NCBI GenBank assembly: GCA_016845105.1 | Contig: JAERTF010000051.1 | Location: 52,590 to 116,589 of the forward strand | DNA length: 64,000 nt | Source: Bacteroidota bacterium | GTDB lineage: Bacteria > Bacteroidota > Bacteroidia > Bacteroidales > F082 | Direction: 5' to 3' | Shown: positions 1 to 64,000 of the stretch, in pieces | Layout: each line of letters starts with the position of its first letter | Numbering within the stretch: the stretch's first letter is position 1 | Position numbers and translations under genes: made by a program | The notes under the pieces: generated by a model | Database searches by the model: none | The model's input: only the letters and a program-made list of their open reading frames with translations | Told to the model about the DNA's origin: nothing

Positions 1-831
1 ACATGGTGTCCCGGCGGAGGAAGCATGATATTGGAGGCTGCAGAAACTTTGTATTTATCTGGCAAATCACTATATGATAGTTCAGATTATACAAGTGCAA
101 AATCAACATTTGAAATGGTAATAAACCAATATCCTGAAACAAAGTATGCAAGTGCATCGATGAAAGATTTGTTTACAGTTGAAAAATTTGTAACAAACGA
201 TTATGGTGCTTTGCAGCAATATTACAATACGAATACTGTTATTCAGGCTGATACTGTGCTTATGGAATTATCGGTATTTCTTGCCAATAAATGTGATGTT
301 GAGATGGAATACTGGGAATCAGCAATAGAACATTATGAAGATATTATACTTGCTCCTGAATCAACTCAGGATAGTATTTTTGCAATTATTGATTTGGGCC
401 ATGTGTACTTTCTTATGGACAATAGTAGTAGTAAAAGCATGAAAACAACAGGTAATCTTCTTGAGCACAAACCTAAATCGCGAGATGAGTATTATGATAA
501 ACGTAATTACTTATTATCGCTGTTACCTTTTACTAAAGAAAAAGAAGATAATAATGTTAGTTTTTCGGAAGACAATATATTATTACAGAATGTACCCAAC
601 CCATTTGCTAACTCAACAACAATATCTTTTCGTTTGACAGAGAATAGTAGGGGCAATATCAAAGTCATTAATAACATAGGTGAAGTAGTTAGGGAAAACA
701 ACTTCTCAAAAAATGCTGGTTTGCATAATATTGAACTTGATATGAGGAACCTTCCCGTTGGTATATATTATTACACATTAACAGTTAATGGTAACCATAC
801 TGATACAAAAAAGATGGTTGTAGTGAGATAA
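1..831 (+). CDS. T9SS cargo protein, C-terminal part (5' end outside window)
   Basis: The reading frame is open to base 1 (the eight codons before the tracked ATG are sense codons, including WCPGGGS), so this is the 3' end of a longer gene. What is visible is a helical, TPR-like region (about residues 5-180 of the tracked ORF; the SGKSLYDSSDYTSAK stretch has TPR spacing) and a C-terminal type A sorting domain (about 190-268) with the usual NVPNPF start, the NNIGEVV strand and the LPVGIYYYTL end. By family knowledge such domains direct export across the outer membrane by T9SS and are then removed. The function of the mature part is not recognisable. A long hairpin follows the stop codon. Confidence 0.8.
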   Translation, partial: TWCPGGGSMILEAAETLYLSGKSLYDSSDYTSAKSTFEMVINQYPETKYASASMKDLFTVEKFVTNDYGALQQYYNTNTVIQADTVLMELSVFLANKCDVEMEYWESAIEHYEDIILAPESTQDSIFAIIDLGHVYFLMDNSSSKSMKTTGNLLEHKPKSRDEYYDKRNYLLSLLPFTKEKEDNNVSFSEDNILLQNVPNPFANSTTISFRLTENSRGNIKVINNIGEVVRENNFSKNAGLHNIELDMRNLPVGIYYYTLTVNGNHTDTKKMVVVR

Positions 832-839
832 ACAAAGGT

Positions 840-885
840 AATTAAAGAGCAAAGTGTTTTTAAACTAACGCTTTGCTCTTTAATT
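840..885. terminator. Bidirectional terminator hairpin between convergent genes
   Basis: An 18-bp inverted repeat (aattaaagagcaaagtgt pairing with acgctttgctctttaatt, with one G-U) encloses a 10-base loop. It lies between the stop of the T9SS gene on plus and the stop of the ABC ATPase on minus; the right arm overlaps the ABC stop codon. A true U-tract is weak on both sides, so bidirectional termination is inferred from stem strength and position. Confidence 0.7.
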
Positions 886-2569
886 ATAAAGTTGAGGAAG
901 GTACAGAATCAATAAGCTTCTTTGTATAATCTGATTTAGGATTTTCATAAACTTCATCAGCATCACCAATTTCCACAATACTACCATCTTTCATTACCAT
1001 AATCCTGTCGCTCATATACCTAACAACACTTAAGTCGTGGGAAATAAAGATGTAAGTAAATCCAAATTCCTGTTTTAGATCATTCAACAAATTTAACACC
1101 TTGGCCTGCACACTAACATCCAGTGCAGAAACTGCTTCATCACAAATTATAAACTTTGGATTTAACGCTAGAGTACGTGCAATTACTATTCTTTGTCTTT
1201 GGCCTCCTGAAAATTCATGTGGATATCGGTTAAAATGCTCTTCCTTTAACCCTACTTTTTCAAGAAGAAATATGGTGCGGTCTTTACGTGATTTATTATT
1301 ACCATAAAGTTTGTGAACTTTCATGGGCTCCAATATCGCATTACCTATACTCATTCGAGGGTTCAACGATGAATATGGATCTTGAAAAACAATGTTTATG
1401 TCTTTACGTTGTTTTTTTAAGAGATTGGAATTTAGAGATAACAAGTCTCTGTTTTCAAAATAGATTGTTCCTTTACTAGGTTCAATTAGTCTGAGAATAC
1501 TTCTTCCCAAGGTAGTTTTTCCACAGCCCGATTCCCCAACTAACCCTAAAGTCTCACCAGGGAAGACATCAAAACTAACATTATCCACCGCGGCCACAAA
1601 GCTTGTTGTTTTACCCCAGATATTTTTTTCAAGGGAATATTTTTTTTCAAGATCCTTGACTTTTAGTACAGGGTCTTTGTCGATTTTAGTAATGAGTTGT
1701 GAAAAGCTGTTTCTTTCAGTATCCTTAATTTCATCTACCTCATGGTTTCCATCAGTAAAATCTTCTATTACAGGTAGTCGCTCAACTCGTTTTCCCATGG
1801 GAGGTCGACAAGCTAATAAACCTTTAGTATATGGATGTTGAGGATTTTTAAAGACACTTTTAATGTTGCCTGATTCAACAATACTACCCTTGTACATAAC
1901 AACTACCTCATCTGCAACTTCGCTAATTACTCCCAAATCGTGACTGATAAAAATTAACCCCATTCCATAATCTTTTCTCAGATTATTAAGCAGAGTAATT
2001 ATTTCTTTTTGAACTGTAACGTCCAAAGCTGTGGTTGGTTCGTCAGCAATTAGCAAATCGGGGTTATTTGCTATTGCCATGGCAATCATTATACGTTGTT
2101 TTTGGCCACCCGATAATTGATGAGGATAGCTTCTGTATATATTATCCGGCCTTGGTAGATTTACTTTTTCAAATAATTCCAAAACCTTTATCTTAGCTTC
2201 TTTCTTGCTTAAATGTTGATGAAGAATAATACTCTCAGCTACTTGTTTTCCACATCTGATAACAGGATTAAGTGCCGTCATTGGCTCTTGGAATATCATT
2301 GATATCCTATTGCCTCTATACTCTTGTATTTGACTTTTAGAAAGCTTAGTTAGATCAACATCATCAAACATAATTTTACCAGAAGCGAGTTTTGCCTGTG
2401 GGGGTAGTAACTGAATAACTGAAAGTGCTGTTAACGACTTACCTGATCCCGATTCCCCAACTATCCCTAACGAACAGCCTCTATCTACCTTAATGTTAAC
2501 GTCATCAACGGCAACTACTTTTGAATCTTCCGTTCCAAATTCTATTGTAAGGTTGTTAATTTTTAGCAA
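884..2569 (-). CDS. Fused dipeptide/oligopeptide-type ABC transporter ATP-binding protein (DppD-DppF-like)
   Basis: A 561-residue cytoplasmic ATPase made of two complete ABC nucleotide-binding domains in one chain. The first half (about 1-265) has Walker A GESGSGKS, signature LSGGQKQR and Walker [13 protein letters not shown]. The second half (about 300-555) has [16 protein letters not shown] and [12 protein letters not shown]. Each half is followed by the oligopeptide-type extension ([18 protein letters not shown]). The arrangement matches YejF/GsiA-type proteins that energise uptake of peptides or similar solutes. No permease or binding protein is adjacent in the window, so the substrate is unknown. 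The gene is divergent from prs. All catalytic motifs look intact in both halves. Confidence 0.9.
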
Positions 2570-2583
2570 ATCAATTATTTGTG

Positions 2584-2613
2584 TTGATAATAAGGAAATT
2601 AATAGTACTTTTG
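2584..2613 (+). promoter_or_regulatory. Bacteroidota-type promoter for prs
   Basis: TTG at 2584-2586 and TACTTTTG at 2606-2613 (TAnnTTTG consensus) are separated by 19 bases. The predicted start of transcription lies about 25-30 bases before the prs ATG. Confidence 0.6.
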
Positions 2614-2646
2614 CACCGATTTTTCAGAACCAGATAAACCAGATAA

Positions 2647-3591
2647 ATGTCAGATCCAAAAGTAAGTATTTTTACCGGTCGAAAAACCCGCTACCTCGCC
2701 GAAAAAATTGCGGAGAGCTACGGAGTTGAACTGGGGAAGTCTATTGTAACTAATTTTTCTGATGGTGAGTTACAGACTTCATATGAGGAAAATATAAGAG
2801 GTAAAGATGTATTTATTGTACAGTCAACCTTTCCTCCTGGGGATAATTTACTTGAATTGCTTATGATGGTAGATGCTGCCAAGCGTGCATCAGCTCGAAA
2901 AATTATTGCCGTAATACCTTATTTTGGATACGCTCGTCAAGACAGAAAAGATAAGCCAAGGGTATCTATTGCATCTAAACTAATAGCGAATCTATTAATT
3001 TCAGCAGGTGTTAATCGAGTAATAACGATTGATTTACATGCCGATCAAATTCAAGGATTTTTTGATGTTCCAGTGGATAATCTCTACGCATCAAATATAT
3101 TTATGGATTATATCAGGGAACTAAATTTGCCTAATCTGATTATGGCATCCCCTGACACCGGAGGTACTCGTCGTGCTGCATCATATGCAAAAGCCTTAAA
3201 TACTGGATTTGTAATTTGTTACAAACAAAGGGCAAAGCCAAATGTTATTGAAAAAATGGAGCTTATTGGTGATGTTGTTGGTAAGGATGTTATTATTGTT
3301 GATGATATTATCGACACAGCTGGCACAATAACAAAGGCTGCTGATTTAATAATAAGCAAAGGAGCCAATTCGGTTCGAGCTTTTTGTACTCACCCAATTT
3401 TTTCGGGTAGTGCCTATGATAAATTAAGTAAATCAAAATTTGATGAAATTGTTGTTACTGATACCGTTCCTTTAAAACAGGATCTTGGTAAAATAAAGGT
3501 GTTAAGTACTGCTGACTTGTTGTCAGAGGTTATTAATAGAGTACAGAATTTTGAATCGATAAGTTCATTATTCGATATAAAAGAAAAATAG
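2647..3591 (+). CDS. prs: Ribose-phosphate pyrophosphokinase (PRPP synthetase)
   Basis: Makes phosphoribosyl pyrophosphate from ribose 5-phosphate and ATP for nucleotide, His and Trp synthesis. The 314-residue length is normal for class I enzymes. Visible motifs are the N-terminal FTGRKTRYLAEKIA, the ATP-binding FGYARQDRKD, the divalent-metal segment TIDLHADQIQGFF and the PRPP-binding loop VDDIIDTAGT. The start follows a good promoter by about 34 bases. The next gene, rplY, lies 38 bp downstream on the same strand and a strong terminator follows it, so prs-rplY is probably one transcript. Confidence 0.97.
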   Translation: MSDPKVSIFTGRKTRYLAEKIAESYGVELGKSIVTNFSDGELQTSYEENIRGKDVFIVQSTFPPGDNLLELLMMVDAAKRASARKIIAVIPYFGYARQDRKDKPRVSIASKLIANLLISAGVNRVITIDLHADQIQGFFDVPVDNLYASNIFMDYIRELNLPNLIMASPDTGGTRRAASYAKALNTGFVICYKQRAKPNVIEKMELIGDVVGKDVIIVDDIIDTAGTITKAADLIISKGANSVRAFCTHPIFSGSAYDKLSKSKFDEIVVTDTVPLKQDLGKIKVLSTADLLSEVINRVQNFESISSLFDIKEK

Positions 3592-3629
3592 ATTTTACAA
3601 TTATATATTATTAATTAAATTTTTTTAAA

Positions 3630-4256
3630 ATGAAAAAAGTATCAATTAGCGGTTCTCTAAGAGAGAACGTAGGGAAAAAGGATGCTAAGAAAAACCGTAG
3701 AGAAGGAAATATTCCTTGCGTTATTTACGGTGGTGAAAAACAAATTCACTTTTTTACAAATGCAATTAAATTTGACAAGATTATTTTCACACCTGAGGTG
3801 ACATTGATTAATGTTGCAATTGATGGAAAAGAATATCCTACAATATTGCAAGAAGTACAATATCACCCGGTAACTGATAAAGTATTACATGCTGATTTCC
3901 TTGAAATTATTCCGGGAAAAGAAATTACTATTGGAATGCCAGTTATATTAATTGGAGATGCTCCTGGTGTAATGGCTGGCGGACAGATGATTAAGAAAAT
4001 GCACAAAATCCGTTTAAAAGGATTAGCGGAACATTTGCCTGATAATGTTGAGGTTGATATTTCAAACCTTGTTATTGGTAGTTCAATAAAAATTAAGGAT
4101 GTTGAATTTGAGAATTTAACAACCATTGATCCTCCAAACTCTGTAATCGTTCGCGTTAAAACATCACGTAACGTTGAAGAAGATGAAGAAGATGAAGATG
4201 AAGAAGGAGAAGAAGGAGAAGAAGGTGGTGAAGAAGCTGCTCCTGCTGCAGAGTAA
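3630..4256 (+). CDS. rplY: Large ribosomal subunit protein bL25 / general stress protein Ctc
   Basis: A 208-residue long-form bL25 (Ctc/TL5 type) that binds 5S rRNA. The N-terminal L25 beta-barrel is at about 1-95 (SGSLRENVGKKDAKKNRR, VIYGG, HADFLEI) and the TL5 C-terminal domain at about 96-185. A very acidic tail (runs of Glu/Asp, then GGEEAAPAAE) follows; such tails are common in Bacteroidota homologues. It is likely cotranscribed with prs, and a Rho-independent terminator starts 26 bases after the stop. Confidence 0.95.
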   Translation: MKKVSISGSLRENVGKKDAKKNRREGNIPCVIYGGEKQIHFFTNAIKFDKIIFTPEVTLINVAIDGKEYPTILQEVQYHPVTDKVLHADFLEIIPGKEITIGMPVILIGDAPGVMAGGQMIKKMHKIRLKGLAEHLPDNVEVDISNLVIGSSIKIKDVEFENLTTIDPPNSVIVRVKTSRNVEEDEEDEDEEGEEGEEGGEEAAPAAE

Positions 4257-4281
4257 GGAAAAGTTTTTACCATATCAGTTT

Positions 4282-4323
4282 AAAGGGATAGAGGGAATAA
4301 TTACCTTTATCCCTTTATTTTTT
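4282..4323 (+). terminator. Rho-independent terminator after prs-rplY
   Basis: The arms aaagggata (4282-4290) and tatcccttt (4308-4316) form a 9-bp stem followed by attttttttat. It sits between rplY and pth, so pth probably has its own promoter or depends on read-through. Confidence 0.75.
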
Positions 4324-4339
4324 ATAACTAGTTTTTAAA

Positions 4340-4903
4340 GTGAAGTATTTAATTGCATGTTTAGGAAATATTGGTGCAGAGTATGTAAATACTCGTCATA
4401 ATATTGGTTTTGATGTTGCTGATAAACTGATACATGAATTAAAAGGTGAGACTAGCATTGAAAAGCTTTCAATAGTCTCAAAAGTAAAATTTAAAGGGCG
4501 GACCTTGGTAATAATAAAACCAACCACATACATGAATTTAAGTGGTAAGGCAATTAGCTACTGGCTCGAGAAAGAAAAAATACCGTTGGAGCGAATGGTT
4601 GTAGTACTAGATGATATTGCATTGCCCACGGGTACTTTAAGAATGAAAGCCAAAGGTGGAGATGCAGGTCATAATGGGCTCACGGATATTATACAGAAGT
4701 TAGGTACTAATGCATTTACACGCTTAAGAATAGGCATTGGAAACGATTTCCCAAGAGGGCGACAAGCTGATTATGTGCTCGGTGAATGGAGTACATCGGA
4801 GGAAAAGATAATGGTTCCACGTGTTGAAATTGCCATAGAAATGATAAAGAGTTTTGTGTCGGTTGGAGTTAACCTAACGATGACAACATATAACAATAAA
4901 TAG
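4340..4903 (+). CDS. pth: Peptidyl-tRNA hydrolase (GTG start)
   Basis: Cleaves peptidyl-tRNA released from stalled ribosomes. The length (187) and motifs match the bacterial Pth family: N-terminal LGNIGAEY, catalytic His20 in NTRHNIGF, the substrate-contact Asn in TTYMNLSG, the VLDDIALPTG strand and GGDAGHNGL. The start is GTG at 4340; translation from here gives exactly the family's usual N-terminus and no ATG is available nearby. It lies just downstream of the prs-rplY terminator. Confidence 0.95.
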   Translation: MKYLIACLGNIGAEYVNTRHNIGFDVADKLIHELKGETSIEKLSIVSKVKFKGRTLVIIKPTTYMNLSGKAISYWLEKEKIPLERMVVVLDDIALPTGTLRMKAKGGDAGHNGLTDIIQKLGTNAFTRLRIGIGNDFPRGRQADYVLGEWSTSEEKIMVPRVEIAIEMIKSFVSVGVNLTMTTYNNK

Positions 4904-5084
4904 TAGTCAGGCAATATTGTTGAATAAAATATCCTGATGGTCAGGTAGTATACATTGTTAATAATAAACTACTAATCCCTTTCATGTACTTATTTGTAAT
5001 GACAATATGGACAATAAATCATCAATTGTAAGTACTGCTCTCTTGCTAAATATCATTATTTTTACATCCAAACCCAGAATTAAT

Positions 5085-5660
5085 ATGGTAAAAACCGCAA
5101 TAATTGTAGATGATGAAGAGGCCGGACTTGGGAACATGGAAAGGCTACTTGGGCTTTGTGATGATATTGAAGTAATTGCAAAAACCAAAGTTCCGGAAGA
5201 AGCTGTTGGCCTAATTACTGATAAAAAACCGGATATTCTATTTTTAGATGTTGAAATGCCACGGATGAGTGGTTTTGAAGTTCTTGAAATTACACGAAAT
5301 CAGGGTTTAAATCCCATTGTAATATTTACAACCGGGTATAATCAATATGCAATAAAAGCTATTAAGGCACAGGCATTTGATTATTTGTTGAAGCCAATTG
5401 TATTGGATGAACTAAAGGAAACCTTATCAAGGTTATCAAATAATAGTATAATAGGTCATAGACTAAATACAAGTGTTGCAAGCTTACTAAGTCCGCGAGA
5501 AATTGAAGTACTGGAAATGGTAGTTCAAGGTAGAACCAGTAAAGAAATAGCAGAAGAATTATTTATATCCAAAACAACAGTTGATACCCATCGAAGAAAC
5601 CTTCTTGAAAAAACGGGGTGTAGAAGTACATCGGAATTGCTAATGAGGGTAATGGGATAG
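5085..5660 (+). CDS. Response regulator with receiver and LuxR-type HTH
   Basis: Start moved from the tracked 5007 to the ATG at 5085 because receiver homology begins there (KTAIIVDDEEAG). The receiver domain (about 1-115) has the acidic pair D9/D10, phospho-acceptor D55 in LFLDVEMPRMSG, the Thr of FTTGYN and the Lys of YLLKPI. The C-terminal LuxR/FixJ helix-turn-helix is at about 130-191 (SPREIEVLEMVVQG, TSKEIAEELFIS, TVDTHRRNLLEKTG). The FDYLLKPI segment resembles LytTR-type receivers more than the NarL type, so the combination is somewhat mixed. No histidine kinase is adjacent: it is an orphan regulator with unknown targets. Confidence 0.88.
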   Translation: MVKTAIIVDDEEAGLGNMERLLGLCDDIEVIAKTKVPEEAVGLITDKKPDILFLDVEMPRMSGFEVLEITRNQGLNPIVIFTTGYNQYAIKAIKAQAFDYLLKPIVLDELKETLSRLSNNSIIGHRLNTSVASLLSPREIEVLEMVVQGRTSKEIAEELFISKTTVDTHRRNLLEKTGCRSTSELLMRVMG

Positions 5661-5694
5661 TCAAGATCAAAAAAGCATAGCAAGTATTTTAACT

Positions 5695-7224
5695 TTACTC
5701 TTGTCTTGATTTCAACCCTTCACTAACCATTTTGCTTATTTTGTCAATTCCAATACGATCCTGCTTCATGCTATCGCGTTCACGAATTGTTACTGTATTA
5801 TCTTCCAGAGTTTGATGATCAACAGTTACACAATATGGAGTACCAATAGCATCATGACGACGATAACGCTTTCCTATTGCATCCTTCTCCTCGTAAAAAC
5901 ACATATGATCATATTTCAGATCATTCATAATTTCACGTGCTTTATCTGGAAGTCCATCTTTTTTGGTTAGTGGAAAAATGGCAACTTTATATGGTGCTAA
6001 GACAGGAGGGAGTTTCATAACAACGCGACTATTCCCTTCACCTAGATCCTCTTCTGTATAAGAGTTGCTTAATACAGCAAGGAACATACGATCAAGACCA
6101 ATGGAAGTTTCAACAACATATGGTACATAGCTTTTATTTAGCTCAGGATCATGGTAGCGTAGTTTTTTACCTGAGTGTTCTTCATGGGCGCTAAGATCAA
6201 AGTCTGTACGTGAGTGAATTCCTTCAAGCTCTTTAAATCCCATTGGGAATTCAAACTCAATATCAGCTGCAGCATTGGCATAATGAGCCAGCTTATCATG
6301 ATTGTGAAAACGAAATTTTTCAGCAGGTATACCAAGTGATTTATGCCACTCCATTCGTTGCTCTTTCCAATATTCGTACCACTTCATTTCTTCTCCAGGG
6401 CGCACGAAAAATTGCATTTCCATTTGTTCAAACTCACGCATGCGAAAAATAAACTGGCGGGCAACAATTTCATTTCTAAAGGCTTTGCCTGTTTGAGCAA
6501 TCCCGAATGGTATTTTCATTCTGCCTGTCTTCTGAACATTTAGGTAGTTTACAAATATCCCTTGCGCTGTTTCGGGGCGGAGGAATATTTCGGTTGCACC
6601 CTCTGCTGTTGAACCCATATTCGTGGAGAACATAAGGTTGAATTGACGGACCTCGGTCCAGTTTTTTGAACCAGATAAAGGGCATGCAATTCCAACATCT
6701 TCGATAAGAGTTTTAATTGCCTCCATATCATTATTATCCATTGCTGGATAAAGTCTGTTTTTTATGCCTTCTATCTTTTCAAGATTGGCTAGTACACGAG
6801 GATTAGTACTTTTAAATTCATCTTCGTTGAATGCATCACCAAAACGCTTAGCAGCCTTTGCAACTTCTTTGTTGATTTTGCCTTCTATTTTTGCAAGGTG
6901 ATCTTCTATTAGAACATCTGCACGATATCGCTTTTTTGAATCCTTATTATCAATCATTGGATCATTAAAAGCGTCCACATGGCCCGATGCTTTCCAAACG
7001 GTTGGGTGCATAAATATTGCAGAATCAATTCCTACAATGTTTTCATGCAACTGTACCATTGCTTTCCACCAGTAATCACGTATGTTCTTTTTTAACTCAG
7101 AACCATTTTGGGCATAGTCGTATACTGCACTTAATCCGTCATATATTTCACTTGATTGAAATACAAAACCGTATTCTTTAGCATGTGCAATTATTTTTTT
7201 CAGCAGATCTTCGTTATTAGCCAT
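5695..7224 (-). CDS. glyS: Glycine--tRNA ligase, single-chain dimeric type
   Basis: Charges tRNA-Gly. It is the alpha2-type enzyme (509 residues), not the alpha2beta2 GlyQ/GlyS pair. Class II catalytic motifs are visible: RPETAQGIFVNY, motif 2 FRNEIVARQFIFRMREFEQ, and motif 3 ETSIGLDRMFLAVL. The anticodon-binding domain is at the C-terminus (about 405-509, APYKVAIFPLTKK onward). It is probably in one unit with the zinc-ribbon gene and argF upstream on minus, since no promoter is evident in the short gap filled by a REP-like repeat. Confidence 0.96.
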   Translation of the reverse strand: MANNEDLLKKIIAHAKEYGFVFQSSEIYDGLSAVYDYAQNGSELKKNIRDYWWKAMVQLHENIVGIDSAIFMHPTVWKASGHVDAFNDPMIDNKDSKKRYRADVLIEDHLAKIEGKINKEVAKAAKRFGDAFNEDEFKSTNPRVLANLEKIEGIKNRLYPAMDNNDMEAIKTLIEDVGIACPLSGSKNWTEVRQFNLMFSTNMGSTAEGATEIFLRPETAQGIFVNYLNVQKTGRMKIPFGIAQTGKAFRNEIVARQFIFRMREFEQMEMQFFVRPGEEMKWYEYWKEQRMEWHKSLGIPAEKFRFHNHDKLAHYANAAADIEFEFPMGFKELEGIHSRTDFDLSAHEEHSGKKLRYHDPELNKSYVPYVVETSIGLDRMFLAVLSNSYTEEDLGEGNSRVVMKLPPVLAPYKVAIFPLTKKDGLPDKAREIMNDLKYDHMCFYEEKDAIGKRYRRHDAIGTPYCVTVDHQTLEDNTVTIRERDSMKQDRIGIDKISKMVSEGLKSRQE

Positions 7225-7255
7225 GTGTTATTTTGTATTATGTTCATTAGAAATT

Positions 7256-7347
7256 GTCATTCTGAACGAAGTGAAGAATCTCTTTTTAAATACTTGGCAA
7301 TCACGAAATATCTCACAACTAGATTCTTCGCTATCGCTCAGAATGAC
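7256..7347. repeat. REP-like palindromic repeat, copy A
   Basis: Two inverted arms, gtcattctgaacgaagtgaa... (7256-7281) and agattcttcgct...cagaatgac (7321-7347), flank about 40 bases. This is the dispersed TCATTCTGAgCGaAGcGAAGAATCT palindrome found between genes in many genomes. It lies between the zinc-ribbon gene and glyS, where the transcript could fold into a long hairpin. Confidence 0.8.
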
Positions 7348-7355
7348 AATAAAGT

Positions 7356-7565
7356 TTAATTTGTAAAAAAGTCGACTACGTTACCAAATGTACTGGTTGT
7401 GCGTTTATAAAACTCGGTATAACCACATTGTGTGCAAGAAATTGTTGTAAATTTTTTGTTTTGCACATCAAATATTTTTGCAAAAGCACCACCTGTTGCT
7501 CTCATTTCATCAGCCTCATAGTGTTTATTGCCGCATTTTGGACAAACGTATTCTCTTTTCTGCAT
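7356..7565 (-). CDS. Small zinc-ribbon protein (COG3478/YpzJ-like)
   Basis: A 69-residue protein with two knuckles, CPKCG (C8, C11) and CTQCG (C44, C47), that would form a four-Cys zinc ribbon. Length and the VCPKCGNKHYE...TISCTQCGYTEFY pattern match the predicted nucleic-acid-binding zinc-ribbon family (Pfam zinc_ribbon_13 type). No enzymatic role is known. It is bracketed by REP-like repeats, between argF and glyS on the same strand. Confidence 0.8.
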   Translation of the reverse strand: MQKREYVCPKCGNKHYEADEMRATGGAFAKIFDVQNKKFTTISCTQCGYTEFYKRTTSTFGNVVDFFTN

Positions 7566-7580
7566 TGTATTTTTTGATTT

Positions 7581-7646
7581 GTCATTCTGAGCGAAACGAA
7601 GAATCTAATTTATTGATAGAAGATCCTTCACTTCGTTCAGGATAAC
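7581..7646. repeat. REP-like palindromic repeat, copy B
   Basis: The arms gtcattctgagcgaaacg... (7581-7606) and agatccttcacttcgttc... (7621-7646) are inverted copies of the copy A sequence separated by 14 bases. They form a tight hairpin between argF and the zinc-ribbon gene. Confidence 0.8.
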
Positions 7647-7657
7647 AGTTAGTGTAT

Positions 7658-8659
7658 TTATGCTCCCAAAGTAGCTACCATTACAGCTTTAATGGTATGT
7701 AATCTGTTTTCAGCTTCATCAAAAACAACAGATGCTGGTGATTCGAATACATCATCAGTAACTTCCATTGCTTCAACACCAAACTTCTGGTATATCTCTT
7801 CACCAACAGTAGTTTCACGGTTGTGGAAAGCAGGTAAGCAGTGTAAGAATTTGGCCTTTGGATTACCTGTTTTTTTCATCATTTCAGCATTAACTTGGTA
7901 TGGAATCATCATAGCTATTCTATCTTTCCAAACCTCATCAGCTTCTCCCATACTTACCCATACGTCGGTGTATACAAAATCAACTCCTTTAACACCATCA
8001 TCAACACTTTCAGTTAGTGTAATGGTTGCTCCAGTTTCCTTGGCAATTTCCAAACATTCTTTTACAAGTTCTTCGTCTGGCCACATTTGTTTTGGGGCAA
8101 CAGCACGGAAGTCCATACCCATTTTTGCTGCTCCAACCATTAGTGAATTACCCATATTATTTCGGGCATCACCGGCATATGCAAAACTCACCTGATGTAA
8201 AGGCTTATCGCTATGTTCCATCATTGTGAGGAAGTCGGCCAGAATTTGTGTTGGGTGGTACTCGTCAGTAAGACCATTCCAAACAGGAACACCAGCATAT
8301 TTACCAAGCTCTTCAACAATAGGTTGCCCAAAACCTCTGTATTCAATACCATCATACATACGACCAAGTACTCTGGCAGTATCTTTCATTGATTCTTTTT
8401 TGCCAATTTGAGTACCTGTAGGTCCCAAATAGCTAACTAAAGCTCCCTGATCGAAAGCTGCTGTTTCAAAGGCACACCTTGTACGGGTTGATGCTTTTTC
8501 AAAAATTAAGGCAATGTTTTTACCTGTAAGTCTTTTTTGTTCGGTTCCTGCATACTTTGCCTTCTTTAAATCTGCTGAAAGCTCAAGTAGAAATTTTATT
8601 TCTTGTGGAGTGAAATCCAACAGCTTTAGGAAATTCCTGTTTCTTAAGTTGAATGCCAT
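7658..8659 (-). CDS. argF: Ornithine carbamoyltransferase
   Basis: Transfers a carbamoyl group to ornithine to give citrulline. The 333 residues carry the carbamoyl-phosphate site STRTRC (57-62), [16 protein letters not shown], and the ornithine-loop HCLPAFH with its catalytic Cys. HCLP and STRTRC point to a true ornithine enzyme rather than the N-acetylornithine or N-succinylornithine type found in some Bacteroidota. An anabolic role is assumed. A catabolic arcB role is possible, but no arcA or arcC neighbour is present. Confidence 0.93.
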
Positions 8660-8712
8660 AATATTATCTTTTAATCGTTAGAAATTAATGCACTATATAT
8701 AAAAATGCTGGG

Positions 8713-8720
8713 CAAAAGTA
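8713..8720 (-). promoter_or_regulatory. Candidate -7 element for argF
   Basis: On the minus strand TACTTTTG fits TAnnTTTG and lies about 54 bases before the argF ATG. No clear TTG is present at the expected -33 spacing. Confidence 0.4.
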
Positions 8721-8800
8721 ACGAAATTTAATCTATATGTTATGCTCTTTGGATTCTTTTATTACATGATTGTTGAGTGTTGTATTATATTAAGCTTATG

Positions 8801-8876
8801 GCTTTTAGCAGTTGACTTAAGATAAAATATATATGATATTATAGCTTTGTTTTGCCAAAAGCCAATGGCTAAAAGC
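8801..8876. repeat. Short inverted repeat gcttttagc / gctaaaagc
   Basis: Nine-base arms at 8801-8809 and 8868-8876 lie in the 289-base gap between divergent argF and the DUF3109 gene. Nothing else coding is seen in this gap. It may be a remnant of a dispersed repeat. Confidence 0.4.
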
Positions 8877-8948
8877 AATACTATTTTAAAGGTTAATCTA
8901 TAATTGTAATACTTTTACACCCGATTCCATATTAAACAATATAGTAGT

Positions 8949-9509
8949 ATGATAATTGTAGATGATATACTTGTGTCGGATGAAATGAAGGAAGTGTATT
9001 TTTCATGTAACCTATCTGCCTGTAAGGGAGAGTGCTGTGTTGCTGGTGATGCCGGTGCTCCACTTGATGAAGATGAAATCTCAATTCTTGAAGATAGCAT
9101 TGATGAAATTGAGCCTTTTTTAACAAAAGAAGGGAAAGATGTCATAGAAAATGTTGGGGTTTTTGAATACGACGAAGATGGTTCATATGTTACACCTCTT
9201 GTAAATGATGAAGAATGTGCATTTGTTTATTGGAAAGATGGAATTAGTTTTTGTGCCATCGAAAAAGCATACATGGAAAAGAAAATAGATTTTCAAAAAC
9301 CTATTTCATGTCACCTATATCCTGTTAGACTAAGTAAAGTTGGCAACTCAATAGCAATAAACTATCATCAATGGGATGTATGCAATCCTGCTCTTATTGC
9401 TGGGGAAAAAGCAGGACAACCTTTATTTGCATATCTCAAGCAGCCGCTTACCAGAAGGTTTGGTGCCGATTGGTATGAAAAATTAGTGTTAAGACTCGAC
9501 CCCGAATAA
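8949..9509 (+). CDS. DUF3109 family cysteine-rich protein
   Basis: A 186-residue soluble protein of the DUF3109 family, with no established function. The Cys pattern is the notable feature: LSACKGECCVAGDAG near residue 20-32 and further Cys in ECAFVYW, SFCAIEK, SCHLYPV and DVCNPAL. This resembles the CxxxCC-type metal-cluster proteins of the YkgJ group, so an Fe-S or zinc site is plausible but unproven. The ORF ends exactly where the ferritin stop codon begins on the other strand. Confidence 0.8.
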   Translation: MIIVDDILVSDEMKEVYFSCNLSACKGECCVAGDAGAPLDEDEISILEDSIDEIEPFLTKEGKDVIENVGVFEYDEDGSYVTPLVNDEECAFVYWKDGISFCAIEKAYMEKKIDFQKPISCHLYPVRLSKVGNSIAINYHQWDVCNPALIAGEKAGQPLFAYLKQPLTRRFGADWYEKLVLRLDPE

Positions 9510-10019
9510 CTATACAGCAGGCGCGGGAGCCACAGCCATTCCATCGAGCTCTTTATCGATGTGAAACATGCCGGCTTTATCGGTGCCAACAAGTTTAATC
9601 TTATCCAGTATTGTGTTGAATAAGTTTTCTTCTTCAAGTTGTTCGGTAATATACCATTGTAGGAAATTGCTTGTGGTATAATCCTTTTCTGTTAAAGCAA
9701 CCTCGTACAGATTGTTTATCGACTCGGTAATGTACTTCTCATGTTCCATCACTTTTTCGAATACATCTAATAATGATTCAAATTTACTCGTTGGTTGTTC
9801 AATGTCCATAAGCTGAGCATTACCACCACGATCATTAACATAATGAACAAGTTTCATCATATGCATTCTTTCTTCATCTGCATGCTCATATAAAAATTTT
9901 GCAGCTCCTGGATAACCGCTAGTCTCACACCAAATTGCCATTGCAAGATAAAGGCGTGATGAATACTCTTCTTTTTTGATTTGTTCGTTTATTGCGGATT
10001 GTACTTTTAAATTAATCAT
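9510..10019 (-). CDS. ftnA: Non-heme ferritin
   Basis: An iron-storage protein of 169 residues forming a 24-mer shell. By position it carries the full set of bacterial ferroxidase ligands as in E. coli FtnA: E17, E50, H53, E94, Q127 and E130 (from EEYS, EERMH, EHEKY and EQLEEE). Iron oxidation should therefore be intact. It has its own promoter and lies downstream of the atp terminator, so it is independent of the ATP synthase operon. It is convergent with the DUF3109 gene with no spacer. Confidence 0.95.
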   Translation of the reverse strand: MINLKVQSAINEQIKKEEYSSRLYLAMAIWCETSGYPGAAKFLYEHADEERMHMMKLVHYVNDRGGNAQLMDIEQPTSKFESLLDVFEKVMEHEKYITESINNLYEVALTEKDYTTSNFLQWYITEQLEEENLFNTILDKIKLVGTDKAGMFHIDKELDGMAVAPAPAV

Positions 10020-10035
10020 CGTTATGTTTTTTTAG

Positions 10036-10066
10036 CAAAGATATGGAATATGACATTATATGCCAA
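10036..10066 (-). promoter_or_regulatory. Bacteroidota-type promoter for ftnA
   Basis: Read on minus, TTGG (TTG at 10066-10064) is followed after 20 bases by TATCTTTG (10043-10036), a good TTG/TAnnTTTG pair 17 bases before the ATG. Confidence 0.6.
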
Positions 10067-10084
10067 CGAAATTGTTCAGGAAGG

Positions 10085-10120
10085 AATAAAAAAACGCAGA
10101 GCCAATAATGACCCTGCGTT
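10085..10120 (-). terminator. Rho-independent terminator of the atp operon
   Basis: On the minus strand the stem aacgcag/ctgcgtt encloses a 14-base loop and is followed by a run of seven T. It lies 22 bases beyond the atpG stop and separates atpG from ftnA. Confidence 0.8.
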
Positions 10121-10141
10121 ATATTACAATTTAATGTCCTT

Positions 10142-11032
10142 CTAATTATTCAATGCCTCAGCTCCTCCAACAATTTCTAGTATTTCATTTGTAATAGAAG
10201 CCTGGCGAGCTTTGTTGTAGGTAAGTTTTAGATCCTTAAGCATCTCGTCTGCATTTTCGGTTGCCTTATGCATTGCTGTCATTCTTGCTCCATGCTCCGA
10301 AGCAAAACTATCGAGTAAGGCTTTGTAAAGCTGAACTTTTATGGCTTTTGGAACCAGAGCTTCAAGAATTTCTTCTTTGTTTGGTTCAAAGATGTAATTT
10401 GCATTTGCTTCTTCAGTTAATTCACCCTCATTGTTTTGTGCTTCTACAACAGGTAAAAATTGCTCTTCCTGAATTAGTTGAACAGCAGCATTTTTAAACT
10501 GATTGTATACAAGGATAATTTTATCGTATGACTTATCTACAAACAACTGCATTAATTCTTCAGCAATGGGAACAGCTTCTTCAAACGAAAGGTTGTCGAA
10601 TATTTCGGTATTAATCTCAATGGGTTTATATCCAGCTATTATTAGGTCATCAGCACCTTTTTTGCCAAGACATAAAAACTTAACATTACCCTTTTTATTT
10701 TGTTCAGCAAAGTTGCTTTCCACAAGATTAATTGCATTTTTAACAACATTTGCATTAAAAGCACCACATAAACCTCTATTTGAAGTTATTGTAACGATTA
10801 GTACATTTTGATCACCTCTGTCAGCAGTATATACACCCTCATCCGATCCTTCCATATCATTGGTTAAATCCTGCATTATATGCTGAAGTTTTTGAGCATA
10901 TGGTCGCATATTAAGAATGGCATTTTGAGCTTTCCTTAGTTTTGAGGCAGCAACCATTTTCATGGCACTTGTAATCTGCCGTGTTGAGTTAACGGATGAT
11001 ATTCGTATGCGTACTTCCTTAAGACTGGCCAT
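10142..11032 (-). CDS. atpG: ATP synthase F1 subunit gamma
   Basis: The central rotor shaft of F1. The 296 residues show the family's N-terminal coiled coil (KEVRIRISSVNSTRQITSAMKMVAASKLRKAQ), the Rossmann-like core (TITSNRGLCGAFN) and the C-terminal helix ending in TNEILEIVGGAEAL. Last gene of the atpB-E-F-H-A-G series, followed at once by a terminator. It starts 20 bp after atpA. Confidence 0.96.
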   Translation of the reverse strand: MASLKEVRIRISSVNSTRQITSAMKMVAASKLRKAQNAILNMRPYAQKLQHIMQDLTNDMEGSDEGVYTADRGDQNVLIVTITSNRGLCGAFNANVVKNAINLVESNFAEQNKKGNVKFLCLGKKGADDLIIAGYKPIEINTEIFDNLSFEEAVPIAEELMQLFVDKSYDKIILVYNQFKNAAVQLIQEEQFLPVVEAQNNEGELTEEANANYIFEPNKEEILEALVPKAIKVQLYKALLDSFASEHGARMTAMHKATENADEMLKDLKLTYNKARQASITNEILEIVGGAEALNN

Positions 11033-11052
11033 GGTAATTAAATGTCAGTTTT

Positions 11053-12633
11053 TTATTCAAATTTACGAGATACTTCAGCTGCAGCTTTTTTAAGAGCTCC
11101 GGTTAATTCGTCAGTAAATTTACCTTCGCCAAGTTGCTTAATAATATCTTTTTGTTGAGTGTCCATATGCAATAAGAATGCATCCTGGAAATCAATAATC
11201 CTTTCAACGGGAACATCTGCCAATAGATTTTGAGAACCACAGTAAATAATTGCTACCTGCTCACCTACAGTAAGTGGTGAATATTGAGGCTGCTTAAGTA
11301 TTTCTACGTTACGTTTCCCCTTTTCAAGTACAGCCATTGTTGCAGCATCCAAATCGGAACCAAACTTAGCAAATGCTTCCAGCTCACGGAACTGAGCCTG
11401 ATCAAGCTTAAGTGTACCAGCAACCTTTTTCATTGATTTTATTTGAGCATTACCTCCCACACGTGATACAGAAATACCAACATTAATCGCCGGACGTATA
11501 CCAGAGTTAAACAAATCATTTTCAAGAAAAATCTGTCCATCAGTAATCGAAATTACATTTGTAGGAATATATGCACTTACGTCACCAGCCTGTGTTTCAA
11601 TAATTGGAAGGGCTGTTAATGAACCACCTCCTTTAATCATACCTTTAATGCTTTCGGGAACATCATTCATTTGATGAGCAATTTCATCTGAATTAATAAC
11701 CTTAGCAGCTCTTTCAAGTAATCTTGAATGTAAGTAAAATACATCTCCAGGATAAGCTTCACGGCCTGGTGGACGACGAAGCAATAGTGATACTTCACGG
11801 TATGCAACAGCCTGCTTACTTAAGTCATCATACACAACAAGTGCTGGACGACCTGTATCACGGAAGAATTCGCCAATAGCAGCTCCGGCAAATGGAGCAT
11901 AAAACTGCATAGCAGCAGGGTCGGAAGCTGAAGCCATTACAATTGTTGTGTAGGCCATGGCACCGTTTTCTTCAAGTATTTGCTGGATATTGGCTATTGT
12001 AGATCCTTTTTGTCCTGAAGCCACATATATACAATAAACAGGTTCTCCTTTATCGTAAAATTCCTTTTGATTAATAATTGTGTCGATGGCAATGGCAGTT
12101 TTACCTGTTTGACGGTCACCAATAATTAGTTCTCGCTGTCCACGTCCAATCGGAATCATTGCATCAATAGCTTTAATCCCGGTTTGTAGAGGTTCGTTTA
12201 CAGGCTGACGGAAAATCACACCTGGTGCCTTACGCTCCAGAGGCATTTCGTAAGTGTCACCTTCGATAGCTCCTTTACCATCAATTGGTTCACCAAGGGT
12301 GTTCACAACACGACCAAGTAATCCTTCTCCAACCTTAAGTGAAGCAATACGTTTGGTACGCTTTACACTATCACCTTCGTTAATATCACCTGGTTCACCC
12401 AGCAATACAATACCCACATTATCTTCTTCAAGGTTAAGAACAATTCCCATTAACCCTGTTTTTTCAAACTCTACCAACTCACCCGCCTCAACATTTGTTA
12501 AGCCGTAAACACGAGCAATACCATCTCCAATTTGTAATACTGATCCAACTTCTTCTAATACTGCTTCTGATTCGAAACCTGCTAGTTCTTTACGTAGAAT
12601 TGCTGATACTTCAGCCGGTTTAATGTCTGCCAT
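11053..12633 (-). CDS. atpA: ATP synthase F1 subunit alpha
   Basis: Non-catalytic nucleotide-binding subunit (526 residues). P-loop GDRQTGKT, the [12 protein letters not shown] strand, the [14 protein letters not shown] segment and the [10 protein letters not shown] arginine region are present. The N-terminus ([17 protein letters not shown]) that docks to delta is normal. It is 21 bp downstream of atpH on the same strand. Confidence 0.97.
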
Positions 12634-12654
12634 ACGACGTATTTGTTTACTTTG

Positions 12655-13212
12655 TTAAAATTGTATTTCGTACAGGTTTTCTGAAAAACCTTTTTTTAAC
12701 TTATTCAATTGATTAATAATACTTGCATCATATTGATAATCCTGAAAATCAACAATGAAGCCACCAATTATGTCTTCGTTTACTTTTTCGGATAATTCAA
12801 TATTCATTTTTGTTGAATCCTTCAGTTTAGTGGTAATTTCACTTTTAACTTTAGCATCAGCTTTAAGCGCGGTTGTAAGGTTTACAGGAAGGATGTTTTT
12901 ATACTCTTTATAAATTGCATCATATGCTTCACAAATGTACGGAATATACTTTTCTCTGCCTTTTTTTGTGATTAATCGAAGAAACTTTATCGATAATTCA
13001 TGTAAAGAGTTCTCGAAAATAGCATCAATGATTTTTATCTTTTTATGTTCATCAATTACAGGATTTGCTATTATTATTCGTAGTTCACGATTTTCAGCAA
13101 ATACTTTTCCAACTTGTTTTAGGTCAGCATCAACTTTATCACGGGCTTTAAATTCCCCTGCTAAATCGAATAATGCCTGTGCATAGCGGTTTGATAATAA
13201 TTTAATTCTCAT
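12655..13212 (-). CDS. atpH: ATP synthase F1 subunit delta
   Basis: Peripheral-stalk subunit linking F1 to the b subunits. The 185 residues have the OSCP/delta pattern: N-terminal SNRYAQALFDLA, a helical bundle, and a C-terminal sheet with IIGGFIVDFQDYQYDASI. The family is poorly conserved, but the position between atpF and atpA makes the call secure. Confidence 0.92.
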   Translation of the reverse strand: MRIKLLSNRYAQALFDLAGEFKARDKVDADLKQVGKVFAENRELRIIIANPVIDEHKKIKIIDAIFENSLHELSIKFLRLITKKGREKYIPYICEAYDAIYKEYKNILPVNLTTALKADAKVKSEITTKLKDSTKMNIELSEKVNEDIIGGFIVDFQDYQYDASIINQLNKLKKGFSENLYEIQF

Positions 13213-13223
13213 GCTGTAACTTC

Positions 13224-13718
13224 TTAGTTTAAGCTGGTCTCGCTAAGTAATTTCTCTGCGTAAGCGGTTTGTTGTTTTTTATCCTTGAGTTCTTCGCGAA
13301 GTATTTTCTCTGCGATTTCAATGGAGTAACTTGCTATTGTATTCTTAATGTCAACTACTGCAGCTTTTTTCTCGCTCTCAATTCGCTCCCTTGCACTTTC
13401 AACAATTTTGTCGGCAGCAACCTGTGCTTTATCCTTAGCATCGTTAATCATCTTTTCTTTAAGAGCTCTGGCTTCCTTAAGAATATTATCTCTGTCATCT
13501 TTAGCTTCACGAATTAATTCTTCGTTATCAAGCTTAAGGTTTTCCATTGCTTCACGAGCTTTTTCAGCTGCAAGCAATGATTCTTCGATTGATCTTTCTC
13601 TTTCTGATAATGCATCAGTAATTGCAGGCCAAGCATATTTTGCAAGCACCCAAAGCAATATTCCGAATGCCAGGGTCATCCAAATTACGAGTCCAAAACC
13701 GGGATTGATTAATGACAT
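13224..13718 (-). CDS. atpF: ATP synthase F0 subunit b
   Basis: A stator subunit of 164 residues: one N-terminal membrane helix (about 8-28, GFGLVIWMTLAFGILLWVL) followed by a long charged coiled coil (about 35-150, rich in Glu, Lys and Ala). The AWPAITDALSERE segment after the membrane helix is typical. It lies between atpE and atpH; a homodimeric b is expected as no b' gene is seen. Confidence 0.93.
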   Translation of the reverse strand: MSLINPGFGLVIWMTLAFGILLWVLAKYAWPAITDALSERERSIEESLLAAEKAREAMENLKLDNEELIREAKDDRDNILKEARALKEKMINDAKDKAQVAADKIVESARERIESEKKAAVVDIKNTIASYSIEIAEKILREELKDKKQQTAYAEKLLSETSLN

Positions 13719-13808
13719 AATCTATTATTTTTTTATTCAGTTATTCAATTTAATTAACTGATATGATGCAGCCAATCGCTACATCATATCAGAATACATC
13801 GCTGTTGC

Positions 13809-14087
<279 letters not shown>

Positions 14088-14107
14088 TTAATAATGGATA
14101 AAATTCA

Positions 14108-15229
14108 TTAATGTGATTCTTCCGTTGCCATACCAAAATAAAGCGCTGAAAGAAGAGTAAATACATATGCTTGAATAAATGCAACCAATATTTCAAGAAC
14201 ATCCATGAAAATGGAAAACCCAACCGAAATAACAGCAACACCATAACCGGCCCCAGCACTAATTTCGCCAAAAATAAAAATCAAACTTATAAATCCAAGA
14301 ATGATAATATGCCCTGCACTTATGTTTGCAAAAAGACGTACCATAAGTACAAATGGCTTTGTGAAAACTCCCATAAGCTCTACAATAGGCATAAGTGGAA
14401 CGGGTATTTTTAGCCACCATGGCACACCAGGTGCATTTACAATATGTAACCAATAATTTTTGTTTCCGCTAAAAGTTGTAATAATAAATGTAAACACTGC
14501 GAGAACACCAGTAACTCCAATGTTACCCGTTACATTAGCTCCACCCGGGAAAAACGGAACAATTCCCAATAGGTTGTTTAACAGTATAAAGAAAAAGACG
14601 GTAAGCAAAAAAGGTAAATACCTTTTGTATCTTTTTTCACCAATTGATGCTTTAGCAATATCATCGCGAACAAAAATAATAATTGGTTCTAAGAAAGACT
14701 GAAGTCCTTTAGGAGCCATTCCTTCTCTTCTTTTGTAAGCTTTTGCAACTGACATAAAAACAAATATCAGCACAAAAACACTGAGAAAAATCGCCAGCAC
14801 ATTTTTTGTAAATGAAAAATCGAGTGTTGGTCGTATTTCTTCACCTGTTGATGATTTTCGAACGAGTTTCCCAGCATTCATATCATGATGCGAAATAAAA
14901 TATCCATCGTGTATTTTGCTGTGATGAAAAACCGATGACATAAAGAAATGAAATTTGCCTTCATCATAAAGCATAATTGGCAGAGGAACTGTAATATGGA
15001 CATCATCCCAATCCATAATATGCCATTCATAAGAGTCGGTAATATGTTCAATTATCATTTCACCTGCCTGAAATTCTTGGGTTTCGATTTCCTTTTCCCA
15101 AGATTCAGCACCATCATTGGTTCCATGATCATCTTGTTGAGCGGATAATTGCATGGTTCCAAACATCACTAATAAGGTGATTGTTGCTAAGCGGCCAAGG
15201 GTTCCAAATCTGTGTAATATACTACTCAT
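14108..15229 (-). CDS. atpB: ATP synthase F0 subunit a with exported N-terminal extension
   Basis: Membrane stator half-channel subunit. The 373 residues are about 100 longer than in E. coli. The N-terminus looks like a cleavable signal (TITLLVMFGTMQLSA-QQDD) followed by a His/Asp/Glu-rich periplasmic segment (about 32-135), then the usual membrane helices. The essential Arg is in LMVRLFANISAGH, and the last helix carries FIQAYVFTLLSALYF. Extended AtpB proteins of this sort are known in Bacteroidota. It is the first gene of the minus-strand series. The gap upstream leads straight into plus-strand accessory genes rather than to atpC. Confidence 0.93.
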   Translation of the reverse strand: MSSILHRFGTLGRLATITLLVMFGTMQLSAQQDDHGTNDGAESWEKEIETQEFQAGEMIIEHITDSYEWHIMDWDDVHITVPLPIMLYDEGKFHFFMSSVFHHSKIHDGYFISHHDMNAGKLVRKSSTGEEIRPTLDFSFTKNVLAIFLSVFVLIFVFMSVAKAYKRREGMAPKGLQSFLEPIIIFVRDDIAKASIGEKRYKRYLPFLLTVFFFILLNNLLGIVPFFPGGANVTGNIGVTGVLAVFTFIITTFSGNKNYWLHIVNAPGVPWWLKIPVPLMPIVELMGVFTKPFVLMVRLFANISAGHIIILGFISLIFIFGEISAGAGYGVAVISVGFSIFMDVLEILVAFIQAYVFTLLSALYFGMATEESH

Positions 15230-15510
15230 TTACAAAGGAATGTTGTTAAGTTTAACGCAGTTAAATTAGCGTGCAATTTTACGAATAATTACCGAATTAG
15301 AAAAATGAAATATTAATTTATTTATTTACTGGGTATTAAGGGTCTGTAAACCCTTTATGTAGAAGCTTTCTAAATAAAAATTTTTATGGAAAAACTATTC
15401 AGAAAATGCTTAATTTCACAGCAAAGCATAAAGTCTTAACAAATAGACCTGACTTGAGATGTTCATCTATTGCACAGAATATTGAAAACAGGCAAAAAAA
15501 ACTTACTACT

Positions 15511-16005
15511 ATGAAAACTATATTATCTGCAATTTTATTAAGTACACTTATTTTAGTCTCATCATGTGAACAACAAAAAGCAAAAAAATGTGAAGAAGAA
15601 AAAGAAGCCATAGAAAACCTGTTGGAGAATTACATTCTTGCAAATGAGAATCAGGATTTGGAATTAATTGAAGAAATATGGGCCTCTGATGATGACATTG
15701 TTCTATATGGAACCGATTCAGATGAAAGAATAGTTGGATGGGCTAATATTAGATCAGGAATTAAAGAACAGTTTGGGTTTATCTCCGATACATATATCTC
15801 TGCATCAAATCAGTTTATCAAGTTAAATTGTACTGGAAATACTGCCTGGTTTGCCGAAACCTTAAACTATAACTACATTTATAAAGGTACCGCTCATAAA
15901 TACGAAGGGTTAAGATTTACAGGAGTTGTAGAAAAAATTGATGGTAGTTGGCGTCTTGTTCAGGCTCATCTTTCACTACCCGCTTCTGTAGGTATTGGTG
16001 ATTAG
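15511..16005 (+). CDS. SnoaL/DUF4440-like lipoprotein
   Basis: Start moved to ATG 15511 because it gives a clean lipoprotein signal (MKTILSAILLSTLILVSSC, Cys19); the tracked upstream start adds an unsupported leader. The mature part (about 25-164) has the pattern of the NTF2-like/SnoaL fold used in DUF4440 proteins: helix with LLENYILANENQDLELIEEIWA, then DDIVLYGTDSDERIVGW and a C-terminal GSWRLVQAHLS strand. Substrate unknown. It is the first gene of the block separating atpB from atpC and reads in the opposite direction. Confidence 0.75.
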   Translation: MKTILSAILLSTLILVSSCEQQKAKKCEEEKEAIENLLENYILANENQDLELIEEIWASDDDIVLYGTDSDERIVGWANIRSGIKEQFGFISDTYISASNQFIKLNCTGNTAWFAETLNYNYIYKGTAHKYEGLRFTGVVEKIDGSWRLVQAHLSLPASVGIGD

Positions 16006-16024
16006 GTATTGATATTAGGGTTTT

Positions 16025-16080
16025 AAGGTATATGGGTATAAGGGTATATGGGTATATGGGTATAAAGGTATATGGGTATA
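16025..16080. repeat. GGGTATA minisatellite (8-bp unit, 7 copies)
   Basis: Seven head-to-tail 8-bp units of the form (t/a)(g/a)ggtata fill 16025-16080, just after the SnoaL-like gene. A related C-rich array follows about 250 bases later in complementary sense. Confidence 0.9.
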
Positions 16081-16333
16081 AAGAGACAAGGTAATAGTAA
16101 AAGAGGAACTGCAACAAAAAACTGGACAAAAAGATAAGTTATCCTACCATTTCATATTTTTATTCGTTACTTTTCCAAATCACTACAAGTGATAAATGAT
16201 TCAATGAAGATTGCATGCTTTGCGTATAGTACCATGTATCAATGTGTTCAAACATAGAAATTTATGCAGGCTTTCTTTTAAAGCAATTATGTTTATATCC
16301 ATTCTGTTTTGATTGTTTAAAAAAGCAAGTTCA
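16081..16333. other. Non-coding spacer between the two minisatellites
   Basis: AT-rich sequence with no supported ORF, promoter consensus or hairpin of note. Confidence 0.5.
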
Positions 16334-16400
16334 CCCTATACCCTATACCCTATACCCCTATACCCTTACAGCCCTATAACCCTATACCTTATAACCTTTT
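16334..16400. repeat. CCCTATA minisatellite, complementary to the upstream array
   Basis: Units of ccctata repeat with drift (ccctata three times, cccctata, cccttacag, ccctataa, ccctatacc) at 16334-16400. The sequence is the complement of the GGGTATA array at 16025-16080, so the two could pair across about 250 bases in single-stranded DNA or RNA. Confidence 0.9.
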
Positions 16401-16490
16401 AAACCCATTCCTATCATCTCTTTTCCCCTAGTTTTTATAAGCTATTGCTATTTGGTAGTCTTATTACTAAAACTTCAGTGTTCATTTTTC

Positions 16491-16570
16491 ACAGTAGGGG
16501 TAAAGCCATAGTTAGCTGTCATATATATAGGCTATTGTTTTTCAACAAGAACTATTTAAACCTTCAACCC
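16491..16570 (+). promoter_or_regulatory. Duplicated leader, copy 1 (before 1472-residue T9SS protein)
   Basis: From acagtaggggtaaa to the ATG this segment is close to 90 percent identical to 21109-21188, which precedes the paralogous gene. It contains atagttagctgt (16508-16519), a degenerate form of the perfect palindrome in copy 2, and tcatatatataggctattg. It is probably promoter plus 5' leader. No clean TAnnTTTG is seen. Confidence 0.65.
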
Positions 16571-19500
16571 ATGAAACAAGCTGCTACAATTATTTTTCTG
16601 CTGCTTACGCAGATTTCCTTAGGCGCAATTTTTGAATTTAACTTTTCAACTAACTCATTGGATAATGTTCAAATTCAGGATGGGGTTGTTGGTACAGGCC
16701 AAATTTATGGCACTGTAACCGATACTATTTCGGGAGATTCATTGTTCGGTGTATCTGTTACAACAGGAGCTAATACCACCCAAACAGATACCAACGGTTA
16801 TTATGAGCTCATTTTGGATGAAGGCAGTTATGATTTGCTTTTCAGTTTTTTAGGCTATGAAAGCAGGGTGATAAGCACCGTTGTAGTTTCAGGTTCTGTA
16901 TCTGAGGAAAGTGCTAATTTGTATGTTGTTGCCAATCCGGTACCATGGGTAATTGCTGATGTTAATGCTGCAGAAACAGAGTGTTTGGTATCATGGAGTG
17001 AGCCCCAGGGAACTTATATGATACTGTATGATGATGATGAAGTAGATAATCACTTGATTTGGACAATTCCCGGAAATGCAGTTGGTGTTCGTTTTTCACC
17101 CAAAGGGTATCCTGCTACTGTAACTGGAGGAAGTTTAAATGTAGGTGATGGTAGTTTCCCCACCGGAGCTAACTTTATAGGTACACTGTTTGCTATTGGT
17201 ATTTTTGATGATGATGGCGTAAATGGCCTCCCCGGTACAGTCCTTGATTCGGTTTTGGTTGAAGTAGTTAATTATAATTGGGTAGATTTTTATGATGTTT
17301 TTAACAACACGTTTTATGATGGTGACTTTTATATTGTTATGTGGCAATTGGGTGTTGAAACCAATTCTGCACCCATAGCCATCGATACAGATTTAACTTC
17401 TTTTTATAATTCAGTTACCTTACAACAGGGAGCAGGTTGGGCTGAATCACCTAACCAAAATTTTATGATTAGAGCCTATGTTAATGGTGTTTATTACACA
17501 AATAATTCACCATATTATTGGTACACTTACTACACCATAGCAAGAGTAAGCAATTTTGATCCCTTGGTAGGACCGGAATCAGGCGTATTAACTCCAATAG
17601 CAAACCCTTCAAATGAGATATTTGGCGATCATGCATTTGGTGGACAGGCCCCTGGATTCTATGCTTATGCCGTAAGAGCTGTATATCCCCATGCAAGTTC
17701 ATTCTTGACCTTTTCGAATATTGTACATCGTGGAATAGATAATACCGTTACTTTTGAGTTAACCCATTGTATGGATGACCTACCAGAAGGCATTGAGGTA
17801 ACACTTATTGGATTTGATTACCCTTTTGAAGTTTTTTCTGCAATATCTGATGCCAGTGGAATTGTAGTATTTAATGATGTAGTTGATGGTAGTTATTACC
17901 TAAGGGCATATAAGCCAGGATTTGAGCCTTACGAAGATTTTGATTTACAGATTTATGATGATTTATTCTATAATATTATGCTTACCGGATTAGTGCTTCC
18001 TCCTCAAAATCTGGAGGTTGATCCACTAACATCTATAGCAACATGGGATGATCCAACTATTATAAAACTACAAACAGAAGATTTCGAAGGAGCAGTATTC
18101 CCACCTGATGGTTGGCAATCATCATCATTGGGTATTGGATGGTATTCAACTGATAATGGTAGTTCGGCCAACTGGATTATCCCTCCGGGAGATGGTTATT
18201 ACGCATTGTCAAATGATGATGATGCAGGAGCCACAAATGATGGGAGTAGTGATTATCTTATTACACCTTTATTGGATTTAACAGATTGTATTTCGTATCA
18301 AATTAAATTTGATTATTTCTTCGATGCGACAAATAGTGAAAGAGCATATTTTGAATATAGCCTTGATACAGGAACTACATGGATACTTGTGGATTCATTG
18401 GTTTCGGTTTCGGAATGGACATTGGATTCAGTGGACTTAACTTTTCTGTCCGGGCCAGGATCAACACCGGTATTGTTGGCTTTTCATGCAGACGATAACG
18501 GAGGATTGGCATCTGGATTGGCAATTGATAATGTGGGAGTTATAAATTTTCCACTTTCATTAATTGGTTATTATTTATATCTGGATGGTAGTTTTATCGC
18601 TCAGGTTCCGTCAACTATAAGGACATACACTTTTGTAGATTTATCTTATGGTCAAACATACGAGGCAAGCGTTAGAACACTTAGAGAATGCGGATTGTCT
18701 GATCCTAGTAATTATTTTATCTGGGAATCCACATACTTGCATCCGCCCCGCAACTTGGTCGATGATTATGTTTATGGAATGGACTCAATTCCAATTATGT
18801 GGAATCCACCGCTGACCGGAACAATTCCAATGGCAGCGGCATTTAACATTGTTTATGTTGGCCCTCAAAAACAAGATGTAAGTTCAACCATGGATGCTGC
18901 AAAAGAGGTTACAATTATTGAGTTTGAAAATAAGAGTAATAGATATATGGGTGATCTTCAATTTTCATTTCCCACTTTAATGGGAGGTGGTGAAGCTGGT
19001 TGTGAAACCGATGGTGAGTTTATTTATACAGTAATGCCCAATCAATTTATTAAGTATGATATTGATGGCTTTTTAATCGAAAGCTTCTCCATTGCCGGAG
19101 TTTCTGATGTTAAGGATTTAGCGTATGATGGTGAATTTTTCTATGGAGCTGCAGCCAACACTACGGTTTTTGTAATGGATTTTACCACGCAATTATTGGT
19201 TACAACATTTACTGCGCCCACTGATGTTCGTGCAATTGCCTATAATGTAGATGATGAAACTTTTTTCACAAATAACTGGGGAACAGATATTGTAAACTTT
19301 GATGCATCGGGAAATAATTTGGGATCGTTTACCCCAAGCGTAACAGCAATTTATGGATTGGCATACGATAAGTGGTCGATACAAGGAGTGCAAAGTATTT
19401 GGGCATACGATCAAGGAGAAAATAATTTAATACAGTTTGCTTTACCAAGTGGTGAACCAACGGGCTTTGTTATTGATGTTGAATGCCAAACATGCTCCAC

Positions 19501-20989
19501 AGGATTAGCAGGAGGATTATTTACATATCCCGGTTTATATGAAGATGGAAAAGTAACCATTGGAGGTGCTGCACAGGATGAAATAGTTTGGGGTATCGAC
19601 CTGGCAGATTATAGTGTAAGTGGATTGATTCCGGATGGTTTAACATCCTTTAATTTATACTTAAATAATACCTTTATGGGAGATGTACCCTATGCTAACC
19701 AAGCTGCAAACGAGTTCTTAACTCATATTTTTGAGCCATTGGATCCGGGATCGTATTATTATTGTGTAAGTGCAGTTTATGAACTTACCAGTTATGGTTT
19801 TCCTGGCGATTATAGTGAATCACAATGGATATGCGGAGACTCCGTTCATTTGGTTTGGGGATCAATAATACCATATACTGAAAACTGGAGTAGCGGAACC
19901 TTTCAAGGCTGGACCTTAAACAACAACTCAGAAAACTGGCTTATAAATTCACATGAAGGAGAGCCCGCACCATCAGCACAATTTTCATGGGAACCCATAC
20001 TCGAAAATGATTACTCTTCTACGCTTACAAGTGAGCCAATTGTTGTTGATTCAATAACCGAAGGAGATATTTTTCTTGATTTTGATCTTAAACTAGTTGA
20101 TGTAAATTCAACGGGCGAAGAGAAATTATTGGTAGAAATATACAATGGAACAGAGTGGTCTCAGGTTGCCGAATTTGCAAATAATGGAAAATCAGGGTTT
20201 ACTACAAATCACATAAATATCTCAAACTACTGCCTAGGAAGCACAACAAAGGTTAGGTTTAATGTAACCGGACAAAACTCATCAGATATAGAATCATGGT
20301 TTTTGGATAATATAAGCATAACCCGACAATGTAGTTCTCCAACAAACCTCATGGGTGAATATATTTGGAATAATAATGATGATATGGGAGTGGAACTCTG
20401 CTGGAATAGTCCGGATACAACAGGAAAAAGTCTTGGTAGTTTTGGAAATAATGAAATGCAAATCGACTTTAATAATAGAAGTAGAGAAATGGAAGGTTTT
20501 AATATTTATCGAATGCATATGGATTCAACAAATTATGCATTGTATGATATAGTGCCATTACAGCCAGGACAGTCTTCCTATTGCTATTATGATGAAATTC
20601 CAAATACAAGTATACATACAGGATACTACTATCAGGTAACGGCTAGTTATTCAGGCGAATTTGATAATTGTGAGTCGGCTCCTGCCAATTCGTTGGAGAT
20701 TCCGGATAATGATTTTGTATATGTATTTGTAACTGGTATTGAGAACAAAGTTGAAGCAAACCCAATAAGAGTTTATCCCAATCCCACACATAATGTACTC
20801 AATGTAAGTTCCAATGGAACAATTTATAGCATTACCCTTATCAACAACATTGGTCAGGTTGTGTACTATAATAATGGTATTAATGAGTTGGATATTAAAC
20901 TTAATACTGGCTTGTATGAAACGGGTGTATATCTTATTAAAGTTGAAACAGAAAAAGGAATATCACTACAAAAAGTAATTGTTAAATAG
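16571..20989 (+). CDS. Giant modular T9SS surface protein (paralogue 1)
   Basis: Start set at ATG 16571, which begins a signal peptide (MKQAATIIFLLLTQISLG); the tracked start 42 codons earlier translates the conserved leader. The product has 1472 residues. In order: carboxypeptidase-regulatory-like domain (about 43-115, GTVTDTISGDSLFGV, NGYYELIL); a sheet domain with YDDDEVDNHLIWTIPGNA; FN3-like repeats; a choice-of-anchor/MAM-like domain (about 500-660, EDFEGAVFPPDGWQ); FN3 interrupted by a propeller-like module (about 765-1020); a second anchor-like domain (about 1100-1255); FN3; and a T9SS type A sorting domain (about 1395-1472, VYPNPTHNVLNV, GVYLIKVETEKG). No catalytic site is seen; an adhesin or matrix role is inferred. 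It is paralogous to the next gene. Confidence 0.85.
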   Translation: MKQAATIIFLLLTQISLGAIFEFNFSTNSLDNVQIQDGVVGTGQIYGTVTDTISGDSLFGVSVTTGANTTQTDTNGYYELILDEGSYDLLFSFLGYESRVISTVVVSGSVSEESANLYVVANPVPWVIADVNAAETECLVSWSEPQGTYMILYDDDEVDNHLIWTIPGNAVGVRFSPKGYPATVTGGSLNVGDGSFPTGANFIGTLFAIGIFDDDGVNGLPGTVLDSVLVEVVNYNWVDFYDVFNNTFYDGDFYIVMWQLGVETNSAPIAIDTDLTSFYNSVTLQQGAGWAESPNQNFMIRAYVNGVYYTNNSPYYWYTYYTIARVSNFDPLVGPESGVLTPIANPSNEIFGDHAFGGQAPGFYAYAVRAVYPHASSFLTFSNIVHRGIDNTVTFELTHCMDDLPEGIEVTLIGFDYPFEVFSAISDASGIVVFNDVVDGSYYLRAYKPGFEPYEDFDLQIYDDLFYNIMLTGLVLPPQNLEVDPLTSIATWDDPTIIKLQTEDFEGAVFPPDGWQSSSLGIGWYSTDNGSSANWIIPPGDGYYALSNDDDAGATNDGSSDYLITPLLDLTDCISYQIKFDYFFDATNSERAYFEYSLDTGTTWILVDSLVSVSEWTLDSVDLTFLSGPGSTPVLLAFHADDNGGLASGLAIDNVGVINFPLSLIGYYLYLDGSFIAQVPSTIRTYTFVDLSYGQTYEASVRTLRECGLSDPSNYFIWESTYLHPPRNLVDDYVYGMDSIPIMWNPPLTGTIPMAAAFNIVYVGPQKQDVSSTMDAAKEVTIIEFENKSNRYMGDLQFSFPTLMGGGEAGCETDGEFIYTVMPNQFIKYDIDGFLIESFSIAGVSDVKDLAYDGEFFYGAAANTTVFVMDFTTQLLVTTFTAPTDVRAIAYNVDDETFFTNNWGTDIVNFDASGNNLGSFTPSVTAIYGLAYDKWSIQGVQSIWAYDQGENNLIQFALPSGEPTGFVIDVECQTCSTGLAGGLFTYPGLYEDGKVTIGGAAQDEIVWGIDLADYSVSGLIPDGLTSFNLYLNNTFMGDVPYANQAANEFLTHIFEPLDPGSYYYCVSAVYELTSYGFPGDYSESQWICGDSVHLVWGSIIPYTENWSSGTFQGWTLNNNSENWLINSHEGEPAPSAQFSWEPILENDYSSTLTSEPIVVDSITEGDIFLDFDLKLVDVNSTGEEKLLVEIYNGTEWSQVAEFANNGKSGFTTNHINISNYCLGSTTKVRFNVTGQNSSDIESWFLDNISITRQCSSPTNLMGEYIWNNNDDMGVELCWNSPDTTGKSLGSFGNNEMQIDFNNRSREMEGFNIYRMHMDSTNYALYDIVPLQPGQSSYCYYDEIPNTSIHTGYYYQVTASYSGEFDNCESAPANSLEIPDNDFVYVFVTGIENKVEANPIRVYPNPTHNVLNVSSNGTIYSITLINNIGQVVYYNNGINELDIKLNTGLYETGVYLIKVETEKGISLQKVIVK

Positions 20990-21108
20990 GTATTTGATTT
21001 AACGGTTTGATTCATATACTTTTTTTGAGTTTCCGATATGCTACAGATTCATATATCTAAATGCCAACATATTAACAAAGGAGTTCAATATCCAATTAAT
21101 ATTATTTT

Positions 21109-21188
21109 ACAGTAGGGGTAAATCCACAGTTAACTGTCATATATATAAGCTATTGTTTTCAGCAAGAACTATTTCAACCCTCAGACCC
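21109..21188 (+). promoter_or_regulatory. Duplicated leader, copy 2, with 12-bp palindrome
   Basis: Second copy of the leader at 16491-16570. It includes the perfect palindrome acagttaactgt at 21126-21137, followed by catatatataagctattg and ending at the ATG. Conservation of non-coding sequence up to both start codons suggests shared control. Confidence 0.65.
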
Positions 21189-24100
21189 ATGAAAAAAATT
21201 GCTACTATAATTCTCATGCTACAATTCCTGTTAACATCAGGTATATTATTGAGCAATTCAATTACTAAGATTAACGATAAACTGACCCTCAGTCAATATG
21301 GTAATATTGAAGGAACTGTTGTTAATGGAGATGGATTTTCAATTGCCAATGTGCTAGTTGGTATTGATGGTATAACACAAACTACCACTAGCTCAACGGG
21401 GTATTATATTCTTGAGAATATACCTGTAGGTCAAAATATTGTAGTTTGTTTAAAGGAGGGATATAATACAGCAGTGGACTCAATAATCGTCATTCAGGAC
21501 GATACACTTAACCTTGATTTTTCATTAACCCAACCCAATATAACTGTTGCCCCCACTTTATTTTCTGTTACTCTGAATCCAAACGAATATTTAACCCAAT
21601 ATATGAGCCTGCTAAATACCGGTGATGGCGAAGGTGAGTGGGCAGCAGTTATAAATTATCTATCAAAAACTCCCTCATATAAGGTGCAGAAATTGGAATC
21701 AAGCAAGACTCGTGATTTTAGCATAATCGAAACTAATCCCAAAAATGTGGTTACTATACCCCAGGGTAATGGACAGCCACTTAGTGCTCGATCTGGTTTT
21801 AATTGCCCGGTTGGCAGTGTGTTTTCATATCCTCCTCTGGCTTCCGATAATGCATACAGTTGTGAAGAGAATGCAGGAACAATGTGCTATCAAAGTTTTT
21901 CGGGAGTATCAGGTGGGTTCTCAACAATTACAATTTATGCTTTGCATACTACTCTTCCATCGGGTCCGCGGGAGCTATTGGTTGAGGTTTATGAATCGGG
22001 AAGTACTCCAGGTGCACTTGAAAGCTCATCAATAGTTATGGCTGACCCCATTGGAACAGGAATTCCAGTGTTGGGCTATCAAACATTCTCCTACACATTC
22101 GACGTTCCTGTTTCAAGTTTATCATCGGGGTGGATTGGAATTCAAGCCACCTCAGGCGGAAGCCCAACTTTTTACTGGCTTAATACACATTATACTCCTG
22201 CTTACACAGCAATGCAAAACAATACTGTTCTTTATGATGGATTGGCCATGTGTCTAGCCTCAAATGAAGAAAACTGGTTAACCCTTGAGGAGTATGAGGG
22301 TGTAGTGCTTCCCTATGGAGGAATACAAAATATAGGTGTTAATTTTGATGCCTCCGGAATGGAGGATGGAGATGTTCATACTGCAGAAATTATAATTACA
22401 ACTGATCCGAATGTTGGAACATTCACCATACCCGTTAACATGTTAGTTGCCGGTGATCCACTTTGTCCTGTTTATGATCTTGGGGTTGAGCTGGTTAATA
22501 TGGTTACCAGTCAAGTTGGTATATACTGGATGTTTGATTTTGCATCATGCTCTTCTAATTTTCAATATTTTATAGTAAAAAGAGATGGGGTAACAATAGG
22601 AACAACAACTGATATTTATTACGATGATATGCTTCCTAATTATGGAACATATTGTTATACAGTTATTCCTGTTTTTGATATTGGTCAGGGTATAGGAGCC
22701 ACAACCTGTGTTGAATGGGAAATTCCAGCTTATTGTTGGAGTCCCAATACAGTTTATAATGAACAATGGGTTAATTCTCAGGAACAAGTAGATATTACAA
22801 TAGAGAATTGTGGTTTGGGGGTGCTTGATTTTATTTTTCCCGACCACCTTTCGGGGAGTAGGTTTGCTTGTGATATGGAGGTAGCGCTTTATGATACATA
22901 TGGTGATGGCTGGAATGGTGGTAGCCTCGATGTATTTGTTAATGGAAACTTGATTCTTGATGACCTTACAATTGTAAATGGTGGTGGTCCAGAGTATCAT
23001 TCGTTTCCAGTTGAAGGAGGTGATGACATTAGTACAATATACACTGCAGGAAGTTGGTCGTACGAAAACTATTATGAGTTTTATGATGGAGATGGAATTT
23101 TAATATATACTGCAGCAGATGAAAGTATTCCTGTTGGAGTTGTTTTTGGAACCTGTCCTCAACCGGGTTTTATCTTGGACGTTGAACCACCGATGGGACA
23201 AATTCAGGGAGGACAATCGATGAATATATCAGTAACTTATGATGCTACAGGATTTCCCAATGGGTTATTTAACGAGTGGTTATTAATTGAAACAAATGAT
23301 CCTCAACACCAGGAAGACAGTATCTTAAATCAAATGCTGGTTTATGATCCTGGCTTATTCTATGGTTATGTTAATAACTGTAGCACGGGATTACCAATTC
23401 CAGGTGTGACTGTAATTGCCGGGGATAATAGTGCTACAACTAATGGTATGGGTTATTACGAAATGTACGTTGATGCGGATACTTATGATATTGAATTCAG
23501 TTTTCTGGGCTTTGAAAGTCAGGTTTTTGTTGGCGGAACTGTTTCTGCCGGTGGGATGACTGAAATTAGTATTTGTTTGAACGAAACACCATATCCGGTG
23601 AGTTGGGTATTTGCTGAACCCGATGAGGTTGCAGGTACTTGTTTGGTTACATGGAGTTTACCCATGGGTCCATACGAAATTATATATGATGATGGCTATT
23701 CAAATGAATTTGTAATATGGACAACCCCCGGGAATGCCATTGCTGTAAATTTCACACCTGCTGGATATCCCGCAACAATAATAGGAGGTAGGTTCTTTGT
23801 TGGAGATGGAACTTTCCCTTCGGGTTCAACATTTTTAGGCACATCAATGGGTGTTGGCGTTATGGATGATGATGGAGTTAATGGAATGCCAGGAACAATA
23901 CTCGATTCAACAGTTATAACAATAAATAATTTGGAGTGGGTTGATTTTTATGGATTGTTTAGTGATACAATTAACGATGGTAATTTTTACATTGTACTTT
24001 GGCAATTGGGCTATTCGAGTTTTTCGGCACCCATTGGTGTTGACACAGATGCGCCCACAGTTTACAGGTCATATGTTAAGTTTGACAATAATCCTTGGTC

Positions 24101-27100
24101 AGTATCACCTTATCAGGATTTTATGATTAGAGCTTATGTTGATGGTCCAAATGATGGAGTAATGAGCAGTAGTTCAGGTAGTAAAGCATCCCCAAAACTA
24201 ATCCAACTACCAAAGGTCACAGAAGGTCCGTTTATAGCTACCGGTTTACCAGATGGTATTGATGGAACTGAAAAGGATGGAGAATACAGATCAATAATAG
24301 AATCAAAAGATACAAGAGACTTATTAAATTACACTGTTGCAAAGGTTACTGATTTCGATCCTGTATTGGGACCGCAAACAGGAATATTAACCCCAATTGC
24401 TAACCCAACAAATTACCCATATCTCGACCAAAGCTGGGGTGGATTACCACCTGGATATTATGCATATGCAGTAAAAGTAGTTTACGATGCCAACGAATCA
24501 ATTTGGGTTTATTCAAATACTGTACCCCATTTATTATATAATACAGTTACTGTAGTTGTTTACTCATGTAATGACAGTATTGAAAATTCTAATGTTTACT
24601 TAATTGGTTATGATTACCCATATGAAGTACATCAAGGCACAACTAATACTAATGGAATTGTAGTTTTCGATAGTGTTATTGATGGATATTATGATATGCA
24701 TGTTGAAGGGGTTGGTTATACACTTTATGAATATGGATATAATATATATAGTGACACAACAATTGGGGTTGAGTTGTTACAAAACATGTATCCACCTACA
24801 AACCTGGAGGTTGATCCTCTAACTTCCGTTGCCACATGGGATGAACCACTTATAACAGAACTTTATCTTGAGGATTTTGAAGATCCTACGTTTCCACCAG
24901 ATGGATGGCAGGCAACGGCAATTGATGTAGGATGGTTTAGAACCGAAGATGCCAGCTCGGGAAATTGGCCAGTTCCACCCGGGGATGGTTACTATGCCTC
25001 CACGAATGATGATGTCTTGGGTACAGGTTACGGTAATAGCACAATGGATTATTTAATAACTCCGCAGGTTGATTTACGGGAGAGCGATGATTTTCAACTT
25101 TATTTTACCCAGTTCTATGATGGATCATATGGGCAGAGTGCCTATGTTGAATATAGTAATGATCAGGGAACGACGTGGGAGGTTATTGAAACCATGTCAC
25201 CACAAGGTGATTGGAATAATAAAATAGTAGATTTGGCTCCAATATCAGGACCCAATAGTGTGCCAGTAATGCTGGCATTTCATTCTGATGATCATAATAG
25301 CTGGGCTTCTGGTTGGGCAGTTGATAATGTTGAGATTAAAAATGGCCCTGCTCCCGTTCTTGCGTATTATGTGTTTTTAGATAATGTGTTTGAAGCACAA
25401 ACAGGATGGAACGAAACAACCTATACTTTTACCGATCTAACATATGGTGTTCCTTATGAGACATGTGTTGTTGCTGTGTACGATTGTGGTGTTAGTGATC
25501 CGGTTTGTACAACCTGGGAGTCAATTTTCTTACTTCCACCTTTAAATCTTACCAATGAATATCTATACAATACAAACGAAGTTCCATTAATGTGGAATCC
25601 ACCCGAGGGTAACACAGGAGTGCCTGATGAGCTTGTTTCGTTTAACATTTACAGAGATAGTGTGGTTATTGCCAATGTTGCCTATGGTGGTCAAGGTATA
25701 GGAGAGTGGATAACTTTCATTGACAACGAATTGGATCCAAATACCTATAATTATTGGGTGTCGGCCGTTTATGATTTAGCTGATTTTGGTTACCCCGGAG
25801 AAACTGCTGAATCTGTATGGGAAGGTCCCGATGAAGTAAGTGTGGTTTGGGGATTTACCATACCATTTTTTGAAGACTGGGGAGTTGGAACCTTTGCATT
25901 CAATAATTGGACATTTAACGAGAATTCAGATAACTGGTCGATTAGCTCTCAAGAAGGAGAACCTGCTCCATCAGCAGAATTTACATGGGATCCACTATTG
26001 GAAAATGATTATTCATCAACGCTTACGAGTTACCCAATTATTGTTGATTATTTAACCGAAGGAGATCTATTTCTAGATTTTGATATAAAGTTAATCGATA
26101 GAAATTCCACAGGCAATGAAAAAATGTTGGTTGAAATATATGATGGTACAATATGGCATCTTGCTGCTGAATTTGCAAATTCCGGTAAAGAAGGATTTAC
26201 AAATAACCTTATAAATATTACACAATATGCAATTGGAAATGCCATTAATATTCGTTTTAATGCTACGGGACAAAATTCGTTCGATATAATTTCATGGTAT
26301 ATTGATAATGTTAATGTTTATCGGGAGTGTGTAGCTCCAACGGATTTAACTGGTCAATACATCTGGATATCACCCACCGAAATTGGTGCTGAGATCTGTT
26401 GGGAAGGTTATATTGCACCATCTAGTTCTCAATGGTTCTACTATGATGATGAAACAATAGAGTATGTATGGGGAAGTACTTCTGACTGGGATGTAGATAT
26501 TGCAATCAAAATTGAACAAGATGACCTAATTAACTTTGATGGAGCCGCAATTACACAATACCGTGCATTTGTAGACAGTAGGTTGTTGGGTGTTGGAACA
26601 ATATCTGTTAAGGTATACCAAGGTGATAACCCAAATCCATCAGCACCAATCTATGAAGAGGACGTAACTAGTCAGTTTATTGCAGGTGATGATTGGAATG
26701 ACTTTATGTTTAGTCAGGCAGTACTGATTGATATCAATCAGCCATTATGGATGGGTATGTATTTCACAGGCCCAGATGACACATATGGTCCTGGAATCAC
26801 TTCACAAATGGATTCATATGATCCAAACGGAGATCTATTATGGAATGCAGGCTCATGGGATCACATACAAAATCAAGGAATTAGTAACCGTGCATGGCTA
26901 TTAAGAGGTTTTGTTACTACATCTTATGGGTCAACAGTAGCTATAGGGAGCACAAATATTAATCCTTTACCTGTTCAAACAGGATTAAGCACAGTTGGTA
27001 CATTTGTATCAACCCATGCAAGTCTAAGTACATTAGAGGTTAATAACACACGTTCAGAGGTTACATTTAACATATATCGTAAAGGTGGAGCTAGCGATTA

Positions 27101-27557
27101 TGTATTATTAGCTATAGTACCAAGTGAATCAGGTACAGGCTCATATTGCTACTACGATACAGATGTTTTTTACCCCACAGAGTATTGTTACAAGGTTACA
27201 GCATCTTACGAGAGTGCTACGGATTATTGTGAATCAGCTCCAGCCAATGCATATGAATTACCAATGAATGACCATGTTTGTGTTTTTAATAGCCCCATTA
27301 ATGTTGATAATCCAAATGAGGCTACTTTAATTAATGTATATCCAAATCCGGCAACCGATGAAGTGCATATAAATTCTACACTTCCTATTCAAAACATTAA
27401 TGTTGTCAACTACTTTGGACAAAGTGTTTATACAAGTGAAACAAGCAATTCTAGTTCCCATAAACTGAATACCACTTTATATTCTTCAGGAATATATCTT
27501 ATTCAGATAGAAACCGATATGGGAATAACAACAAGAAAAGTGATTATCAAAAGATAA
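21189..27557 (+). CDS. Giant modular T9SS surface protein (paralogue 2)
   Basis: Start set at ATG 21189 (signal MKKIATIILMLQFLLTSG). The 2122-residue product shares the backbone of paralogue 1 but has about 700 extra N-terminal residues. In order: carboxypeptidase-regulatory-like domain (about 30-110); a long region containing a DTYGDGWNGG module (about 570-670); a second regulatory-like domain (about 724-800, NGMGYYEMYVDADTYDIEF); the YDDGYSNEFVIWTTPGNA domain; FN3; an anchor-like domain (about 1227-1395, EDFEDPTFPPDGWQ); FN3; a second anchor-like domain (about 1560-1715); a terminal FN3 split by a module of about 200 residues (YDDETIEYVWGSTSDW); and a T9SS sorting domain (about 2045-2122, VYPNPATDEVHINS). 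No enzymatic motif is seen. A good terminator follows. Confidence 0.85.
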   Translation: MKKIATIILMLQFLLTSGILLSNSITKINDKLTLSQYGNIEGTVVNGDGFSIANVLVGIDGITQTTTSSTGYYILENIPVGQNIVVCLKEGYNTAVDSIIVIQDDTLNLDFSLTQPNITVAPTLFSVTLNPNEYLTQYMSLLNTGDGEGEWAAVINYLSKTPSYKVQKLESSKTRDFSIIETNPKNVVTIPQGNGQPLSARSGFNCPVGSVFSYPPLASDNAYSCEENAGTMCYQSFSGVSGGFSTITIYALHTTLPSGPRELLVEVYESGSTPGALESSSIVMADPIGTGIPVLGYQTFSYTFDVPVSSLSSGWIGIQATSGGSPTFYWLNTHYTPAYTAMQNNTVLYDGLAMCLASNEENWLTLEEYEGVVLPYGGIQNIGVNFDASGMEDGDVHTAEIIITTDPNVGTFTIPVNMLVAGDPLCPVYDLGVELVNMVTSQVGIYWMFDFASCSSNFQYFIVKRDGVTIGTTTDIYYDDMLPNYGTYCYTVIPVFDIGQGIGATTCVEWEIPAYCWSPNTVYNEQWVNSQEQVDITIENCGLGVLDFIFPDHLSGSRFACDMEVALYDTYGDGWNGGSLDVFVNGNLILDDLTIVNGGGPEYHSFPVEGGDDISTIYTAGSWSYENYYEFYDGDGILIYTAADESIPVGVVFGTCPQPGFILDVEPPMGQIQGGQSMNISVTYDATGFPNGLFNEWLLIETNDPQHQEDSILNQMLVYDPGLFYGYVNNCSTGLPIPGVTVIAGDNSATTNGMGYYEMYVDADTYDIEFSFLGFESQVFVGGTVSAGGMTEISICLNETPYPVSWVFAEPDEVAGTCLVTWSLPMGPYEIIYDDGYSNEFVIWTTPGNAIAVNFTPAGYPATIIGGRFFVGDGTFPSGSTFLGTSMGVGVMDDDGVNGMPGTILDSTVITINNLEWVDFYGLFSDTINDGNFYIVLWQLGYSSFSAPIGVDTDAPTVYRSYVKFDNNPWSVSPYQDFMIRAYVDGPNDGVMSSSSGSKASPKLIQLPKVTEGPFIATGLPDGIDGTEKDGEYRSIIESKDTRDLLNYTVAKVTDFDPVLGPQTGILTPIANPTNYPYLDQSWGGLPPGYYAYAVKVVYDANESIWVYSNTVPHLLYNTVTVVVYSCNDSIENSNVYLIGYDYPYEVHQGTTNTNGIVVFDSVIDGYYDMHVEGVGYTLYEYGYNIYSDTTIGVELLQNMYPPTNLEVDPLTSVATWDEPLITELYLEDFEDPTFPPDGWQATAIDVGWFRTEDASSGNWPVPPGDGYYASTNDDVLGTGYGNSTMDYLITPQVDLRESDDFQLYFTQFYDGSYGQSAYVEYSNDQGTTWEVIETMSPQGDWNNKIVDLAPISGPNSVPVMLAFHSDDHNSWASGWAVDNVEIKNGPAPVLAYYVFLDNVFEAQTGWNETTYTFTDLTYGVPYETCVVAVYDCGVSDPVCTTWESIFLLPPLNLTNEYLYNTNEVPLMWNPPEGNTGVPDELVSFNIYRDSVVIANVAYGGQGIGEWITFIDNELDPNTYNYWVSAVYDLADFGYPGETAESVWEGPDEVSVVWGFTIPFFEDWGVGTFAFNNWTFNENSDNWSISSQEGEPAPSAEFTWDPLLENDYSSTLTSYPIIVDYLTEGDLFLDFDIKLIDRNSTGNEKMLVEIYDGTIWHLAAEFANSGKEGFTNNLINITQYAIGNAINIRFNATGQNSFDIISWYIDNVNVYRECVAPTDLTGQYIWISPTEIGAEICWEGYIAPSSSQWFYYDDETIEYVWGSTSDWDVDIAIKIEQDDLINFDGAAITQYRAFVDSRLLGVGTISVKVYQGDNPNPSAPIYEEDVTSQFIAGDDWNDFMFSQAVLIDINQPLWMGMYFTGPDDTYGPGITSQMDSYDPNGDLLWNAGSWDHIQNQGISNRAWLLRGFVTTSYGSTVAIGSTNINPLPVQTGLSTVGTFVSTHASLSTLEVNNTRSEVTFNIYRKGGASDYVLLAIVPSESGTGSYCYYDTDVFYPTEYCYKVTASYESATDYCESAPANAYELPMNDHVCVFNSPINVDNPNEATLINVYPNPATDEVHINSTLPIQNINVVNYFGQSVYTSETSNSSSHKLNTTLYSSGIYLIQIETDMGITTRKVIIKR

Positions 27558-27599
27558 TCTTTTATTGGAGCATGTCTCCAAACTGATTCCGTGATTATT

Positions 27600-27633
27600 G
27601 GGAGCATATGTGGTTTGTGTGCTCCCTTTTTTT
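27600..27633 (+). terminator. Rho-independent terminator after paralogue 2
   Basis: The stem gggagca/tgctccc (27600-27606 with 27620-27626) is followed by seven T. It ends the transcript of the giant T9SS gene. Confidence 0.8.
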
Positions 27634-27723
27634 AATAATCAAAAACGAATAGTTATATTAACAGGGTTTTGGGCATAGTATCTAACATTGATTTTGTGCT
27701 TTCCACAATTCACTAATATCTTA

Positions 27724-27731
27724 TATCTTTG
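27724..27731 (+). promoter_or_regulatory. Candidate -7 element for the TPR lipoprotein
   Basis: TATCTTTG fits TAnnTTTG, 27 bases before the ATG at 27759. The -33 region has only TTC at the proper spacing. Confidence 0.45.
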
Positions 27732-27758
27732 CATTCCTAAAAATATAGAACAATACTT

Positions 27759-28622
27759 ATGAAAAATGTAATCTTTTTATTGTTAGCGCTTCCATTTTTG
27801 TTAAGCTGCAATTCTAACAACACAAAAACTGAAGATTCAGATACAAATAAGCAATCTACATCAGTCAATAAAGCCGAAGGAGCCTCACCAATGTTAACCT
27901 ATACTTTGAGTGATAAAAATAGTGATGGAAAAAAGCTTGAGAGTGAAGCTGGTGAAGTAGTGCCTGTTGAACAACTTGAGTCAAAAAATAATAATCAAAA
28001 TAAAAAAAATGTCCTTAATGAAGAGGAAGATGATGATCTTAAAAGAAGAAGAGCTCACACACAGTTTAAAAATGGAACATCATTCTATAAACAAGGAGAA
28101 TTGGAGAAGGCAATTGAATCTTTCAAGAATTCATTGGAGTTGAAACCTAATAATTCAAGGGCTTTTTACAACCTTGGTAATATATATTATGAACTCGGAC
28201 AAAAAGATCTGGCCAAATCTTATTATATTGATGCAGTTGAGATTGAGCCAAGCGATTCACTTTCGCTAATTGCAATTGGACTAATTTGTACTGAGAATGG
28301 TGATTTACCTGAAGCATTGGATTATTATAATAAAGCGGTTGCTGTGGCACCAACTTTTAGTATGGTTTACTTCAACAGAGGGACATTGTTGGGACAAAAT
28401 AAACAGTATGAAGAATCATTGAACGACTTGTCGAAAGCAATCAAATATGACCCCAAAAACTCTGAAGCATACATTAATAGAGGTCTTGCTCATTTTTATA
28501 TGAAAAATATTGAGCTGGCATGTCAGGATTGGCAAAAGGCCAAGTCGATGGGAAATCCAAAAGGTAAGCAGGCGGTTGATATTTATTGTTCAGGGAAACC
28601 GGTATCTCAACCAAAAAAATAA
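27759..28622 (+). CDS. TPR-repeat lipoprotein
   Basis: A 287-residue lipoprotein: signal MKNVIFLLLALPFLLSC with Cys17, a polar low-complexity linker (about 18-97, Asn, Lys and Glu rich) and then tetratricopeptide repeats (about 98-285; FYKQGELEKAIESFKNSLELKPN, AFYNLGNIYYELGQKDLAKSYY and similar). TPR lipoproteins usually scaffold envelope complexes; the partner is unknown. It is the last plus-strand gene of the block between atpB and atpC, and is convergent with atpC. Confidence 0.85.
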   Translation: MKNVIFLLLALPFLLSCNSNNTKTEDSDTNKQSTSVNKAEGASPMLTYTLSDKNSDGKKLESEAGEVVPVEQLESKNNNQNKKNVLNEEEDDDLKRRRAHTQFKNGTSFYKQGELEKAIESFKNSLELKPNNSRAFYNLGNIYYELGQKDLAKSYYIDAVEIEPSDSLSLIAIGLICTENGDLPEALDYYNKAVAVAPTFSMVYFNRGTLLGQNKQYEESLNDLSKAIKYDPKNSEAYINRGLAHFYMKNIELACQDWQKAKSMGNPKGKQAVDIYCSGKPVSQPKK

Positions 28623-28673
28623 TTGGTATTGTAACTGGTTTCATGGTTTAGAATAAAACTGTAAAATATTATT

Positions 28674-28699
28674 AGATTCTTCACTGCGTTCAGAATGAC
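28674..28699. repeat. REP-like repeat, single arm (copy C)
   Basis: agattcttcactgcgttc... matches the right arm of copies A and B at 7256-7347 and 7581-7646. No partner arm is seen here. Confidence 0.7.
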
Positions 28700-28741
28700 A
28701 AAAACTCATAATGTCCCTTAAATTAACTCATTAACTAAATT

Positions 28742-28783
28742 CTTTGTGCAACTTTGTGTGTGCTTTGAGCTACTTTGTGGTTA
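28742..28783. repeat. CTTTGTG-type short tandem motif
   Basis: ctttgtgcaactttgtgtg...ctactttgtggttaa contains three ctttgtg cores. Similar stretches are known as dispersed intergenic repeats in many bacterial genomes; this cannot be confirmed from one window. Confidence 0.5.
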
Positions 28784-28958
28784 ATTATTTTTCAATCATA
28801 ATTGGTTGCCAAGATACTCAATGTAAACACAGAAAGGATTGTAATTTTTAGTGGGATAAATATGGACATATCCTAATTATGTAGCATTTAATTTATTGAT
28901 ATCTCTCATCCGGAATTTCAAATCCGAATGAGCTGAACTGGAACTAAAATTGGTTTAA

Positions 28959-28998
28959 AAACAAAATCCCGATAATCAACAATGATAACCGGGATTTT
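28959..28998 (-). terminator. Rho-independent terminator of atpD-atpC
   Basis: Arms aaaatcccg (28963-28971) and cgggatttt (28990-28998). Read on minus, the stem ends in ttttgttttt. It lies 36 bases after the atpC stop, closing the atpDC transcript before it could reach atpB. Confidence 0.75.
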
Positions 28999-29033
28999 CC
29001 AGTGGTTACCTGCCATATGCAGATAGTATTTCT

Positions 29034-29267
29034 TTACTCAGCTAATATCAGAACCTTATTTTCAAGTACTTCTATTACACCACCATTTATTTCGAAAAAC
29101 TCTTCTTTTCCATCCTTCTTAATTTTAACTTTTCCTTGTTTTAAAGCTGAAATAAGTGGAGCATGGTTATTTAAAATTTCAAACGACCCATCAATTCCAG
29201 GTAATTGAACCAATTCAGCTTCACCTGTATAGATGGTACGATCGGGAGTGATTATTTCTAGTTTCAT
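29034..29267 (-). CDS. atpC: ATP synthase F1 subunit epsilon, short form
   Basis: The 77 residues contain only the N-terminal beta-sandwich (KLEIITPDRTIYTGEAELVQLPG, GSFEILNNHAPLISAL, GGVIEVLENKVLILAE). The C-terminal helical hairpin that inhibits ATP hydrolysis in the long form (about 135 residues in E. coli) is absent, and the stop is not caused by an evident frameshift. Short epsilon subunits are usual in Bacteroidota. It follows atpD by 60 bp and is followed by a terminator. Confidence 0.93.
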   Translation of the reverse strand: MKLEIITPDRTIYTGEAELVQLPGIDGSFEILNNHAPLISALKQGKVKIKKDGKEEFFEINGGVIEVLENKVLILAE

Positions 29268-29327
29268 TTGATGTAGTTTTAGATGAAAAAAGTTAGTTGA
29301 TAATAATCAATACTTAACCTTTAACTC

Positions 29328-30842
<1,515 letters not shown>

Positions 30843-30870
30843 CTATTATTTAAGGATTTTAATGTGGGCG

Positions 30871-30878
30871 CAAATATA
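30871..30878 (-). promoter_or_regulatory. Candidate -7 element for atpD
   Basis: On minus, TATATTTG fits TAnnTTTG and lies 34 bases upstream of the atpD ATG. The -33 match is poor. Confidence 0.45.
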
Positions 30879-31039
30879 ATAATTTATACTTATTATAAAG
30901 TACTTAAAGTATCTAAAATTTGCAACACTCACATTCATGGTCATTGAGTAGTTGATTTAAAAAGTTTTCTTGATGCAGATTGTGCTAATTTATTCCATGA
31001 AATACATTTTCAGCTTTAATTAAAAAACAAATAATTAAT

Positions 31040-31047
31040 TAACTTTG
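31040..31047 (+). promoter_or_regulatory. Candidate -7 element for the unknown gene at 31071
   Basis: TAACTTTG fits TAnnTTTG, 23 bases before the ATG at 31071. Its last G is the first base of the GTG start in the ORF track, which argues against that start. Confidence 0.5.
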
Positions 31048-31070
31048 TGTTTTTACAAACCAATATTCCA

Positions 31071-31586
31071 ATGGTAAAAAAAGAGATAGAATTATTTGAG
31101 AATCAAATTGAGAAGTTAGCTTCTCCTGGGTTTGATTTGGAAGCATGGAAAAAATATTCGTTATTATTATTAACCCGGGTTTTTGGAAAGCATGATCCTA
31201 AAATTAAGCAACTGAAAAGCATAGAGTTTGAATTTAATTCATGGTCATTACGTGATGCATCGGGTAACGAGTCATATGAAGAAGGCACAAAAAAACTTGC
31301 AAGAGAGGTATTGCAAGCAGCAATTGATGAGCTTAATATTTATGGATTACCAAATTTAGTAGAAAATACAAATGAACAAACAAATGAAATCCTTACGATA
31401 ATTTCTGACGAATTTAAAGGATCACAGCTTAAAGAACTCCAAAAGATTCTTAAGTCACGAAATAGCATTGTTGAAAAGAAACGGAGGGTTAAGGAACTAA
31501 TAGAAGATCTTGGAGAGAATGCCAGCATTGAAATAATCACAAATATATTGACAAATCCAAAAGTTGCATCTCTATTGTTGGATTAG
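31071..31586 (+). CDS. Unknown alpha-helical cytoplasmic protein
   Basis: Start moved from 31047 (GTG) to ATG 31071 because of the promoter position. The 171 residues form a charged, mostly helical protein without signal peptide, membrane segment or metal motif. Visible stretches are DLEAWKKYSLLLLTRVFGKHDPKIKQ in the N-terminal third and a basic helix KSRNSIVEKKRRVKELIEDLG near the C-terminus. I do not recognise the family. It stands alone between atpD (divergent) and ileS (same strand, 151 bp downstream). Confidence 0.65.
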   Translation: MVKKEIELFENQIEKLASPGFDLEAWKKYSLLLLTRVFGKHDPKIKQLKSIEFEFNSWSLRDASGNESYEEGTKKLAREVLQAAIDELNIYGLPNLVENTNEQTNEILTIISDEFKGSQLKELQKILKSRNSIVEKKRRVKELIEDLGENASIEIITNILTNPKVASLLLD

Positions 31587-31692
31587 AAATAGTGAATCAA
31601 TAATTTGATTCTAAAAACATACCATATCCTTCAAAACTTTAACTATTTTTTCTTACTCCTCTTTAATAGTACGTAACTACCTCATTTTTTAT

Positions 31693-31700
31693 TAGTTTTG
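31693..31700 (+). promoter_or_regulatory. Candidate -7 element for ileS
   Basis: TAGTTTTG fits TAnnTTTG, 37 bases before the ileS ATG. No clear -33 TTG. Confidence 0.45.
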
Positions 31701-31737
31701 CTGCCTTATTTTTAAAATTGAGAAAAATCATTTCCTA

Positions 31738-34700
31738 ATGGGAAGAAAATACAACGAATATTCACAACTAAACTTACCTCAACTTTCGGAAGAGGTTAGA
31801 TCTAACTGGGAACAAAATGACATTTTTGCGAAGAGTTTAGAAAACAGAAAAAACAATAAACCCTTTGTATTTTATGAAGGACCACCATCAGCAAACGGAG
31901 TGCCTGGTATTCATCATGTTATGGCCCGTACCATTAAAGACTTATTTTGCCGATACCAAACTTTAAAAGGCCGATTTGTTGAGCGTAAAGCTGGTTGGGA
32001 TACACATGGGTTACCAGTAGAAATAAGCGTTGAAAAAACCCTTGGAATCACTAAAGAGGATATTGGCAAGAAGATCTCAGTAGAAGATTATAACAATGCT
32101 TGCCGTACAGAAGTGCTAAAGTACAAAGACCTTTGGGATGACTTAACCAAGAAAATTGGTTATTGGGTTGATTTGGAGCACCCATACATTACCTTCGATA
32201 ATAAATACATAGAATCGGTTTGGCATTTGTTGAAAATGCTGCATGAAAAAGACCTTCTTTACAAGGGATATAGTATTCAACCATATTCTCCTGCTGCAGG
32301 AACAGGGCTTAGTACTCATGAAATAAACCAGCCCGGATGTTACCGAGATGTTACTGATACAACAGCTGTAGCACAATTTAAGGTTATTAAGGAAGAAGCT
32401 CCACATAAGATTTTTGATAATGTTGATACTGACCTCTATATATTAGCTTGGACAACAACACCCTGGACACTACCCTCAAATACTGCACTTGCAGCTGGCG
32501 ATAAAATAGATTATATAAAAGTAGCTACATACAATCCCTATACTGGAATTCCAATCACTGTTATTCTGGCCAAAGACAGGCAAAAAGCATTTTTTAATGA
32601 AAAAAATAAAGACCTTGCTTTGGAAGAATACAAACCAGGTGATAAAAAAGTGCCATTTAAAGTTATTGGTGAGATTAAAGGGTTTGAATTGACAGGAGTT
32701 TCTTATGAGCAGCTTTTCCCTTGGGTTAAACCAATGGGCAAAGCCTTTGAAGTAATTCCAGGTGATTTTGTAACCACCGAAGATGGAACAGGGATAGTTC
32801 ATATTGCGCCTACTTTTGGTGCAGATGATAATAGGGTTGCTCTAGCTATGGGAATCGAGCCACTTGTGCTCATTGACAAGATTGGTGAACGTAGACCTAT
32901 GGTTGACTTTAAAGGAAGGTTCTTTACAATTGAAGACCTTGATGAGGAATTTGTGAAGCAGTACGTTGATGTTGATGCATATGGTGAGTTTGCTGGCAGA
33001 TTTGTTAAAAATGACTATGATGAATCTCTTGGTAAAGGTGATGCCACCCTTGACATTGATTTAGCCGTAAGTTTGAAAAAGGAAAATAAGGCTTTCAAGG
33101 TTGAAAAACACGTACACAGTTACCCACATTGCTGGCGAACAGATAAGCCAATTTTGTATTATCCTCTCGATAACTGGTTTATTAAAACAACTGCCCTAAA
33201 GGATAGAATGATAGAGCTCAATAAGACAATTAACTGGAAACCAAAAGCAACCGGTGAAGGTCGTTTTGGGAACTGGTTAGAAAACCTTGTCGACTGGAAT
33301 CTAAGTCGGTCAAGATATTGGGGAGTACCATTACCAATATGGGTAACCGAGGACCGACTTGAAGTAAAAGCAATTGGATCAGCTGAAGAATTGAAAGTAG
33401 AAGTTGAGAAATCCATGAGTGCTGGTTTTATGACCAATAGCCCAATGGCTGATTTTGAACCCGGTAATATGAGTAAGGAGAACTATGAGACCTTTGATTT
33501 CCACCGACCATATGTAGATGAAATAATTCTGGTATCGGATAGTGGGAAAAAGATGATGCGTGAGCCAGGACTTATAGATGTATGGTTCGATTCAGGATCA
33601 ATGCCATATGCCCAATTTCATTATCCATTTGAGAATAAAGAGGTTTTTGAAAACAATTTCCCTGCTGATTTTATTGCAGAAGGGGTTGATCAAACACGTG
33701 GGTGGTTTTTTACACTTCATGCCATAGCATCAATGTTATTCGATTCGGTAGCATATAAAACTGTTGTTTCCAATGGTTTAGTTCTCGACAAGAATGGCAA
33801 CAAAATGTCCAAACGTTTAGGTAATGCAGTTGACCCATTTGAAACAATTGATAAATATGGGTCGGATGCCACAAGGTGGTACATGATTACTAATTCACAA
33901 CCATGGGATAATTTGAAATTCGATGAAAATGGTATTGATGAAATTAGAAGAAAATTATTTGGGACCCTTTACAACACATATTCATTTTTTGCATTATATG
34001 CTAATATTGATGGATTTACATATAGTGAAAATGAAATACCGGTTGCCGAACGAACTGAACTCGACAGATGGATACTATCTGAGTTGAATTCACTGGTTGG
34101 GATTGTGGATGAGGCCTTTGGAAATTTTGAACCCACAAAGGCAGGTAGAGCGATTCAGTATTTCGTAAATGAGCACCTTAGTAACTGGTATGTAAGGTTA
34201 TCAAGAAGAAGATTTTGGAAAGGATCATATTCAAAAGACAAAATCGAGGCTTACCAAACATTATATACAGTATTGGAAACCATAGCTCAAATAAGTTCGC
34301 CCATTGCACCATTTTTCACAGACAGGTTATTTGTTGACCTGAATAATGTTAGCCGTAAGCACGATGTTGAGTCGGTTCATTTAAGTGATTTTCCTGTGGC
34401 TAATGATGAGTTAATCGACAAGGATTTGGAAGAAAGAATGGAGCTTGCCCAAAAAATTTCTTCCATGGTACTTTCATTGCGTAAGAAGAACTTCTTAAGA
34501 GTACGCCAACCTCTTGCAAAAATAATTATACCTGTACTTACTAACCATACAATGAACCAAATTAAGGCTGTTGAAGATCTTATTATTTCAGAGGTGAATG
34601 TTAAATCAATAGAGTACCTAACCGATGCTTCAGGAATACTTGTTAAGAAGATCAAGCCAAACTTTAAATCATTGGGGCCGAAATATGGCAAAATGATGAA

Positions 34701-35169
34701 ACAGCTTGCCGGAGCAATTCAGGGAATCGATCAGAATGGTATAAAACAACTTGAAGATACCAATCAATATTCATTATCCATTGGTGACGATAGCTTTGAA
34801 ATTACCTTGGCTGATGTGGAAATTAGTACCGAAGATATACCTGGTTGGAGTGTAGCTGTTGATGGTAGCACAACTGTTGCGCTTGATATAACTGTTACTC
34901 CTGAACTGCAGGAAGAAGGGTTGGCTCGAGAGTTTGTAAATCGGATACAAAATTTAAGAAAAGATATGGGTTTTGAAGTCACAGACAGAATCAATTTACA
35001 AGTTGAAAATAATGAGTTAACAAACAATGCACTAATTAGTTTTAATGATTATATTTGCTCAGAAACGCTTGCTGATTTGCAGTTAGTAGATCAGGTTGAA
35101 CCAAGTAAATCAGTGAATGTTGAATTATTGGAAGGAGTTTCAGTTACATTACTAATTGTAAAAAAATAG
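31738..35169 (+). CDS. ileS: Isoleucine--tRNA ligase, type 2-like, with GxHH signature
   Basis: Charges tRNA-Ile; 1143 residues, longer than E. coli IleRS (about 940) and like the eukaryote-type IleRS2 group. Class I signatures: the first motif lies in PPSANGVPGIHHVMA (GIHH at residues 57-60 instead of HxGH) and the second is KMSKR (689-693) rather than KMSKS. GWDTHGLPVE and the editing domain (TTPWTLPSNTALA, DGTGIVHIAPTFGADD) are intact, followed by the anticodon-binding domain. IleRS2 enzymes are linked to mupirocin tolerance. The gene precedes a DksA/TraR-like gene and lspA, a grouping seen in other Bacteroidota. Confidence 0.96.
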   Translation: MGRKYNEYSQLNLPQLSEEVRSNWEQNDIFAKSLENRKNNKPFVFYEGPPSANGVPGIHHVMARTIKDLFCRYQTLKGRFVERKAGWDTHGLPVEISVEKTLGITKEDIGKKISVEDYNNACRTEVLKYKDLWDDLTKKIGYWVDLEHPYITFDNKYIESVWHLLKMLHEKDLLYKGYSIQPYSPAAGTGLSTHEINQPGCYRDVTDTTAVAQFKVIKEEAPHKIFDNVDTDLYILAWTTTPWTLPSNTALAAGDKIDYIKVATYNPYTGIPITVILAKDRQKAFFNEKNKDLALEEYKPGDKKVPFKVIGEIKGFELTGVSYEQLFPWVKPMGKAFEVIPGDFVTTEDGTGIVHIAPTFGADDNRVALAMGIEPLVLIDKIGERRPMVDFKGRFFTIEDLDEEFVKQYVDVDAYGEFAGRFVKNDYDESLGKGDATLDIDLAVSLKKENKAFKVEKHVHSYPHCWRTDKPILYYPLDNWFIKTTALKDRMIELNKTINWKPKATGEGRFGNWLENLVDWNLSRSRYWGVPLPIWVTEDRLEVKAIGSAEELKVEVEKSMSAGFMTNSPMADFEPGNMSKENYETFDFHRPYVDEIILVSDSGKKMMREPGLIDVWFDSGSMPYAQFHYPFENKEVFENNFPADFIAEGVDQTRGWFFTLHAIASMLFDSVAYKTVVSNGLVLDKNGNKMSKRLGNAVDPFETIDKYGSDATRWYMITNSQPWDNLKFDENGIDEIRRKLFGTLYNTYSFFALYANIDGFTYSENEIPVAERTELDRWILSELNSLVGIVDEAFGNFEPTKAGRAIQYFVNEHLSNWYVRLSRRRFWKGSYSKDKIEAYQTLYTVLETIAQISSPIAPFFTDRLFVDLNNVSRKHDVESVHLSDFPVANDELIDKDLEERMELAQKISSMVLSLRKKNFLRVRQPLAKIIIPVLTNHTMNQIKAVEDLIISEVNVKSIEYLTDASGILVKKIKPNFKSLGPKYGKMMKQLAGAIQGIDQNGIKQLEDTNQYSLSIGDDSFEITLADVEISTEDIPGWSVAVDGSTTVALDITVTPELQEEGLAREFVNRIQNLRKDMGFEVTDRINLQVENNELTNNALISFNDYICSETLADLQLVDQVEPSKSVNVELLEGVSVTLLIVKK

Positions 35170-35209
35170 CTCTTAGTAATATATTTTTAACAATATAAAT
35201 AAAAAATAT

Positions 35210-35223
35210 CGTATATTTATACG
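35210..35223. promoter_or_regulatory. Short palindrome upstream of the TraR/DksA-like gene
   Basis: cgtatatttatacg: six-base arms around a two-base centre, 37 bases before the ATG at 35260. It could be an operator or part of the promoter; a clean TAnnTTTG is missing here. Confidence 0.3.
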
Positions 35224-35259
35224 GTCAATATACTTTGATTAACAATAAAAATAATAGTC

Positions 35260-35676
35260 ATGAAAGAGAATGAAAACGGTGATAAAAGGAAGACTAAATA
35301 CAGTGATACAGAACTTGAGGAATTCAAAAAAATAATTTTAAAAAAGCTAGGAAAAGCAAAAGAGGACTTTGATCTGTTAACAGAGGCCTATAGCAATAAT
35401 AGTGAGCACGGGACTAATGATACATCTCCTACGTTTAAAGTTTTGGAAGAGGGGCAGCAAGTACTTTCGAAGGAAGAAAATAGTCGCCTTGCAGCACGTC
35501 AGAAAAGATTTATTTCAAATCTTGAGAATGCCTTATTGAGAATTGAAAACCAAACCTATGGAATTTGCCGTGTAACTGGTAAATTAATTAGTAAGGAAAG
35601 ATTAAGAGCTGTACCTCATGCTACATTAAGCATTGATGCCAAAAATAAAATGGCAAAGCCCGATCCCATAAACTAA
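35260..35676 (+). CDS. TraR/DksA family protein with degenerate zinc finger
   Basis: A 138-residue protein with a charged N-terminal coiled coil (about 15-98) and a C-terminal zinc-finger-like segment YGICRVTGKLISKERLRAVPHAT (100-122). Only one of the four zinc-ligand Cys positions of DksA is kept (C103), as in many Bacteroidota homologues. DksA proteins insert the coiled-coil tip into the RNA polymerase secondary channel and act with ppGpp. Whether this variant does so is inference. It lies 90 bp after ileS and 6 bp before lspA. Confidence 0.85.
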   Translation: MKENENGDKRKTKYSDTELEEFKKIILKKLGKAKEDFDLLTEAYSNNSEHGTNDTSPTFKVLEEGQQVLSKEENSRLAARQKRFISNLENALLRIENQTYGICRVTGKLISKERLRAVPHATLSIDAKNKMAKPDPIN

Positions 35677-35682
35677 GCAAAT

Positions 35683-36297
35683 TTGAAAAAATCTATAATT
35701 ATAATATTGCTTGTTCTGATAGCAGATCAAGCTTTGAAGATTTGGGTTAAATTGAGTATGACCCTTGGAGAAGAAATTCCTATACTAGGTAGCTGGTTTA
35801 ACCTTTATTTTACCGAGAATAATGGAATGGCATTTGGTCTGCAGTTTGGGGGTGAATTTGGAAAGTTGTTTCTTAGTATCTTTCGTATTCTGGCAATAAT
35901 AGCCATTGCTGTATATCTGTTTATTATTATTAGAAGAGGTAAAAGTAAAGGTCTAGTAATTAGTATTTCATTAATATTTGCCGGTGCTATTGGTAATATT
36001 ATTGATAGTTCATTTTATGGGGTATTATTTACACAAAGTACATATCACACATTAGGAGCTTTTGCTTCCGAAGGCAATGGTTATTCATCATTGTTGCATG
36101 GTCGTGTTGTTGATATGCTATATTTCCCAATAATCGACTTTGTAGCTGCTGATGGACCTTCATGGTTACCTGATTGGCTTTATGGATATGATGGCCATTT
36201 CATATTTTTCCGACCAATTTTTAATATAGCTGATTCAGCAATAACCACAGGAGTTGCATGGTTATTAATTTTTGAAAGAAAAAATTTAAACTTATAG
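35683..36297 (+). CDS. lspA: Lipoprotein signal peptidase (SPII), TTG start
   Basis: An inner-membrane aspartic protease that removes signal peptides from prolipoproteins. The 204 residues include the ENNGMAFG motif, GAIGNIID, catalytic D144 in GRVVDML and catalytic D184 in FNIADSAIT. It is longer than the 164-residue E. coli enzyme owing to an extra loop (about 112-137 and 152-170), common in this phylum. The start is TTG at 35683; the next Met is residue 26, inside the conserved N-terminal region. The many lipoproteins in this window would be its substrates. Confidence 0.93.
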   Translation: MKKSIIIILLVLIADQALKIWVKLSMTLGEEIPILGSWFNLYFTENNGMAFGLQFGGEFGKLFLSIFRILAIIAIAVYLFIIIRRGKSKGLVISISLIFAGAIGNIIDSSFYGVLFTQSTYHTLGAFASEGNGYSSLLHGRVVDMLYFPIIDFVAADGPSWLPDWLYGYDGHFIFFRPIFNIADSAITTGVAWLLIFERKNLNL

Positions 36298-36312
36298 CTT
36301 TTTATAGTTTAG

Positions 36313-36345
36313 TTTGTTTTGTGGTTCAAAGTTTTAGTAACTTTA
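36313..36345 (+). promoter_or_regulatory. Candidate promoter for the outer-membrane protein gene
   Basis: TTTG (36313-36316) and TAACTTTA (36338-36345; one mismatch to TAnnTTTG) are separated by 21 bases, 28 bases before the ATG. Confidence 0.4.
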
Positions 36346-36373
36346 TCCACTAATTAAACCTAAACAAACTATT

Positions 36374-37108
36374 ATGAAAAAGGCAATTTCAATCACTGCA
36401 TATAGTTTACTCTTTATTGTATTCTTTTCTGTACAGAGCATCTCCCAAAATTCTGAAAATAATGCGTTTAACTCAAAAAAGACCGAGTTTAACATAGCCA
36501 TCGCTAACATCTTTGCTAAAGCAAATCTTGTTTATCCCTATTATTATTTAGATGGCGAATACATTAGTTATACTTATGGTCAATATCTTCGTCAACCAGA
36601 ACTTGTGCTTGGTGTAAAGTTTCATGGCGAAAAAGGAGCTTTCCGACTTGGAACTAGTTTAAAATACAGCAATATAACTGACAAAAATATAGATGATGCG
36701 GTTGACACTTATACTATCAAAAATACTACTACATCCATAAACATAGGTTATGAATGGCATACTGTTTTTAGTAGGGTTGTTTTTTTCTATGGGTTTGATA
36801 TTTCAACATCTTATGCATTTACCAAAATGGAGCGAGAATATGCAGGTAATTATCCATATGGATTAGTTAAAAATGATACCAAGGTAAATGAAACTACTTT
36901 TGGTATTAATCCCTTAGCAGGAGTAAATGTTTTCATTACTCCAAATTTATCCATCGGAACAGAAGTTAAATTTACTGCAGAATATGTTTCAGGAAAATCC
37001 GAGTATAATTCCAACAACAGCAATTCAGATGGCGATAAGAGAGAAAGTAGCGGATTCCGCACCAGGATAGGCCCTGTTGGATTTCTATCCATTAATATTC
37101 ACTTCTAG
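36374..37108 (+). CDS. Outer-membrane beta-barrel protein, unknown function
   Basis: The 244 residues begin with a signal peptide (MKKAISITAYSLLFIVFFSVQSISQ) and continue as alternating amphipathic strands rich in Tyr, Gly and Asn (YTYGQYLRQPELVLGVKF, TTSINIGYEWHTVFSRVVFFYGF, LSIGTEVKFTAEYVSG), ending in an aromatic/charged strand with terminal Phe (GFLSINIHF). That last residue is the usual barrel-assembly signal. It resembles the porin-like small barrels (outer membrane beta-barrel domain) of Bacteroidota. No specific family is recognised. Confidence 0.75.
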   Translation: MKKAISITAYSLLFIVFFSVQSISQNSENNAFNSKKTEFNIAIANIFAKANLVYPYYYLDGEYISYTYGQYLRQPELVLGVKFHGEKGAFRLGTSLKYSNITDKNIDDAVDTYTIKNTTTSINIGYEWHTVFSRVVFFYGFDISTSYAFTKMEREYAGNYPYGLVKNDTKVNETTFGINPLAGVNVFITPNLSIGTEVKFTAEYVSGKSEYNSNNSNSDGDKRESSGFRTRIGPVGFLSINIHF

Positions 37109-37209
37109 CTTACAATTAAGATCCTAGATTCTCAGGTGAATTTTTGAAATCTTAATGTCACTAGTAATATTAATTATTATTTCTCAAAAAAGATGTACTA
37201 GCCTATTGG

Positions 37210-39249
37210 TTATGGAGTTTGATAAATTTTACTATCATCCCTGTATCCACTTTCATTTTCATACCAATTCGAATAATTGGCACCATCACTTTGTGCCCAG
37301 TCTGCGAATTTTAAATGAGCAGATGTAATCTGAGTTTTTTCTATCGGATAGTTGAAGTCAAACCAAATATCGATTGCCCATGGAAGGTTGGATTCAGTTT
37401 TATAATATCTTCCTTCCGCTGGAACGCTATTGTCATGTTCTGTTCCAAATAGATTAGTAACAGCTAAATCTGTTGGTGTATGATCTGGCAAATGTATCTC
37501 CTTATCGCGATCTCCATCTATAATTAAAAATGGATTAAATGGTGGTACTCCTATTTCTGATGATGTGTAAGGTTGATCAAACTCTACAGATAAATTCAGA
37601 GTAACCGGGTCTACATATGTTGCTCCAGGAGTTGTGTTTACACCTATACCGCTTCCAGGGTATGGCAATATATTGTAAGTATTATCAAAAGCTATTACTA
37701 CGGCGTTGGTTTGACCTGTTTCAGTACCATTAGCATTTGTTGTGATATATCCTTCCTGAAGATCTTGTCCGGTTATTGCAGTAACTTTTGACGGGTCGAC
37801 AGTAAATTCAAAACCAAACCCATTATCAAAAGTAGCACCATGTGCCATTATTATTAACTCGGCATCAATTTTAACTATTTTGTTACTACCATCTGTTATT
37901 TGATTGAAATTGTAGTTAACTACCAAATCATTAAAATCATAATCACCTCTACCGGGCCATAAATCCTCATAAGCAAGTGTTCCATATGCAATATTACAAG
38001 GGTAATAATTGTTAAATGCATAGTTACTATTTGTTGGATAATCATCCAACACATCAGGTATATTATCACCATCTCCATCGGTACCAGTATAATCAACAAC
38101 AGGGAAGTCAAGTATTGCGCATGGGTCTGGGTCAACTGTTACATAGTACATTACATCATTAAAATCATGATCGCAATTGTACGGATCAGGCTTAGGGTTT
38201 TCTCTCTGAATATCTTCCCATGCCAAAATTGTTAATCCTCGACCCGGGTCATTTAACAATACACTGTGTTGTTTCAGACTTGGATCAGTTTCGGGATTGA
38301 ATTCTCGATTTGAATATAGATAGTTATAACCATCAGTAACCGCTCCATTTCTAAAGCCATCTGAAATTAGCACCCATCCAATGCCCGTATTTTCAGGAAA
38401 TGTACCTATTTCAACTTTATTGCCAGCTGTTAATCCACCACCGCTTCCTTGGAATGAGGTGTTAGGATAAATAACTGTAATTGTTTCAATATCATCTGCT
38501 GTTGTTGGTGGAGTAGAAAGATCGTAAGTGTAGAATCCTAGAACATTCCTATATCCAGCACCTTCGGAAATAAATGTTACCCATACCGTTGTTTCACATT
38601 GAAGCAACAAATCATGTTCGTAATCACTCGACATATAATCAGGGTGTGAAACCGACAGGTTTGATCCCTCTGGGAAGGAGTTATTTAAATCTGCCAAGAA
38701 ATCACCACTTATTGGATCATCAACAGTTTCAAGATAATTTGGGGTGCCTAAATTATCGTAAGTACCCAAAAATTCTATCTGACTATTTGTGCTTTTAGGA
38801 ATTATAACAGAGGCTGACTTTTTATTTACCTTAATTCCGCCAAAGCTATAATCTACAACTCCATTAACAATTGGAACTTCAATGAAGTTAACTAGACCAA
38901 TTTGTGATGTTCCTAAAACAAGACTTTCATAATGGGCAGAAACAGGCCTATTGATTGTGAAATATCCATTATTATTGGTAACGCCTTTAGCCATCAATAA
39001 TCCTCCTTCTTCTGGAAAATCAGTATAAACATATACTAAAACATTTTCCATCGGATTATCCTGGTTGTCTTTGGTGTAAATATTAACAACAATCTCTTGG
39101 GTTGTTGACCAGTTAAAAGTCTCACTAACTTTTAGATCATTCATCTCAATTGTTCCATTATCGTTTGGCTCCGTATTATTTTTATTGCATGAAATAATAA
39201 GAAAAGAGGCAGATAGAATAGTCAGTAGTAGAATTCTTAAATTTTTCAT
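37210..39249 (-). CDS. LruC/DUF4842-type lipoprotein
   Basis: A 679-residue SPII lipoprotein (Cys21 in SFLIISCNKN). Features: an Ig-like regulatory domain near the N-terminus (about 45-130, NNNGYFTINRPV); a DUF4114-like segment with FNPETDPSLKQHSVLLND and DCDHDFNDVMYYVTVD-type acidic loops; a TDGDGDNIPDVLDDYP thrombospondin-3-like calcium loop; then PGRGDYDFNDLVVNY and the DUF4842/LruC core to the end (FADWAQSDGANYSNWY). The repeated DFND motifs suggest calcium binding. LruC was described in Leptospira as an outer-membrane lipoprotein; its function here is unknown. It has its own promoter. Confidence 0.85.
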   Translation of the reverse strand: MKNLRILLLTILSASFLIISCNKNNTEPNDNGTIEMNDLKVSETFNWSTTQEIVVNIYTKDNQDNPMENVLVYVYTDFPEEGGLLMAKGVTNNNGYFTINRPVSAHYESLVLGTSQIGLVNFIEVPIVNGVVDYSFGGIKVNKKSASVIIPKSTNSQIEFLGTYDNLGTPNYLETVDDPISGDFLADLNNSFPEGSNLSVSHPDYMSSDYEHDLLLQCETTVWVTFISEGAGYRNVLGFYTYDLSTPPTTADDIETITVIYPNTSFQGSGGGLTAGNKVEIGTFPENTGIGWVLISDGFRNGAVTDGYNYLYSNREFNPETDPSLKQHSVLLNDPGRGLTILAWEDIQRENPKPDPYNCDHDFNDVMYYVTVDPDPCAILDFPVVDYTGTDGDGDNIPDVLDDYPTNSNYAFNNYYPCNIAYGTLAYEDLWPGRGDYDFNDLVVNYNFNQITDGSNKIVKIDAELIIMAHGATFDNGFGFEFTVDPSKVTAITGQDLQEGYITTNANGTETGQTNAVVIAFDNTYNILPYPGSGIGVNTTPGATYVDPVTLNLSVEFDQPYTSSEIGVPPFNPFLIIDGDRDKEIHLPDHTPTDLAVTNLFGTEHDNSVPAEGRYYKTESNLPWAIDIWFDFNYPIEKTQITSAHLKFADWAQSDGANYSNWYENESGYRDDSKIYQTP

Positions 39250-39273
39250 TTTTAGGTATTTTTGGTGATACTA

Positions 39274-39302
39274 CAAAAATAACAAAACAAAGCTTGTGCC
39301 AA
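39274..39302 (-). promoter_or_regulatory. Bacteroidota-type promoter for the LruC lipoprotein
   Basis: On minus, TTGG (TTG at 39302-39300) and TATTTTTG (39281-39274) are 18 bases apart, 24 bases before the ATG. Confidence 0.6.
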
Positions 39303-39494
39303 GTCGATATAATATTAGTTATCAACAACATAATGTTTAGTTGATAATTCAATAAAATCTAGTTTTGGTAATGTTGTCTATAATTGGGAATGTATAGTTT
39401 ATTAAAATATTGATATTTGATAAAACTCATTATTGTGAACTTTTTACTTAAACTACTTTTTAAGCTCTAACAGAAACAAACCGAGGATGTGGAA

Positions 39495-40181
39495 CTAGGG
39501 ATTTCCATAGAAATAGCAATCCAAAACAAGGCTTTCGTCAAAACCTATTGTTGATTCGTTAAACTCTTGTTTATACGTGCTACCCAAATTTTCAAATGCT
39601 TTATTAAGGAAGTCTATATATGAACTAGCTATGGCATTTATTTGAGGTTTATCTTTCACTGGTTCCTTGGAATATTCTGGTAATGCCTGATAACTGTAAA
39701 CAGGACCTCCTATCACATCAAATTCCCTTATGGCATCAGAAACCTCAATCCTTTTATATCCTATTTCTGTTTTGTCCATGGTTTGCAAATCCTTTTTATC
39801 TATAATAAAAAAACAACAGTTCAGCCAGTTGTTTTCGGATTCTTGTATGTTCAGATATATACAGTTTTCAGGAATAATGGTATCCATTTCTATTATGCAT
39901 TTCATAATACTGTTGAATGGAGGATGAATAGAATCATTTGGGGCCAAAAAATTCCAATATCGTTGGTATCCTTCCAAATGGATAATTCTGAATGGACCTG
40001 TATATGAACTATTAAGTTGGATTTCCATTTGCTCTTTTGAAGTCAGGGAACCATAACCTATCATACCTACTTTGCCTTCAGGTATGATAACAACTTCATT
40101 GGTCTTTGTAGAATTACACATTATCAAAAGAGACATTACAATTGTTATTGTAGTAGCTAATATTGAATATTTTGATATCAT
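39495..40181 (-). CDS. Gamma-glutamylcyclotransferase-like (AIG2-type) exported protein
   Basis: The 228 residues start with a signal ending in IMC (Cys22, a weak lipobox) and then show the GGCT fold signature VGMIGYGSL (about 37-46), the substrate-side LEGYQRYWN and a C-terminal DLQTMDKTEIGYKRIEV that matches the segment carrying the catalytic Glu in this family. An exported location is unusual for GGCT proteins, which are normally cytosolic. Substrate unknown. Monocistronic by appearance, divergent from the U32 gene. Confidence 0.65.
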   Translation of the reverse strand: MISKYSILATTITIVMSLLIMCNSTKTNEVVIIPEGKVGMIGYGSLTSKEQMEIQLNSSYTGPFRIIHLEGYQRYWNFLAPNDSIHPPFNSIMKCIIEMDTIIPENCIYLNIQESENNWLNCCFFIIDKKDLQTMDKTEIGYKRIEVSDAIREFDVIGGPVYSYQALPEYSKEPVKDKPQINAIASSYIDFLNKAFENLGSTYKQEFNESTIGFDESLVLDCYFYGNP

Positions 40182-40241
40182 TTTTTTTAACTTTTAGGTT
40201 TGGCTAGATAATTAAAGTTGGGTATTTATATCACAATTCCC

Positions 40242-40249
40242 CAAAGTTA
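40242..40249 (-). promoter_or_regulatory. Candidate -7 element for the GGCT-like gene
   Basis: On minus, TAACTTTG fits TAnnTTTG. It shares the intergenic region with the divergent U32 promoter. The -33 match is poor. Confidence 0.4.
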
Positions 40250-40292
40250 TAAAATTAATGGCACATAATAAACAGACCAATATCATGTAATA

Positions 40293-40321
40293 TTGTGATA
40301 CTTACAATTTTACTACTTTTG
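40293..40321 (+). promoter_or_regulatory. Bacteroidota-type promoter for the U32 gene
   Basis: TTG at 40293-40295 and TACTTTTG at 40314-40321 are 18 bases apart, 19 bases before the ATG at 40341. Confidence 0.6.
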
Positions 40322-40340
40322 CAGCCCTAATTATAACTAC

Positions 40341-41582
40341 ATGACTGCAAACGACATAGAAATAATGGCACCGGTGGGTTCTTACGAATCATTGATGGCA
40401 GCAATACAGGGTGGAGCAAATTCCGTTTACTTTGGAATAGGTAAATTGAATATGCGATCCAAATCTTCTAAAAACTTCTCTCTTGATGATCTTGTTAGGA
40501 TTTCAAACATTTGTAAAAAGAATAATGTTCGTACATATATCACATTAAATACTGTGATTTATGACTCGGAGCTTGAAGCTATGAGGGATATAGTAAATGC
40601 GGCTAAGAAGAACGAAATAACAGCCATAATTGCATCTGATCAGTCTGTAATTCAATATGCAAACTCAGTTGGTATGGAAATCCATATGTCAACACAAACA
40701 AATATTACAAATATTGAAGCAGTAAAGTACTACTCTCAGTTTGCTGATGTTATGGTAACTGCCCGTGAATTGGAAATTAAACAAGTAAAGGCAATCACAA
40801 CAGCTATTAAAGAACAAAAAATATGTGGACCATCAGGTGATTTGGTTCAGATAGAAGTGTTTGCTCATGGAGCACTTTGTATGGCCGTGAGTGGAAAGTG
40901 TTATTTAAGTCTCGACAACCTTAATTCATCAGCAAATAGAGGTGCTTGTCTGCAACAGTGCCGCCGTAAATATACCGTTACGGATAAAGAAACCGGAGAA
41001 CAACTTGAGGTTGACAATGAGTTCATAATGTCACCAAAGGATTTAAATACTGTGGCTTTGCTTGATAGAATACTTAATGCAGGTGTAAGAGTTCTTAAAT
41101 TGGAGGGGCGAGGTAGATCGCCTGAATACGTAAAAACCATAGCTTCGGTATACCGAGAAGCTGTTGATGCTTGGTTTGAAGGACAATATAATCAGGAAAA
41201 CATTGACAAATGGAATTCTCGTTTATCAACGGTTTATAATCGAGGTTTTTGGGAAGGGTATTACATGGGGCGAAAGTTTGGCGAATGGACTGAAGATTAT
41301 GGTAATCAGGCTACTCAGCGTAAGATGTATATTGGGAAAGTAACAAATTACTACAATAGGTTAGGTGTTGCGGAAATAAAAATTGAAACCCACGACCTGA
41401 GTGTTGGCGAGGAAATTAAGATTCTTGGTGAAACCACCGGAGTTTACGAAGCTGTGGTTGACGAAATTCGGCTTGAGCTTGACCCTGTAGAAAAAGTTAA
41501 CAAAGGTGATATTTGCTCCGTTAAAACCAATGAGCTTGTTCGTCGGGGTGATAAGGTTTACAAGGTTGTAAATACTGAATAA
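40341..41582 (+). CDS. Peptidase U32 family protein (tRNA hydroxylation TrhP-like)
   Basis: A 413-residue cytoplasmic protein of the U32 family: N-terminal TIM-barrel (IEIMAPVGSYESLMAAIQGGANSVYFG), the family signature EVFAHGALCMAVSGKCYLS (about 174-192), the Cys pattern GACLQQCRRKY, and a C-terminal beta domain (about 330-413, KMYIGKVTNYYNR). The Cys set (in GALC, GKCY, GACLQQC) fits an Fe-S cluster site. Members such as TrhP (YegQ) take part in 5-hydroxyuridine formation in tRNA and RlhA acts on rRNA, while older annotation calls them collagenase-like proteases. RNA modification is the likelier role. Confidence 0.87.
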   Translation: MTANDIEIMAPVGSYESLMAAIQGGANSVYFGIGKLNMRSKSSKNFSLDDLVRISNICKKNNVRTYITLNTVIYDSELEAMRDIVNAAKKNEITAIIASDQSVIQYANSVGMEIHMSTQTNITNIEAVKYYSQFADVMVTARELEIKQVKAITTAIKEQKICGPSGDLVQIEVFAHGALCMAVSGKCYLSLDNLNSSANRGACLQQCRRKYTVTDKETGEQLEVDNEFIMSPKDLNTVALLDRILNAGVRVLKLEGRGRSPEYVKTIASVYREAVDAWFEGQYNQENIDKWNSRLSTVYNRGFWEGYYMGRKFGEWTEDYGNQATQRKMYIGKVTNYYNRLGVAEIKIETHDLSVGEEIKILGETTGVYEAVVDEIRLELDPVEKVNKGDICSVKTNELVRRGDKVYKVVNTE

Positions 41583-41639
41583 AAAAAGCTGTTATTACTT
41601 TTGGTTAATTAATACTGCGATTTTTACCAAAATCAAAAA

Positions 41640-42923
41640 TTAACGGATAATTTTTTTGTTTGTAACTTTTCTTCCATGTTCCACAGAAATTATATATATA
41701 CCTTTTTCCATGTTATTGATGGGTACAATAAATTCGTTAGAATTATCAACTCTTTTGCTTGAAACTAAAGCACCAACAATATTATAAACTCTAATAGCAC
41801 TAATGTTGTTGAATCCACAAACTATCTTTACATTTTCATAATTAGGCATAATAATAAATGAAATATCCTCTTCTTCACTATGCTTATTGTGATTATCCGT
41901 AATTACAATATCTAATGTAGCCATCGCAGTATCAATATCACAGTCAGATATGGCTGTTTGAGTTATGGTATAGGTACCGCTTGATGTATAGGTATGAACT
42001 GGATTTTGGATCGTATCGGTATAATCATCTCCAAAATCCCAGAAATAGGATGTGGCACCTGTTGATGTGTCGTAACAAAATACAGTATTCTCATCCTGTT
42101 CAATATCAAAGCCGGCAAAAGTAACATCGCTTGTTAAATCCCAAATACCTGGTTCAAAGAATACCACTTCATCGGCAATTTGTTGCAAATAATTTGCCTC
42201 GTCTGAAGTAAGTCCACCGGTATAGCTTATGCCAACACTTGGCTTTTGAAACATGGTTGCATAATATACACATGCAGCTAAATAATGTCCAGCCAAACTA
42301 GGGTGGCTTTCATCAGGGTCGAATAGTTCAATTGGGTCACTATTTTCAATGGATTCCTGCCAGGCCCTTCCAGTGGGAGCAAGTATACCATTAATTGTAT
42401 CAGTTAGCCGCATATATTCAGTGGTTAATGAATCCTGCATATGTGAAAAATCATCAAAATCAACTGAACAGTACGTGTTTATACAATGCTCTCCACCCTG
42501 TTTTTTACCCCAAATTAACTGCATAATAGTTTTGGTACACGGATAGTTTAGCTTAATTAATGAATCAAGTGCTTGTGCTGCTGGATACATATATGTATAC
42601 TTATAGTGATCGATTACAGCAAAGAGGCTATGTTCCTGCAGTACAACATAATCCCAGTTCTCTGAATTAATTAGTGACAACGATATTGAGTTAAATAAAT
42701 GACCGTTTGAAGGGTGCCCAAGAGTACAACCACCGGGTGTGTTTGAAGAAAAAATTATCATATCCCCATTTGATGATGCCAAATTTGCTGTGAGCTGAGG
42801 TAAGTCGTGCCAGAATGTATGGCTGTTTCCCAAATATAGTACCTTAATTGTTTCAGCATTTGATCTTGCTGTATATAATATCAAAATGGAGAATAACAAA
42901 AAATACTTAACTAAACGTAGCAT
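41640..42923 (-). CDS. Secreted SGNH-hydrolase-like protein with PKD and T9SS domains
   Basis: The 427 residues comprise a signal peptide (about 1-23), an SGNH/GDSL-esterase-like domain (about 25-235), a PKD domain (about 268-335, SYFWDFGDDYTDTIQNPVHTY) and a T9SS sorting domain (about 350-427, RVYNIVGALV, MEKGIYIISVEHG). The nucleophile segment is GNSHTF (S34), QEHSLF supplies a conserved block, and DESHPSLAGHYLA carries the Asp/His pair, so a serine esterase or deacetylase is likely. The substrate (possibly polysaccharide acetyl esters) is inference. Confidence 0.82.
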   Translation of the reverse strand: MLRLVKYFLLFSILILYTARSNAETIKVLYLGNSHTFWHDLPQLTANLASSNGDMIIFSSNTPGGCTLGHPSNGHLFNSISLSLINSENWDYVVLQEHSLFAVIDHYKYTYMYPAAQALDSLIKLNYPCTKTIMQLIWGKKQGGEHCINTYCSVDFDDFSHMQDSLTTEYMRLTDTINGILAPTGRAWQESIENSDPIELFDPDESHPSLAGHYLAACVYYATMFQKPSVGISYTGGLTSDEANYLQQIADEVVFFEPGIWDLTSDVTFAGFDIEQDENTVFCYDTSTGATSYFWDFGDDYTDTIQNPVHTYTSSGTYTITQTAISDCDIDTAMATLDIVITDNHNKHSEEEDISFIIMPNYENVKIVCGFNNISAIRVYNIVGALVSSKRVDNSNEFIVPINNMEKGIYIISVEHGRKVTNKKIIR

Positions 42924-43254
42924 GATAATTTTTTAGTAAAACTACAAAAATCCCAAATAAATCTTGTTCAAGGGGATATTCGAATATAGCTATTCCACAA
43001 AGTATAGCCTTATATAGGACTTTTTAGCACCATTAAGATGGCTTTCCATGCTGGGTAGTATTTCAGTTATGTGACGATTATATTGTTAAATGAAATTTAC
43101 CTGTAATGCATAAAACAGTTTTTTCTTTACTAAACTGATTAATTCCAATGAAATATTTTTGTTAATTTTGAAGAAACCTGACTTAGTTACTTTATTTCGC
43201 TTTGTTTGAAAATCATAATCATATATTTATACTAACTAAATAGAAGAATCAATT
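42924..43254. other. Intergenic region between divergent genes
   Basis: 331 AT-rich bases with no supported ORF or repeat. Two weak promoter-like boxes face the PSD-like gene: TAATTTTG at 43163-43170, and TTG at 43202-43204 with TATATTTA at 43222-43229. Neither is convincing alone. Confidence 0.4.
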
Positions 43255-44463
43255 ATGAAAAAATATAGTAGGAAGTACAGATACAATAACCTTAAAGTAA
43301 TTGAAGTAACCAGTGCAGTGAGGTTTACTTTATTGACAATTCTTTTTACAGGTATAATATCATTTGCAAATACGGTTTCGGTAGTAGCCACTGAGTTAGA
43401 TACTACCAACTATAGTACCGTAATAACGAATCTTGAAGATTTACTGGACAATGATGATAATCTAAAAGCCGACATAGAAAAAGTATTAAGGTTACAAGAT
43501 AACCTTTCGTACTATTGGGATAATAAGGATATTGAATATTTCGTGAATTTCTTTAACGAATGGCTTATTTACAATCCACCACCATGGGCCGGGCCTAAAT
43601 ATATTCAACCTTTTGATGAGCTGGCAAATTCTGAAGGAGGAGAAATTCTATTCAACAATAATGTGTTCAGTTCATGGTTTATAGAATTCCTTGATGCCCG
43701 TGGTCAGTATTTGCACACTTCGCAATCTCTTAAGTCCAGAGGGTTGGAAAAAGGTATACTAGATGACTGGCAAAAGTTCCCTGCCACCCAGATGGAACTA
43801 TTCAAACCACCTAATAAAATTGGAGTTTACAATAGTTTTAATGATATATTTTTACGCATTCCAAAGGTGCCCTTTGAAATAGATGGGAAAAATAATCATT
43901 CTGTTTTAGTTTCGCCCGCAAGTGGTAAGATTCATCAAATTTATACCGAAAACAACAACTCTAATTTCAAAATAAAAAAGGACGTTATAAATATTCGCCA
44001 GGCATTAAATAACAGCCCCGTTGCAGATAAGTTTATTGGGGGTAAAATGGCAGATATACTATTGTGGTTTACAGATTACCATTATTTTCATGCACCTATT
44101 TCAGGAGAAATTATCGAGATTGGGGAATATTCGGGGTCTTATAACTATAACTTTCAAAATGTTGACTGGTACACAGCACTTGCCAAGCATAAACGTGTTT
44201 GCTATATAATCAAAACCAAAGAGTTTGGCATGGTCGCCATGATCCCGGTAGGATTTTGGGGCGTGGGCTCAATTATCACCTATGATAATATTAAGGAAGG
44301 TTATCAGGTAACTAAGGGTGAAAAAATTGGACGTTTTGGCTATGGTGGTTCTTCGATTCTACTGATATTTGAACCTGATAAAATAGAGTTTACGATTGAG
44401 GGAATAGAAAAAAACTGGGAAGTAGTAAAACCGGGAACACAAATAGGTATAGCCCCAAATTAA
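43255..44463 (+). CDS. Exported phosphatidylserine-decarboxylase-like protein
   Basis: The 402 residues match the PSD family in the second half: YNSFNDIFLRIPK (192-204), SPASGKI (220-226), WFTDYHYFHAPISGEI (271-286, HxxH with H276 and H279), FGMVAMIPVG (324-333) and GGSS (364-367), where canonical PSDs have GGST/LGST and self-cleave to form the pyruvoyl group (here Ser366). Two points are odd. There is an N-terminal membrane/signal segment (about 22-45) and a unique region of about 140 residues, and the PADG motif whose Asp belongs to the self-cleavage triad reads PASG. It may be an exported PSD relative acting on an unknown amino acid or lipid, or a non-maturing homologue. Confidence 0.72.
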   Translation: MKKYSRKYRYNNLKVIEVTSAVRFTLLTILFTGIISFANTVSVVATELDTTNYSTVITNLEDLLDNDDNLKADIEKVLRLQDNLSYYWDNKDIEYFVNFFNEWLIYNPPPWAGPKYIQPFDELANSEGGEILFNNNVFSSWFIEFLDARGQYLHTSQSLKSRGLEKGILDDWQKFPATQMELFKPPNKIGVYNSFNDIFLRIPKVPFEIDGKNNHSVLVSPASGKIHQIYTENNNSNFKIKKDVINIRQALNNSPVADKFIGGKMADILLWFTDYHYFHAPISGEIIEIGEYSGSYNYNFQNVDWYTALAKHKRVCYIIKTKEFGMVAMIPVGFWGVGSIITYDNIKEGYQVTKGEKIGRFGYGGSSILLIFEPDKIEFTIEGIEKNWEVVKPGTQIGIAPN

Positions 44464-44566
44464 AGTCTGTATTTAGTTTAAGAAAGCAATAATGCTATTG
44501 ATACTGACAATTGAACAATAATAACTAGGTTCTTCTTTGTTGATATTTAAGAATGTTACTGATGCA

Positions 44567-46474
44567 TTAGTCTTTCACACATCTGGCAGTAAGTTGAAAA
44601 TAATGCTTCTCATAATCATCTTTTCTAATACCAGATTGTGAATAATGAATTGACCTTATGTAGGCCTCATCACCAGAAAAACCTGAGCTTGTAGATGACC
44701 AAAAATCAGACCTATGTCCAAATCCACCGATAGCATATGGACCAAGGCCTACATATATATGCGATGAAGGTTTGATGGAGAATCCAATGGAATTTATTCC
44801 TTCATTATTATCATTCCATCCTATCCATCCAGCATCACAGCTTTTTAAAATCGAAGCCAGTCCAATGCCTTCACCCCTATTATCGTATTTATCAACATCT
44901 GTAGGGTCCATACCTAGAGCTAATTCAAGTTCTGTCCATTCATCATCTGATGGTAAATGCCATCCCGGAGGACATGCTTCTTCTGCATCATAAAAATCAT
45001 AATATCTTCCATTTATCTCACCTGTTAAATCATTCGAATCACAAAGACCAAGGTTCCCATCTTCACCCCAATAGTTTAAATTTTCTGCAAACCATGTTTG
45101 ATTTCCAATATCGATAGTATTATAAACCTTGCCATCTCTTCCATCAGTAATTTCATGATATATGATTTCGGTTGCTATTAACATTGCTTCATAACCTTTA
45201 TCGTCAACCACTGGGTCATCATATGTGTAGGTAAAGTTAAAATTCTGATACTCGTCTTCACAAGTTGAAAATCTAGCGATTATCCATCCCACATCTCTCC
45301 CCGTAATTGCAACTTTAACATTTGTATTGTTAATATCAATAATATTAACCAGATTACCATCTCCATCAATTTCGTTTGAGGTTGTGGTTTGAATCTCAGA
45401 TACCCTATTTGGTCCGGGGTTGAGCCCACCACCACTAATGTTGAAAAGGCTTTTAAATTTGATGATATAACCATCAATTTTGTCTCTGTAATCCAGATAG
45501 TTGTGGATTAGGGAAATTACTTCCTGAAGTAGAGGAATTGTAGTATTTATGTCTTCTTTGTAAATTGTACGGTAGGTAACTTTTACATCAAACATAATTT
45601 CTTCATGATTAAGAAACACTAATTCTGATCTACCAGCAGTAAGTTCAGATTGCTCAGCCACAACACTTGCGTCATAAATTTCAAGAACAGTCATTCCTAA
45701 TTCAAGAACTTTCTTTACAAGGTAAACCCCCGATGCAAGGGCAATTATTTTAGTCAGCCCGGTAGGTTCTGGAGCAGTAAAAGAGAGATAGAAACTTCCT
45801 CCAGCTATCATTATTTTCAACATGTTCGTTTTCATAAAATCTCTGAACCCTTCCAGAATTTCACCTGAAGCGATGGTTCGCGATCCACCAAATCCAAATA
45901 GTTCCGGGTTAGCTATTATAAATGAGGCAAACTCTTGTTTTTCAGAAGTAGATAAAGTTGCAAAAACACTATTCATCTCACTTATGGTATTAGTTATGAA
46001 TAGTTTCTCATGTTCACTAACTTGTTGTCCTGTTTGATTTTCAACAGATTCAAGAAATTGTAAAGATTGATTAGCTCCTGTAATTACATTATTAACTATT
46101 TCATCGGGATTGCTAATGGGTTGAGATAATTCAATAGTTAAGTCAGTATAACCTTCGTAGTCACCAAAATTTATTGTCAGGTTGTACGATCCCGGGTTAA
46201 CATCAGGTATCATAAAATGAAGTAATGCGGGTTCAGTTTGGCAAACAGTAATCTCCAACTCACCAAATGTTCCGGTAAATTCTTCATCTGCTGGTATTCC
46301 TTCATCCGACCAAAGTGATATAATCTTGTAAGGAATGGCATTTTGCTGACTTGCATTTAGATAAGTGTCGGGAATTTCTTCATCTTCACCAAAAACTTTA
46401 TCGCAACTCAAATTAGAAATCGTGATTGTAGCAAGAAGCAAGAATGTGGTTAATTCGAAAAAAAATTTCTGCAT
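44567..46474 (-). CDS. FISUMP-domain lipoprotein (paralogue B)
   Basis: Start moved from 46540 to ATG 46474, which gives an SPII signal (Cys24 in ISNLSC) and avoids overlap with the upstream gene. The product has 635 residues: a short Ig-like N-terminal part, a long middle region with a hydrophobic stretch GLTKIIALASGVYLVKKVLEL (about 240-262), and a C-terminal FISUMP domain (Fibrobacter succinogenes major paralogous domain, about 455-635) with KVYNTIDIGNQTWFAENLNY, CPPGWHLPSDDEW and a final ARCVKD. The domain is common in secreted proteins of the phylum, with no proven activity. It starts 7 bp after the lipoprotein gene upstream and is a close paralogue of 47363-49279. Confidence 0.85.
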   Translation of the reverse strand: MQKFFFELTTFLLLATITISNLSCDKVFGEDEEIPDTYLNASQQNAIPYKIISLWSDEGIPADEEFTGTFGELEITVCQTEPALLHFMIPDVNPGSYNLTINFGDYEGYTDLTIELSQPISNPDEIVNNVITGANQSLQFLESVENQTGQQVSEHEKLFITNTISEMNSVFATLSTSEKQEFASFIIANPELFGFGGSRTIASGEILEGFRDFMKTNMLKIMIAGGSFYLSFTAPEPTGLTKIIALASGVYLVKKVLELGMTVLEIYDASVVAEQSELTAGRSELVFLNHEEIMFDVKVTYRTIYKEDINTTIPLLQEVISLIHNYLDYRDKIDGYIIKFKSLFNISGGGLNPGPNRVSEIQTTTSNEIDGDGNLVNIIDINNTNVKVAITGRDVGWIIARFSTCEDEYQNFNFTYTYDDPVVDDKGYEAMLIATEIIYHEITDGRDGKVYNTIDIGNQTWFAENLNYWGEDGNLGLCDSNDLTGEINGRYYDFYDAEEACPPGWHLPSDDEWTELELALGMDPTDVDKYDNRGEGIGLASILKSCDAGWIGWNDNNEGINSIGFSIKPSSHIYVGLGPYAIGGFGHRSDFWSSTSSGFSGDEAYIRSIHYSQSGIRKDDYEKHYFQLTARCVKD

Positions 46475-46481
46475 AATTGAT

Positions 46482-47171
46482 TTAGTTACAAGGATATTCT
46501 GTTGTGCTGTAATAATTTTGTGTCCCAACGTGATTTCCACTTATATATTGCTCTATTAAAATTGTGTCAGTACCCTCGGGAGTAATGTAAAAAGTTAGTT
46601 CGGTTGTTCCTTCAACTAAGGTTGCTTTGCCGGCAGCTGCATCATATGTTCCACTAAATTCCGCACCACTTGAACCATTACATAAATATACTGTTGATCC
46701 TGAAAACTTAAGGTATGAGGCCCCATCAGAACGAACCCACTTTCCTGTCACACCTGATGATGGATCATCGGGAATAAGTTCAAAAATCTTAAATGGATCA
46801 TCCATATCTCCGGTTGGGCGTAGTTCATAAGAGTTGGTGTTTGATACAACCTCACCATCTTCAGGAGCAGTAAGAATAACAGGTGATCCCAGGCCATCAA
46901 TGCTTGAAAAATATGTGCCACCGAAATTAAATGAGTAATCAATTGAGGCATCCTTTTCGTTTACATTTGCTTCGAATACCCAAATATCGCCATAGCTCGA
47001 GTGATTCAAGGAGCTTCCATTATAGAAAAACTCAGGCGTGTTTTCGAACATATCACGATCGACATAAATATCGATTTCTCCGTATTGGGAGTCTTTTTTG
47101 CAGGATGAAAAGGAAATCATTATTGCTATTAGTGCAACAAAAGTTGACAGTAGGAGGATGTTTTTTTTCAT
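46482..47171 (-). CDS. Lipoprotein of unknown function between FISUMP paralogues
   Basis: A 229-residue lipoprotein (signal MKKNILLLSTFVALIAIMISFSSC, Cys24). The mature part is predicted all-beta, with GEIDIYVDRDMFENTPEFFYNG near the start and a lipocalin-like C-terminal half (GKWVRSDGASYLKFSGSTVYLCNGS, ELTFYITPEGTDTILIEQY), similar in style to Bacteroidota lipocalin-like proteins, though no family is certain. It is cotranscribed with the FISUMP gene 7 bp downstream. Confidence 0.75.
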   Translation of the reverse strand: MKKNILLLSTFVALIAIMISFSSCKKDSQYGEIDIYVDRDMFENTPEFFYNGSSLNHSSYGDIWVFEANVNEKDASIDYSFNFGGTYFSSIDGLGSPVILTAPEDGEVVSNTNSYELRPTGDMDDPFKIFELIPDDPSSGVTGKWVRSDGASYLKFSGSTVYLCNGSSGAEFSGTYDAAAGKATLVEGTTELTFYITPEGTDTILIEQYISGNHVGTQNYYSTTEYPCN

Positions 47172-47362
47172 GTTTTGAAATCTTGTGTTTAAATTATTAT
47201 TGAACTGTTTATCTTGTTATTGTATCTTTTCGAAAACGTGCTTCCATGCATATGCTATCTTGATGATAACTAGATTGCTACCTGTTAAACTAGGATATGT
47301 ACAAATCTGGGAGTAGTATTCCGACAACAATGTGTTTTATAATCTTTTTAAATGAAATGATT

Positions 47363-49279
47363 CTAATCTTTTACGCATCTAACTGGCATAGCATGATGTG
47401 ACATTGTCTCATCATATAAAATACCTTCATAATGTTTTCCTACCTCTCTAAAGACACAATCGGGATATTGGCTGCCATACCCTAGGCTTGTCCAGAAGGT
47501 TGCTTCATACCCATACCCAATATATATTTCACCTGAAGACTCATACCTTATTTCTCCAGCGGGAATAGCACTAAACCCTATGGAGTTTATTCCATTTGCA
47601 TCATTTCCATTTCCGTCAGTTCCCCAACCTGAGCAGTTCTTAAGAATACTTCCAAGTTTTTGATCTGCACCTCTATTGCCATAGGCAGTGTTAACCTCAT
47701 CTTCAGGCATGCCAAGAAATCGTTCAAATTGTTTCCAATCATCGTCGGATGGTAAATGCCAACCTGGCGGACATGCTTCTGGAGCTTCATAAAAACTATA
47801 ATATCTTCCATATAATTCACAGTTATTATCATATCGCTCATTGCATCCTCCAAGGGTACCATCTTCTCCCCAATAATTCACATTTTCTGCAAACCATGTT
47901 TGACTTCCAACATCAATTGTTTTGTATACCTTACCATCTCTTGGATCTGTTATTTCATGATAAATAATTTCGGTTGCTACGAGAAGTGCTTCATAATCTT
48001 TATCCTCAACCATAGGATCATCATATGTATAGGTAAAATCAAAGTTCTGGTATTCACTTTCACAAGTTGAAAATCGTGCTACTATCCAGCCCTCATCTCT
48101 CCCGGTTATGGCAACTTTAACATTGTCGTTTGTTATATTAGTAATCTCTACAAGATCACCATTACCATCAACATCTTTCGATGTATATGTTTGTATTTCC
48201 GAAACTCTTTGAGGTGTACCGGTTAATCCACCACCACTTATATTAAATTTAGATTTAAATGATGTAATATAACCATTTATTTTATCCCAATAATTTATAT
48301 AATTATCGATTAACCCAATTACCTCTTGAAGAAGAGGTATGGTTGTGGACATATCTTCTTTGTACATTGTTCTATATGATACCTTTACATCGAACATGAT
48401 TTCTTCATGGTTGAGAAAAACAAATTCCGACCTTTCATTCAACTCAGTGTACTCGGCTACCACCGATTCGGAATAGATATTCAATATGTGCATTTTTAAA
48501 TCAAGAACTTTCTTAAATAAATATGCTCCTGCCGCAAGAGCAAGGAATTTAGTTACACCTGTTGGTTCGGGAGCAGTGAAAGACAAGTAAAAGGTTGACC
48601 CAGCTAGCATCACCTTAATCATATTTTTTGACATAAAATCTTTAAACTCTTCAAGAAGCGCACCTGATTGAACACCCTTGGAGGTGATTTCAGAAAAGAG
48701 TTCGGGATTTGTTGCAATAAAAGAAGCAACTTGTTGTTTTTCAGTTGAAGACAGTGTCGAATAGATACTGTTCATTTCGCTGATGGTATTACTCAATAGT
48801 AATTTGTCCTGCTCACCCATCTGCTCACCTGTTTGAGTTTCCAAAGTTTCGAGATATTGAATTGACTCATTCACGTCTGTAATAACATTATCAATTACTT
48901 CATCAGGATTATCAACAATTGAGCTGGCAACAACAGTAAAACTTGTAAATCCTTCACTTTCTCCTATATTCAATGTAAGTGAGTATTCTCCAGGTTCCAC
49001 ATCAGGAATCATGAAATAGAGTTTGCCCGATTGGGACTGAACAGCAGTAACATCAATGTCTCCAAAAGTTCCAAAAAACTCATTTTCTTCTGGTAATCCA
49101 ACATCTGCCCAAAGTGTTATTATCTCAAAAGCAACAGGGTCAAATTTGCTGGTATTCAAATATATCTCTTCGTTCTCTTCTCCCCCAAGAAGATCATCTA
49201 CTGTGCTACATGATGAATAAATTATTGATATGCTTAATAATAGAGTTAGAAATGATAACAATTTGATCTGTTTTTTCAT
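47363..49279 (-). CDS. FISUMP-domain lipoprotein (paralogue A)
   Basis: Start moved to ATG 49279 (MKKQIKLLSFLTLLLSISIIYSSC, Cys24). The 638 residues have the same layout as paralogue B and by eye share roughly two thirds of residues in the middle and C-terminal regions: TEIIYHEITDPRDGKVYKTIDVG, QTWFAENVNYWGEDG, CPPGWHLPSDDDW and terminal VRCVKD. The hydrophobic stretch KFLALAAGAYLFKKVLDL is also kept. Tandem duplication with a different gene between the copies is the simplest history. The gene is divergent from the response regulator at 49491. Confidence 0.85.
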   Translation of the reverse strand: MKKQIKLLSFLTLLLSISIIYSSCSTVDDLLGGEENEEIYLNTSKFDPVAFEIITLWADVGLPEENEFFGTFGDIDVTAVQSQSGKLYFMIPDVEPGEYSLTLNIGESEGFTSFTVVASSIVDNPDEVIDNVITDVNESIQYLETLETQTGEQMGEQDKLLLSNTISEMNSIYSTLSSTEKQQVASFIATNPELFSEITSKGVQSGALLEEFKDFMSKNMIKVMLAGSTFYLSFTAPEPTGVTKFLALAAGAYLFKKVLDLKMHILNIYSESVVAEYTELNERSEFVFLNHEEIMFDVKVSYRTMYKEDMSTTIPLLQEVIGLIDNYINYWDKINGYITSFKSKFNISGGGLTGTPQRVSEIQTYTSKDVDGNGDLVEITNITNDNVKVAITGRDEGWIVARFSTCESEYQNFDFTYTYDDPMVEDKDYEALLVATEIIYHEITDPRDGKVYKTIDVGSQTWFAENVNYWGEDGTLGGCNERYDNNCELYGRYYSFYEAPEACPPGWHLPSDDDWKQFERFLGMPEDEVNTAYGNRGADQKLGSILKNCSGWGTDGNGNDANGINSIGFSAIPAGEIRYESSGEIYIGYGYEATFWTSLGYGSQYPDCVFREVGKHYEGILYDETMSHHAMPVRCVKD

Positions 49280-49347
49280 ATATGGAAGTTTGTTTACAAT
49301 GGACAAGCTTTTAGTTTCAATATAATTACCTAATAAATAGGCGGTTG

Positions 49348-49355
49348 CAAATGTA
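49348..49355 (-). promoter_or_regulatory. Candidate -7 element for FISUMP paralogue A
   Basis: On minus, TACATTTG fits TAnnTTTG. It lies 68 bases from the ATG and 33 bases from the palindrome at 49389. Confidence 0.4.
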
Positions 49356-49388
49356 GTCGATTTTTTCTATTTAGAAAGATTCTAAATT

Positions 49389-49402
49389 ATGACATATGTC
49401 AT
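49389..49402. promoter_or_regulatory. Perfect 14-bp palindrome in divergent promoter region
   Basis: atgacatatgtcat is its own reverse complement. It lies between the FISUMP paralogue A gene and the response-regulator gene and is a candidate operator, for example for the LuxR-type regulator encoded next door. Confidence 0.5.
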
Positions 49403-49490
49403 GTTTTGCATATGTAGGTTTGGTTGATATTAATATGAATTGTTTTCGGATTGACTTTTTTAATATTTTTAAGCATTAAAAACAAACAGA

Positions 49491-50138
49491 ATGAATAACC
49501 CAATTAAAGTCTTCATTGTTGATGATCATGAAATCTTCCGCAATGGATTAAAACTAGTTTTCAGTAAAAACAAGGACATTGAAATTGTAGGAGAAGCTGG
49601 AAGTGGCGAAGAATTTTTATCCGTAATGAATGGTGTTGATTTTGACGTTGTGCTAATGGATATTAAAATGAAAGGTATAAATGGAATTGAAACCACACAA
49701 AAGGCAATAGAATTAAATATTAATATTAAAGTTCTTGTACTTTCAACATTTGGAGAAGAAGAGTTTTTACATCAAATGATAAATGTTGGAGCCAAGGGCT
49801 TTTTACTAAAAAATGTTGACAAGGAAACCCTGTTTAGTGCAATAAAGCTCATACATATTAACCAAAATTATTTTTCACCTGAACTGCTTCCGTTTTTCAC
49901 AAAGAAGTTTCTAACTCCCGATGAAAATGAAGAACTTAGTCTTACAAAACGAGAAAAGGAAATTTTGGAATTAATAAGTAAAGGGTTATCAAATGCCGAA
50001 ATTGCTGATAAACTTTTTATAAGTATCAGAACGGTAGATACTCATAAAAATAATCTCATTGTAAAAACAGGGTCGAAAAACGTAGTTAGTTTGCTTATTT
50101 ATGCCATAAAAAATAAACTCATTACCATCGATGGTTGA
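49491..50138 (+). CDS. NarL/FixJ-type response regulator
   Basis: The 215 residues comprise a receiver domain (about 5-122) with D11/D12, phospho-acceptor D57 in VVLMDIKMKG, the Ser/Thr of VLSTFG and the Lys of GFLLKN, and a LuxR-type HTH (about 150-212; LTKREKEILELISKG, LSNAEIADKLFIS, TVDTHKNNLIVKTG). All receiver residues are intact. It immediately precedes the TPR histidine kinase (17 bp to the preferred start), forming a two-component pair. Targets are unknown, but the palindrome upstream suggests autoregulation. Confidence 0.92.
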   Translation: MNNPIKVFIVDDHEIFRNGLKLVFSKNKDIEIVGEAGSGEEFLSVMNGVDFDVVLMDIKMKGINGIETTQKAIELNINIKVLVLSTFGEEEFLHQMINVGAKGFLLKNVDKETLFSAIKLIHINQNYFSPELLPFFTKKFLTPDENEELSLTKREKEILELISKGLSNAEIADKLFISIRTVDTHKNNLIVKTGSKNVVSLLIYAIKNKLITIDG

Positions 50139-50155
50139 TTAACAATAACTCTAGT

Positions 50156-52135
50156 ATGATGAAATACCTATTACCCATTATTGCTTGTTATTTTCTATTG
50201 TTTTATACATCTGTAAAGGCTCAGAATAATGATAGCCTAATTAATATACTGAATAACACAAAATCCGATAGCACTTATATCCACACTTCACTCGATCTTG
50301 CATGGTCATACATGTATTCTAATTCTGACAGTGCTGAATATTTCGCAAATAAAGCTTTAGTGAGGTCGGAAGATCGAGGAATGATGTTGCGTTTGGCAAA
50401 CTCATATAATACACTTGGTGTTGTTTATATTGTTAAAGCAGAGTATTATGAAGCACTTTCATATCTTTCCAAAGGCCTTGATATAGGTAACCAATTACTT
50501 TCCATCGATTCATCAAAATACCAATATAAAAGAAGAGTAATGGCCATATATACCAATATGGGCAATATTTATTATTTCAAAGGTAAGTACGACGATGCAG
50601 TAAACAGTTATTTAATGGCATTAAAACTTGCTGAAGAAATTGGATATTTGGAAGGTGCTGCTGTTTGTTCAAGTAACTTAGGTAGTGCTTACAAAGATTT
50701 ATATAATTACCCAAAAGCTCTGGAATACAACTATAAAGCACTCGCTTTTGCCAATGAAACCGGAGATAGATTTTCACTTTCTCAAAGTTATAATAATCTT
50801 GGGTCTGTGTATTTTTCTGTTCCCAATTACGATAGTGCTTATTACTATTTTTTTATTGCTTCAAAGATGAATGAGGAAGATAATGATGAGTACGAGTTAA
50901 TTAACAATTATGTTAACCTTGGAGATGTTATGCGTGATATTGGTAAATATGACTCAGCTCTTTATTACTATGAAAAGTCCCTTAATTTTAGTGAGAAATT
51001 GCAATCTGCTGATGGACTGATTAATTGTAACTATATGATAGGTCAACTTTATCATAAAAAAGAACAGTTCAACAAAAGTATTTCTTATTACAAGAAAAGT
51101 TTGAGTTTGGCTAAAAAAGCTGGAATGATGAGGTTTATAATGCTTTCAAGTGAACAGATTTCAGTTGTATATAAGCAAATAGGAAATTATAATCTGGCAT
51201 ATGATTATTTTGTTTCTTCGGCAAAAATACGCGATAGTATTTTTAATGCTGATAGCGATGCGCGGATAGCCGATATGGAAGCAAAATATAAATCTGAGAA
51301 GAAAGAAGAACAAATAAAACTACTAACGAAAAAGGGAGAGTTACAAAGAGCAACAGCAAAAGTTAGCAGGGTTATATTCATTTCCGTTATCATAATACTA
51401 ATTCTTTTTATTGTATTGATTATTATTTCATATAGAAGCTTTAAATTTAAACAGTTGTCGGAGAAGCAACGTATTCAACAAGAGGCAGAACATGAAGTGC
51501 TTGATGCAATAATGGATACTGAAAATAAGGAAAGGAAAAGGTTTGCTGAAGATTTACATGATGGCCTTGGTGTAATGCTTTCAACATTGCGGCTTTATAT
51601 TAATGAAATAGACAATGATACAACATCGGATGAAAGAAAATCATTAATTAAACAGAGTAATGGTTTACTTGACGATGCCATTCAAAATGCACGTAATATT
51701 TCCAATAATATTATGCCTGCTGCATTAAAAGATAATGGCTTGATAAAATCCGTAAAATCCTTTTCAGATAAGATTAATTCTTCTGGAAATATTCTAATCG
51801 AAGTTAAATCATTAAATGTTGAAAACAGATTAAAAAACTCCATTGAAATCACACTGTATCGTGTAATTACAGAGCTTATTAACAATACCTTAAAGCACGC
51901 TATGGCAAATAATATTACCATTACTTTCACAAAAAAGAATGATCTTTTAATTATAACTTATTCCGATGATGGAAAAGGTTTTGATTATGATGAGATGATT
52001 GTTTCTGATAAAAAGGGAATGGGGTTAATGAATATTAAAAGCCGAATCAAATCGATTGGTGGAAAGTGTAATATGAAAAGTGAACCCCAAAATGGATATT
52101 ATGTTGTTATAGAAGTTATGGATAAAAGGGAGTAG
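50156..52135 (+). CDS. TPR-containing sensor histidine kinase (HisKA_3 type)
   Basis: Start placed at ATG 50156 (a TTG at 50135 overlapping the regulator stop is the alternative). The product has 659 residues: signal peptide (about 1-22), TPR array outside the cytoplasm (about 60-365; YNTLGVVYIVKAEYYEAL, NMGNIYYFKGKYDDAV and others), a coiled segment, a membrane helix (about 405-426), a dimerisation/phospho-acceptor helix with RKRFAEDLHDGLG (His468) and an ATPase domain with the N-box ELINNTLKHA, DDGKGFD and GMGLMNIKSR. This is the usual partner type of LuxR-like regulators in Bacteroidota. The signal sensed by the TPRs is unknown. Confidence 0.92.
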   Translation: MMKYLLPIIACYFLLFYTSVKAQNNDSLINILNNTKSDSTYIHTSLDLAWSYMYSNSDSAEYFANKALVRSEDRGMMLRLANSYNTLGVVYIVKAEYYEALSYLSKGLDIGNQLLSIDSSKYQYKRRVMAIYTNMGNIYYFKGKYDDAVNSYLMALKLAEEIGYLEGAAVCSSNLGSAYKDLYNYPKALEYNYKALAFANETGDRFSLSQSYNNLGSVYFSVPNYDSAYYYFFIASKMNEEDNDEYELINNYVNLGDVMRDIGKYDSALYYYEKSLNFSEKLQSADGLINCNYMIGQLYHKKEQFNKSISYYKKSLSLAKKAGMMRFIMLSSEQISVVYKQIGNYNLAYDYFVSSAKIRDSIFNADSDARIADMEAKYKSEKKEEQIKLLTKKGELQRATAKVSRVIFISVIIILILFIVLIIISYRSFKFKQLSEKQRIQQEAEHEVLDAIMDTENKERKRFAEDLHDGLGVMLSTLRLYINEIDNDTTSDERKSLIKQSNGLLDDAIQNARNISNNIMPAALKDNGLIKSVKSFSDKINSSGNILIEVKSLNVENRLKNSIEITLYRVITELINNTLKHAMANNITITFTKKNDLLIITYSDDGKGFDYDEMIVSDKKGMGLMNIKSRIKSIGGKCNMKSEPQNGYYVVIEVMDKRE

Positions 52136-52240
52136 GCATTTTACGTAATAAAAATCAGAAATTTTCATAGTTAAATTTGGTGATTTCCCTCTGAAATAGG
52201 AGGATTAGTCAAAATACATTTGTTGTTGAAATTAATTATT

Positions 52241-52732
52241 ATGTTTCAGCAACTTATACATACGTGTTTAAAACCTAAAAAAGCGAAAGTCGACATTGTG
52301 CTATTCGACATTGACCTTTTCTACAGTTACATTCGTCAATGCGGTAATATTATCGATACATGGTACTTTCAAAATGTATTTACCGAAGATTACTGGAAGT
52401 ATTTGGGTAGTTTCAAATATTACTCAACAAACAGATTAAACCAACTACATCAGGGTATACTATGTATACTGTTATTCAAATACTTTCATCACATTCAACA
52501 ATTATCAGTTTTAGGGGAAAGAGAAATAGTATCCATACAAAATGCTGTACGACGACTTCATTGTCTTACTCCACTTACATATAAACTGCAAGCAATTGTT
52601 CTTAAGTCCATCTCAAGTATTGAGCAAGCAAATGGCAAAGCAAATGAAAATGAAATCCTTAGTTCAATTTCTTGGACAATAAAACATATAATACTAACTA
52701 ATGGTAGAAACAAAAATATAAATCAAAGGTAG
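52241..52732 (+). CDS. Unknown small cytoplasmic protein
   Basis: Start moved from a TTG at 52220 to ATG 52241 (MFQQLIHTC). The 163 residues have no signal peptide and are Tyr-, Phe- and Ile-rich in the first half (DIVLFDIDLFYSYIRQCGNIIDTWYFQNVF) and helical in the second (VSIQNAVRRLHCLTPLTYKLQAIVLKSI). I do not recognise a family. It lies 105 bp after the histidine kinase and is followed within 13 bases by a terminator hairpin. The ORF could be weakly expressed; coding status is likely but not certain. Confidence 0.5.
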   Translation: MFQQLIHTCLKPKKAKVDIVLFDIDLFYSYIRQCGNIIDTWYFQNVFTEDYWKYLGSFKYYSTNRLNQLHQGILCILLFKYFHHIQQLSVLGEREIVSIQNAVRRLHCLTPLTYKLQAIVLKSISSIEQANGKANENEILSSISWTIKHIILTNGRNKNINQR

Positions 52733-52744
52733 GAATTTGGTTTT

Positions 52745-52786
52745 ATCCGTCCTGGCCTTGAATAAAGGGCTATGGCGGATTTTTTT
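52745..52786 (+). terminator. Strong terminator hairpin 16 nt before the S74-protein ATG
   Basis: atccgtc pairs with ggcggat (one G-U), then after one mismatch tggcc pairs with gggcta (one G-U), with a 10-base loop and seven T after the stem. It ends the upstream gene. Because only 16 bases remain before the next ATG at 52803, it may instead be a leader attenuator for that gene. Confidence 0.75.
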
Positions 52787-52802
52787 AAATAAATTAAATA
52801 AT

Positions 52803-55800
52803 ATGAAAAAGACAATATTAGTATTACTAATTATTCAATCTGTTTATGTTAATGCACAAGTAGCCATAAATAATAATGGAAGCAGCCCGTCCAACTCAGC
52901 TATGCTTGATATAAGCTCAACTGACAAGGGAATTCTTATCCCAAGGGTAACAACTACCCAAAGAAATGCAATATCAAATCCATCCAATGGTCTATTGTTA
53001 TATGACCAAACCACAAAAAGTTTCTGGTTCTATGACGGATCTTCCTCCAATTGGACACAATTAATTGGTTCCAGTAACAATAATGAGCTTTCAGATGCAG
53101 ATGGAGATACAAAGGTTGAGGTTGAGTTGGTTTCAGATATTGATAAAATTCATTTAACAGTTGATGATACAACATATTTTGCATTTGAAAAAGGAAGGGT
53201 TCAGGTGCTAAATACCGGCAACTCAACTTTCTTTGGCAATTTTAGTGGTGATAATGATGATCTTTCTTACAATGCAAATACATTCTACGGATCTAGTTCC
53301 GGAATTTACAACGTAAGTGGAGAACAAAATGTGGGAGTTGGGTATAGAGCTTTGTCAGATAATGATACATATGATAATAATGTTGCTGTAGGAACTAATG
53401 TACTGATGAGTTCAAAGGCCGATGATAATACAGGCGTTGGATCAAGATCTCTAGAAAGGAACTTATCTGGTAAGGAAAATACAAGTATCGGTTCTTCAAG
53501 TTTGTTTTATAATGAATCAGGAAATAGCAACTGTGCACTTGGGTATCGTGCATTGTATGAGCACAAAATAAATGATGAAAATACAGCCATTGGTTATCAA
53601 TCGATGTCAAACGATACAGCAGGAATTCAGAATACGGCATTGGGATCCTTGTCGTTGAGATCGAACATTAACGGTGATTATAATACTGCCCTGGGAGCTA
53701 AAGCTTTATTCAATAATCAAAGCGATTTCAATACTGCTATAGGGTACGAGTCGCTTCATAATAGTACAAATGGAAGTAAAAACACAGCTGTTGGGTCACG
53801 GTCTTTGTATTCAGCAACTATTGGTACCAGAAATACCGCAGTTGGATATAGGTCTTCTTATTCGAATACATCCGGTAGCTATAACACTAGTATTGGAGAC
53901 AGTAGTTTATATAGTAATACATCGGGGTTTTTGAATATTGCGATAGGTCATGCTGCATTGTTTAGTACAACAACAACCGGGCATAATTTAGCTATTGGGG
54001 TTGCGGCAATGAAAAAGAATACAAACGGGGCTGGTAATATGGCAGTTGGTGACAGTGCTTTATATAACAATGAATCAGGAAGTTATAATACGGCATTTGG
54101 ACACCTTGCCTTAAAAACAATGAATTTGGCATCACGTAATACTGCTATTGGTTACGAGGTTATGGCTGTAAATTATACAGGTATAGCAAATACAGGAATA
54201 GGTCATCGTGCATTATATAATAACCAGTCGGGTCATTTTAATACAGCAATTGGTGCATATGCTATGGCAACACCACATTCGGGTGATTATAATATTGCAA
54301 TTGGAGATAGTGCACTCTATACAAATAATGCATTTGGAAATATTGTTGCAATCGGAAGTAAAGCATTAATGAATAATTTAGGTGAAGCAAACACTGCATT
54401 GGGAGGAAAAGCTTTAAAGAGTAATATTGGTGGTGACTACAACACTGCCATAGGTTATTATTCATTAACAAACAATGTACAAGGAATAAAAAACACAGCG
54501 GTTGGTACAGAATCATTAAAAACAAATAATTCAGGACATAACAATAGTGCCTTAGGTTATCATGCAATGTTTAATATGGATAGTGGTGAGCGAAATACTG
54601 CCATAGGAAGTCAGGCATTGTTTACGAATACTTCCGGCATAAGAAATACTGTAATGGGATATCAATCAATGTATTCAAGTAATGCAGGATATAGTACAGC
54701 AATTGGTTATCAGGCTCTTGTAAATACAACTGCAAATTATAATGTTGCATTGGGCTATCATGCATTATTTGCAAATACTTCTGGTAGTGATAATGTTGCA
54801 GTTGGAAGTTTTGCATTATCAAATAATGTTGATGGTGAAAGTAATTCAGCATTTGGAGATGAAGCTCTTGATGAAAATATATCAGGTGATAATAATAGTG
54901 CTTTTGGTAGCCGGTCATTATATAAAAATAAAACTGGGAATTATAATTCTGCTTATGGAGCAAGTTCTCTGGAGTATAATGTATCAGGAAACACAAATGT
55001 TGCTGTTGGTAACAATTCAATGGAAAATAATACTACTGGTAGCAGTAATACAGCTTTGGGTTATGAAGCACTTAAGTATAATACCACTTCTGATAATAAC
55101 ACAGCCATTGGTGGAGCTGCAATGAGGAATAATACAACAGGACACTCAAACGTATCCATAGGTGATTCTGCAGGTATTGGGCTAACTACCGGGTATAATT
55201 CTGTTTGTATTGGCAAAAATGCAACAAAAGGATTATACGGAGGTGCAATCAATTCTTCAAACTCTGTTATGGTTGGAGCGTTTACTTATGCAAATGACTA
55301 TTCTATTGCTATTGGTTCTGAAGCTTATGCAAATGGCACAAATAGTATAGCTATTGGATATGACGTACTGGCTGTTTCCAACCGTGCAGTAATAGGGAAC
55401 AGTTCATTTACCTCAATTGGAGGTTTCGAAAACTGGTCAAATTTTTCTGATCGTAGATTTAAAAAAAATGTGAATAAAAATGTGCCTGGACTGGATTTTA
55501 TTGTAAGGTTAACACCTGTTACATATCAGTTTGACTCCAAGGCATATAATACCCATATGGGAGGAGCTCCTTCTGATGAGTATGTGTGTAAATCACAGTT
55601 AGATAAAGAAAAAATTATACAAACAGGTTTTATTGCTCAGGATGTTGAAAAGGTAGCACGTGAGATGGGATATTCATTTTCAGGTGTTGAAAAGCCACAA
55701 AATAATCAGGATTATTATAGAATTAGATATGCAGAGTTCGTAGTACCATTGGTAAAAGCTGTTCAGGAACAAAATCAGATTATTGAATCTATTATTACAG

Positions 55801-55877
55801 AGAATAGGAATCTAAAAAAAGAGCTTGATCAGATCAAATCAATTATTCAACGTATTGAAATACTGGAAAACAATTAA
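52803..55877 (+). CDS. Head-repeat surface protein with S74 intramolecular chaperone
   Basis: Start moved from 52737 to ATG 52803, since the earlier codons lie in the terminator hairpin and this one begins a signal peptide (MKKTILVLLIIQSVYVNAQ). The product has 1024 residues: an N-terminal SAMLDISSTDKGILIPRVTTTQR segment typical of Bacteroidota tail-fibre-like proteins; about 30 repeats of a 20-29 residue YadA-head-like unit (NTAIGYxSLxxNTSG pattern, about 125-870); a peptidase S74 chaperone domain (about 895-990, SDRRFKKNV, TGFIAQDVEKV, YAEFVVPLVKAVQEQN); and a short coiled coil. S74 domains trimerise beta-helical fibres and then cleave themselves off. It has no T9SS tail of its own and lies 22 bp before a T9SS gene. 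Confidence 0.85.
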   Translation: MKKTILVLLIIQSVYVNAQVAINNNGSSPSNSAMLDISSTDKGILIPRVTTTQRNAISNPSNGLLLYDQTTKSFWFYDGSSSNWTQLIGSSNNNELSDADGDTKVEVELVSDIDKIHLTVDDTTYFAFEKGRVQVLNTGNSTFFGNFSGDNDDLSYNANTFYGSSSGIYNVSGEQNVGVGYRALSDNDTYDNNVAVGTNVLMSSKADDNTGVGSRSLERNLSGKENTSIGSSSLFYNESGNSNCALGYRALYEHKINDENTAIGYQSMSNDTAGIQNTALGSLSLRSNINGDYNTALGAKALFNNQSDFNTAIGYESLHNSTNGSKNTAVGSRSLYSATIGTRNTAVGYRSSYSNTSGSYNTSIGDSSLYSNTSGFLNIAIGHAALFSTTTTGHNLAIGVAAMKKNTNGAGNMAVGDSALYNNESGSYNTAFGHLALKTMNLASRNTAIGYEVMAVNYTGIANTGIGHRALYNNQSGHFNTAIGAYAMATPHSGDYNIAIGDSALYTNNAFGNIVAIGSKALMNNLGEANTALGGKALKSNIGGDYNTAIGYYSLTNNVQGIKNTAVGTESLKTNNSGHNNSALGYHAMFNMDSGERNTAIGSQALFTNTSGIRNTVMGYQSMYSSNAGYSTAIGYQALVNTTANYNVALGYHALFANTSGSDNVAVGSFALSNNVDGESNSAFGDEALDENISGDNNSAFGSRSLYKNKTGNYNSAYGASSLEYNVSGNTNVAVGNNSMENNTTGSSNTALGYEALKYNTTSDNNTAIGGAAMRNNTTGHSNVSIGDSAGIGLTTGYNSVCIGKNATKGLYGGAINSSNSVMVGAFTYANDYSIAIGSEAYANGTNSIAIGYDVLAVSNRAVIGNSSFTSIGGFENWSNFSDRRFKKNVNKNVPGLDFIVRLTPVTYQFDSKAYNTHMGGAPSDEYVCKSQLDKEKIIQTGFIAQDVEKVAREMGYSFSGVEKPQNNQDYYRIRYAEFVVPLVKAVQEQNQIIESIITENRNLKKELDQIKSIIQRIEILENN

Positions 55878-55899
55878 ATAATACTAAAAAATTCTTGAC

Positions 55900-58800
55900 A
55901 TGAAGAAAATTGTACTGTCGTTAGCACTTCTTTATTTAGGCACAGTTTTTATTTGTTCTGCGCAGAATAATACGGATCCTACACCTACTTATATTTCATC
56001 AAGTGAAGCGTATATGGTTGAGCCTTTAAGCAGCTTTAACCCAATTACTCAATCTGAATGGGATCAATTGGTTGATGAAGAAATTAACAAACATCAAAAC
56101 AAAAAACCTAAATTTAGGAAATACCCACATGAGAAAACAGCTTTGCCCAAGGGTAACGATCCTGTTTGGCAGAAGGATGCACTCTCAGTCAGGGGTGCTA
56201 ATTCGCCTACTCTTATATTCGAAGGATTACCAAGTGCAGGGTGGCCAACTGATGTAAATGGAACAGTTGGATCATCACATTATCTTCAAACAACCAATAG
56301 TTTATATTCAATTTTTGATAAGTCTGGAAATAAACTGGTTGGACCAAATAATATCAATACAATTTTTGCCAGTGTACCAGGAGGTGCTTATAATGATGGT
56401 GACCCTGTTGTACTTTATGATGAGCAAGCTGATAGGTATTTGATATCAGAGTTTTCAGTTAGTGGATCAAACGACTTTTTACTTGTTGCTATATCACAAA
56501 CAAACGACCCAACTGGGTCATGGTATGCCTATTCTTTTGATGTTGATGATATGCCTGATTACCCAAAATTTGGTGTTTGGCGCGATGGGTATTATGTTGG
56601 TACCAATAAGGGAACAACTTCATCAACGCAGGAAGATATTTATGTGTTGGAGCGTGATAGTATGATACTTGGACAAACTACACAGATTGTTGGTTTTGCC
56701 AATACTGATCGTCCGGCAAGCGATTTCCAATTAGCATCCCCCATAGATAATGATGGAACTTTTGCACCAACAGGTTCACCAGGTTTGTTTATTACAATAA
56801 ATGATGATGCATGGAATGGAATTAAGGATCAGTTGTGGATTTATGAACTTGATGTAGATTGGGTAACTCCAGCTAATTCAACGTTCCAGAGAACTCAGGC
56901 CATTGATGTTGCTTCTTTTGATAGCAATTTTGGATCAGGAAGAACTAATATAACTCAGCCAGGAACTTCCAATAAACTGGATGCAGTATCACATGTTATG
57001 ATGAACAGACCCCAATATAAAAACTTTGGGTCACATCAAACCATAGTTTGCAGTCATGCCGTTGATGTAGATGGAACAAACCATGCAGGAATGAGATGGT
57101 ATGAGCTTAGAAAAACAAATGGCAACTGGGAACTCCGTCAACAGGGTTCCTATGCTCCTGACGGCAATAACCGATGGATGGGAAGTATAGTTATTAATAA
57201 TAATAATAGAATTGCAATGGGTTATTCAATAAGCAGTAGTTCTGAATACCCTGGAATAAGATATGCTGCTCAGAGTACATCTGCCTATGCAGAAGCAAAT
57301 GGCACATTAGATATTGCGGAAGAAATAATACTTACGGGAGCAAATTCACAAACTGTAACAAATCGTTGGGGAGATTACAGTAATATTTGTCTTGATCCCT
57401 CAAATGATTCTGTTTTTTGGTATACAAACCAATATATTGGTTCTTCCGGTGGAAGGCTTACTAAAGTAGCTTCGTTTAAATACCAAAGTACAGATGTTGT
57501 TGCAGATTTTATTGCTGATAATGAAAATCCGGAAATTAATACTCAGGTTGAATTTACCGATTTGAGTTTTGGATCTCCCACAAGCTGGCAGTGGTCATTT
57601 AGTCCGTCAACGGTTATATATCTATCAGGAACAAGTTCTACTTCTCAAAACCCGGTAGTTAAGTTTACTGCCCCCGGAAATTATAATGTTACTTTGGTTT
57701 CAAGCAAAACGGGTAGTAACGATATTGAAACCAAATCTTCATATATTGTAGTATCTCCGGATTGCACAATTGCTTCATTCCCCTGGGTTGAAGATTTTGA
57801 AAACTCAGGAAATATTCCTGATTGCTGGTCACAACAATATACTTCAATAGAAAACAGGGATTGGATTTTTGGCTCAGGTAATGGCGCTACAAACCCATCA
57901 TCAACCCATACAGGCTCATACAATGCTTATTTGAAAGATGGGAGTTCAACACCGGGCAAAACAATGCTAATTACACCGGAGTTGGATTTAAGTTCACTTT
58001 CAACCGCACAGTTAAACTTTTGGCATACACAGGATTTATATTTCTCAACTCAGGATGAGCTAAAGGTTTATTATAGAACATCTGAGTCTGGTTCCTGGAA
58101 TCAAATTGCTCATTATACAAATCAATTAAGCACTTGGCAACACGACTCTCTTAGTTTACCAAATCTTTCAGCAAACTATTATATTGCATTTGAGGGAAAT
58201 GCCTTGAGTGGAAATGGCGTATGTATTGATGACGTAACTATAAAGGATGGATTATCATGCCCATTTCCTGTAAATCAGCAAACCACAAATATTTCCTCGA
58301 CATCAGCACAACTAAACTGGACTGAAGGAGGATCGGCAACAGAATGGGAAATTGAATATGGAGCAAGTGGTTTTAATCTGGGAAACGGTACTTCGGTGTC
58401 CGGAATTTCATCAAAGCCATATACATTAACTAATTTAAATTCTTCCACAAGTTATGATTGGTATGTAAGATCAAAATGTAGTCCGGTAAGCAATAGTATC
58501 TGGGTTGGCCCTCATTCATTTACAACTACTGAACAAGTTTATTCACTACCTGTTACCGAAGGTTTTGAAAGCGGGATGGTTAAGTTCGACAATGCATCTG
58601 GCAATCATTCAGATTTTGCCATTAATACAGCGCTTAAACATGGAGGTAATCAATGTGTAAGAAATTCATATACAGATAACAATACCAATATATTACACGA
58701 AACCGGGATTATGGATCTTAGCACATCCATATTGCCAACACTTAGCTTTTGGCATATTGGAAAAACTGAAGTTGGATACGATTTTTGCTATGTTGAAGTT

Positions 58801-61329
58801 TCCACCGATGGAGGTTCCAACTATATAGTTTTCCCCGCTTCATCTTATCAGGGCTCTGCAAGTGGATATTCAACAAATACCCGTTTCGATGAGTCATCTT
58901 ATACTGAATGGCAGGGAGCATCGCCTGATAATACATGGTGGAAACAAGAAACATTCTCATTGGAGAGTTTTAAATCTTCAACAGTAAAAGTAAGGTTTAA
59001 GCTTACTTCAGATGTTAGCTATCAAAAAGATGGATGGTTCATCGATGATATTGTTGTAGAGGCACCAACATGTCCCCCTCCCTCAGCACCAGTTACCTCA
59101 AATATTACTCATAATTCAGCACAGCTTGGATGGACTGAGCAAGGAAGTGCAACAAATTGGGATATTGAGTACGGGCCAACGGGTTTTACACAGGGAGCAG
59201 GCACTTTTGTCACAGGGAACTCTTCAAATCCATATTCTTTATCATCGTTATCGTCAAGTACGAGCTACGATTGGTATGTTAGATCAGTATGCGGAGCAGG
59301 TGATAATAGTTCATGGATTGGTCCAACAACATTCACAACCGCATGTTCTGCGGTTTCTGTACCATATCTTGAAGATTTTGAAAGTGTGTCAACTCCAAAT
59401 ATACCTTCCTGTTTGGTTGTTGAAAATACAAATTCTGATTCGGAACAATGGGTATCAAACGATTGGCATTATACTTCTGGTAGTAAATCGGCAAGAATTT
59501 ATTTCAATGTCTTAGAAGCAAGTGATGATTGGTTATTTACAAAAGGTTTACAATTAACAGGAGGGGTTGAATATGAGTGTGGGTTTGCTTATCGTGCAGG
59601 TGGTTGGTATAAATCAGAAAAACTAGAAATTAAATGGGGTACTTCAGCAACTTCTTCAGCAATGACATCTTCGGCAATTTGGCAAAACACATCAATTAGT
59701 AATGAAAGTTTTATGCTCGCAAACGGTCGCTTTACACCACCCACTACCGGTGTTTATTATATTGGGATTCATGGATATAGTAGTGCTAATAATTTGGGTA
59801 TTTACATCGATGATATATATGTTCATGAATCCTCAAATACTGCAACATGGACAGGTACAACAGATAATGATTGGTGGAAAGCATCAAATTGGGGAAATGA
59901 TACTTTGCCTTCATCACAAACTTCAGTACTTATTCCTCCAAATTTAACAAATTATCCAACGTTAACTCATATTGCTCCTTGCAATGATATTGTAATTGGT
60001 TCGAGTTCAGCAGGAGATGCTTCGGTTATCGATAATAGGATATTGTTCAACCAGGGTGATGTAACTGTTCAGAGGTATCTGAGTGGAGGAAAGTGGCATG
60101 GCATATCAGCGCCAATTAATAATGCTACTGTAAACGATATGTATTTTAATGGTAATCCTGATTTATGGATGAAATCATATAATGAGTCTGATGACACATG
60201 GAATCAGATAGTTGAGCTAACAACACCGATGCCATTTGGTGCGGGATTCATAGTTTGGGTAGAAACAGGTCATAATGTAACTGTGGATTTCACTGGTGAG
60301 ATAAAGGTAAATGACCTTTACCTTGACGCTTGGACAACGCCAAAAATAGAATTTACCAATGCACAACATGGATTTAATCTTATTGGTAATCCATATATAA
60401 GTTCTCTTGATTGGGATATCCCAGGTTGGGATACAACAGGTATTGATGGTAGTATTTGGGTGTGGAGTGATGCAGCTAATAATTATCTGTATAGAAATTC
60501 ACAAGGACAGGGGAGTTTAACAAATGGAATAATTCCAAGGTCACAGGGTTTCTTTATCAGAGCAAATAATGAGAACATATCATTTAGTATACTACCAGAA
60601 GCCAGAGTTCATTCAAATCAACAATTTTGTAAAAATGGAAATAGTAAAACAGGAGAGCCATATATCATACTAAAATCCATTTGCAATGATATGTATGATG
60701 AAAGCTGGATTAGTTTTAATGAACATTCAACAGAAAATTATGATAATGGAAAAGATGTAAATAAAATGTTTTCTAATTATGGGGCACCGCAAATCTATTT
60801 TAAGGACGGTATAGATTCACTAAGTATTTTGTCTGTTCCTATGTTATTTAACGATACGCGAATTGTAGAACTGGATTACGATGCACGGACAAGTGGAAAC
60901 CAACAACTGGTTTTGGATAAGCATGTTATGATGTGGGATACAGAAATATTTTTGGAAGATGTTGATAACATTAAGATAATTGACTTTAAAGCAAATCCAG
61001 TTTATGAATTTGAAACCGATGTTTCTGATAGTCCAAAACAGTTCAAACTACACTTCCTAAATATTTTCACAAATAATAACGAAGTTAAGGATAATGATAA
61101 TTGTGTTTTGGTATTTTCAAACAACGGGTTAATGAATGTTGCAAGGTGTGATGAAAGTATTGAAAAGTTTATGGATATAGCAATTTATGATATTATGGGA
61201 AGGAGCGTGATTAATACTAGAGTTAGTGATAATTATTATCGAAGTGAGAAACTTAGGGTAAATCAGTATTATATTGTTAAGGTGTTGATTGGAAGTTCGT
61301 TGAGGCTTAAAAAGGTATATGTAAGATAA
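55900..61329 (+). CDS. Large multidomain T9SS surface/adhesin-like protein
   Basis: The 1809 residues start with a signal peptide (about 1-22). In order: a propeller-like N-terminal region (about 90-530; DGDPVVLYDEQADRYLISEF, NRWGDYSNICLDPSND); a PKD-like domain (about 535-620); a choice-of-anchor/MAM-like domain (about 625-785, FPWVEDFENSGNIPDCW); FN3 (about 786-880); a second MAM-like domain (about 881-1060); FN3; a third anchor domain (about 1150-1315, YLEDFESVSTPNIPSC); a TWTGTTDNDWWKASNWGN module with HGISAPI and FNLIGNPY; and a divergent T9SS sorting domain (about 1735-1809, AIYDIMGRSVI). No catalytic residues are seen. It shares a likely transcript with the S74 protein (22 bp) and the 76-residue protein (11 bp). 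Confidence 0.87.
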   Translation: MKKIVLSLALLYLGTVFICSAQNNTDPTPTYISSSEAYMVEPLSSFNPITQSEWDQLVDEEINKHQNKKPKFRKYPHEKTALPKGNDPVWQKDALSVRGANSPTLIFEGLPSAGWPTDVNGTVGSSHYLQTTNSLYSIFDKSGNKLVGPNNINTIFASVPGGAYNDGDPVVLYDEQADRYLISEFSVSGSNDFLLVAISQTNDPTGSWYAYSFDVDDMPDYPKFGVWRDGYYVGTNKGTTSSTQEDIYVLERDSMILGQTTQIVGFANTDRPASDFQLASPIDNDGTFAPTGSPGLFITINDDAWNGIKDQLWIYELDVDWVTPANSTFQRTQAIDVASFDSNFGSGRTNITQPGTSNKLDAVSHVMMNRPQYKNFGSHQTIVCSHAVDVDGTNHAGMRWYELRKTNGNWELRQQGSYAPDGNNRWMGSIVINNNNRIAMGYSISSSSEYPGIRYAAQSTSAYAEANGTLDIAEEIILTGANSQTVTNRWGDYSNICLDPSNDSVFWYTNQYIGSSGGRLTKVASFKYQSTDVVADFIADNENPEINTQVEFTDLSFGSPTSWQWSFSPSTVIYLSGTSSTSQNPVVKFTAPGNYNVTLVSSKTGSNDIETKSSYIVVSPDCTIASFPWVEDFENSGNIPDCWSQQYTSIENRDWIFGSGNGATNPSSTHTGSYNAYLKDGSSTPGKTMLITPELDLSSLSTAQLNFWHTQDLYFSTQDELKVYYRTSESGSWNQIAHYTNQLSTWQHDSLSLPNLSANYYIAFEGNALSGNGVCIDDVTIKDGLSCPFPVNQQTTNISSTSAQLNWTEGGSATEWEIEYGASGFNLGNGTSVSGISSKPYTLTNLNSSTSYDWYVRSKCSPVSNSIWVGPHSFTTTEQVYSLPVTEGFESGMVKFDNASGNHSDFAINTALKHGGNQCVRNSYTDNNTNILHETGIMDLSTSILPTLSFWHIGKTEVGYDFCYVEVSTDGGSNYIVFPASSYQGSASGYSTNTRFDESSYTEWQGASPDNTWWKQETFSLESFKSSTVKVRFKLTSDVSYQKDGWFIDDIVVEAPTCPPPSAPVTSNITHNSAQLGWTEQGSATNWDIEYGPTGFTQGAGTFVTGNSSNPYSLSSLSSSTSYDWYVRSVCGAGDNSSWIGPTTFTTACSAVSVPYLEDFESVSTPNIPSCLVVENTNSDSEQWVSNDWHYTSGSKSARIYFNVLEASDDWLFTKGLQLTGGVEYECGFAYRAGGWYKSEKLEIKWGTSATSSAMTSSAIWQNTSISNESFMLANGRFTPPTTGVYYIGIHGYSSANNLGIYIDDIYVHESSNTATWTGTTDNDWWKASNWGNDTLPSSQTSVLIPPNLTNYPTLTHIAPCNDIVIGSSSAGDASVIDNRILFNQGDVTVQRYLSGGKWHGISAPINNATVNDMYFNGNPDLWMKSYNESDDTWNQIVELTTPMPFGAGFIVWVETGHNVTVDFTGEIKVNDLYLDAWTTPKIEFTNAQHGFNLIGNPYISSLDWDIPGWDTTGIDGSIWVWSDAANNYLYRNSQGQGSLTNGIIPRSQGFFIRANNENISFSILPEARVHSNQQFCKNGNSKTGEPYIILKSICNDMYDESWISFNEHSTENYDNGKDVNKMFSNYGAPQIYFKDGIDSLSILSVPMLFNDTRIVELDYDARTSGNQQLVLDKHVMMWDTEIFLEDVDNIKIIDFKANPVYEFETDVSDSPKQFKLHFLNIFTNNNEVKDNDNCVLVFSNNGLMNVARCDESIEKFMDIAIYDIMGRSVINTRVSDNYYRSEKLRVNQYYIVKVLIGSSLRLKKVYVR

Positions 61330-61340
61330 TCAATTGTATT

Positions 61341-61571
61341 ATGAAAAAAGAAATAATAATAATTTTTTGTTGTGTTGTTTTTCCATTAATTGGATTATCA
61401 CAGCAAACAGGCCCGGGAAATCCAGGAGGTGAACCAACAGGAAGTGATCCTCCAATTGGAGGAGGAGCCCCCATTGGTAGTGGCATAATAATTTTATTAA
61501 GTATGAGTGTTACATATCTTGGTAAAAAAGTTTATGATATGAGAAAGGAAAGTATGAAAGATGATATGTGA
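61341..61571 (+). CDS. Small Gly/Pro-rich single-pass membrane protein (PID-CTERM-like)
   Basis: The 76 residues are a signal peptide (about 1-20), a Gly/Pro linker (GPGNPGGEPTGSDPPIGGG), the motif APIGSG, one hydrophobic helix (about 48-62) and a basic tail (GKKVYDMRKES). The layout matches the tiny Bacteroidota proteins with PID-CTERM-type ends (usually PIDGG or PIGGG before the helix) that often follow large secreted proteins. Their function is unknown. It lies 11 bp after the 1809-residue T9SS gene, so co-expression is likely. Its stop codon abuts the stop codon of the convergent DUF5777 gene. Confidence 0.6.
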   Translation: MKKEIIIIFCCVVFPLIGLSQQTGPGNPGGEPTGSDPPIGGGAPIGSGIIILLSMSVTYLGKKVYDMRKESMKDDM

Positions 61572-62465
61572 TTAATCTCTAAACTCTTTTGGCTTTTTTA
61601 GAACAAATGTTCTTGATATATTAAAACCAAAATGAATGTCTCCTTTGAGCCAATCACCTGTTGTACGGGGAATAAAGTGTTGTTCAATTATACCCCTGGA
61701 ATTGGTAAAAAATAACTGAAATACATGACCGCCTGTTTCTATATCAAAACCTACGGTAAATGAATCGTTAAAGTCTTTGGCTGTTTGTTTTGAGATTATG
61801 TAGTAATATTCAAGATTAAGACTTATTCTTTTGGTTAGTTTAAAGCGACCTCCTGCACCCATCGCCCAAACATCATTGTCATCAGCTTTTGTTTCCACAA
61901 GATTACGATGTATAAAAGTAGGAGTTAATTGAATGGAAATAGCACTACTAAATTTCCTGGCAATTAGAAGCTGGTTTGTATATGAAAGGCGAGCTGAAAA
62001 ATCGTTTTTCCTAATCGTATCAGTAAGCTTTAGCGAATTAATACCAATATTCCCAAAATAACTTATAGATACGGGCATATTAATGGCACCCGTACTTTGG
62101 CGAAATATTTTTGCTTTTACAGATCCATCATAGGTTTTCTCAAATGACGAACGACCTATGCCAACTGCTAACCAGTCGGTTATGCCATATTGAAGCCCCA
62201 GACGAAGTGTTGCCTGATCTAATCCAAAAAATTCATATGCTCCATCATTTATTCGTCCAAAATGATGTTGGATGTCGAATATTAAGTTTCCATCGGCCGG
62301 GTTTTCAACTGATTGTCCAAGGGATATTCGAGTAGTTTTAAAAGTTGCATATGTGTAGTTGGTTGTTGGTCCATCATCAAACATGTCCATCATATCTTCT
62401 TGAGAAATAAGATTGAAAGAGAATGAAAGCAATAGTAGGATAAGAATAGTAGTTGTCTTTTTCAT
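61572..62465 (-). CDS. DUF5777 family beta-barrel protein
   Basis: The 297 residues have a signal peptide (about 1-21) and then barrel-like strands; the segments TRISLGQSVENPADGNLIFDIQHHFGRIN, GLQYGITDWLAVGIGRSSFEKTYDG and LFFTNSRGIIEQHFIPRTTGDW are characteristic of DUF5777. It is probably in the outer membrane; substrate unknown. It is the last gene of a four-gene minus-strand cluster with a cytochrome-like lipoprotein, an OB-fold protein and a YceI protein. This grouping is familiar in Bacteroidota and suggests an electron-transfer or lipid/quinone-related envelope role. Confidence 0.83.
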   Translation of the reverse strand: MKKTTTILILLLLSFSFNLISQEDMMDMFDDGPTTNYTYATFKTTRISLGQSVENPADGNLIFDIQHHFGRINDGAYEFFGLDQATLRLGLQYGITDWLAVGIGRSSFEKTYDGSVKAKIFRQSTGAINMPVSISYFGNIGINSLKLTDTIRKNDFSARLSYTNQLLIARKFSSAISIQLTPTFIHRNLVETKADDNDVWAMGAGGRFKLTKRISLNLEYYYIISKQTAKDFNDSFTVGFDIETGGHVFQLFFTNSRGIIEQHFIPRTTGDWLKGDIHFGFNISRTFVLKKPKEFRD

Positions 62466-62489
62466 TGTAGATATGTAATTTTAGAATTG

Positions 62490-63044
62490 CTAATTTTTAT
62501 ACGGTTTAAGTTTAATATCAACAGTTATTTCTATTTCCTCAGCAATTTTCCCGTTTACAGCACCCGGAATACTAATGTCATAGTCATCAAGCTTAACTAA
62601 AAACGTTGATTTTCCATGGATGCTATTTTTTGAAACGGTAAAGGTTCCTTTTTCTTTAACCTTTTTTGTTATTCCGTGAATGGTTAAGTCACCTTCAATG
62701 GTTGCCTCATGGGCACCTTCTTTTTCAAAGTCAATTTCATTAACATTTGTTACTTTTCCCTTGAGTGTAGAATTAGGATATTTATCACTTTCAACATAGT
62801 TTTCGTTAAAGTGTTCCTGCATTAATGCCTTCTCAAAAATAAACGACTTCATAAGAACCTTAAAAACAATAGCTCCCGTTTCTGTGTTTAATGCAGAATT
62901 TACTTGTGAGTTATGTGCCTCAATTTTTTCAAGCGGACCATCCGAATAAAATGAAATCCTTCCGTTTTTTGTAATGTATTGTTGAGCAGCTAAACTTATT
63001 GTAGATAGCAATACAACAGAAGTTACCAATATTAAGTTTTTCAT
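62490..63044 (-). CDS. YceI family periplasmic protein
   Basis: The 184 residues are a signal peptide (about 1-20) followed by a lipocalin-like YceI barrel (YITKNGRISFYSDGPLEKIEAHNSQVNSALNTETG, FNENYVESDKYPNSTLKGKV, IEGDLTIHGITKKV). YceI proteins bind polyisoprenoid-type lipids such as quinone-like molecules. It lies 24 bp upstream of the DUF5777 gene and 3 bp after the OB-fold gene. Confidence 0.88.
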   Translation of the reverse strand: MKNLILVTSVVLLSTISLAAQQYITKNGRISFYSDGPLEKIEAHNSQVNSALNTETGAIVFKVLMKSFIFEKALMQEHFNENYVESDKYPNSTLKGKVTNVNEIDFEKEGAHEATIEGDLTIHGITKKVKEKGTFTVSKNSIHGKSTFLVKLDDYDISIPGAVNGKIAEEIEITVDIKLKPYKN

Positions 63045-63047
63045 ATT

Positions 63048-63491
63048 CTAGTTATTGTTAGTTATTATAGAGCATTGTTCAAGGATTACATCTGTTTCGT
63101 TGTAGCCGGCACAGTAACCTTTGACAGTAATGGATTCATTATATTTCAATTTCAGAACTATATCTTTGTATGATGGTAGCATTGTGCACCTAATGCCTTC
63201 ATCACCAAACATGCCAGTATTAAAGGCAAATACAACAATTGCAGTTGAGTCATGGCTTTCTACGGAAGTTGTTTCTCCTGTTATTTGAAGCACTTTTCCT
63301 GTGTAATTTTTTTCTTTTGTATTTTTCCCTTGTGAGTAATGATTGTAGCAATTGGCTGCTGATATTACATAATCAGGGTTGGCCTCCTCAATATTTTTAT
63401 GAGGTTTATTATAGACAAAAAACCACATGTATGCAATTGCGATTGTACCAACAATTGCTGCCAGGGCAAATACTTTTAACCAGTTTTTCAT
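63048..63491 (-). CDS. Membrane-anchored OB-fold (tRNA_anti-like) protein
   Basis: The 147 residues are one N-terminal membrane helix (about 6-27, KVFALAAIVGTIAIAYMWFFVY), then a helical linker and an OB-fold of the tRNA_anti-like type (about 60-145, NYTGKVLQITGETTSVE, VVFAFN, ITVKGYCAGYN). Despite the family name, such membrane-anchored versions are not known to bind tRNA. The gene lies 9 bp after the cytochrome-like gene and 3 bp before yceI, so cotranscription is nearly certain. Confidence 0.75.
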   Translation of the reverse strand: MKNWLKVFALAAIVGTIAIAYMWFFVYNKPHKNIEEANPDYVISAANCYNHYSQGKNTKEKNYTGKVLQITGETTSVESHDSTAIVVFAFNTGMFGDEGIRCTMLPSYKDIVLKLKYNESITVKGYCAGYNETDVILEQCSIITNNN

Positions 63492-63500
63492 AACAATGAT

Positions 63501-63884
63501 TTAATTGTTTGGTGTTCCTGATTCAACCCAGGTTTCAATTTTTTTAATTGAGCAATCATCCAACTTATTTCCATTTTTTGGCATCGGAGACCACCCGTTT
63601 TCATGCCTTATGGTTCCCAATAAACTTCCGTTTTGTGCTGAAATAACAACATCATTGTAGTTTGCTAGACTGATATTTCCAGAAGGAGCTGAACCACTAT
63701 GACAACCAGCACAACTTGCATCGATTATTGGACCAATATCTTTTGAATATGTAAGATCTGTTGTATCACATGATGGTGGGCTTGGATATAGTTCCTCAAC
63801 ATTGTCGTATGTACATGAACTCAGAATCATGAGAATTGCAAATCCCATGACTAATATAAAATTTCGTAGTAGCATCATTTTCAT
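63501..63884 (-). CDS. c-type cytochrome-like lipoprotein
   Basis: The 127 residues have an SPII signal (Cys24 in ILSSCTYD) and a heme-attachment motif CAGCH (58-62) preceded by DIGPIIDASC, the usual start of small mono-heme domains. A Met in SPMPKNG may be the sixth ligand. It is therefore a membrane-tethered, periplasm-facing or surface mono-heme cytochrome. First gene of the four-gene cluster. ATG at the tracked start or at residue 3 or 4 are all possible. The upstream promoter is not clear from the remaining 116 bases. Confidence 0.83.
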   Translation of the reverse strand: MKMMLLRNFILVMGFAILMILSSCTYDNVEELYPSPPSCDTTDLTYSKDIGPIIDASCAGCHSGSAPSGNISLANYNDVVISAQNGSLLGTIRHENGWSPMPKNGNKLDDCSIKKIETWVESGTPNN

Positions 63885-64000
63885 ATATTATTTTCTAAAT
63901 ATGGTGTTATATTTTTAGACAAAAAATAGTTTGTAACCTTACAAAAAATGATAAAAATAGTATTTTCTTTTTATGAACAAAACTAGAAGGCTTGTAATAG

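Follow-up and report, generated by a model that had tools for sequence, protein, structure and literature searches.

The FN3 BC loop as a probable socket for exchangeable domains in large T9SS-exported proteins of Bacteroidales

The stretch of 64,000 nucleotides analysed here, referred to as the window, carries tandem paralogous genes for two large T9SS cargo proteins, p1 and p2 (Table 1), and the last FN3 domain of p2 is interrupted by a long segment where p1 has only a short loop. This raises the question of whether one loop of the FN3 fold is a recurrent landing site for modules and a possible route to diversification, as a first-pass annotation of the sequence had proposed, and how the contents of such a loop come to differ between related proteins. 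Both p1 and p2 carry a C-terminal T9SS type A sorting domain (TIGR04183 / PF18962, detected with Pfam and NCBIfam), and the N-terminus of p2 (MKKIATIILMLQFLLTSG) looks by eye like a putative signal peptide. The gene pair is conserved, since in another species of the genus (L192, G001:C64) both orthologues are found close together on one contig. The genome of the window's own organism (4.5 Mb) holds at least 150 T9SS sorting-domain matches above cut-off. On the 3' side of p2 lie a TPR-repeat lipoprotein gene (27759-28622) and, beyond it on the minus strand, a stretch that reads as F1 ATP synthase beta subunit (29328-30836); no mobile-element context was seen by eye around these downstream genes.

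The homology between p1 and p2 detected by blastp ends exactly at ICW (p2 aa 1750, p1 aa 1320) and restarts at NNTRSEV in p2 (1964) and NNRSREM in p1 (1344). The p2 segment between ICWEG and VTFNIYRKG, first estimated at about 200 residues, measures 217 (aa 1753-1969, window 26409-27059) and contains the peptides quoted at that time (26442-26489 and 26550-26591), and the equivalent place in p1, put at about 30 residues, holds 26-27. The FN3 before the last (FN3-d) presents the reversed case, with an insert of 274 residues in p1 and only 7 residues in p2. The p1 module there again directly precedes FNLY/FNIY, in agreement with the earlier statement that both insertions fall just before this strand. 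Altogether, six of the nine FN3 domains of p1 and p2 have a module after the W..P of the B-strand and before the C-strand, among them FN3-c of p2, where it sits between TWDEP and YYVFLDN.

An AlphaFold2 (AF2) model of p2 aa 1728-2036, computed with 18 aligned homologues (mean pLDDT 77), shows, in order, FN3 strands A-B, an all-beta domain of jelly-roll-like shape modelled with confidence (JR), a disordered linker of 42 residues and strands C-G, from which it follows that JR is nested in the FN3 BC loop. In the model the host comprises strands A and B and, past the insert, C, C', E, F and G, and its C-half matches the PDB Fn3-like protein 3mpc (E 8e-4). The host departs from a contiguous FN3 of ~85 residues by its 217-residue interruption and, judged by its predicted fold, remains an FN3 of a nested-host variant. 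Pfam fn3 stays under the cut-off for the whole p1 and p2 proteins (18.7 and 22.0 against 25 bits), which is consistent with split and diverged domains.

JR gave no match above cut-off in Pfam or NCBIfam, with the insert alone or with its 18 relatives, and no match at the sequence level in PDB. Choice_anch_J (NF038128) / Reelin_subrepeat-B is another jelly-roll, seated in the BC loop of a neighbouring p2 FN3, and was rejected as an identity for JR, which matches neither family above cut-off in the insert or in any of the 18 relatives. The choice_anch_J match itself was reported in p2 only and not for the p1 FN3-c module. Foldseek, queried with two domains (insert and host), returned weak matches to PHR (3gbw), the Kex2 P-domain, CBM and MAM (E 1e-4 to 1e-2, low TM-scores), and the model, an all-beta sandwich, is best described as jelly-roll-like. 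JR was present in 73 of 149 related genomes, the named relatives being mostly metagenome-assembled genomes of Bacteroidales and Lentimicrobiaceae. An FN3 C-half follows JR in 85 of the 101 copies found in relatives, and three or four more look alike but are truncated or divergent.

The p1 FN3-d insert is predicted to be a beta-propeller, with Foldseek matches to WD40 and designed 7-bladed propellers at E about 1e-8 and 1496 matches at or below 1e-3. Its AF2 model is confident in the middle only, and because the model is poor outside this part the nesting of the propeller in FN3 is deduced from sequence. The polar tracts NNRSREMEG and FENKSNRYMG, which had been remarked on at the same place, turned out to be ordinary linkers; the latter belongs to the linker that leads into the p1 propeller at its N-terminal side. 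The short p1 loop was also considered as a relic of a lost JR linker and this found no support, since the loop does no better than its own shuffles, about half of which score equally high.

Table 1. Positions of p1, p2 and their FN3 loop contents in the window, with other JR and propeller 2 acceptors in relatives
Feature	Position	Strand	Evidence or remark
p1 (paralogue 1)	ORF 16445-20989	+	1514 aa
p1 FN3-b BC loop with YDDG-type jelly-roll, aa 188-362	17006..17530	+	p1/p2 blastp
p1 FN3-c BC loop, module homologous to the p2 choice-of-anchor-J one	18056..18562	+	p1/p2 alignment
p1 FN3-d BC loop with predicted beta-propeller (propeller 1), 274 aa, aa 790-1063	18812..19633	+	Sequence comparison; Foldseek
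p1 last FN3 BC loop, no module, 27 aa, aa 1324-1350	20414..20494	+	blastp
p2 (paralogue 2)	ORF 21153-27557	+	2134 aa
p2 FN3-b BC loop with another YDDG-type jelly-roll, aa 838-1056	23664..24320	+	Flanks VTWSLP, NYTVAKV
p2 FN3-c BC loop with choice-of-anchor-J jelly-roll, aa 1233-1402	24849..25358	+	NCBIfam choice_anch_J, Pfam Reelin_subrepeat-B
p2 FN3-d BC loop, no module (EGNTGVP)	25605..25625	+	p1 and relatives: propellers or JR here
p2 last FN3, strands A-B (APTDLTGQ...EICW)	26334..26402	+	blastp boundary with p1; AF2 strands E3-13, E16-24
JR cassette, predicted jelly-roll in BC loop, aa 1759-1922	26427..26918	+	Profile of relatives' homologues; AF2 pLDDT mostly 75-94
Polar linker, module to strand C, aa 1923-1969	26919..27059	+	AF2 pLDDT <50, model residues 199-240
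p2 last FN3, strands C-G (VTFNIYRKG...CESAPANAYELP)	27060..27263	+	p1 alignment resumes; AF2 strands E242-300
p2 T9SS type A sorting domain (Por_Secre_tail / TIGR04183)	27336..27551	+	Pfam and NCBIfam above cut-off
JR in carboxypeptidase-regulatory-like domain loop	L109 (protein m0_1987, aa 1106-1254); L116 (p1_1071, aa 992-1138)		
BACON/ASH-like acceptors, before WL..SG	JR: L212, L209, L222, L204, L224, L186; propeller 2: L109, L233, L238		

The position of interruptions in FN3 domains was surveyed in four sets of proteins: T9SS cargo of the own genome picked by sorting domain (set A), proteins of relatives picked by JR similarity (set B), order-level cargo picked by sorting domain (set C) and family-level proteins picked by a profile of the FN3 C-half whose query came for the most part from interrupted domains (set D). 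The survey is dominated by one family-level group, with some members of its order besides. The FN3 profile was trained on the collected proteins and ends at strand F, the scan covering the loops before FG. As a control, artificial 200-aa inserts were placed at ten positions between strands A and F, and at every one of these 31 of 31 were recovered. The real proteins gave about 360 significant FN3 signals, comprising 86 intact domains, 253 C-halves starting near strand C and 21 N-halves; sets B and D favour interrupted domains, which biases this interrupted share and, to a lesser degree, the position. Sets A and C are free of such selection bias and contributed only 5 FN3 signals, too few to inform.

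Essentially every non-intact signal breaks at the B-C boundary, and an interruption at any other scanned position (strands A-F) was not confirmed. N-terminal fragments were considered as a sign of inserts in other loops and rejected, as those inspected proved to be BC cases that stop at the B strand with the alignment entering a module, one of them cut by its sequence end. Likewise, 83 hits starting at model positions 10-17 were examined as AB-loop insertions and discarded; the B-strand aromatic was present in only 14, and by eye these were contiguous FN3s or chance alignments. A search for N-halves upstream of the C-halves yielded 132 N/C pairs against about 2 expected by chance from shuffles, 118 of them with a gap of at least 100 residues, and left 121 of the 253 C-halves without an N-half above threshold. 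As far as alignments can tell, inserts are confined to the BC loop among the scanned positions and are not evenly spread, all those found lying between strands B and C.

That all survivors are in one loop would also be expected from structural permissiveness alone, with BC as the sole FN3 loop to tolerate a domain without loss of the fold or a block of T9SS export, and survival bias doing the rest. The many unrelated modules tolerated in BC and their disordered linkers fit this reading. So do engineered FN3 (monobody) libraries, in which BC is among the loops used for binding surfaces, loop length was selected and extended BC loops were very rare among binders (2%), which shows that lengthening has a cost (PMC4575168). 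The likeness to monobodies is that BC, diversified there together with DE and FG, is variable in an otherwise conserved FN3 (PMC4575168); the difference is that monobody loops vary by few residues and the natural inserts described here are whole domains of 150-290 aa. Permissiveness by itself gives no account of the repeated cassette replacement at orthologous sites described below, and as a complete explanation we hold it to be possible, if rather doubtful. It is compatible with a socket that receives exchangeable cassettes and would then explain why this loop is used; BC was probably chosen for structural reasons.

The BC-loop inserts fall into some 14 clusters and belong to at least five module groups with no profile similarity to one another, which bears out the idea of a recurrent landing site already suggested by p1 and p2. 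Profile comparison places JR beside a related group and tells apart from these a second group of YDDG-type, choice-of-anchor-J-like jelly-rolls, beta-propellers, a ConA-like domain (Pfam 3keto-disac_hyd) and a further group. The YDDG-type module of p2 FN3-b has counterparts of the same type in relatives (cluster c9). In cluster c3, two different modules stand in tandem in some BC loops (418-466 residues), as in protein p1_1669 of L107 (aa 1921-2340). Other acceptors were found as well: seven of the 101 JR copies reside in BACON/ASH-like domains, ahead of a WL..SG motif, two in a carboxypeptidase-regulatory-like domain as a third acceptor, and propeller 2 likewise occurs at the BACON/ASH-like position. 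By these counts the FN3 BC loop is the main acceptor, with others beside it. In the N-terminal part of p2 (about 21530-22430 and 22750-23330), two BACON/ASH-like domains look, on inspection by eye, as if modules interrupt them ahead of a WL or similar motif, which would make them a second kind of socket.

The contents of orthologous loops were compared at two sites. Site 1, the FN3 marked by PPrNl..YvYNTNEvPLmWnPP / vPdGLlSFNlY, carries propeller 1, propeller 2 or JR in some relatives and, in others, just a short polar loop or nothing at all, and on a host tree built from 29 flank rows with the insert left out the cassette state changes at least nine times, at least five of these changes being among filled loops alone. 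The closest comparison is offered by two genes of one genome (L111 and L109_m1, the G012 pair), which share 87% and 94% DNA identity up to both loop edges and are wholly different in between, with propeller 2 in one and JR in the other; the propeller 2 of this pair is 73% identical in DNA to a copy borne by a BACON/ASH-like domain in a paralogue of the same genome. L234 is without the propeller of its relative L240, yet has kept its N-terminal linker. At site 2, the last FN3 (n=36), JR occupies 28 loops and another jelly-roll one, and seven are empty, that of p1 included, with at least six changes of state. Since JR fills 28 of these 36 loops, it is the commonest content at this position, and its presence in p2 is no novelty of paralogue 2; the module, described earlier as a different one in p2, differs in this sense from the loop of p1. 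The finding that orthologous FN3s hold different modules in the same loop supports the proposed route of diversification.

A fixed ancient architecture, in which one old nesting was followed by vertical inheritance and occasional loss with no ongoing exchange, agrees with the JR majority at the last FN3, with most empty loops resembling losses and with a p1/p2 pair and a propeller common to the genus. Near-identical hosts of one genome with unrelated modules, and the scatter of propeller 1, propeller 2 and JR on the site-1 host tree, speak against it, as does the history of p2 set out below, and we consider it unlikely. More improbable still is an artefact of assembly or binning by which chimeric contigs fused paralogues at conserved FN3 DNA. 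Similar paralogous DNA of this kind is a known cause of misjoins, and the genomes are mostly fragmented assemblies, apparently from metagenomes where the key cases are concerned; against this, dozens of independent genomes have reading frames that cross both borders without a stop, and any given module type is met again in the same socket in several genomes. The sequence comparisons are probably best explained by gain, loss and replacement of cassettes at a given socket.

The last FN3 of p2 is itself a mosaic. Upstream of this domain, p2 is 77% identical to G007 and about 75% identical to G003 and G001, all of the same genus. The same host flank has 53% identity to G031, from another genus, and JR is 70-72% identical to G031 (70% over the domain) and 32-34% identical to the same-genus G007 (32% over the domain); the counterparts of this FN3 in G003 and G001 hold no JR. 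DNA matches show the same switch between host and module in p2, and a single clade of the JR modules of the genus was rejected (log-likelihood difference 201, p-AU 7.6e-45). As the p2 JR groups with another genus, against its host, and the flanks show the reverse, the history of the cassette differs from that of the host. This incongruence could in part reflect old duplicated modules that were sorted differently.

Taken together, we find it likely that the BC loop acts as a socket for exchangeable cassettes and that JR is one such cassette, nested in an FN3 of a large T9SS-exported protein. The location of JR, its confinement with the other inserts to one loop among the scanned positions, the variety of modules, the differences between orthologous sockets and the mosaic of p2 are read from the sequence analysis. 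Strands A-B and C-G would form conserved plug ends, the loop between them taking up whole domains tethered by flexible polar linkers; in this arrangement the FN3 fold would remain and the module would be presented sideways from the fibre. Direct repeats or target-site duplications at the module borders were searched for, following the suggestion that short direct repeats might mark them, and none was found, nor was an integrase or mobile-element gene seen there; for this reason the mechanism of exchange is one that we infer. The simplest route would be homologous recombination or gene conversion, between paralogues or following interspecies transfer, because the FN3 halves and the neighbouring domains give long homology on both sides and may act as recombination arms. 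The benefit may be that adhesin-like proteins, on the surface or secreted, acquire altered binding properties; the module types and the secretion signal point to a role in adhesion or glycan binding. It is an evenly balanced proposition that this extends to a general system in Bacteroidales giant T9SS cargo, in which the FN3 BC loop and the WL loop of BACON/ASH-like domains are standard acceptors and binding modules from a common pool (JR, propellers and others) move between them, within a genome and from one genome to another, by recombination of the conserved host halves, surface binding being rebuilt on an unaltered scaffold.

Tandem jelly-roll or adhesin domains and FN3-type domains are found in other T9SS cargo with a C-terminal sorting domain, such as gingipain haemagglutinins with their cleaved adhesin domains. 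Such cargo and p1/p2 are alike in being secreted multi-module proteins with a sorting domain and jelly-rolls, but the jelly-rolls stand in line in gingipain-type cargo and are nested within FN3 in p1 and p2. Some domain families consistently host inserted domains, according to a large survey of domain insertion (PMC13114784), and the likeness to the nested insertions reported there is that one domain interrupts the sequence of another. In contrast to those cases, here many unrelated guests enter a single loop in one host family and are swapped among close relatives; a text search of PMC13114784 gave no mention of fibronectin/FN3, immunoglobulin or Bacteroidetes hosts in its main text. In the open-access literature searched, no description was found of T9SS cargo in which FN3 loops serve as module sockets or jelly-rolls are nested within FN3, an absence that is not proof of novelty.

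If true, these observations provide a natural rule for where FN3 scaffolds gain and swap whole domains. Annotation pipelines would miss such FN3 domains because they are split by inserts, and JR would be an undescribed jelly-roll family, present in roughly half of the related genomes that were searched. Engineers of display scaffolds may find in the BC loop an insertion site that nature already uses. For the bacteria themselves, the socket would account for the diversification of their giant secreted proteins, and suggests a natural re-tooling of cell-surface proteins by the swapping of domains in one loop.
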